In this document: positions 1 through 32,413 of the stretch, in pieces
How the letters are laid out: each line of letters opens with the position of its first letter
Numbering within the stretch: position 1 is the first letter of the stretch
NCBI GenBank assembly: GCA_008080595.1
Contig: VIKI01000068.1
Span: 1-32,413 of the forward strand
Reading direction: 5' to 3'
From: Comamonadaceae bacterium
GTDB lineage: Bacteria; Pseudomonadota; Gammaproteobacteria; Burkholderiales; Burkholderiaceae_C
Length of the DNA stretch: 32,413 nt
Notes under the pieces: generated by a model
The model's database searches: none
The model's input: only the letters and a program-made list of their open reading frames with translations
What the model was told of the DNA's origin: nothing
Position numbers and translations under genes: made by a program

Positions 1-1951
1 AAAGCGGGTGACACCGCAGGCCGCATTGCTGCGGCACACAAGCCGGAAAGTGTCTCACTGGATCAAATGCTGGTGGCCATGTTGCGAACCAACCCGGATG
101 CTTTTATTGGCGACAACATCAATCGCATCAAAACGGGTGCAGTGATCGCATTGCCCACCGAGGAACAAGCCAGCAGCACATCTACGGAACAAGCCAAACA
201 AATCATCTTTGCACAAAGTCGCGATTTCAATGCATTCAGGCAGCAACTGGCAGATCACGTCCCCACCACGTCGACCAAGCCTTCTGCGCGTACAGCCAGC
301 GGCAAGATAGAAGCCAACGTCAAAGAAAGTAAACCCAAAGCTACAACCCCGGACAAACTCACAGGTCACCACCAAGTCGGCTGAAGATCAACTGGCCAAT
401 ACCAAGAACGATCAAGCCATCGCCAATCGCAAAGCAGAACTTGCCAAAAACATTCAGGATCTGGACAAGCTTGCTGCCAGCTCAAAAACTGCAACCCAGC
501 CTACCGTACCAGCCAGCAGCCCGACTCCCGCCCTGACCCTACCCGGCCCTGCTGCGGCAACATCTCAACCCACGCCAGCGGCTGCCCCCGAGTCACCAGC
601 GTCGATGCCTGGACAAGCAGCTCCTGCGGCAAGCGCATCAGTTGCAGCAGCTTCAGCGGCCTCTGCACCACAGAAACCCGCGCCCAAACCCGTGCCTGTG
701 CCAGAGCCTGTCGCTGAACCGAGCCTGATTGACTCGCTACTTGAAAACCCCATGCTGCCTTTGGGTGCTGGTGGTTTGATTGCCTTGCTGGCAGGTTTGG
801 GGTTTTACAAGGTTCGGCAGCGCAAAAAAGCGGCTGATCTGGACAGCTCGTTCCTTGAAAGCCGTTTGAACCCAGAGTCTTTCTTTGGTGAAAGTGGTGG
901 CCAAAACATTGACACCAATGACAATCCTGTCACGGGCTCATCCATGATTTATTCGCCCAGCCAGCTTGATGCGGTGGACGATGTGGACCCCGTCGCTGAA
1001 GCCGACGTGTATCTGGCTTATGGCCGTGATCTGCAAGCCGAAGAAATCCTGAAAGATGCCCAGCGCAATAACCCCAACCGACTGGCCATCCATCACAAAC
1101 TGCTTGAAATCTATGCCAAACGGGCCGATACCAAGGCCTTTGAAGCCATTGCAACCCTGGCCTTCAATCTGACCAATGGCACAGGGGCGGATTGGGAACA
1201 AGTCTGCGAAAAAGGCTTGTCCATCGATCCTGACAACGCACTGTATCTGCCTGGTGGACAACCCCATGCTGTCGCCAACGCCAACACAAGTCCAATGGAT
1301 ATCGATGCCACCGGCTCCCTATCCCATACAGGCGCGGACGAAATCCAAGCCGAGTTTCAGCCATCCACCACCGACCTTGACTTGGATTTGGACTTCTCTA
1401 TCGATGAGTCCATCCCTGAGCCCAGCATCTCCTTGCCAACCCTGCCGGAGCCAGCTGAGCCCCCAGCAAGCCCGCAAGACGGCGCCATCGACTTCAGCAT
1501 CGATCCGCTGCCCTCACTGTCAATGGAACCGCTGTCGTTTGAGGTGCCTGAACCTGTTCCAGCACCCAGTGCACCTGATGAGCTAATGCCGATGGACAAC
1601 AGTCTGGATTTCTCAATTCCTGAGCCTCCAGCGCCCTCCGTACCCGATGCGTTTGACAAAACCCAAACACTGACCGAAACCCCAGCCCCCGATGTGCCCA
1701 GCCAAGCCGATGCTGGCATGCTGGAATTTGATCTGGGCTCACTGTCACTGGACTTGGGTGAGGAGCCCATTACCGAATCTGGTGCACTGCCCAACGCCAT
1801 CGAAAACCCGCTTGAAACCAAATTGGCATTGGCCGAAGAATTCAAAGCCATTGGGGATGACGACGGTGCACGTGCCCTGATTGAAGAAGTGATTGCCGAA
1901 GCCGCTGGCGACATCAAGGCCAAAGCGCAACGCGCACTCAAACAACTCTGA
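1..1951 (+). pseudogene. fimV: FimV family peptidoglycan-binding protein, 5' partial, frameshifted
   Basis: FimV/HubP proteins are inner-membrane polarity and pilus-assembly factors with a periplasmic LysM half and a cytoplasmic TPR half. The window opens inside the gene. Frame 1 reads KAGDTAGRIAAAHKPESVSL and on to PDKL, the conserved N-terminal FimV region, then hits TGA at 382. From about 359 frame 2 continues with SAEDQLANTKND, a Pro/Ala-rich linker, a membrane segment near 750-810 (MLPLGAGGLIALLAGLGFY) followed by basic residues, TPR-like repeats at about 985-1250, an acidic Ser/Pro-rich stretch, and the FimV C-terminal domain (NPLETKLALAEEFKAIGDDD) before TGA. The frame change lies at about 355-365 and needs one extra base or a loss of 3n+2 bases. 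A start codon at 605 could give only the C-terminal half. The family call is firm. Whether the break is real or an error is unknown. Confidence 0.85.
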
Positions 1952-1960
1952 CCCCTACGG

Positions 1961-2767
1961 ATGGCGCAAGAGACGCAAGACCGCGTGCGACTGGCGCTGG
2001 GCATCAGCTACCAAGGGGGCCACTACCAAGGCTGGCAAAGCCAATCGTCCGGGCAAACGGTGCAAGACCAGCTTGAAAAAGCCCTGAGCCAATTTGCCAA
2101 CCACCGCGTCTCTACCCTGTGCGCCGGGCGTACCGATGCCGGGGTGCATGGCCTGATGCAGGTGGTGCACTTTGACACCCCGGTGAATCGCCCCGAGGCC
2201 TCCTGGGTGCGCGGCCCCAACGCCTTGCTGCCGCGCGACATCGCCGTGCAATGGGCTCGGCATGTCCCGGCGGAATTCCACTGCCGTGCCAGCGCCCTGT
2301 CGCGCTGCTACGCCTACAGCCTGCTGGAATCCCCGGTGCGCCCCAGCGTGGAACATGGCCGGGTCGGCTGGGTGCACCGCCCTCTGAACCTTGAACGCAT
2401 GCAACAAGCTGCTGCCCTGCTGCTGGGTGAACACGATTTCACCTCGTTTCGCGCCAGCGCCTGCCAGGCCTTGTCACCGGTCAAACACCTGATGCGCATC
2501 GACATCAGCCGCCGTGGCGCTTACTGGCGCTTTGAATTTGAAGCCAATGCGTTTTTGCACCACATGATCCGCAACCTGATGGGCTGCCTGCTGCTCATTG
2601 GCGACCAGCGCCGCCCGCCGGAGTGGATCAGTGAGGTGCTGGCAGCACGCGACCGCGACGACGCCGCCCCCACGTTTTCGCCTGACGGACTGTATTTTTT
2701 AGGCCCGCGCTACGCCCCGCATTGGGGCTTGCCTGAACGCACCCCACTTTTTGACCTGCTGCCATGA
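1961..2767 (+). CDS. truA: tRNA pseudouridine(38-40) synthase TruA
   Basis: TruA converts uridines 38, 39 and 40 of the tRNA anticodon stem-loop to pseudouridine in the cytoplasm. The 268-residue product has the usual family length and an intact catalytic motif AGRTDAGVHG, with the nucleophilic Asp at residue 59. The second TruA half is also present (FRASACQALSPVKHL and the NAFLHHMIRNLMG motif). The ATG lies 9 bases after the fimV stop. The stop overlaps the trpF ATG as ATGA, so translation of trpF is probably coupled to it. The fimV-truA-trpF order is common in Burkholderiales. Confidence 0.97.
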   Translation: MAQETQDRVRLALGISYQGGHYQGWQSQSSGQTVQDQLEKALSQFANHRVSTLCAGRTDAGVHGLMQVVHFDTPVNRPEASWVRGPNALLPRDIAVQWARHVPAEFHCRASALSRCYAYSLLESPVRPSVEHGRVGWVHRPLNLERMQQAAALLLGEHDFTSFRASACQALSPVKHLMRIDISRRGAYWRFEFEANAFLHHMIRNLMGCLLLIGDQRRPPEWISEVLAARDRDDAAPTFSPDGLYFLGPRYAPHWGLPERTPLFDLLP

Positions 2768-3495
2768 CCCACCTGCCCACCACAAGCACACCCGGTTTGC
2801 TGCGTACCCGCATCAAAATCTGCGGCCTGACCCGCGAATCTGATGTGGATGCCGCCGTCGCTGCCGGGGTTGATGCGATTGGTTTTGTGCTGTACGCCAA
2901 AAGCCCACGCCATGTGTCGGCCCAACGCGCCGCCGAATTGGCCCGCAGACTTCCCCCCTTTGTCACCCCGGTGCTGCTCTTCGTCAATGAAGACACTACA
3001 AAAATTATAGCTGCTTGCGCAGATGTATCGGGGGCTATCGCCCAATTTCATGGTGATGAATCGCCGGCGGACTGCTGGGCCGCCAGCGAGCAAGGCCAGC
3101 GCCCCTACTTGCGGGCCGCCCGGATTCCCCTGGGTGAAGCCGGTCGCAGCTTTGATCTCTTAAAATTTGCCCAAGATTATTCACAGGCTCAAGGCCTCCT
3201 GCTCGACGCTCATATTGAAAGCTTCGGGGGTGGCGGGCAAACATTCAATTGGTCACTGCTTCCTCCAAACGTCAACGCTCACCTCGTCTTGAGTGGTGGG
3301 CTGAACGCTGCCAACGTGATCGATGGCATCACGCAGGTACGCCCACGCTGTAAATCGCTCAGCGTCGATATCAGCTCCGGTGTCGAAGTGCCCGGCCAAA
3401 AAGGCATCAAAGACCCGACCAAAATTCGTGAGTTTGTGACTGCCGTTCGTCTGGCAGACCAATTTTTAAGTGACAAATCAGCCTCTAGCCCTTGA
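2764..3495 (+). CDS. trpF: Phosphoribosylanthranilate isomerase TrpF
   Basis: TrpF performs the Amadori rearrangement of N-(5-phosphoribosyl)anthranilate to CdRP, the third step of tryptophan synthesis. The 243-residue product has the catalytic Cys20 in KICGLTRESD, the catalytic Asp148 in LLLDAHIESFGGGG, and the C-terminal phosphate-binding segment DISSGVEVPGQKGIKD. It starts with ATG overlapping the truA stop. Residues about 78-91 (TTKIIAACADVSGA) are encoded by DNA resembling a dispersed repeat, without lengthening the protein. The last codons and the stop (KSASSP) come from a second copy that fills the gap to trpB. Codons from about 3160 to 3300 look less GC-rich than in the flanking genes. 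The gene appears functional. Confidence 0.96.
   Translation: MTHLPTTSTPGLLRTRIKICGLTRESDVDAAVAAGVDAIGFVLYAKSPRHVSAQRAAELARRLPPFVTPVLLFVNEDTTKIIAACADVSGAIAQFHGDESPADCWAASEQGQRPYLRAARIPLGEAGRSFDLLKFAQDYSQAQGLLLDAHIESFGGGGQTFNWSLLPPNVNAHLVLSGGLNAANVIDGITQVRPRCKSLSVDISSGVEVPGQKGIKDPTKIREFVTAVRLADQFLSDKSASSP
2995..3043 (+). repeat. Dispersed repeat copy 1, inside trpF
   Basis: The core ATAGCTGCTTGCGC at 3007-3020 is followed by a degenerate second half ending GGGGGCTATCGCC. It matches the half-site seen inverted at 3479-3525, 4799-4842 and 21970-22012. It lies in frame within trpF, and the protein keeps the family's length, so the segment either replaced native codons or converged on the repeat. 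Confidence 0.55.
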
Positions 3496-3525
3496 TAAAC
3501 AAGCGAAAGCAGCTATCAAATTTAT
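3479..3525 (-). repeat. Dispersed repeat copy 2, trpF 3' end and trpF-trpB spacer
   Basis: Read on the minus strand it holds GATAGCTGCTTTCGCTTG, then a spacer and GGGCTAGAGGC. On the plus strand it starts with the last trpF codons, supplies the trpF stop TGA at 3493-3495, and ends 7 bases before the trpB ATG. The two halves can pair imperfectly (AAGCRAAAGCAGCT against the CTAGCCCTTG side). I see no other ribosome-binding site for trpB in this spacer. Confidence 0.7.
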
Positions 3526-3531
3526 ACCATC

Positions 3532-4857
3532 ATGTTTGACTACCAACAACCCGACCCACGCGGTCACTTCGGCATCTACGGTGGCAGTTTTGCCTCTGAG
3601 ACCCTGACCCACGCCATCAACGAGCTCAAAGCCGCTTACGCCAAATACCAGTTTGACCCCGAGTTCATCGCCGAATTCGAATCCGAACTGGCCCACTTTG
3701 TCGGCCGCCCCTCCCCCATCTACCATGCGGCCCGCATGAGCCGCGAGATGGGTGGGGCACAAATCTTCCTCAAACGCGAAGACCTGAACCACACCGGGGC
3801 CCACAAGATCAACAACACCATTGGTCAGGCCATGCTGGCCAAGCGCATGGGCAAACCGCGCGTGATTGCCGAAACCGGGGCCGGCCAGCACGGTGTGGCC
3901 ACCGCCACCATCTGTGCCCGCTACGGGCTTGAATGTGTGGTCTACATGGGCAGTGAAGATGTCAAGCGCCAAAGCCCGAATGTCTACCGCATGAAGCTGC
4001 TCGGGGCCACCGTGGTGCCCGTCACCAGCGGCAGCCGCACCCTGAAAGATGCGCTCAACGAAGCCATGCGCGACTGGGTCGCCAACGTGGACAACACCTT
4101 CTACATCATCGGTACCGTGGCCGGGCCTCACCCCTACCCGATGATGGTGCGCGATTTCCAGAGCGTGATCGGCAAGGAATGCCTGGTGCAAATGCCCGAG
4201 ATGCTCAAAGCCGCCGGTTGCAAAACCGACCAACCTGACGTGGTGGTAGCCTGTGTCGGTGGCGGCTCGAATGCCATGGGCATTTTCTACCCCTACATCC
4301 AGCATGAAACCACCCAACTGATCGGCGTCGAAGCCGCCGGCGAGGGCATGGACAGCGGCAAGCATTCGGCCAGCATCCAGCGCGGCAGCCCCGGCGTGTT
4401 GCACGGCAACCGCACCTATGTGCTGCAAGACGACAACGGCCAGGTCACCGAAACCCACAGCATCAGCGCCGGGTTGGACTACCCCGGTGTTGGCCCCGAG
4501 CACGCTTTTTTGAACGACATTGGCCGCGCCCAATACGTCGGCATCACCGACAAAGAGGCGCTGGAAGCCTTTCACTACCTGTGCCGCACCGAGGGCATCA
4601 TCCCGGCGCTGGAATCCAGCCACGCCGTGGCCTATGCCATGCAACTGGCCAAAACCATGCGGCCCGACCAGTCCATTCTGGTCAACCTGTCCGGCCGGGG
4701 CGACAAAGACATTGGCACGGTGGCCGACCTGTCCAAGGCCGATTTCTTCTGCCGCCCCAGCTGCCAGGGTCAATCGGTCAAAGGTGATGGTCAAAATGTG
4801 CCTGTAGCGCTTATTAAACCAGCGCAAGCAGCTACTATTTCAGGAGCAAACCAATGA
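3532..4857 (+). CDS. trpB: Tryptophan synthase beta chain TrpB with repeat-derived tail
   Basis: TrpB is the PLP enzyme that condenses indole with serine in the last step of tryptophan synthesis, in an alpha2-beta2 complex with TrpA. The 441-residue product carries the PLP lysine Lys92 in [10 protein letters not shown], the phosphate-binding GGGSNAMG and the C-terminal ESSHAVAYA. The usual end of the family (RPS..G..VKG) is reached near residue 417. A further 20 or so residues (ending [14 protein letters not shown]) are encoded by dispersed repeat copy 3, so the tail looks acquired. The stop overlaps the trpA ATG as ATGA. The enzyme itself looks intact, and TrpB can use free indole without TrpA. 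Confidence 0.97.
4799..4842 (-). repeat. Dispersed repeat copy 3, encoding the TrpB C-terminal tail
   Basis: On the minus strand it reads TAGTAGCTGCTTGCGC, a short spacer, then AAGCGCTACAGGC, close to copies 2 and 5. The plus-strand reading frame stays open through it and encodes [13 protein letters not shown] at the end of TrpB. Confidence 0.7.
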
Positions 4858-5650
4858 GCCGCATTGCTGCTACTTTTAGCCAACTGAAAACCCAGGGCCG
4901 CAAGGCGCTGATTCCGTTTGTTACTGCGGGCTTCCCGTTTGCCGACATCACGCCCGAGCTGATGCATGCCTTGGCGGCCGGTGGTGCATCCAGAAAGCGG
5001 GTGACAAGGCCTTGTCGTTTGGCATCGGCTTGACCCAGGTGCTGGACATGGTGCGCGTGTTTCGCCAGCAAAACCAGACCACCCCGGTGGTGCTGATGGG
5101 CTACGCCAACCCGGTAGAACGTTACAACCAGGTTCACGCCGCTTCAAAAACAGAAGCTGCTCAGGCAAGCAGCACAAGCGCTACCAGCCCATTTGTTCGT
5201 GATGCCGCAGCAGCCGGGGTGGATGGCGTGCTGGTGGTGGACTACCCGCCGGAAGAGTGCGAAGACTTCGCCGCCGAGCTGAAAGCCCATGGCCTGGATT
5301 TGATCTTCTTGTTAGCACCCACTTCCACCGATGAGCGCATGCAGCAAGTGGCTCGAATCGCCAGCGGCTACGTGTACTACGTGTCGCTCAAAGGGGTCAC
5401 CGGCTCGGGTGCGCTCGACACCGGTGCGGTGGAGGCCATGCTGCCACGCATCCGCGCCCATGTGCAGTGTCCGGTGGGCGTGGGTTTTGGCATTCGCGAT
5501 GCCGCCACCGCCAAGGCGATTGGCCGGGTGGCCGATGCGGTGGTGATCGGCAGCAAAATCATTCAACTGATTGACAGCCAGCCGCGCGACCAGGTATCGG
5601 CCACGGCACAAACCTTCCTGCGTGAAATCCGCACCGCATTGGATTCATAA
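4854..5650 (+). pseudogene. trpA: Tryptophan synthase alpha chain, 55-nt internal deletion
   Basis: TrpA cleaves indole-3-glycerol phosphate to indole for TrpB. The ATG at 4854 opens a normal N-terminus ([20 protein letters not shown] through [10 protein letters not shown], residue 45), then the frame runs into TGA at 5031-5033. From 4988 the frame beginning ATC CAG AAA continues normal TrpA ([14 protein letters not shown]) to TAA at 5650. The family has 18 residues between these points (D46 to V63), including catalytic Glu49 and Asp60, so about 55 nt are missing at the 4987/4988 junction. The 3' part could only start from TTG at 5012 and would lack the catalytic acids. A repeat-derived insert of about 16 residues ([18 protein letters not shown]) follows NPVERYNQV. 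No TrpA activity is expected from this copy. Confidence 0.93.
5141..5189 (+). repeat. Dispersed repeat copy 4, in-frame inside trpA
   Basis: The segment reads GAAGCTGCTCAGGCAAGC, then AGCACAAGCGCTACCAGCC. It is a variant of the repeat seen in the other trp genes. It adds about 16 residues between VERYNQVH and [10 protein letters not shown], which are nearly adjacent in ordinary TrpA proteins, in a loop before the strand carrying [12 protein letters not shown]. Confidence 0.6.
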
Positions 5651-5669
5651 TCCGCCGTTGAAACTTTTC

Positions 5670-5703
5670 GGGGCAGCGCGCAGCAACTGCGGCCTTCTGC
5701 CCC
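5670..5703 (+). terminator. Hairpin between trpA and accD
   Basis: GGGGCAG at 5670-5676 pairs with CTGCCCC at 5697-5703, and the loop contains a second stem CGCAG-CAA-CTGCG. There is no following T-run, so it may be an RNA-processing or attenuating structure rather than a full Rho-independent terminator. The accD ribosome-binding site AGGAG follows closely. Confidence 0.45.
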
Positions 5704-5722
5704 GCCCCCTTAGGAGAAAAGC

Positions 5723-6595
5723 ATGAGTTGGCTTGAAAAACTGCTTCCCCCCAAAATCCAGCAAACCGACCCGAAAGACCGGCGCGCCATCCCTGAAGGC
5801 CTGTGGATCAAATGCCCCAGCTGCGACACCGTGTTGTACAAAGCCGATCTGGAGCAAAACCAGAACGTCTGCCCCAGCTGCAACCACCACCACCGCATTG
5901 GTGCACGCGCCCGGCTGAATGTTTTTCTGGACAACGAAGGCCGTTATGAAATCGGGCAGGAAGTGCTGCCGGTGGATGCCCTCAAGTTCAAAGACAGCCG
6001 CAAATACCCCGAGCGCCTGAAAGAAGCCATGGACAACACTGGCGAGACCGATGCCCTGGTGGTCATGGGTGGCACGGTCATGAACATCGGGCTGGTGGCG
6101 GCCTGCTTTGAATTTGAATTCATGGGTGGCAGCATGGGTTCGGTGGTGGGTGAGCGCTTTGCCCGAGGCGTACAAGCCGCGATTGATCAAAAAGTGCCGT
6201 TTGTCTGCTTCACCGCCACGGGTGGTGCCCGCATGCAGGAAGGCCTGCTGTCACTCATGCAAATGGCCAAAACCAATGCCTCACTGACCCATCTGGCCAA
6301 AAAAGGCTTGCCGTTTATCAGTGTCCTGACCGACCCCACCATGGGTGGTGTGAGCGCCGGGTTTGCCTTTTTGGGCGACGTGGTGATTGCCGAACCCAAA
6401 GCCTTGATTGGTTTTGCCGGCCCGCGGGTGATTGAATCCACCGTGCGCGTGACCCTGCCAGAAGGTTTTCAGCGCGCTGAATTCCTGCAAACCAAAGGCG
6501 CGGTCGACCTGATCTGCGACCGCCGCGAACTGCGCAAAACCATCGCCAACACCTTGGCCATGCTGACGCGCCAACCCGCTGACGCGGTAGGTTGA
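5723..6595 (+). CDS. accD: Acetyl-CoA carboxylase carboxyltransferase beta subunit AccD
   Basis: AccD pairs with AccA to move the carboxyl group from biotin to acetyl-CoA, making malonyl-CoA for fatty-acid synthesis. The 290-residue product has the N-terminal four-cysteine zinc site (Cys31, Cys34, Cys50, Cys53 in CPSC-x15-CPSC). The carboxyltransferase core is present with [22 protein letters not shown] and the [10 protein letters not shown] oxyanion region. AGGAG lies 8 bases before the ATG. accD following trpA is the usual order in this group. It converges on the chemoreceptor pseudogene with only 2 bases between the stops. Confidence 0.98.
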
Positions 6596-6597
6596 GC

Positions 6598-8199
6598 CTA
6601 AAGCTTGAACACCCCCACCATGCGTGTCAGATGCCCGGCCTGCTCCTTGAGCGATTCGGCCGCAGCGGCTGATTCCTCCACCAGCGCGGCGTTTTGCTGC
6701 GTCATGTGATCGAGCTGGCTGACCGCGCGGTTGATCTGGCTGATGCCCTCAGACTGGGCGCTGGAGGTGGATGACATGTCGCCCACGATATGGGAGACGC
6801 GCTGCACCGAGCCCACGATGTCTGTCATCATTTGGCCCGCGTCATTGACCAGGGTGGTGCCGGCCTGCACCCGCTCCACAGACTGGCTGATCAAGGCCTT
6901 GATTTCCCGAGCCGCTGCCGCTGAGCGGCCAGCCAGCTTCACCCGCCACAATCGCAAAACCCCGGCCTTGCTCACCGGCCCGCGCCGCTTCTACTGCCGC
7001 GTTCAGGGCCAGGATGTTGGTCTGGAACGCAATGCCGTCAATGACGCTGGTGATGTCCGCAATCCGCCCTGAACTGCTGGCAATCTGCCCCATGGTGGCC
7101 ACCACCTGCCCCATCACCAAGCCACCTTGTGCGGCCAACTCTGCGGCGGATGCGGCCAGTTGATGGGCGTGCTGGGCGGCTTGCACACTTTGGTGAACCG
7201 TGCCGGTGAGTTCTTCCATGGAACCGGCGGCCTGCTGCAAGTTGGAAGAAGTCCGTTCGGTACGCTGGCTCAAATCCTGGTTGCCCATGGCCACCTCGGC
7301 GCTGGCGGTTTGAATCGAATCGGCCGTGTGCAGAATGCCCCGCACCAGTTGCTGCAAGCGCTGTTGCATGGCATTGACGGCTTCCAGCAGACGCCCGGTT
7401 TCGTCCTGGGCATGCACCTCGATCTTGGAGGTCAGGTCACCCTGTGCAATGCGCTCAGCCACTCGCATGGTGCGCTGGATCGGCAGCTCAACACCGAGCG
7501 CTGCTGGCTGCTGTTGGCTGCAGAGGCCGCCTCTACCGACAAACGCTCCTGCAACTCACCCAACGCTGCCACCTTGCTGCGCCACTGTGTTTCTGCGGCT
7601 TGCACCTGCGTCGTCAAGCTGGCAACGGCTGCCGCGTTGTCACCATCGCTGCCCTGCTGGACGGTCTTGTCAATCAACGGTAGAGCGGTTTGGCTGATGC
7701 TCACCATGTCGTCCAGGGTGCTGCGCTCCTGCTCGGTAGCCTGGGACTTGGCCATAACGGCGATCAGCTCGCGCTGCGTGGTGTCGTAAGCCGCTTTGGC
7801 GGCGGCCACCAGCACCACTTCCTGGTCAATTTTCTGGATGTCGGTGAACAAGGCCACGTTTCGCATGTGCACGGCGAGTTCATTGATGCTGTTCATCAAC
7901 CCCCTGGCCAGCTTGATCTTGACCGCGTTCACTTCGGTGATTTGCCGGAGCTGCGCCGACATGTTTTGCATACCCACCCCACTGACAAGCGCTACCGCCA
8001 GCAGCAGCAACAACACCGTGCCAAAGCCCAGCCCCAGGCGGCGGGCAATCGATGTGTGCGATTGGAGAGGCACAGGTGTCACTTCCCGGCCACCGGGAGT
8101 TGAGTGGATGGGTGCTGCGAGCTCAGGAGTGAAGTCGGCAGCAGGCCGCTGCTGACTTGTTATGAGGGACTTGCGCCAAAGCTGGGGGATCTTGGTCAT
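6598..8199 (-). pseudogene. Methyl-accepting chemotaxis protein, two frame breaks, TM2 lost
   Basis: Chemoreceptors carry ligand signals across the inner membrane to CheA/CheW. Three consecutive frames together cover a receptor. The first (from ATG at 8199) has a long cytoplasmic N-tail, TM1 at residues 57-77 and a four-helix-bundle sensor region. It then reads [11 protein letters not shown] and leaves frame at about 7485. The second begins within HAMP ([20 protein letters not shown]) and includes the signalling tip ([20 protein letters not shown]). The third ([17 protein letters not shown] to GVFKL, TAG at 6598) resumes after a break at about 6934-6944. TM2, expected between the sensor and HAMP, is absent, implying a loss of roughly 55-75 nt (3n+1). 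The second break fits loss of 8 nt from the conserved GEVRKLAGRSA region. The start lies 2 bases after the PhnD-like gene, so the two were one transcript. Confidence 0.85.
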
Positions 8200-8201
8200 G
8201 G

Positions 8202-9212
8202 CTATTGCGGGGATAGTTTGAGTTTCAGTTCCAGGCGTGAACCACGCTCTATCGCCTCTGTGATGCGTGCAAGACGCAGGTCTTTCGAGAGGGTTTTGTC
8301 GTTGTTGATAGCCTGACGGGTCTTGAACATCTCCAGGTCGGCAATCGGCACCAATTGGCGATTGGTCGACGGGCGAAACCGGGACAAACCATTCAGCGTC
8401 AGCAGAATCTGCTTTTCCACCGGGTCTCGGGCGGCAAAACCCGTGACGAATTTCCTGATTTTTTGCTTGAATTCGTCAGACAAACCCACCTTCCACAGCA
8501 GGGGGGACTGGGGAATCAAGGGCGACTCCCAAATCACCTTGAGGTTTTTGGCCAGGTCGGGAAAGTCGCGCTGAAAAAAACCCAGTTCCTCGCTGTTGGC
8601 AGTGGCCACATCCACCGCGCCCTTGGCCACTTTGCTCAGGTTCTGTTGATGGCTGCCCACCTCCACCGACTTGAAGAGGGCTTGCGTGCTGGTCACCCCG
8701 TTTTTCTGGAACGCGAAGTACATCGGCACTAGAAAACCCGAGGTACTTTTGGGGTCGCCGTCGCCAAAGCGCAGCGCTGATGCATGAACGATGACATCGC
8801 TGAGCGTCTTCACCGGTGTGGTGCTTTGCGCCACCAGCAACGACTTGTAGCCCAAGCTGCCATCCTGGGTCACCATCTGGGCAAACACCTCTCCAACCCC
8901 GGCCTCCACCACCTCCAGCGCCGGAGCGTTGCCCATCCAGGCCACGTCAATCTGGCCCGCCTTGAACGCACTGACCAGCTCACCCTGGGCTTCATAGACC
9001 TGAATGTCCGCAGTGGACTCACACGCCGCAGCCAAACGCTCGACAAAGGGCAACCAATTGGCCCGTGTCTGGGCTACGGCCCTGGGGGAAATCAGGCCGA
9101 ACACCAGTCTGGGAATGGCCTTGCGGGCCGACACCGGGGACTCAGCTGCCATCAACCGGTTCCCCCAGCACCCGGCCATGCCCATCAGAAGAAAGCGACG
9201 TTGAAGTGTCAT
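8202..9212 (-). CDS. PhnD-like phosphate/phosphonate-type substrate-binding protein
   Basis: The 336-residue product belongs to the PhnD-like periplasmic binding proteins (PBP2 fold) used for phosphonate, phosphite or other oxyanions. Supporting segments are LVFGLISPRA near the mature N-terminus, the hinge FKAGQIDVAWMGN and the DPKSTSGFLVP signature. The start at 9212 is preceded by AAGGAG about 9 bases upstream, and the frame stays open further up without a comparable site. The leader begins MTLQRRFLLMGMAGCWG. It could be a signal peptide, a Tat-type leader (RRFLL) or a weak lipobox (MAGC). It lies after a permease/ATPase pair and 2 bases before the chemoreceptor, so it may feed a ligand to either. 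The ligand cannot be told from sequence. Confidence 0.85.
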   Translation of the reverse strand: MTLQRRFLLMGMAGCWGNRLMAAESPVSARKAIPRLVFGLISPRAVAQTRANWLPFVERLAAACESTADIQVYEAQGELVSAFKAGQIDVAWMGNAPALEVVEAGVGEVFAQMVTQDGSLGYKSLLVAQSTTPVKTLSDVIVHASALRFGDGDPKSTSGFLVPMYFAFQKNGVTSTQALFKSVEVGSHQQNLSKVAKGAVDVATANSEELGFFQRDFPDLAKNLKVIWESPLIPQSPLLWKVGLSDEFKQKIRKFVTGFAARDPVEKQILLTLNGLSRFRPSTNRQLVPIADLEMFKTRQAINNDKTLSKDLRLARITEAIERGSRLELKLKLSPQ

Positions 9213-9261
9213 AGGTGAAACTCCTTGCACGTGGTGAATGTTTGCCCTTTGGATCAACCCA

Positions 9262-10308
9262 TCAAACCGGAACCACAGAAACACCCCGACTGGGCAGCGA
9301 CAGGGTGACGGCATCCCCCAGCTGCCAGACCGTGTCGACATCAGACGACACCACAAAGATCGGTCCCAAACCGGTGTCCACCGTCAGCTCGTAGACGCTG
9401 CCCAGGTAAGCCCTTTTGGAGACGATGCCGCTCAGGCCTGACGCATCAGGCGGCGAGATGCTCCACGCCTCGGGGCGAATCGCGGCCTTGACCGGGCCGG
9501 GTTTGACCGGATGCAGCGACTTCAGGCGCAGGGCACCGACTTGCACCGAGCCATCGGCAAACGCCTCGCCGGGAAACAGCATGGCCTCGCCCATGAAGCC
9601 GGCCACAAACTCGGTGTTGGGCCGCTCGTACAGGTCAGACGGGGAGCCAGACTGCGCCACCACCCCGCCGTCCATGACGATGATCTGGTCGCTCACCGCC
9701 AGCGCTTCGCTCTGGTCGTGGGTGACATAGGCCACCGTCAAACCCAGGCGCTGCTGCAGCCCGCGGATTTCCTCGCGCATGGAGCGGCGCAGCCGGGCAT
9801 CCAGGTTGGACAAGGGTTCGTCAAACAGCAGCACCGAGGGCTCCAGCACCAGCGCCCGCGCCACCGCCACCCGCTGCTGCTGGCCGCCTGAGAGTTCGCT
9901 GGGCAGGCGCTCATCAAAACCAGTCAAACCCACCGCGACCATGGCCACATGAGCACGCTCCAGCGCCTCGTCGGACTTGACCCCGCTGACGCTCAGGCCG
10001 TAGCACACGTTCTCGATCACGCTCATGTGGGGAAAGAGCGCATAGCTTTGAAACACCATACTCACGTTGCGCTCGGCAGGCCCGAGTTGGGTCACGTCGC
10101 GGCCGTCGATGAAGATTTGTCCGGCGCTGGGGGTTTCCAGCCCGGCAATCATGCGCAGGGTGGTGGTCTTGCCGCAGCCTGAGGGGCCAAGAATCGTGGT
10201 CAAGGTGCCTTTGGGCACGGTGAAGCTGATGCCTTTGACCACCACTGGGGCGTTTTCGCCGCCGTAGCGTTTGACCACGTTTCTGAATTCAATGCCTTTG
10301 TTTGTCAT
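9262..10308 (-). CDS. ABC transporter ATP-binding protein (Fe3+/phosphonate/spermidine type), ATPase 1
   Basis: This is a cytoplasmic nucleotide-binding subunit of 348 residues. Walker A is GPSGCGKTT at 41-49, the Q-loop is FQSYALFP near 86-93, the signature LSGGQQQ is at 139-145, Walker B VLLFDEP is at 159-165 and the switch His is at 197 (VTHDQ). A C-terminal TOBE-type regulatory domain of about 100 residues follows. ATG at 10308 has AGGA 9 bases upstream. It lies downstream of the fused permease in the same direction, and its product presumably energises that permease. A second, different ATPase of the same class is encoded at 13735-14883. Confidence 0.93.
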   Translation of the reverse strand: MTNKGIEFRNVVKRYGGENAPVVVKGISFTVPKGTLTTILGPSGCGKTTTLRMIAGLETPSAGQIFIDGRDVTQLGPAERNVSMVFQSYALFPHMSVIENVCYGLSVSGVKSDEALERAHVAMVAVGLTGFDERLPSELSGGQQQRVAVARALVLEPSVLLFDEPLSNLDARLRRSMREEIRGLQQRLGLTVAYVTHDQSEALAVSDQIIVMDGGVVAQSGSPSDLYERPNTEFVAGFMGEAMLFPGEAFADGSVQVGALRLKSLHPVKPGPVKAAIRPEAWSISPPDASGLSGIVSKRAYLGSVYELTVDTGLGPIFVVSSDVDTVWQLGDAVTLSLPSRGVSVVPV

Positions 10309-10353
10309 GATGTTGGGTTCCTGATATTTGAAAAATTTGGTTAGAAAAGCGGG

Positions 10354-12558
10354 CTACTTGTGCGCCCCGACCCGGCGGCGGCCCAGCTTGCGCTCACCGA
10401 CAAAAAACTGGATGAGGGCTGTGACCAGGGACATCAGGATGATCAACACCGTGCAGTAGGCCAATGCCACCCCGTAGTCCCCCGTGCCGACGCGGCCAAT
10501 GATGTAGGTGGTGGCCAGTTCGTACTCGGCCGTCACCAGGAAGATGACCGCGGACACCGTGGTCATCGAGCGCACAAAGCTGTAGACCAGTGCCGCCACC
10601 AGGGCCGGCTTGAGCAAAGGCAACACCACCCGGCGCAGCGTGGTCAGGCTGCTGGCACGCAGCATGGCCGAGGCTTCGTCCAGCGAACGATCCAATTGCT
10701 TGAGCGACGCGGTTCCGGCCCGCACACCCACCGGCAGGTTGCGAAACACAAAACACAGCACGATCACCAGCCCGGTGCCGGTCAGCTCAATCGGCGGCAC
10801 GTTGAACGCCAGGATGTAGCTCACCCCCAGCACCGTGCCCGGAATGGCAAAGGTCAGCAGTGCAGAAAACTCAAACAAGCCCTTGCCCTTGAAATCGGTT
10901 CGGGCCAGCAGCCAGGCAATCAGCAGCCCCAGCGCGGCGCAAATCGGCGCAGCAATGCCGGCCAGGGTGATGGTGTTGAACAAGGAGTTCCAGGCCGTAC
11001 CCGCCCACACCAGGCCATGCTCGCCGAACTGAATGTCAAACGCAGTCTGAAAGTGCGACAGGGTCAGCGTGTAGTCACGCCCCCAGATCTTGACGAAGCC
11101 ACCGGCAAACGCAAACAGGTAGACCACTACCGTGAAGCTCAGCCAGGGGCCAGCGACACCTTGGCACAGGCGGCGCACCAGGGGCGGCAATTCCATCGGC
11201 ACCCCGGCATCCCCCTTGCCTGACACGGTGGTGAAACTGGTGCTGCCCAACAGCCGCCGCTGGATGAAAAACACCGACAGGGCAAACACAGTCAGCACCA
11301 GCGCCAGGGCGGCTGCCATGCCCTGATCGAGCGAGGCACCGACGATGGCGAAGAAAATTTCGGTGGACAGCACCGCATAACCACCGCCCAGAATGATGGG
11401 GTTGCCAAAGTCGGCAATGCTCTCGATGAAGCCCACCAGAAAGGCGTTGGCAAAGCCGGGGGCCAGCAGCGGCAGTGTGATGCTGGCAAATGTCTTGAGT
11501 TTGCTGGCCCGCAGGGTTTGCGCCGCCTCTTCCAGCGAGGGGCTGATGCCCTGCACCACGCCGCGCATGATCATGAAGGCAATCGGCGTGAAGGCAAACA
11601 ACTGCGCCAGCCACACGCCAAACGCGCCATAGAACCAGCGCGTGGGGGTGATGCCCAATGACCACTCCAGCAACTGGTTGACGATGCCCGCACGACCAAA
11701 CAGCAGGATCAGCCCCAACCCCACGACAAACGGCGGGGTGATGATGGGCAACATGGCCAGGGCGTTCAACGGTTTTTGCATGCGCTTGCTGGCACTCCGC
11801 TCGGCGATCAGCGCAATCATGGTGCCCAGCACCGTGGTACCGGCCGCCGTCAGCAGGGCCAGGTACAAGGTGTTCCAGGCCACGCCGCAATGGGTGTCAG
11901 AGCCCAGACAACCCAGGCCCCAGACACGCTCGGTGCCGACCCGCTCCCACAGTGCGCCCAGGGCGAAATTGCCCATGTCGTCATAGAAAGCCGCCGTCAG
12001 GGACTTGGCCACCGGGAACACCACAAACAGCAGCAACAGCGCCACACAGCCCACTACCGAGGCCGCCACAAACACGTCACCGCGAAAGTAACCCAGCCGC
12101 GCCACCCCGGAACCCAGCAGCATGACCAGGCACACCATCACCACAAAACCGCCCCAGCCCACGCCAAACTGTCCTTGCGCCAACTCGCCAAACCGGGTAT
12201 TGAGCCACTCATAAGACCAGCCGCTGGCCCCAATGGTGAACCCGCTGAGCCCCAGGCCCAGCAAGCCCACCAGCGCCCCGGCAATCAGGATGCGCCCCTG
12301 GCTACGCCCTGCGGGCAACAAGGCCCCAAACCCGGCAAGCAGCAAACCCGCCACGCCCGACCACAGCCACACCCGCCCATGCAGGGTGGCTTGTGTCAAA
12401 CCATTGGCGGTGGTCTTGTCAGCAAAGAGTTGCGGCAAGGCAGACCACAGTGAGCTGCCCTGCAAAAAGTACCAGGGCATCACCACATAAGCGGCAAAAC
12501 CAAGCAGCACCCAGGCGTAGATTGCACGCTGGGTTCGTTCAGTAAATTGGGTTGACAT
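10354..12558 (-). CDS. Fused two-domain ABC permease (FbpB/AfuB-like)
   Basis: The 734-residue inner-membrane protein holds two BPD_transp_1 permease domains in one chain, as in FbpB/SfuB/AfuB-type importers. EAA-type ATPase-contact loops appear twice: EEAAQTLRASKLKTFASITL at about 343-362 and DEASAMLRASSLTTLRRVVL at about 627-646. About 180 residues with several extra hydrophobic segments precede the first permease domain. It begins with ATG at 12558 with only a weak ribosome-binding site. It follows the binding-protein gene across a probable terminator and precedes ATPase 1. The substrate is unknown. Confidence 0.9.
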   Translation of the reverse strand: MSTQFTERTQRAIYAWVLLGFAAYVVMPWYFLQGSSLWSALPQLFADKTTANGLTQATLHGRVWLWSGVAGLLLAGFGALLPAGRSQGRILIAGALVGLLGLGLSGFTIGASGWSYEWLNTRFGELAQGQFGVGWGGFVVMVCLVMLLGSGVARLGYFRGDVFVAASVVGCVALLLLFVVFPVAKSLTAAFYDDMGNFALGALWERVGTERVWGLGCLGSDTHCGVAWNTLYLALLTAAGTTVLGTMIALIAERSASKRMQKPLNALAMLPIITPPFVVGLGLILLFGRAGIVNQLLEWSLGITPTRWFYGAFGVWLAQLFAFTPIAFMIMRGVVQGISPSLEEAAQTLRASKLKTFASITLPLLAPGFANAFLVGFIESIADFGNPIILGGGYAVLSTEIFFAIVGASLDQGMAAALALVLTVFALSVFFIQRRLLGSTSFTTVSGKGDAGVPMELPPLVRRLCQGVAGPWLSFTVVVYLFAFAGGFVKIWGRDYTLTLSHFQTAFDIQFGEHGLVWAGTAWNSLFNTITLAGIAAPICAALGLLIAWLLARTDFKGKGLFEFSALLTFAIPGTVLGVSYILAFNVPPIELTGTGLVIVLCFVFRNLPVGVRAGTASLKQLDRSLDEASAMLRASSLTTLRRVVLPLLKPALVAALVYSFVRSMTTVSAVIFLVTAEYELATTYIIGRVGTGDYGVALAYCTVLIILMSLVTALIQFFVGERKLGRRRVGAHK

Positions 12559-12670
12559 AGATGAAACACTCGTTGGAAAAAATCAGCAATAGCAGGCCCA
12601 CCCCGGTGCGACAGGCGCAGCCATCCCCCAGGGCCTCACAGGTCCTTTTGAAACAGTTCAGTGCTCAGAT

Positions 12671-12700
12671 AAAAAAGGGATCCGCCAGAAGCCGGATACC
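12671..12700 (-). terminator. Rho-independent terminator after the binding-protein gene
   Basis: On the minus strand, 13 bases after the stop of the binding-protein gene, GGTATCCG and CGGATCCC form a hairpin stem with one mismatch and an 8-base loop, followed by six T. It would partly uncouple the permease genes from the upstream regulator-kinase-ATPase-binding protein genes. This is a common way to make more binding protein than permease. Confidence 0.65.
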
Positions 12701-12712
12701 TTCAACGCAAGC

Positions 12713-13738
12713 TCACTTCGGCTGGTTAAACACCTTGCGTTCCCAGTTCAGGATCAGTTGTTTGCGGATCGCGGACTGGCCGTATTGGGCGTAGTCATAG
12801 TCAATCAGCTTGATCTTCTTGAAGTCCGGCACACGCGGATCAACCGGCGTGTTTTTGTTGGACGGCAGCTGAAACTGCTTGGCTGCGGCTCCAAACTGCT
12901 GCGCCCCCGGTGTCAAGGCCCACTCATAAAACGCCTTCGCGTTGTCCAGGTTACGCGAACCCTTGACAATGGACATCGACCCGATTTCGGCACCGGTGCC
13001 ATCGGCCGGGGTGATGGCATCCACCGGGAAACCCTGGGCTTTTTCACCGGGGGCATCATGCACAAAACTGATCGACACCGCCGCCTCGCCGCGCGCCACC
13101 GCCTTGATCGGGCCCACCCCGGAGCGAGGGTAAGTGCTGACGTTTTGATGCAAGGCCGACAGGTAGGTGAAAGCCTTGTCCTCACCCATCAACTGCACCA
13201 GGGTGGCAATCATGGTGTAGGCCGTGCCGCTGGCGCGCGGGTCAGACACCTGGATTTCGCCCTTGTATTCGGGCTTGAGCAAGTCAGCCCAGACCTTGGG
13301 CACGGGCAGTTTCTTTTTGGCCAACAGCTCGGTGTTGTAGCCAAAGCCCAGCGGGCCGGAGTACACACCCACGGTTTTGAACCCGGCTTGTGCAGCCTGC
13401 TTCTGTGCCCAGGGGTGCAACTGGGTCAATGCAGACGACTTGTATTCCAGCGTCAGGTTCTGCTCGGCTGCCAACAGGTGCGGGTCACCCGTGCCGCCAA
13501 ACCACAAGTCAGTCTTGGGGTTGGCGCGTTCGGCCACCAACTGCGCCAGGGCCTCACCCGAGCCTTTGAGGGTCATGTTGACCTTGATGCCACGGGTTTT
13601 GCCAAACGTGGTTTGCATCAGGTTGCACCAGTCGGCCTGGGCCGAGCAGATGATGTTGACTTCACCACTCTGGGCAAAAGCCGAAGTTCCCAAAGCCAGC
13701 AGCAAGGGGGCTGCCAATAAAACCTTCTTCTTATTCAC
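12713..13738 (-). CDS. Periplasmic ABC substrate-binding protein (AfuA/FbpA/PhnS-like)
   Basis: This 341-residue periplasmic binding protein has a clear signal peptide (residues 1-22, cut after AFA). It carries the family features GEVNIICSAQ, TDLWFGGTGDPHL, GPLGFGYNTELL and ISFVHDAPGEKAQGFPVDAI. It starts with GTG overlapping the preceding ATPase stop (GTGA), with AGGAGA 7 bases upstream. The family takes up ferric iron, sugar phosphates or 2-aminoethylphosphonate. The paired tyrosines that bind iron in FbpA are not evident, so iron is not the favoured guess. It is the last gene before the terminator. Confidence 0.88.
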   Translation of the reverse strand: MNKKKVLLAAPLLLALGTSAFAQSGEVNIICSAQADWCNLMQTTFGKTRGIKVNMTLKGSGEALAQLVAERANPKTDLWFGGTGDPHLLAAEQNLTLEYKSSALTQLHPWAQKQAAQAGFKTVGVYSGPLGFGYNTELLAKKKLPVPKVWADLLKPEYKGEIQVSDPRASGTAYTMIATLVQLMGEDKAFTYLSALHQNVSTYPRSGVGPIKAVARGEAAVSISFVHDAPGEKAQGFPVDAITPADGTGAEIGSMSIVKGSRNLDNAKAFYEWALTPGAQQFGAAAKQFQLPSNKNTPVDPRVPDFKKIKLIDYDYAQYGQSAIRKQLILNWERKVFNQPK

Positions 13739-14883
13739 GCTGAATCTCCTGTTATATGGACACCATCTGTCCGGTTGAACACATCAAAAAAATCGGGCTC
13801 TCGCCATGGCCGGAATACGGGTGGCGCAAGCGTCACCAGCGGGTTGGAGGGCATCACCACACACACCCCGTGCTGACCCAGCTGAACACTGACCGGCGAA
13901 TTCACCTGGCGCGGCTGCACCTCCCGGCGCACCAACACCAGCAAGGTACCCAACGCGGTCAGCACCTGGTATTCGGTATCACGCCCCAGGTAGGCACGCG
14001 ACAAAATTTGCCCTGGCAAGCCGTCTGTCCCTGCGGGCTTGAGTTGCCAAGCGTGGGGGCGCACCACCAGCCGCACCCGGCCTTGCCGGGTGGTCAAGCC
14101 GGGGCCTACTTTCAAAGACCCCAGTTGCACCCAGCCTGCGGCATCGGCCTGGGCATCAAACATCACGGCATCGCCCATGAAATTGGCCACAAATTCACTC
14201 AGCGGGGCCTGGTACACCTCTTGGGGTGTGCCAACCTGCATGACCTGCCCGTCACGCATCACCACCACGTTGTCGCTCACGGCCATGGCTTCGTTGTGGT
14301 CGTGTGTGACATAGATCACGGTAAGCCCCAGCCCCTGCTGCAAGCTGCGAATGTCGTCACGAATCTGGCGACGCAGGTTGGCATCCAGGTTGGAAAGTGG
14401 CTCGTCCAGCAGCAACACCTGCGGACGCAGCGCCAGGGCACGCGCCAAGGCCACACGCTGCTGCTGCCCGCCCGACAGCTCGGCGGTGTTGCTGGCCGCG
14501 CTGTCTTGCATGCCCACCGACAACAGGGCCGCACGGGCCCGCTCATCACACTCCCGGCTTTCCACCTTTTGCATGCGCAGGCCGTAACGCACGTTGTCCA
14601 ACACGTTGAGATGGGGGAACAGTGCGTAGCTTTGAAACACCATGCTGATGGGGCGCTGCTCGGGCCCCATGTCGGTCACGTCACGCCCGCCCACCAACAC
14701 CCGGCCTGCGCTGGGGCGCTCCAGCCCGGCCACCATGCGCAGCAAGGTGCTCTTGCCGCAGCCCGAAGGCCCAAGCAAGGTGGTGAGCTTGCGGGCTGGC
14801 ACCCGGAAATGAACGTTGCACAGCGCCCGCACACCGTTGTCATAGGTCTTGTCGATGGACTGAAATTCCACGGCACCGGTCAT
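13735..14883 (-). CDS. ABC transporter ATP-binding protein, ATPase 2
   Basis: This 382-residue nucleotide-binding subunit resembles ATPase 1. Walker A is GPSGCGKST at 38-46, the Q-loop segment is FQSYALFPH, the signature is LSGGQQQRVALA, Walker B is VLLLDEPLSNLD and the switch is THDHNEA. A TOBE-type C-terminal domain follows, plus about 35 extra residues at the end. It overlaps the kinase stop (ATGA) and the binding-protein start (GTGA), so it sits inside the regulator operon. Only one permease gene exists in the locus, so the two ATPases may form a heterodimer, or this one may serve a permease outside the window. Confidence 0.93.
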   Translation of the reverse strand: MTGAVEFQSIDKTYDNGVRALCNVHFRVPARKLTTLLGPSGCGKSTLLRMVAGLERPSAGRVLVGGRDVTDMGPEQRPISMVFQSYALFPHLNVLDNVRYGLRMQKVESRECDERARAALLSVGMQDSAASNTAELSGGQQQRVALARALALRPQVLLLDEPLSNLDANLRRQIRDDIRSLQQGLGLTVIYVTHDHNEAMAVSDNVVVMRDGQVMQVGTPQEVYQAPLSEFVANFMGDAVMFDAQADAAGWVQLGSLKVGPGLTTRQGRVRLVVRPHAWQLKPAGTDGLPGQILSRAYLGRDTEYQVLTALGTLLVLVRREVQPRQVNSPVSVQLGQHGVCVVMPSNPLVTLAPPVFRPWREPDFFDVFNRTDGVHITGDSA

Positions 14884-16049
14884 TTTGCGTGGCCTTTGTG
14901 CGTCAAGGGAACGCTGTGTGCCAGATCCGTCCAGGTGGATGGGACGGGCTGGCCCATGCGTTCACCGTGGGTCACATCGCTGCCCTCACCGTCGGCGGCG
15001 GGTGACAGCCCGGTGGGCCAACGCACCACCGCATCCACTCCCACGATTTGGTCGTCCTGCACCCGGTTGAACAGGTTGACCGTGGCGTTCATGGACTCGG
15101 CAATCTGGCGGCAGATGGACAAGCCCAGACCCACGCCGCTGGCCCCGGATGAAGATTGAAATGGCTCAAACAGTCGCGCCTGAACAGCCTCATTCATACC
15201 CCCACCGTTGTCCCACACAATCAGTTCGCTGGCACCCGGCATGGCGCGGATCACCAGCCCCAAAGCACCACCTTTGGGGGTGTGGTGCATGGCGTTGGCC
15301 ATCAGGTTTTTGATCAGTTCACCCAGCATCCAGTGATCGGTGTGCAGGCGCAGGGGAATCGCCTGGAGCGAGCAGTCAAGTTTTTTGCGCGCCAACAGCG
15401 GTGCGAATTCCATCACCACGTCACGCGCCACCACCGACAAATCCACCTCCACCCAATTCGCTTGGCGCACCAGTTGCTCCACCTTGGCCATGGCCAGCAG
15501 TTGGCGCACCAGGTCGCTGGAGCGGTCGACGGTATGAAGCATTTTGGGCAGGGTTTCACGGGTGTCGAGCTGTCCCGACATCACCCCCTGCAACTGCGTG
15601 CGCAGCACCGCAAATGGGGTGCGCAGCTGGTGCGAGGCATCGGCCAGAAATTTCTTTTGCTGATCCAGCGAGGCTTGCTGGTGCTGCATCAGCTGGTTGA
15701 CCGCCTGGGTCAACTCCAGCAACTCGCTCGGCTGCGTACTGGTCACCGGCTGCAAGTCGTCACAGCGTCTGCCAACCAAATCCTGGCCCAGCGTCTGCAC
15801 CGGCTTGAAGGCTTGCCCGAGCACCCACCACACCCAGCTGGCAAACAGCATCACCCTGAGCACACCCCACTGCAGGGTGGACAAGCCCAAACTGGCTTGC
15901 AAAAGACCCGGCCAGAGCCAGTCCGAACACAGCAGCACCAGCGCTGCCGCCAGCATCCAGACAAAGGCAAATACCCTGATGGACTTCATACCGGTGAGTG
16001 GCCAAGACTTGGCCAGCCGCAGCAAACGCAAAGGGGAGTGGGCCGTCAT
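14880..16049 (-). CDS. Sensor histidine kinase, TctE-like, lacking a periplasmic sensor domain
   Basis: This 389-residue inner-membrane kinase has two close hydrophobic segments (about 26-46 and 61-78) joined by about 14 residues, then a short linker. The dimerisation/phosphoacceptor helix carries His140 in ADASHQLRTPFAVL. The ATP-binding domain has an N-box (NLMANAMHHT), DNGGGM and GVGLGLSI. TctE-type kinases usually carry a larger periplasmic domain, so this one may sense through the membrane or through a partner such as a binding protein. It overlaps the regulator stop and the ATPase 2 start, both as ATGA. About 40 residues after the catalytic domain are unexplained. Confidence 0.92.
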   Translation of the reverse strand: MTAHSPLRLLRLAKSWPLTGMKSIRVFAFVWMLAAALVLLCSDWLWPGLLQASLGLSTLQWGVLRVMLFASWVWWVLGQAFKPVQTLGQDLVGRRCDDLQPVTSTQPSELLELTQAVNQLMQHQQASLDQQKKFLADASHQLRTPFAVLRTQLQGVMSGQLDTRETLPKMLHTVDRSSDLVRQLLAMAKVEQLVRQANWVEVDLSVVARDVVMEFAPLLARKKLDCSLQAIPLRLHTDHWMLGELIKNLMANAMHHTPKGGALGLVIRAMPGASELIVWDNGGGMNEAVQARLFEPFQSSSGASGVGLGLSICRQIAESMNATVNLFNRVQDDQIVGVDAVVRWPTGLSPAADGEGSDVTHGERMGQPVPSTWTDLAHSVPLTHKGHAK

Positions 16050-16732
16050 GCCTGCCCCTGCTTCTCGGCGGCGGCCTCGTCCATCAGGAAATAGCCAACC
16101 CCGCGCAAGGTGACCAGGCTCGCACCAGCACCCTGAATACGCTTACGCAAACGGTGCACCAGGACCTCGATGGCATCTGGCCCGGCCTGGCTTTCGTCGC
16201 CAAACACGGTCTGGTGCAAATCTTCTTTGGTGACCGCTTTGCCGGGGTGCATCATGAGGGCTTTGAGCAAAGCCAGTTCGCGCCCCGACATCTCCAGCGG
16301 CAGTGCGCCTCGGTAAATCTGACCATGGTCCAGGTCAAGGCGCAACTGTCCACAGCGGAAGTCTTCCACCCCCTGGCTGCGGCGCACCAGGGCCTTCAGG
16401 CGAGCGACCAGCTCTTCCACATCAAACGGTTTGCTCAGGTAATCATCCGCCCCGGAATTCAGACCCAGCACCCGGTCTTCCACTGCGGTGCGGGCAGTCA
16501 TCACCAGCACCGGCAGGCGCGAACCCTCGTCACGCAAATGTTGCAGCCAGTCCAGGCCGTCCATGCCGGGCAAGGTCAGGTCGAGCAGGACGGCATCAAA
16601 ACTGCGATGCCGCACCAGTGCGAAAGCTTCGATGCCGTCGGCGCAGCACACCACCTGAAACCCACGTGCAGCCAACATGCGGCTCAGGGCATCCACCAAG
16701 TTCAAATCGTCTTCGACCAGTAAAACATTCAT
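16046..16732 (-). CDS. OmpR/PhoB-family response regulator, TctD-like
   Basis: This 228-residue DNA-binding regulator has a receiver domain (acidic residues ED at 7-8, phosphoacceptor Asp51 in LLDLTLPGMDG, Thr/Lys switch residues in VMTART and SKPF). A winged-helix domain follows, ending in VLVHRLRKRIQ...LRGVGYFL. ATG at 16732 is chosen because the family motif MNVLLVEDD begins there, although the frame is open upstream. It is the first gene of the minus-strand locus and probably controls the transporter genes and itself. Confidence 0.95.
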   Translation of the reverse strand: MNVLLVEDDLNLVDALSRMLAARGFQVVCCADGIEAFALVRHRSFDAVLLDLTLPGMDGLDWLQHLRDEGSRLPVLVMTARTAVEDRVLGLNSGADDYLSKPFDVEELVARLKALVRRSQGVEDFRCGQLRLDLDHGQIYRGALPLEMSGRELALLKALMMHPGKAVTKEDLHQTVFGDESQAGPDAIEVLVHRLRKRIQGAGASLVTLRGVGYFLMDEAAAEKQGQA

Positions 16733-16980
16733 GACCGTGATCTTCGGGCCAAAATCCTGGCTCAACAACCGAGGAAACGCGCAGAATTGGTGAAAGCAGA
16801 ATGAAAGCTTGGCTCCAAAAAACCTTGTCTGACGTTTTTGAGAGCACCAATACCCTCCATGGCTGACTCGCGTCAACCGGGGACAATAACGATTCGAACC
16901 ATTAGGTTTTTGGGCTTGAACAAGACAACCAATTCAAATTTTCTTCATATTGACATGTCAAATTTTGCGATCATCACCCC
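16733..16980. promoter_or_regulatory. Divergent intergenic region between the regulator operon and the thioredoxin-like gene
   Basis: The 248-base gap holds no convincing gene. It must contain the promoter of the minus-strand regulator operon and that of the plus-strand thioredoxin-like gene. Near the plus-strand gene there is a perfect 12-bp palindrome, TTGACATGTCAA (16950-16961), lying between two CAAATTTT copies. The palindrome includes a TTGACA that could act as a -35 element, but no good -10 fits before the ATG at 16981. Confidence 0.5.
16791..16808 (-). promoter_or_regulatory. Tandem TGAAAGC repeat with 11-bp period, possible regulator site
   Basis: TGAAAGC occurs at 16791-16797 and again at 16802-16808. 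Their starts are 11 bases apart, about 60-75 bases upstream of the regulator ATG. OmpR/PhoB-family proteins typically bind such direct repeats one helical turn apart, so autoregulation is plausible. This is seen by eye only. Confidence 0.35.
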
Positions 16981-17364
16981 ATGCTGATTTCCAACACGCC
17001 ATCTTCCAATTCACTTTTGGTGGTCTGCCTGTGCGCCGACTGGTGCGGCGTATGCCGTGAGTACCTTGATCGTTTTGATCAGGTTAAAGCCTTGATATTG
17101 GCAGACGATCCAAACGCGCGGTTTCTTTGGATCGATGTCGAGGATGATGCCGACCTGTTGCATCCGATGGATGTGGACGACTTCCCGACTCTGCTGATAG
17201 CGATGGGCGACAACCCCCACTTCTTTGGGCCCTTGGTTCCGCAAGCCCAGACTTTGGAGCGCATGATCCGTACCGCCTTGAAAGCCACGGCCAATGAAGG
17301 CTTGGCTGACCCGAATTTGCGGGCCTTGGTCGGACGAATCCAGACTGAAAAAACTGATCCCTGA
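16981..17364 (+). CDS. Thioredoxin-fold family protein
   Basis: This 127-residue cytoplasmic protein (no signal peptide) has a redox motif CADWCGVC with a CxxC pair at Cys22 and Cys25. FLWIDVEDDADL and the cis-proline region DDFPTLLI follow, as in the thioredoxin fold. The active site is CGVC instead of CGPC, and two extra cysteines (16 and 18) precede it. It is divergent from the regulator operon and convergent with the small unknown gene. The redox partner is unknown. No strong Shine-Dalgarno site is visible. Confidence 0.85.
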   Translation: MLISNTPSSNSLLVVCLCADWCGVCREYLDRFDQVKALILADDPNARFLWIDVEDDADLLHPMDVDDFPTLLIAMGDNPHFFGPLVPQAQTLERMIRTALKATANEGLADPNLRALVGRIQTEKTDP

Positions 17365-17411
17365 GAACGGCTTGTTCCAGGCCGCCTCAGTTTGTCAAGT
17401 CGATGTGTGAT

Positions 17412-17696
17412 TCAACGACGGGCAGAAACTTCGTGCCGATCAGCTGCGGCAAACAAATCATTCGCAAAATGCGGATCACTGTCGATGTAGCTGAGCGCAA
17501 AGGTGCGCAATTCTTCAGCCTCTTCATAAGCTGTCAAGGCAGGACGCTGCAGCGCGGAGCTGGCACGCGATCCGGCGGCAGCCCAAAGTGCCATGACCAG
17601 CCGCTGGCCCGCAACAGCCAGTTCGCGCAAGGCTTCGCCCACATTGGCGGGTTGCGCTGGGGAGAGATGGAGGGAGTGAAGTGTGGAGCTTGTCAT
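17412..17696 (-). CDS. Small hypothetical protein (94 aa)
   Basis: I do not recognise this family. The 94-residue product is soluble and mostly helical in appearance, with an Ala/Leu-rich middle (ELAVAGQRLVMALWAAAGSR) and an acidic end (YIDSDPHFANDLFAAADR). There is no signal peptide or membrane segment. AAGGAAA lies 6-7 bases before the ATG, and a clear inverted repeat lies 43 bases upstream, which support it as a real gene. The helical, Ala-rich make-up and the upstream site would suit a phasin-like or stress-induced protein, but this is a guess. Confidence 0.65.
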   Translation of the reverse strand: MTSSTLHSLHLSPAQPANVGEALRELAVAGQRLVMALWAAAGSRASSALQRPALTAYEEAEELRTFALSYIDSDPHFANDLFAAADRHEVSARR

Positions 17697-17738
17697 GATG
17701 TTTCCTTTCCAATCAACGAACTTTGTTGCATTGCAGTA

Positions 17739-17752
17739 TAGGGTAAACCCTA
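17739..17752. promoter_or_regulatory. Inverted repeat TAGGGT-AA-ACCCTA, operator-like
   Basis: A 6-bp-arm inverted repeat (17739-17752) lies 43 bases upstream of the small unknown gene. A TTGCATTGCA motif lies between it and the start codon (17725-17734). The arrangement looks like a repressor-controlled promoter region. Confidence 0.45.
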
Positions 17753-17862
17753 GGTTTTTTCCAGTCTAAAAAGCATGTGTGGCGAAATTGCCAAACTGGA
17801 ACATCCGTGATGCCTTGCTCAGACACTTTTTGACCGGCTCAAAGCATGCCCGACAATTTAAG

Positions 17863-17891
17863 TTGACATTAAGAAATGAATGGCATATTTA
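17863..17891 (+). promoter_or_regulatory. Sigma-70-like promoter upstream of the glycosyltransferase genes
   Basis: TTGACA at 17863-17868, a 17-base spacer and TATTTA at 17886-17891 form a near-consensus promoter. It points to the glycosyltransferase, leaving a leader of about 200 bases. Confidence 0.55.
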
Positions 17892-18095
17892 ACACCTTCG
17901 CTTGGAACACAGGCACCGCATGTGCACTCATTGGACGGCCCCGAAATCTCGCTCGTCCTGCTCAGAACAGACTTCAAAAGCCCTAAGATCAGACTATCCC
18001 GCCAGCTTTCACGCCTCATCCAATGGAAACGACCTCTATGTTCTTGACTGCCTCGATGGATATCGAGCGCAATTTTTTGTAATCCCGTGCGTCCC

Positions 18096-19124
18096 ATGAC
18101 ATTTACAGCTCAGATAAGGCATCAAGAAAACAGCCCATTGGATCGCGTTGACCTGTCCGTGGTGGTCCCCCTTTACAACGAGCGTGCGGTGCTCCCCCTG
18201 TTGGTGGAACGACTTACACACGTTCTGGCTCCGCTTGGTGTCAGCTACGAACTGGTGCTGGTCGATGACGGTAGCCGCGACGGCAGCGGTGACTATCTGC
18301 TGGAACTCGCCGCCAACAATCCGAAGATCAAGGCGGCGCGCCTGAGCCGCAATTTCGGCAAGGAAGCCGCCCTGACCGCAGGCATGGACTTATCCAGTGG
18401 TGATGCCGTGGTTATTCTGGATGCGGACTTACAAGACCCGCCCGAACTCATTGGCACCATGCTTGAGGCCATGCGTGCGGGCTCAGACATCGTCAGCATG
18501 AAACGGCGGACCCGGGCCGGAGAATCCTGGGGCAAACGACTCAGTGCACACCTTTTCTACCGCCTGATGAGCCGCATCAGCCATTTTGAAATCCCCGAAG
18601 ACACGGGCGACTTTCGTTTGATGAGCCGAAGGGCGGTCAACGCCCTGAACAGCTTGCCCGAGCGCAACCGCTACATGAAAGGCCTGTTCGCCTGGGTTGG
18701 CTTCCCCACCCATGTGATCGAATATGACCGCGAAGCACGTGCTGCGGGCACCACCAAATGGAAGCTGCTGGGGCTGATCGGCTTGGCCCTTGAGGGCATT
18801 ACCTCGTTTTCCATCGTACCCTTGCGCTGGGCCACCGGGCTGGGTTTGCTGGCCGCGCTGATAGGCATCTCCTTCGGGCTGTGGATTGTGATCGGAGCCC
18901 TGTTTCATGGCAATGAGGTGGCAGGTTACCCGTCGCTGATTGCCGTCATCACCTTCCTGGGCGGTGTTCAGTTACTGTCAGTTGGCCTGTTGGGTGAATA
19001 CGTGGGCAAAACCTATTTTGAAACCAAACAACGGCCACTTTATGTGCTGCGCGATGTGGTGCAAAGTCCCCGCCTTGCCACCCCTATGTCAACAGAAGGA
19101 ACTGGGTGTGCTGAGTCGAATTAA
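18096..19124 (+). CDS. Family 2 glycosyltransferase, DPM1/ArnC/GtrB-like
   Basis: This enzyme most likely transfers a sugar from a nucleotide donor to polyprenyl phosphate at the inner membrane. The 342-residue product (from ATG 18096; GTG 18087 is an alternative) has the GT-A start VVVPLYNERAV, VLVDDGSRDGS, the metal-binding ILDADLQDPPE (a DxD-type motif) and EDTGDFRLMSRRA. Two C-terminal membrane segments follow (about 245-270 and 280-305), the normal plan for this family. The next gene, an ArnT-like transferase, starts inside its 3' end, and the pair would make and use a lipid-linked sugar, for example to decorate lipid A or another envelope glycan. The exact sugar is unknown. Confidence 0.92.
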   Translation: MTFTAQIRHQENSPLDRVDLSVVVPLYNERAVLPLLVERLTHVLAPLGVSYELVLVDDGSRDGSGDYLLELAANNPKIKAARLSRNFGKEAALTAGMDLSSGDAVVILDADLQDPPELIGTMLEAMRAGSDIVSMKRRTRAGESWGKRLSAHLFYRLMSRISHFEIPEDTGDFRLMSRRAVNALNSLPERNRYMKGLFAWVGFPTHVIEYDREARAAGTTKWKLLGLIGLALEGITSFSIVPLRWATGLGLLAALIGISFGLWIVIGALFHGNEVAGYPSLIAVITFLGGVQLLSVGLLGEYVGKTYFETKQRPLYVLRDVVQSPRLATPMSTEGTGCAESN

Positions 19125-20488
19125 CTTGTGGTGGGTGTGCCGAAGTGGCCCGCCTGATGGCTACAACCGGCGACTGGATCACCCCCTGGTTCACCCCTGA
19201 GCTGCCGTTTTGGGGCAAACCCCCTTTGTCGTTCTGGACTGAAGCCATCGCCTTCAAACTGCTCGGCACGAATGAGTTTGCAGTTCGGCTGCCCTCCTGG
19301 TTGGCAACGCTGGGCAGCATGGGTTTGATTTTTGCCTACGCACGCAGCTATTTTGGGCCACAGGTGGCCACCTGGTCACTGTTGATTTATGCGTCTTGTG
19401 CGCTGGTGTTTATTGCCGCCGGTGCCGTGCTGACCGATCCGTTTCTGGCCTTGGCCACGACCTGGGCCATGGTGGCACTGGCCATGGCAGCCCACTCCCC
19501 CCGCTGGTACTGGCGTTACGGTTTTTTTGTGGCCATGGCCATCGGCCTGCTGGCCAAGGGGCCGTTGATTGGGGTTTTGGTGGCCGGGCCGCTGCTGCCT
19601 TTGCTGGTGTTTTATCCCACTCTGCGCGCCTCATTCCTGAAAATGCCTTGGTTCTCAGGAACAGCGCTGATGCTGCTCCTGAGCGTGCCCTGGTATGTGA
19701 TGGCCGAGCTCAAAACCCCCGGTTTTTTGAACTATTTTTTGGTTGGTGAACACTTCTTGCGGTTCATCGATTCCGGCTGGGCGGGCGACTTGTACGGCGT
19801 GGCTCACAAACGCATGAAAGGGGCGATCTGGCTGGAAGTCTTGACTGCCTCTTTCCCATGGGGCTTGCTGGCGCTGGCGATGTTGCTGCGCCACCTGTTC
19901 AAGCCTGCGCAACGTGCCCTGTTGTGGCAAAAACGGCAAGACCCGAATCTGGCTTACCTGCTGGCCTGGGCCTTGTTCACCCCCGCGTTCTTTACGCTTT
20001 CAGGCAATATTTTGTGGACTTATGTGTTGCCAGCCCTGGCTTCTTTCAGCGTGCTGATGGCGCTGGCGCTTTCGCCAGAGAAAACTGCCAAACCCTGGCA
20101 GCGGTCTGGCCAACTGCTGCTGACGACTTTGGTTCCTCTGGGGGTCACCGCTTACATGGTGGTGGGTGCATTTCAACCCGAACTGCTGAAGACCGAGAAA
20201 TACCTGGTGTCACACGCCATGACACAGATGAAGCCTGGGGACAAACTGGTGTATCTGGACGATGTGCCTTTTTCAGCCACCTTTTACACCCGTGGCCAGA
20301 CCGGGGTGATCACACTGAATCAGTTGACTGACCCTTCTGCGCTGTACCTGGCCATGCAGAAAAAAGATTGGGCCGTGGTGTCGGGCAAATTCACACCGCC
20401 TTTGCCCCAGCTCTTTGAAAGCCGGGAACACATCTTGACGGTGATTCCACCCGCCACATCTGCACCCAAGGCAACCCAACAACCGTAA
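19108..20488 (+). pseudogene. ArnT-like (GT83) lipid-linked sugar transferase, N-terminal deletion
   Basis: ArnT-type multi-span transferases move a sugar from a polyprenyl carrier onto lipid A or other envelope acceptors. GTG at 19108 (AAGGA about 7 bases upstream) opens VLSRINLWWV, a plausible start of TM1, but this frame ends downstream with a nonsense product. From about 19139 another frame reads AEVARLMATTGDWITPWF, then GKPPLSFW and many membrane segments to TAA at 20488. The missing stretch, roughly 27 residues (about 80 nt, 3n+2), normally holds TM1 and the first periplasmic loop with the conserved D-x-x-E-A-R-Y motif, which contains the catalytic acid. A GTG at 19145 could start a 447-residue protein without it. 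Activity is not expected. Confidence 0.85.
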
Positions 20489-20489
20489 G

Positions 20490-20512
20490 CGGCGGCATTG
20501 CAGCCACCGCCG
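20490..20512. terminator. Hairpin between the ArnT-like gene and metY
   Basis: CGGCGG and CCGCCG form a perfect 6-bp stem with an 11-base loop in the 38-base gap between these convergent genes. There is no T-run on either strand, so termination is uncertain. Confidence 0.35.
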
Positions 20513-20526
20513 GATTCAAAGCCGGA

Positions 20527-21822
20527 TCAAACCGCGTCCAACGCCTGGCTCAGGTCGGCCAGCAGATCGTCAATGTGCTCAATGCCCACCGACAGGCGCA
20601 CCGCGTCTTCCGGGATACCCGCTTTGGCCAGTTCCTCGGGTGAGAGCTGGCGGTGGGTGGTAGATGCCGGATGGGTGGCCAGCGACTTGGCATCACCAAT
20701 GTTGACCAGGCGGGTGAACAGCTTGAGCGCATCCAGAAACGCCGCCCCGGCCTTGCGGCCTTCGCCTGGTGCCGACTTGACCCCAAAGGTGAACAAACCC
20801 GAGGCCTTGCCGCCCAGGTATTTTTGTGCCAGCGCATAGTCCGGGTGGCTGGGCAAACCGGCGTAGCTGACCCAGGACACCTTGGGATGGTTTTGCAGGA
20901 ACTGCGCGGCCTTCAGAGTGTTGTCGTTGATGCGGTCCATACGCAAAGCCAGCGTCTCAATGCCTTGCAAAATCAGGAAGGCGTTGAACGGCGACAGCGT
21001 AGCGCCGGTGTTGCGCAGCGGCACCACACGGGCGCGGCCAATGTAGGCGGTCGGGCCAAGGGCTTCGGTGTAGACCACGCCGTGGTAACTTTGATCCGGC
21101 TCGTTCAGACGCTTGAATTTGGTTTTGTAATTGGCCCAGGGGAATTTGCCCGAATCGATGATGGCCCCACCCAGGCTGTTGCCGTGGCCGCCCAGGTATT
21201 TGGTGAGGGACTGCACCACGATGTCAGCGCCGTGCTCAATCGGGCGCAGCAGGTAAGGCGTGGCCACGGTGTTGTCCACAATCAACGGCACGCCGTGGCG
21301 GTGCGCCACTTCGGCAATCGCGGCAATGTCGGTCACCCGGCCTTGCGGGTTGCTGATGGATTCGATGTACACCGCCTTGGTCTTGTCGTCGATCAGCGCT
21401 TCCAGCGCGGCCAGGTCGTTGGTGTCGGTAAAGCGCACCTGAATGCCCGAGAGCGGGAAGGTGTGGGCAAACAGGTTGTAAGTGCCGCCATAAAGTGCGC
21501 TGCTGGCGACGATGTTGTCACCCACCTCGGCAATGGTCTGAATCGCGTAGGTGACCGCTGCCGAACCCGAGGCCAGCGTCAGTGCGGCAATGCCGCCTTC
21601 CAGCGCCGCGATGCGCTGCTCCAGCACGTCATTGGTGGGGTTCATGATGCGGGTGTAGATATTGCCCGGCACCTTCAAGTCAAACAAATCCGCACCGTGC
21701 TGGGCGCTGTCAAAGGCGTAGGCCACGGTTTGGTAGATTGGCACCGCCACCGATTTGGTGGTGGGGTCTGGGCTGTAGCCAGCGTGAACCGATTTGGTTT
21801 CAAATTTCCAGGATGCAGACAT
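20527..21822 (-). CDS. metY: O-acetylhomoserine sulfhydrylase (Cys/Met metabolism PLP enzyme)
   Basis: MetY makes homocysteine from O-acetylhomoserine and sulfide, a cytoplasmic PLP-dependent step of methionine synthesis. The 431-residue length and the typical start (FETKSVHAGYSPDPTTKSVAVPIYQT) fit MetY. The PLP lysine is Lys208 in SLTKYLGGHG, and the aldehyde-binding segment ASGSAAVTYA and the C-terminal THPASTTHRQLS...RLSVGIE are intact. ATG at 21822 is preferred over the adjacent TTG because AAGGAG lies 5 bases upstream. It is transcribed alone toward the ArnT-like gene. The 195-base upstream gap holds repeat copy 5, and I see no recognisable riboswitch in it. Confidence 0.96.
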   Translation of the reverse strand: MSASWKFETKSVHAGYSPDPTTKSVAVPIYQTVAYAFDSAQHGADLFDLKVPGNIYTRIMNPTNDVLEQRIAALEGGIAALTLASGSAAVTYAIQTIAEVGDNIVASSALYGGTYNLFAHTFPLSGIQVRFTDTNDLAALEALIDDKTKAVYIESISNPQGRVTDIAAIAEVAHRHGVPLIVDNTVATPYLLRPIEHGADIVVQSLTKYLGGHGNSLGGAIIDSGKFPWANYKTKFKRLNEPDQSYHGVVYTEALGPTAYIGRARVVPLRNTGATLSPFNAFLILQGIETLALRMDRINDNTLKAAQFLQNHPKVSWVSYAGLPSHPDYALAQKYLGGKASGLFTFGVKSAPGEGRKAGAAFLDALKLFTRLVNIGDAKSLATHPASTTHRQLSPEELAKAGIPEDAVRLSVGIEHIDDLLADLSQALDAV

Positions 21823-21969
21823 CAAAACTCCTTGTTGAATGGGGTGAACGCGACAACTTTAACCCGACAAGCGCCCAGCACCAACAACGAAAAAGTACAT
21901 TGCAAACAACCAAAATGTCTATCTCAGCTTGGCATGCCGCAGATGCCTCATATTGACATACAAAAACAC

Positions 21970-22012
21970 CTTGTAGCGCTCATCAATAATGCGCAAACAG
22001 CTATTATTTATA
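21970..22012 (-). repeat. Dispersed repeat copy 5, downstream of the cupin gene
   Basis: On the minus strand it reads AATAGCTGTTTGCGC, a spacer, then GAGCGCTACAAGG, closely matching copies 2 and 3. It begins 5 bases past the cupin stop and lies upstream of metY. This is the only copy seen in a fully non-coding gap with both halves well preserved. Confidence 0.7.
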
Positions 22013-22017
22013 TAGCA

Positions 22018-22443
22018 TCATTGTTCAGGCGAAGCAGAACCCACGGATGACCACGAAGCCGCCCACGGGCCTGCCACTTTGACCGCCTCACCTTCGCCGG
22101 GCCACGGTGGCATGGTGATGGCGATGGCGGCCACAGGCGTTTGCGGGCTGGCGCGGAACTGGAAATGGGTTCCCAGTGGCAGGGTCAGGCAAACCCCTGG
22201 CTCCAGGGTGACGATTTCCTCACGCCCATCCTGCTTGCGCCACATCTCGCCTTTGCCAGAAACCACGAACCAGATTTCTTCAACCGTGCGGTGTGTCACT
22301 GCTTGGGCCACTTGGCCCGCACCCAGTTCAAAATGAGCCATGCCACCACCGGCCAGGCCAAGAAGAATACGCACATCCGAGCCATCTGGCGCAACAACGC
22401 TGGGCTCTGCCGGTAAACGCATGGATTGGAATACATCACTCAT
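22018..22443 (-). CDS. Cupin-domain protein
   Basis: This 141-residue single-domain cupin is a small cytoplasmic beta-barrel without signal peptide. Cupin motif 1 can be seen as THRTVEEIWFVVSGKGEMW and motif 2 around PGVCLTLPLGTHFQFRA. One metal-binding His (in THRTVEE) and the Glu are present, but the second His of a classical H-x-H pair is not obvious. The substrate is unknown. It is divergent from the diguanylate cyclase gene and its 3' end abuts repeat copy 5. Confidence 0.85.
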   Translation of the reverse strand: MSDVFQSMRLPAEPSVVAPDGSDVRILLGLAGGGMAHFELGAGQVAQAVTHRTVEEIWFVVSGKGEMWRKQDGREEIVTLEPGVCLTLPLGTHFQFRASPQTPVAAIAITMPPWPGEGEAVKVAGPWAASWSSVGSASPEQ

Positions 22444-22659
22444 TGGTATCTTTCATTGGTTTCTTCCATCTTCACCCAACCACGCTGCCAGCCAGCAAAC
22501 ACCGGCTTGTCGACCAAAATTCAATGCAGCGCACTTCATCTGCCGTAGGGAGCCCGTCAGCCCGTTATCACTATTCCACCCTGCATCTGGGTAAACTTGA
22601 CCATTCTGACTAGCCTCTGCAAGCCAGGCGATTTAACCCTAAGGCACAACACCTTCCCC

Positions 22660-24165
22660 ATGGTTTCAGTTCATCGCATTTTTGACGGCCGGCGCTTGCT
22701 GGTTTTGCTCAGCGTGTTGCTCTCGCTCGGGTTTTTCATGACGACCTTGGGCAGTTATTTCGTCTCCAAAGCCGCCATCCGCCAGGCCATCATCGGGCAG
22801 GAGCTGCCGCTGGCCTCCAGCAACATCTACGTCGAGCTGCAAAAAGACCTGGTGCGCCCGGTGATCATTTCTTCCACCATGGCGCAAGACACCTTTCTGC
22901 GCGACTGGATTCTCAATGGCGAGCGTGATACGGATGCCATGAGCCGTTACCTGCAGGAGGTGGGCTCACGCTATGGCGCTTTCAGCACCTTTCTGGTGTC
23001 TGAGCGCAGCAGCAACTACTACGTAGGCAAGGGTATCCTGAAAAAAGTGTCGCGCCAAGACCCGCTGGATACCTGGTACTACCGCGTGCGTGACATGAAG
23101 GAAGATTACGAGCTCAATGTCGACCCCGACGCAGCCAACCGCGATGCCATGACCATCTTCATCAACTACCGGGTGTTTGACTTTGCCGGTCAATACCTGG
23201 GGGCCACCGGCATCGGCATCACACTCGATGCCATGCAGCAGCGCATCAAAGACTACCAGCAACGCTACCAGCGCACGATTTATTTCGTCAATGCCCAAGG
23301 GCAAACGGTGCAGTTCGGTGACAAGGCCAACAGCATCGACTTGCATACCCAGCCCGGTCTGAGCGATCTCATCGATCACATCCTGGCAGCCAAGAACGGT
23401 GGCTACCAGTACGAGTCCAATGGCTCAACCCGCCTGCTCAACGTACATCACATCCCTGAGCTGAACTGGTATCTGTTTGTGGAAAAAGACGAATTCGAGG
23501 CCCTGGCCCAAGTGCGCAATGCACTCTACGTCAACCTGGGTGTCTGCCTGGCCATCACCATACTGGTGGTGATGCTGATGAACGTGTCACTGTCACGCTA
23601 CCAGCGCCGCATTGAAGACATGGCTTCCACCGACAAGCTGACCGGCCTGCTCAACCGCCAGGCCTATGACATCCTGATGAACCGTTTGATGGCTCAACGC
23701 GCACGCCAGCCACAACCGGTGTCCATGCTGTTGATAGATCTGGACTACTTCAAGCGCGTCAATGACCAATATGGTCACGCCATGGGCGACCGAGCCTTAT
23801 GCGAGGTGACCCATCAGCTGCGCAAAATTCTGCGCAAGTCCGACATTGCGGTGCGCTGGGGTGGCGAGGAATTGTTGGTGGTACTGGACAACTGCAAGCT
23901 TGAAGAAGCGCAGCTGATGGCCGAAAAAATCCGCCAGCACATTGCCCAGGAATGCCGCCAGATTGATGGCCAGCCACTGGCACTGACCGTCAGCATCGGC
24001 GTAAGCCAGCTCAACGGCGACGAGTCACCCGATCAAACCATCCGCCGGGCCGATGCCGGGCTTTATCTGGCCAAGCAGGGTGGGCGAAACCGGGTTGAAG
24101 TGATGGCCGATCCGGCAGAAGACGGCACCCCAGAAACAGGCAACAAAATGCCTGAAGATGCCTAA
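22660..24165 (+). CDS. Membrane diguanylate cyclase with dCache-type sensor
   Basis: This 501-residue inner-membrane enzyme makes cyclic di-GMP from two GTP. After TM1 (about residues 12-34) comes a periplasmic sensor of about 250 residues that looks like a double-Cache domain. TM2 (about 295-315) precedes the GGDEF domain, which begins DKLTGLLNRQAYD. The active-site motif is GGEEL at 401-405, a catalytically competent variant. RKSD sits five residues before it, matching the RxxD product-inhibition site. ATG at 22660 is taken as the start because TM1 follows it, while a TTG at 22597 would add 21 residues. No good Shine-Dalgarno is visible for either. Repeat copy 6 follows the stop. Confidence 0.93.
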   Translation: MVSVHRIFDGRRLLVLLSVLLSLGFFMTTLGSYFVSKAAIRQAIIGQELPLASSNIYVELQKDLVRPVIISSTMAQDTFLRDWILNGERDTDAMSRYLQEVGSRYGAFSTFLVSERSSNYYVGKGILKKVSRQDPLDTWYYRVRDMKEDYELNVDPDAANRDAMTIFINYRVFDFAGQYLGATGIGITLDAMQQRIKDYQQRYQRTIYFVNAQGQTVQFGDKANSIDLHTQPGLSDLIDHILAAKNGGYQYESNGSTRLLNVHHIPELNWYLFVEKDEFEALAQVRNALYVNLGVCLAITILVVMLMNVSLSRYQRRIEDMASTDKLTGLLNRQAYDILMNRLMAQRARQPQPVSMLLIDLDYFKRVNDQYGHAMGDRALCEVTHQLRKILRKSDIAVRWGGEELLVVLDNCKLEEAQLMAEKIRQHIAQECRQIDGQPLALTVSIGVSQLNGDESPDQTIRRADAGLYLAKQGGRNRVEVMADPAEDGTPETGNKMPEDA

Positions 24166-24167
24166 AA

Positions 24168-24203
24168 CACTGCGTAAACAGCTACATAATTTATAGCTAT
24201 TTA
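24168..24203 (-). repeat. Dispersed repeat copy 6 (half element) between convergent genes
   Basis: The plus strand reads TGCGTAAACAGCTA, then AATTTATAGC, resembling the right half of copy 2 (AAGCGAAAGCAGCTATCAAA then TTTATA). It fills most of the 31-base gap between the diguanylate cyclase and the exported unknown gene. It includes an imperfect inverted repeat (AGCTA/TAGCT) that might help termination. Confidence 0.45.
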
Positions 24204-25653
24204 GCCACCGGGTAGGCTGCAAACAGTTTGGCAAAACCCGTGGCCTGTTTGAGCACGGCGTGGGCCACCTGGCTGTAGGCTGCGTTGTTGGTTTTGGCCA
24301 CACTCACGGATTGGGAGCTTTTGGCACCCAGTGCCCCAAACAGGCTCATCACCGTGCCTTTGTTGTTTTCTTCCACTTTTTGCAGATCGGCAAACTCGGC
24401 ATCGGTGTCGATCCGATGGGTGAGCGTGAGTGCCCCGTCATCCCCCTTGAAGACGATGCCGCCGTAACGGGTTTCCTCGGCACGCACCACACGGGTGTTG
24501 AAGCTTGAAACACTCATGGTCAAACTCGCGCCCACCGACGCACTGCTGCTGGTGAAGCCGCTGCGGTTTCCGCTGGACTGCATCCGTGCAAAGTCAATCA
24601 CGATGGCCGGTGCAATGGCCAAGGCGTTGGCACTTTTGGAAAGTTCATTAAAGGCGCGCATATTGGCCTGGCTCAACCCGGAGTCACCCCAGGCATCACC
24701 CCCCTGCCACCACAGCGGCACCCCACGTGGTGTGAACGCCCGCCCTCGCAAGGCCGCCAGCGTCACCTCCTGCGGAACCGCGCTGGTCTTGAAATCAGCG
24801 TACAGGGGTTGCAACTGCTCGGGTGTCATGACCTCGCGCCCCGCAGCCTTCAGCTGCGCCACCAGCCTTTGGTAGGCCACATCGGTGATGGCCTGCAAAG
24901 TGGCGTCATCCACCCCTTGCAAATCAATCTCCATCTTGGCTTTGGCGGTACCGGTTTCGCGCCCACCCGGCATATAGCTGCCACGGGTGATGGCCGAAGT
25001 TTCGTTGTGGGTCACAAAAACAATGCGCAGCCCGGCAATGGCCACCCGGTTGCTGCGGGCAAAAGCATTCACCGTTTTCTCGCCAAACGTGCCCCCCATC
25101 TTGCCGTCAAACCACTGTGAAGGGTCCAGATCGGGCAACTCCACCGCCTTGCTCACACTCTCGGTGGGGGCCGTTGCCACGGCAGCCGAACTGGCCGAGA
25201 GCTGCAACCCTTGCCGAGCGCCAGTTGCAGCAAATGGCCTTTGCGCTCCTTGGCTTGCTGCATGCGGTTGGCCGCCTCCTGGGCACTGGCTTGGCCGGAC
25301 TGTTGCGCAACTTCCGCCGTGGTTTTGGCAGCCAGTTTTCCGAACAATTGCCCGCCCAAACCCGCAATGCTGCCAAACAAACCGGTGCGTTCGGCCACCT
25401 CGGCCGCAACACCACCCACGGCACCTGCCGTAGCCGTGGTGTTGCCGCTGCTTTGTGCGGCACTGGCCTCAGCCAGCGCGGTATTCATTTCAGCGACGGC
25501 CGCATCAAGCTGGACGCAGCTCAGCGCACTGTCACCTGCACGGACTCGTTCTATCCCGCTCGCTGGGGTTTGCGACCATGCGCTGCTGCAGGCCAGGGTG
25601 GCCGCCGCAGCCCATGCCAAGGCAGATGGGTTTCCAGATCGCGTGATGGACAT
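24197..25653 (-). pseudogene. Exported protein of unknown function, frameshifted
   Basis: I do not recognise the family. ATG at 25653 has AGGAGA 5 bases upstream and opens a signal peptide (MSITRSGNPSALAWAAAATL, cut near AWSQ). An Ala/Gly-rich middle (GAVGGVAAEVAERTGLFGSI) and the end RKGHLLQLALGKG follow, where the frame runs out. At about 25195-25215 another frame takes over as LQLSASSAAVATAPTESVSK and continues for some 330 residues (WFDGKMGGTFGEKTVNAF, a Ser-rich stretch, a Lys/Val-rich end) to the stop at 24197. Together they would make a periplasmic protein of roughly 485 residues. The second frame has no start or ribosome-binding site of its own, so one broken gene is more likely than two genes. 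Confidence 0.75.
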
Positions 25654-25784
25654 AAAGTTCTCCTGTGGCAGGGGTGTATCGCAAGGTGTTGTTGCTATGC
25701 AATGTAGGTCGTACCTCACACCGTGTGCACCCCGTGAACGCGGGGGATGGTGTTGTGGCTGGTTTCGCGTATCCTGCGGCCACC

Positions 25785-27647
25785 ATGGCGTATTTGCTTG
25801 TCTTTTTAGTGTTGTTGGGTGGGCTGCTGCCGGTTCAGGCGCAGCCCGCGTCTACAACGCACGTGTTGGATCAGGCCAGCGTGGTACGGGACGCTTCGAT
25901 CACGCCGCCTGAACGGATACCAGACATCCTGAGTCCACTGCCACACGACTGGCAAAACAGCCCCGTAGCCTTGCCCGAGCAAAGCTGGTACCACATGACT
26001 TTTGATGACGCGGGCTGGGTTCTGCCAGCAATCTATGTGGAGCGGGCCTGTACCAATCTGGAGGTCTGGGTCAACGGCCAACTGGTTGGCAGCAGCGGCT
26101 CCATGGTGGAGCCTTTGACACGCAACTGTTATTACCCGCAGCTGATCCGTTTCCAGCGCAGCCTGCTGCACAGCACCGCCAACCGCCTGGATATCCGGGT
26201 GGTGGGCTACCCACAAGCCTATGTGGCCGCGCGGCAACGCGCTGGCGGCCTCTCGCAGGTGCTCATCGGTGAACAAGCCGAACTTGTGCCGCGTTTTGAT
26301 GCCCGTTTTTTCTGGAACATCACCTTGGCCCAGGTGATCGGGATCTGTATGCTGCTGTTGGGTCTGGTCATCACCGCGCTGGGCTGGGTGCGCAGGCAAG
26401 ACCGGCACTACCTGTACTTTGGTGCGGCACTGATGTTGTGGGCGCTGGCAGGCGCACGGCTCTACCTGCAGCATGTGCCCTTCACGGTGCTGACCGGCGA
26501 GGTGTTGTTTACCTCGCTGCTCACCCCTTTTGTCTACGCCGTACTGCAGTTTTTGCTGCACTACGTCCATCAGCCTCGCCTGTGGGTGCAGCGGTTGCTG
26601 CTGTGGCAGTGTGTGGCCGTCCCGGTGCTGCTGGCCCTGGTGCCGGCCCCCACACTGGCGGCTACAGCCAGAGCGGTGTACGTGCTGTGGAGTGGTGAAT
26701 TTGTGGTGACGCTGGCATTTTTTGCCTGGCACAGCTGGCGTTTGATGCGCCGTGACTTCTGGCTCATGGGGGCCAACCTGGTGCTGATGCTGGCCTTGGT
26801 GGCGGCCGAAATCGCCGTCCAGAATGCCTGGCTGGCGTTGCCCAAAATTCACCTGGTTCATCTGGCCATGCCGGCCATATTTTTAGCCATTGGGGTGCGT
26901 CTGGTGCAGCAGTTTGCAGCGGTCTTGACCGAGTCGGAGCGGCTCAACCGGGAGCTGGAGCAGCGGGTAGCCGACAAAACAGCGGAAATTGCCCACAGTT
27001 ACGCACAACTGAGCGATCTGCGTGTGGAGCAGGCCGCCGCCGCCGAACGCCAGCGCATCGCCTCAGACCTGCATGACGACCTGGGAGCCAAGCTGGTCAC
27101 TATTTCCCAGGCCAGTTTGTACGCCAATGACATTGGCCGGGTCGCCGAACTGGCCCGCCAGGCCTTGTCTGACATGCGTTTGTCAGTCCGTGGCCTGACC
27201 GGCGCACCCACCCCCCTGCCCTATGTGTTGGCCGACTGGCGCTCTGAAACGGTAGAGCGTTTGACGCTGGCCGGCGTTGCGGTGTTCTGGAATGCCAACG
27301 ACCCCGCGCTGGAGTGGATGCTGCCCGCACGTATGCAGGTTCAGCTCACACGGATCCTGCGCGAGGCGGTGTCCAACGTGATTCGCCACAGCGGTGCCCG
27401 TATGTGCTGGGTGGATATTCATGTCGCCCGCGACCATCTGCGACTGGGGGTCGAGGACGACGGCCAAGGTTTTGACACCCACCAGGCATCCCTGGGCCAG
27501 GGCCTGGGCAATATGCTGCGGCGTGCCCGGGTGCTGAATGGCACGCTGCAAATTGTTCCCCGCGAGGGTGGCGGCGTGTGTATTCACCTGAACGTGCCTC
27601 TGGCACTGAGTGCCGCCGAACAAGCAACAGATGCTGGAGGAGCATGA
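25785..27647 (+). CDS. 7TM-type sensor histidine kinase (HisKA_3 / NarL system)
   Basis: This 620-residue inner-membrane kinase has a signal peptide (MAYLLVFLVLLGGLLPVQAQ). A periplasmic domain of about 160 residues with a sugar-binding-like fold follows (YHMTFDDAGW, LEVWVNGQLVGSS, as in 7TMR-DISM/7TM-sensor proteins). Seven membrane helices cover about residues 180-385, then comes a coiled coil. The HisKA_3 phosphoacceptor is His430 in SDLHDDLGAKL. The ATPase domain has ILREAVSNVIRHS and EDDGQGFD. ATG at 25785 is chosen because the signal peptide begins there, although the frame is open upstream. Its stop overlaps the regulator ATG (ATGA). The ligand is unknown. Confidence 0.9.
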   Translation: MAYLLVFLVLLGGLLPVQAQPASTTHVLDQASVVRDASITPPERIPDILSPLPHDWQNSPVALPEQSWYHMTFDDAGWVLPAIYVERACTNLEVWVNGQLVGSSGSMVEPLTRNCYYPQLIRFQRSLLHSTANRLDIRVVGYPQAYVAARQRAGGLSQVLIGEQAELVPRFDARFFWNITLAQVIGICMLLLGLVITALGWVRRQDRHYLYFGAALMLWALAGARLYLQHVPFTVLTGEVLFTSLLTPFVYAVLQFLLHYVHQPRLWVQRLLLWQCVAVPVLLALVPAPTLAATARAVYVLWSGEFVVTLAFFAWHSWRLMRRDFWLMGANLVLMLALVAAEIAVQNAWLALPKIHLVHLAMPAIFLAIGVRLVQQFAAVLTESERLNRELEQRVADKTAEIAHSYAQLSDLRVEQAAAAERQRIASDLHDDLGAKLVTISQASLYANDIGRVAELARQALSDMRLSVRGLTGAPTPLPYVLADWRSETVERLTLAGVAVFWNANDPALEWMLPARMQVQLTRILREAVSNVIRHSGARMCWVDIHVARDHLRLGVEDDGQGFDTHQASLGQGLGNMLRRARVLNGTLQIVPREGGGVCIHLNVPLALSAAEQATDAGGA

Positions 27648-28282
27648 TCATGAAAAGCGTTTGGGTTCTGGAAGATTTACCCGAGTCCCACATCTGGCTG
27701 GGCAAAGCCCTGGAAGCCGTGTTTCCGGGTATTGCCGTGCAACGCTACTTTCGGCTGGCTGACGCGCTGGAAGCGGTACGCACCTTGCCCCCGCCCGATC
27801 TGGCGCTGATCGACCTGAGCCTGCCCGATGGCAGCGGCATCAGCCTGATCAAGTTACTGAACGACCAGGCCCCCGCCACCGTCTGTGTGGTGGCCAGTAT
27901 TTACGACGACGACTTGCACCTGATGCCGGCCCTGCGGGCCGGTGCACAGGGCTTTTTGCTCAAGGATCAGAGCTGGGAACAAATTGCCGAGTTGCTGCGC
28001 GGCATTGCCGAAGGCCGTCCGCCACTGTCCCCGGCCATTGCCCGGCGGCTGTTGGCCCACTTCAGGCCACAAATCCACCATTACATGACCGAACCCCTGA
28101 CACAACGCGAAACCGAGGTGCTGGGCATCATCGCCAAGGGCATGACCCTGGCCGAAGCGGCCCGCCTGTTGGGCATCAGCTCCCACACCGTGGCGGGTTA
28201 CACCAAAGAAATTTACCGCAAACTCAATGTCTCATCCCGCGCCGAAGCCGCACTGAGCGCGCGCAACATCGGGCTGGTGTGA
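27644..28282 (+). CDS. NarL/LuxR-family response regulator
   Basis: This partner of the kinase just upstream has a receiver domain with phosphoacceptor Asp57 (LALIDLSLPDGSG, counted from ATG 27644) and conserved acidic ED and Lys (LLKD). A C-terminal LuxR helix-turn-helix follows (PLTQRETEVLGIIAKGMTLA, GISSHTVAGYTKEIYRKLNV). ATG 27644 overlaps the kinase stop. ATG 27650 is the alternative and is better spaced from GGAGG at 27636-27640 (9 bases instead of 3). It is 212 or 210 residues long. It converges on the AraC gene, and its targets are not evident. Confidence 0.95.
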   Translation: MIMKSVWVLEDLPESHIWLGKALEAVFPGIAVQRYFRLADALEAVRTLPPPDLALIDLSLPDGSGISLIKLLNDQAPATVCVVASIYDDDLHLMPALRAGAQGFLLKDQSWEQIAELLRGIAEGRPPLSPAIARRLLAHFRPQIHHYMTEPLTQRETEVLGIIAKGMTLAEAARLLGISSHTVAGYTKEIYRKLNVSSRAEAALSARNIGLV

Positions 28283-28313
28283 CGAACCGCCCAATGCCGA
28301 ATGAGTGACCCAT

Positions 28314-29249
28314 TCAAGCACTCTCAGGCTGATCCAGCGCTTGCGTAGGCTCTGAATCAATCATCTGGTTCATGGCCCTGGCACGAAACTCCCTGGGGCT
28401 CAGTCCGGTGTGTTTGCGGAAAAACCGGCAGAAGTAGGTTTCGTCGGCAAACCCCAGCGTGTAGGCCAGCTGCTTGATGCTGTTGCCGGTGTACACCAGC
28501 ACCCGCTGGGCTTCGTGAACCATGCGGGCGTTCACCACGTCCAGGCTCGACATGCCCAACACCTCGCGGCACAGGCGCGACAGCTGCCCGGGGGTGATGC
28601 CCAGCTGCCCGGCATAGTCACCAATCGGCAAGTGTTTTTTGAAATCCGCATCCACCATGCTGCGGAATTTTTCAATCTGGGCCGACTTGCGCGAAGTGGC
28701 TTTGGAAGCCGAGGCTTCGTTGACCCGGGTCAGCCTGGCGATCTGGATGCAGATGGCGGTCAGCAGCGCCATCCCCGCCGTGACCTGACTCGCCGCCTGA
28801 AGATGCGCCTCCCGCTCGATGGCCAGAAACAGCGGCATCAGGGACTGGGCATGGCCGCTGGCTTTATCCAGGGCAATCACCGCAGGCTTGCGCAAACTGG
28901 CCAATAACTCCGGGCTGGCCAGGCCGATCATGGATTCCAGGGGCCGTTGCGCGGCGGTGACCACCGGGCCATCCACATCCTCAGAAAAGTCAAATCCATG
29001 CACGGTTTGTGCAGGAATGATCACCAGGCAAGGTGCGGTGAAACTGGCTTTGGCATGGTCAAACAAGACCTCGCCCGAGCCTTGGGTCAAATACAAAATC
29101 TGGATCAGTGCATCGTGCTGATGTGGCCGAATTTTCCAGTTGTACGGGCGGGAACGCTGTGGAATCCACTCAAAGTCAAACCAGTTTTGCCAGGCTGGCT
29201 GGGCTTGTACACCGTAAAGCGAGTAGTTAGGGATAACCCTTGTAGCCAC
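28314..29249 (-). CDS. AraC-family transcriptional regulator (PobR/HpaA-like)
   Basis: This 311-residue regulator has an N-terminal cupin-type effector domain (RPHQHDALIQILYLTQGSG) and a C-terminal double helix-turn-helix (PGQLSRLCREVLGMSSLDVV, LAYTLGFADETYFCRFFRKH, GLSPREFRAR). GTG at 29249 is preferred because VIPNYSLYG is a typical start for such proteins and AAGGGG lies about 5 bases upstream. The longer open frame to 29654 runs into the divergent gene. It faces away from the SDR/ligase/hydratase operon and is its likely activator. The PobR/HpaA-like type suggests an aromatic or alicyclic acid effector. Confidence 0.92.
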   Translation of the reverse strand: MATRVIPNYSLYGVQAQPAWQNWFDFEWIPQRSRPYNWKIRPHQHDALIQILYLTQGSGEVLFDHAKASFTAPCLVIIPAQTVHGFDFSEDVDGPVVTAAQRPLESMIGLASPELLASLRKPAVIALDKASGHAQSLMPLFLAIEREAHLQAASQVTAGMALLTAICIQIARLTRVNEASASKATSRKSAQIEKFRSMVDADFKKHLPIGDYAGQLGITPGQLSRLCREVLGMSSLDVVNARMVHEAQRVLVYTGNSIKQLAYTLGFADETYFCRFFRKHTGLSPREFRARAMNQMIDSEPTQALDQPESA

Positions 29250-29360
29250 GTGAACCCCTTGGAATGATGCACGAATTGTGCTGTGACGTGCGCGAATCGT
29301 CAAGCCACGTGTCACGCTCTGAACAAACAATGCCTCATCGACTTTCGAGGGGACAACAAG
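29250..29360. promoter_or_regulatory. Divergent AraC/SDR control region
   Basis: This 111-base gap between divergent genes should hold both promoters and the AraC binding site. Visible elements are GTGAC at 29283-29287 facing GTCAC at 29311-29315, and CCACGTG at 29306-29312, which also occurs just at the AraC start (29246-29252). The sites are guesses from symmetry. Confidence 0.35.
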
Positions 29361-30152
29361 ATGACGATGCGTGTACTCGTGACCGGCGCCAGCCGCGGTA
29401 TTGGCCGAGCGATTTGTTTGCGCCTGGCCCGCCAAGGCGCCCAGGTGGCCGCCTGCGGCTCTGCTCACGCCGATGAGCTGGAGGCTGTCATTGCCGAGGC
29501 GGCCCAACACGGTGGCCGGGTGCTGCCCCTGCTGGGCAATCTGGCCGACCCCGCCACCCCCGCCAGTCTGGTTGATCAAGCCGTGGCGGCTTTGGGTGGG
29601 CTGGATGCGGTGGTGTCCAACGCCGGGGTGTCGCGCCCATCGACCCTGGCCCAACTTGAAGTCGAGGACTGGGACTTTTTGTTTGCCGTCAATGTACGTG
29701 CGCCTTGGTTGCTGGCCAAAGCCGCTTACCCGGCGCTACGCCAGAGCCGGGGCAGCTTGGTGGCTGTGGCCTCCATGTCGGGCGTGCAACCTTACCCTGG
29801 CATGGGCGCTTACAGCCCGAGCAAAGCCGCGCTGCTGATGCTGGTGCGCACGCTGGCACAGGAGTGGGCGGCCAATGGTGTTCGGGTCAACGCGGTGTCC
29901 CCCGGCCTGATCCACACCTCGCTGACCGCCCAGGTCTATGCCGATGCCCCCACCAAAGCCGCCCGCGAAGCCCTGGTACCACTGCATCACATTGGTGACC
30001 CGGATGCGGACATTGCCGGAATAGTTTCGTTTTTGATAGCGCCTGACGCAGGCTACATCACCGGTCAGAACATTTTGGCCGATGGTGGCTTGATGGACAC
30101 GGTGCACGGCCTGATTCCCGGTCGCCCAGCCACTGAGAGACAAACACCATGA
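29361..30152 (+). CDS. SDR-family dehydrogenase (BadH/FabG-like)
   Basis: This 263-residue classical short-chain dehydrogenase has the NAD(P)-binding motif TGASRGIG at 8-15, NAG at 87-89, and catalytic Asn111, Ser138 or Ser140, Tyr151 and Lys155 (YSPSK). The C-terminal TGQNILADGG is also present. GAGGGG lies 8 bases upstream of ATG 29361. Its stop overlaps the ligase ATG (ATGA). Next to an acyl-CoA ligase and an enoyl-CoA hydratase it probably oxidises a hydroxyacyl-CoA, for example 2-hydroxycyclohexanecarboxyl-CoA as BadH does. FabG-type ketoacyl reduction is the alternative. Confidence 0.9.
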   Translation: MTMRVLVTGASRGIGRAICLRLARQGAQVAACGSAHADELEAVIAEAAQHGGRVLPLLGNLADPATPASLVDQAVAALGGLDAVVSNAGVSRPSTLAQLEVEDWDFLFAVNVRAPWLLAKAAYPALRQSRGSLVAVASMSGVQPYPGMGAYSPSKAALLMLVRTLAQEWAANGVRVNAVSPGLIHTSLTAQVYADAPTKAAREALVPLHHIGDPDADIAGIVSFLIAPDAGYITGQNILADGGLMDTVHGLIPGRPATERQTP

Positions 30153-31729
30153 TCGATTTGAAACCGCAGCCCGCTGCACGCGAGCACTATTACCAGGCTG
30201 GCTACTGGCAACACCAGTCGCTGGCGGTCAGCGATGCCAGCGGCCAGCACATCAGCTACCGCGAGCTGGACAACCAAGCCTCCCGGCTGGCGGCCTTCTG
30301 GCAAGCGCGGGGGCTGGGTGCGGGCGATGTGGTCACCATGCACCTACCCAACTGGTGGCAAACCGCCGTGGTGACTTTGGCGGCCTTCAAGCTCGGTGCG
30401 GTGATCAACCCCTTGCCGCCCACCTACGGCTGGAAAGACCTGGCTTTCATCATGGCCAAAAGTGGCTCCAAGGCGGTGGTGGTGGCGGGACACTTTCGCA
30501 GCGTCGATTACACCGAGCATCTGCAGCGGATTGCGCCAGAGCTGCAAGTGCAGCCCAGCATGGTGGTGATTGGCTCAGGCCATGTGCCCCTTGGCACACC
30601 CTTTGATGAAGCCGTCAGCGGGCCGCTGTTGGCGCAAGCCCATGCTGCGGCGGCGGACGACCCAGCCCTGCTCTTGTTCACCTCGGGCTCCGAGTCCAAA
30701 CCCAAAGGGGTGGTGCACACCCACAACACCGCCATGTATGGCGAACGCGCCTTGTCAGACACCCTGGCGCTGGATCACCGCGATGTGTGTTTTATGGCCT
30801 CACCGGTCACCCACACCAGCGGCTTCATGCACGGCATTTTGCTGACGCTGATGACCGGGGCCACGGTGTCACTGCTGGACATTTTCAAAGGCGACACGGC
30901 GGTCAATCAGATGCTGGCCTGCCGCGCCAGCTGGACCATGGGCGCGACCCCGTTTTTGAGTGATGTAGTGGACAGCCTGGAGCGCAGCGGCAAACGCCTG
31001 CCCGACCTGCGCTACTTCTTGTGTGGTGGTGCGCCCATTCCTGAAGTGCTGGTGCGCCGCGCCCATCAGCTCGGGGTGCGGGTGATGAGTATTTATGGCT
31101 CCACCGAGAGCCCGCCGCACACTGTCACCTGGCCCACCGACCCGATCGAAGCCGCCTGGCAATTTGACGGCCGCGCCCTACCCGGCGTGGAAGTCTGCGC
31201 GGTGGATGAAGACGGCAAACCCCTGCCGCCCGGACAACAAGGTGAGCAATGGTCACGCGGGCCACACGCCTTTTTGGGCTACCTGGGCGAGCCCGAACTC
31301 ACTGCCAAAGCACTTGATGCCGATGGCTGGTACCACTCGGGGGATCTGGCCACAGTGGGCGAACAAGGCGCGGTGCGGATCGTTGGGCGCATCAAGGACA
31401 TGATCATTCGCGGTGGCCAGAACATCTCGGCGCGTGAGGTGGAAGACATTCTGCTGGAGCACCCTGCCGTTCAATCGGTGGCGGTGATTGGTTTGCCCGA
31501 TGAGCGCCTGGGCGAACTGGGCTGCGCGGTGGTGGTGTGCCAGCCCGGCAAAACACTGGGGTTTGAAGCCATGAAGCAGTTCCTGATTGAGCGTGGTGTG
31601 GCCCGCTTCAAGCTGCCGGAGCACCTGGTGCTGCGGGATGCCCTGCCCGCCACCCCAAGCGGAAAAGTCCAGAAATTCAAATTACGCGATGAACTCAAAA
31701 CCCTCACTGGAGAAAAACCCCATGTTTAA
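30149..31729 (+). CDS. Acyl-CoA ligase, cyclohexanecarboxylate-CoA ligase (AliA)-like
   Basis: This 526-residue AMP-forming ligase activates a carboxylic acid with ATP and CoA. The P-loop is FTSGSESKPKGVVHTHNT, the A5 motif IYGSTESP, the A7-A8 region GWYHSGDLA and GRIKDMIIRGGQNISAREVE, and the catalytic lysine lies in PSGKVQKFKLRDEL. The SGSES form of the P-loop resembles my memory of AliA-type ligases, which I could not check. It overlaps the SDR gene (ATGA) and the hydratase gene (8 bases). Cyclohexanecarboxylate or another alicyclic or medium-chain acid is the favoured substrate from context. Confidence 0.9.
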   Translation: MIDLKPQPAAREHYYQAGYWQHQSLAVSDASGQHISYRELDNQASRLAAFWQARGLGAGDVVTMHLPNWWQTAVVTLAAFKLGAVINPLPPTYGWKDLAFIMAKSGSKAVVVAGHFRSVDYTEHLQRIAPELQVQPSMVVIGSGHVPLGTPFDEAVSGPLLAQAHAAAADDPALLLFTSGSESKPKGVVHTHNTAMYGERALSDTLALDHRDVCFMASPVTHTSGFMHGILLTLMTGATVSLLDIFKGDTAVNQMLACRASWTMGATPFLSDVVDSLERSGKRLPDLRYFLCGGAPIPEVLVRRAHQLGVRVMSIYGSTESPPHTVTWPTDPIEAAWQFDGRALPGVEVCAVDEDGKPLPPGQQGEQWSRGPHAFLGYLGEPELTAKALDADGWYHSGDLATVGEQGAVRIVGRIKDMIIRGGQNISAREVEDILLEHPAVQSVAVIGLPDERLGELGCAVVVCQPGKTLGFEAMKQFLIERGVARFKLPEHLVLRDALPATPSGKVQKFKLRDELKTLTGEKPHV

Positions 31730-32413
31730 AGTAGAAGACCTCGGCGCGGTGGTGCGTATCACCCTGCAACGCGCACCGGTGAACGCCATCAGCACCGAGT
31801 TTGTGGCCGGTTTTATGCAGGTGCTGGACGGCCTGGCCAGCAAAAAAGACCTGGCCGTGCTTCACCTGCGCAGCGACCAAAAAGCCTTTTGCGCCGGGGC
31901 CGATCTGGCCCAGGTGCAAAGCTGTTTTGCCATCGAAAACGGGGCCGATGTGATGCGGCAAAACATCACCCATTTCCATACCCTGTTTGACCGCATAGAA
32001 GCCTTGCCTTGTGTCACCCTGGCCGAAATTGGCGGCAGTGCACTGGGTGGCGGCTTTGAGCTGGCGCTGGCCTGTGACCTGCGTATGGCTGCCAGCAGCG
32101 CCAAACTGGGTTTGCCCGAAGCCAAACTTGGCCTGATCCCCGGAGCCGGGGGCACCCAACGCCTGACCCGCCTGTGCGGGCCGGGCATTGCGGCCCGCAT
32201 CATCCTGGGCTGTGATGTGGTGGACGGTGCTACCGCTTGCCAACTCGGCATGGTGCAGTGGGCGGTGGCCCCGGCTGACTTGGCGCAGGAAGCCGAGAAG
32301 CTGGCGCAGCGTATTGCCGATCAATCTGCGCCCGCCCTGCAAGTGGCCAAACGCTGTATCGCCCAGGTGGGCACGTTGGCCCCCAGCGGGTTTACCGCCG
32401 AACTGGACGGCAT
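31722..32413 (+). CDS. Enoyl-CoA hydratase/isomerase family protein (BadK-like), 3' partial
   Basis: The window ends inside this crotonase-family gene after 230 codons. ATG at 31722 overlaps the end of the ligase gene. The oxyanion-hole segments FCAGADL and GGSALGGGFELALACDLRMA are present, and both hydratase glutamates are in place (Glu113 in GGGFELA and Glu133 in LGLPEAKLG), followed by IPGAGGTQRLTRL. It should therefore hydrate an enoyl-CoA. With the SDR and ligase it forms the order expected for beta-oxidation-like breakdown of cyclohexanecarboxylate or a related acid. Ring-cleavage and dehydrogenase genes would be expected beyond the window. Confidence 0.92.
   Translation, partial: MFKVEDLGAVVRITLQRAPVNAISTEFVAGFMQVLDGLASKKDLAVLHLRSDQKAFCAGADLAQVQSCFAIENGADVMRQNITHFHTLFDRIEALPCVTLAEIGGSALGGGFELALACDLRMAASSAKLGLPEAKLGLIPGAGGTQRLTRLCGPGIAARIILGCDVVDGATACQLGMVQWAVAPADLAQEAEKLAQRIADQSAPALQVAKRCIAQVGTLAPSGFTAELDG

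Follow-up and report, generated by a model that had tools for sequence, protein, structure and literature searches.

The window analysed here is a stretch of 32,413 nt, bases 1-32413 of contig 46 in a draft assembly (G000) of 5,419,220 bases in 322 contigs, with a completeness of 89.25% and a contamination of 0.31%. It carries the genes truA, trpF, trpB, trpA and accD in that order (truA and accD were named by reading). The closest relative that we found, G010, is a genome of the same genus in one contig, with a completeness of 100%; it is 91% identical to the window over trpB-trpA-accD, the best of the other genomes searched, and its trpA is intact. With G010 as reference, the features of the trp region are as follows.

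2764..3495, plus strand: trpF, full length (NF002299 above cut-off)
3532..4857, plus strand: trpB, full length (TIGR00263 above cut-off); its final codons (about 4793-4840) overlap a dispersed repeat
4854..4988, plus strand: 5' part of trpA, codons 1-45, normal frame (tblastn with G010 TrpA residues 1-45, 91% identical, frame 3)
4987..4988, plus strand: junction at which 55 nt of G010 are absent (single gap in the G010 alignment)
4989..5033, plus strand: out-of-frame tail of the 59-codon stub ORF, stop codon included (ORF 4854-5033, 59 aa)
4988..5650, plus strand: 3' part of trpA, codons 64 to the end in G010 numbering, in another frame, uninterrupted (tblastn and TIGR00262)
5141..5190, plus strand: in-frame stretch of trpA that many homologues lack (loop length classes)

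The gap in trpA

Pairwise alignment of the window trpA (4854-5650, plus strand) to that of G010 shows one uninterrupted gap of exactly 55 nt after position ~4987, with ATCCAG immediately 3' of it and about 1 base of uncertainty in the position of the breakpoint; the trpB-trpA-accD span is 3112 nt in G010 and 3057 nt in the window. An earlier, sequence-only reading had proposed an out-of-frame loss of this size, and the single gap bears it out. The window contains no N, at the trpA junction or elsewhere. The ORF that starts at the ATG at 4854 has 45 normal TrpA codons (MSRIAATF...LAAGGA), then 14 wrong-frame codons and a stop ending at 5033, in agreement with the 59-residue stub that had been predicted. 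That TrpA is normal to residue 45 and then resumes in another frame was recovered both from the ORF list and by tblastn, in which residues 64-283 of G010 TrpA match at 94% identity in frame 2, with no stop; TIGR00262 scores above its cut-off for 5012-5647 in the same 3' part.

The stretch absent from the window is DVIELGVPFSDPSADGPV in G010, which contains the residues that we take to be Glu49 and Asp60 of TrpA; the alignment thus upholds the earlier claim that residues 46-63, with both acids, are gone. PF00290 gives two matches in different frames, covering profile positions 1-39 and 56-246, so that no single open frame runs across the alpha-chain barrel. By homology and by its location directly after trpB the gene belongs with TrpA (PF00290, TIGR00262), and outside the gap it is 90% identical in DNA to the intact G010 trpA. 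Unlike TrpA, the window copy as assembled is without codons 46-63 and out of frame, and the stretch with the catalytic Glu49 and Asp60 is what the 55-nt gap takes out.

Two further elements lie close by. A dispersed palindromic repeat (core GCGCAAGCAGCTA) overlaps the last trpB codons at 4793-4840, and a AGCGCTTAT-like sequence is often found upstream of the core. The repeat is also present at the G010 loci L063-L064 and L169-L208, and in the trpB-trpA-accD search query bases within 1254-1324, at the 3' end of trpB, had scattered matches in the own and related genomes. An 11-base core, GCGCAAGCAGC, was counted 19 times in G010 (833 kb) and 20 times in G000 (580 kb); of the 15 longer-core sites in G010, 6 lie inside ORFs of 150 aa or more that were called mechanically. 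Rickettsia has protein-coding palindromic elements, which the trpB-overlapping repeat recalls; a literature search for palindromic elements in Comamonadaceae found no paper, and none of the 8 papers listed by a further search names Rhodoferax. The second element is the TrpA loop after NPVERYNQ (window 5129-5190), whose length varies across loci: the measured stretch has 38 residues in 15 loci including that of G010 (L034), with some genomes represented by two of these loci; in L054 it has 49, and in the others mostly 20-32. The trpA insert resembles the palindromic repeat by eye only, through short shared words; with 3 mismatches allowed, an 18-base piece of the insert matches nowhere else in the window, and the trpB-trpA-accD search listed no scattered matches to the insert.

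Relatives and the other tryptophan genes

Judged by TrpA, the named relatives closest to the window are MAGs and isolates of Rhodoferax; the top one is 88% identical over the 212-aa fragment, in a search that may leave out the window's own record. The gap is present in none of 139 relative loci, and the catalytic stretch is present in all of them (136 by pattern, 3 by eye); the same gap with an intact frame in close relatives, which had been named as grounds for abandoning the claim, was therefore found at 0/139. These loci comprise 30 from a TrpA survey of 60 genomes, 29 from the trpB-trpA-accD search and 80 from the TrpA relative search. They are not independent genomes, since some come from the same genomes. 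Many of the 30 are related only at the order level; for the 30 and the 29, more genomes were searched than returned loci, and G009, G013 and G022, with split or cut TrpA matches, were left out. In the 60-genome survey TrpA was matched in 58 genomes, G000 counted in, and in 42/42 of those of good quality. A second trpA elsewhere in the genome had been suggested as one way out for the organism, and a PF00290 search of the whole assembled genome did not find one (of 7 candidates scored, the 2 that matched are both at this locus).

The other pathway genes examined have whole open frames. trpB and trpF had been judged intact, and both are full length in the window. In the same draft trpC is a whole open frame above its family cut-off, and trpE has a full-profile match with no stop, slightly below its family cut-off (511.2 vs 517.7 bits). 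Pairwise dN/dS against G010 is 0.078 for the two trpA parts combined, 0.082 for trpB, 0.164 for trpF, 0.061 for truA and 0.040 for accD, and thus reveals no relaxed selection on the trpA remnants. Such low values would fit an artefact or a very recent event, a young pseudogene included.

Breaks elsewhere in the draft

The window contains further frame breaks:

~375-400, plus strand: frame change in fimV, 14 nt shorter than G010 (G010 alignment; named by reading)
6598-8199, minus strand: chemotaxis-receptor gene, split twice into three ORFs (named by reading)
~19120-19145, plus strand: ArnT-like gene, ~75-85 nt missing near the start relative to relatives (named by reading)
24197-25719, minus strand: two overlapping ORFs that look like a single gene whose frame changes near 25.2 kb

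The comparison for the ArnT-like gene used coordinates from G032, G064, G076 and G077 and alignments to G032 and G076. At one of the chemotaxis-receptor breaks the second transmembrane segment is apparently absent. The relatives of this gene are at most ~77% identical, over parts of it only, so the size of its losses cannot be measured; the breaks are probably the same kind of assembly loss. Within the genus, no close relative turned up for the gene whose frame changes near 25.2 kb.

For a wider view we sampled 580,379 bases of G000, made up of the window and 40 stretches of at most 20 kb taken from contigs 1-40, of which ~559 kb remains once the 8 stretches that are whole contigs reading N are set aside. 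The G010 sample was 833,300 bases with 614 ORFs of at least 150 aa. Of these ORFs, 76 found a match in the G000 sample, and for 70 the match covered 80% or more of the length; among the 70, 64 stay in one frame and six change frame in G000. Two of the six touch N-gaps, namely murC and a probable RsmB-like gene, and the other four lose 32-103 nt: trpA (-55), rsmH (-56), a gene read as a sensor kinase (-32) and o10_440 (~-103), a less clear case that contains a replaced stretch. The gene names murD, murC and rsmH are those given by NCBIfam to the G010 genes. In the reverse comparison, of G000 ORFs on G010 DNA, 3/68 change frame, two mirroring murC and rsmH and the third being o0_224. A stop lies within the alignment for 11/68 G000 ORFs on G010 vs 4/70 in the opposite direction, an excess that antisense ORFs may explain.

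Walled bacteria need murC and murD. In G000 the murD gene, on contig 30, is missing 80 nt close to its start, a loss that is out of frame and carries no N; because of this position murD counts among the 64 one-frame ORFs. rsmH lacks 56 nt, likewise out of frame and without N, and murC has 57 N where G010 holds ~155 nt. Genome searches returned no other copy of murD or murC in G000, the remaining matches being distant Mur-ligase kin (28-36% identity overall, 28-32% in the murC search). A lesion like that in trpA thus occurs, in this assembly, in the essential genes murD and murC, each found as one copy only. rpoB is intact. The first 20 kb of contig 30 (L218) hold a cell-division and wall cluster with broken murC, murD and rsmH; with such a cluster broken in this draft, gene-loss claims made from the assembly need checking.

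We also aligned the two genomes in an anchored comparison of 84,116 aligned bases, which was preferred because the gene-wise gap lists, where the sequences align poorly, show many insertions paired with deletions; it failed to list the rsmH and murC lesions. Inside G010 ORFs it gives six shifts of at least 30 nt, five with G000 short and one, which adjoins a rearranged place in the window, with G000 long. The clear cases among the five are trpA, the kinase and murD; 92 nt before murG (o10_134) appear to be extra sequence in G010, and a 51-nt shift at o10_270 is in frame, within an antisense ORF. Coding shifts of 1-2 nt number four, all close to ORF ends, and frame-changing coding shifts of 4-11 nt number six, one at an N-gap and most near ORF ends. 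Interior indels of 1-2 nt are common in ordinary decaying genes, whereas in G000 such shifts are few and confined to the neighbourhood of ORF ends.

Internal N-runs in the ~559-kb sample number 16, with sizes of 1-69 nt. The flanks of two of them share 9 and 14 bases (a third pair shares 5, possibly by chance), so the contigs there truly overlap despite the written Ns, and some gap sizes are wrong. Taken with murC, where 57 N stand for ~155 nt, the overlapping flanks indicate that the draft's gap sizes cannot be relied on and err towards too large as well as too small.

Origin of the trpA gap

In the same draft, like breaks occur in genes indispensable to the cell, and the trpA gap is therefore most likely an assembly error. 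We put at about 0.88 the probability that the organism has an ordinary intact trpA, that the draft contains a faulty join and that the stub exists only in the file. The lesions in murD, rsmH and murC, the mis-sized N-gaps, the intact relatives, the lack of relaxed constraint and the preserved frames of trpC and trpE all count in favour of an artefact. Against it count the junction free of N and the many sound genes (rpoB; 64 of 70 ORFs in one frame), as does the fact that hairpin-prone lost segments, an expected cause of such losses, are not supported. Five lost segments, in G010 letters, were each folded against 600 background windows; the combined p was 0.06, with no excess after GC matching; of the individual segments, murC alone gave a low value (0.038), and once GC was matched none did.

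Taken as given, the sequence has the deletion, with no N at the junction and with no second trpA found in the genome, and these observations would suit a real and very recent loss of 55 nt that left a tryptophan (or indole) auxotroph whose TrpB could still use indole. We consider this unlikely: murD, rsmH and murC carry a like lesion and a walled bacterium should keep murC and murD, the trpA remnants are free of relaxed constraint, trpE and trpC are retained, and the gap is common to none of the examined relatives. The fuller picture, of a Rhodoferax-like bacterium that keeps its trpB, trpE, trpF and trpC frames, has only just lost its alpha chain and depends on its community for indole or tryptophan, is unlikelier still. 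The sequence-only reading had held that the organism would need a second trpA, indole or tryptophan unless the gap was an assembly error; the results favour the exception over the physiological part of that statement, given the second trpA that was not found, the whole trpE and trpC frames, the constrained remnants, the like lesions in murD, rsmH and murC and the 139 relative loci free of the gap. Decay of the whole lineage, with trpA as one pseudogene among many, might be read from the further frame breaks in the window (fimV, the chemotaxis receptor twice, the ArnT-like gene and the gene near 25.2 kb), but a genome of 5.42 Mb is large, most of the clear losses span tens of bases with coding shifts of 1-2 nt only near ORF ends, essential genes are affected, and dN/dS is low in trpA and the four neighbours tested; we regard such decay as very improbable. 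Least credible of all, to the point of being negligible, is a trpA that functions through recoding or re-initiation, for example from the 212-aa ORF that starts at 5012: the downstream part is indeed a single open frame of normal quality, but neither frameshifting nor re-initiation can restore the missing 18 residues with both catalytic acids.

Returning to the faulty join, we propose that the 55 bases would have been lost from trpA at a contig join during draft assembly, where a short scaffold gap was probably closed or mis-sized as zero or negative. If contigs were joined where the gap was estimated at zero or below, losses of tens of bases without N, such as that in trpA, could result; we infer that the trpA junction itself arose in this way, through gap closing. 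A published study describes assembly errors as generating many false pseudogenes in bacterial genomes (PMC11017572). The present case is alike in that the frame breaks fall in one draft while near relatives are intact, and may differ in that the losses in G000 are of tens of bases.

Were the deletion real after all, the organism would offer a clean example of losing the alpha chain while retaining other pathway genes. The main value of the finding is as a warning: gene losses in this draft should not be taken as biology of the organism until the joins have been checked.
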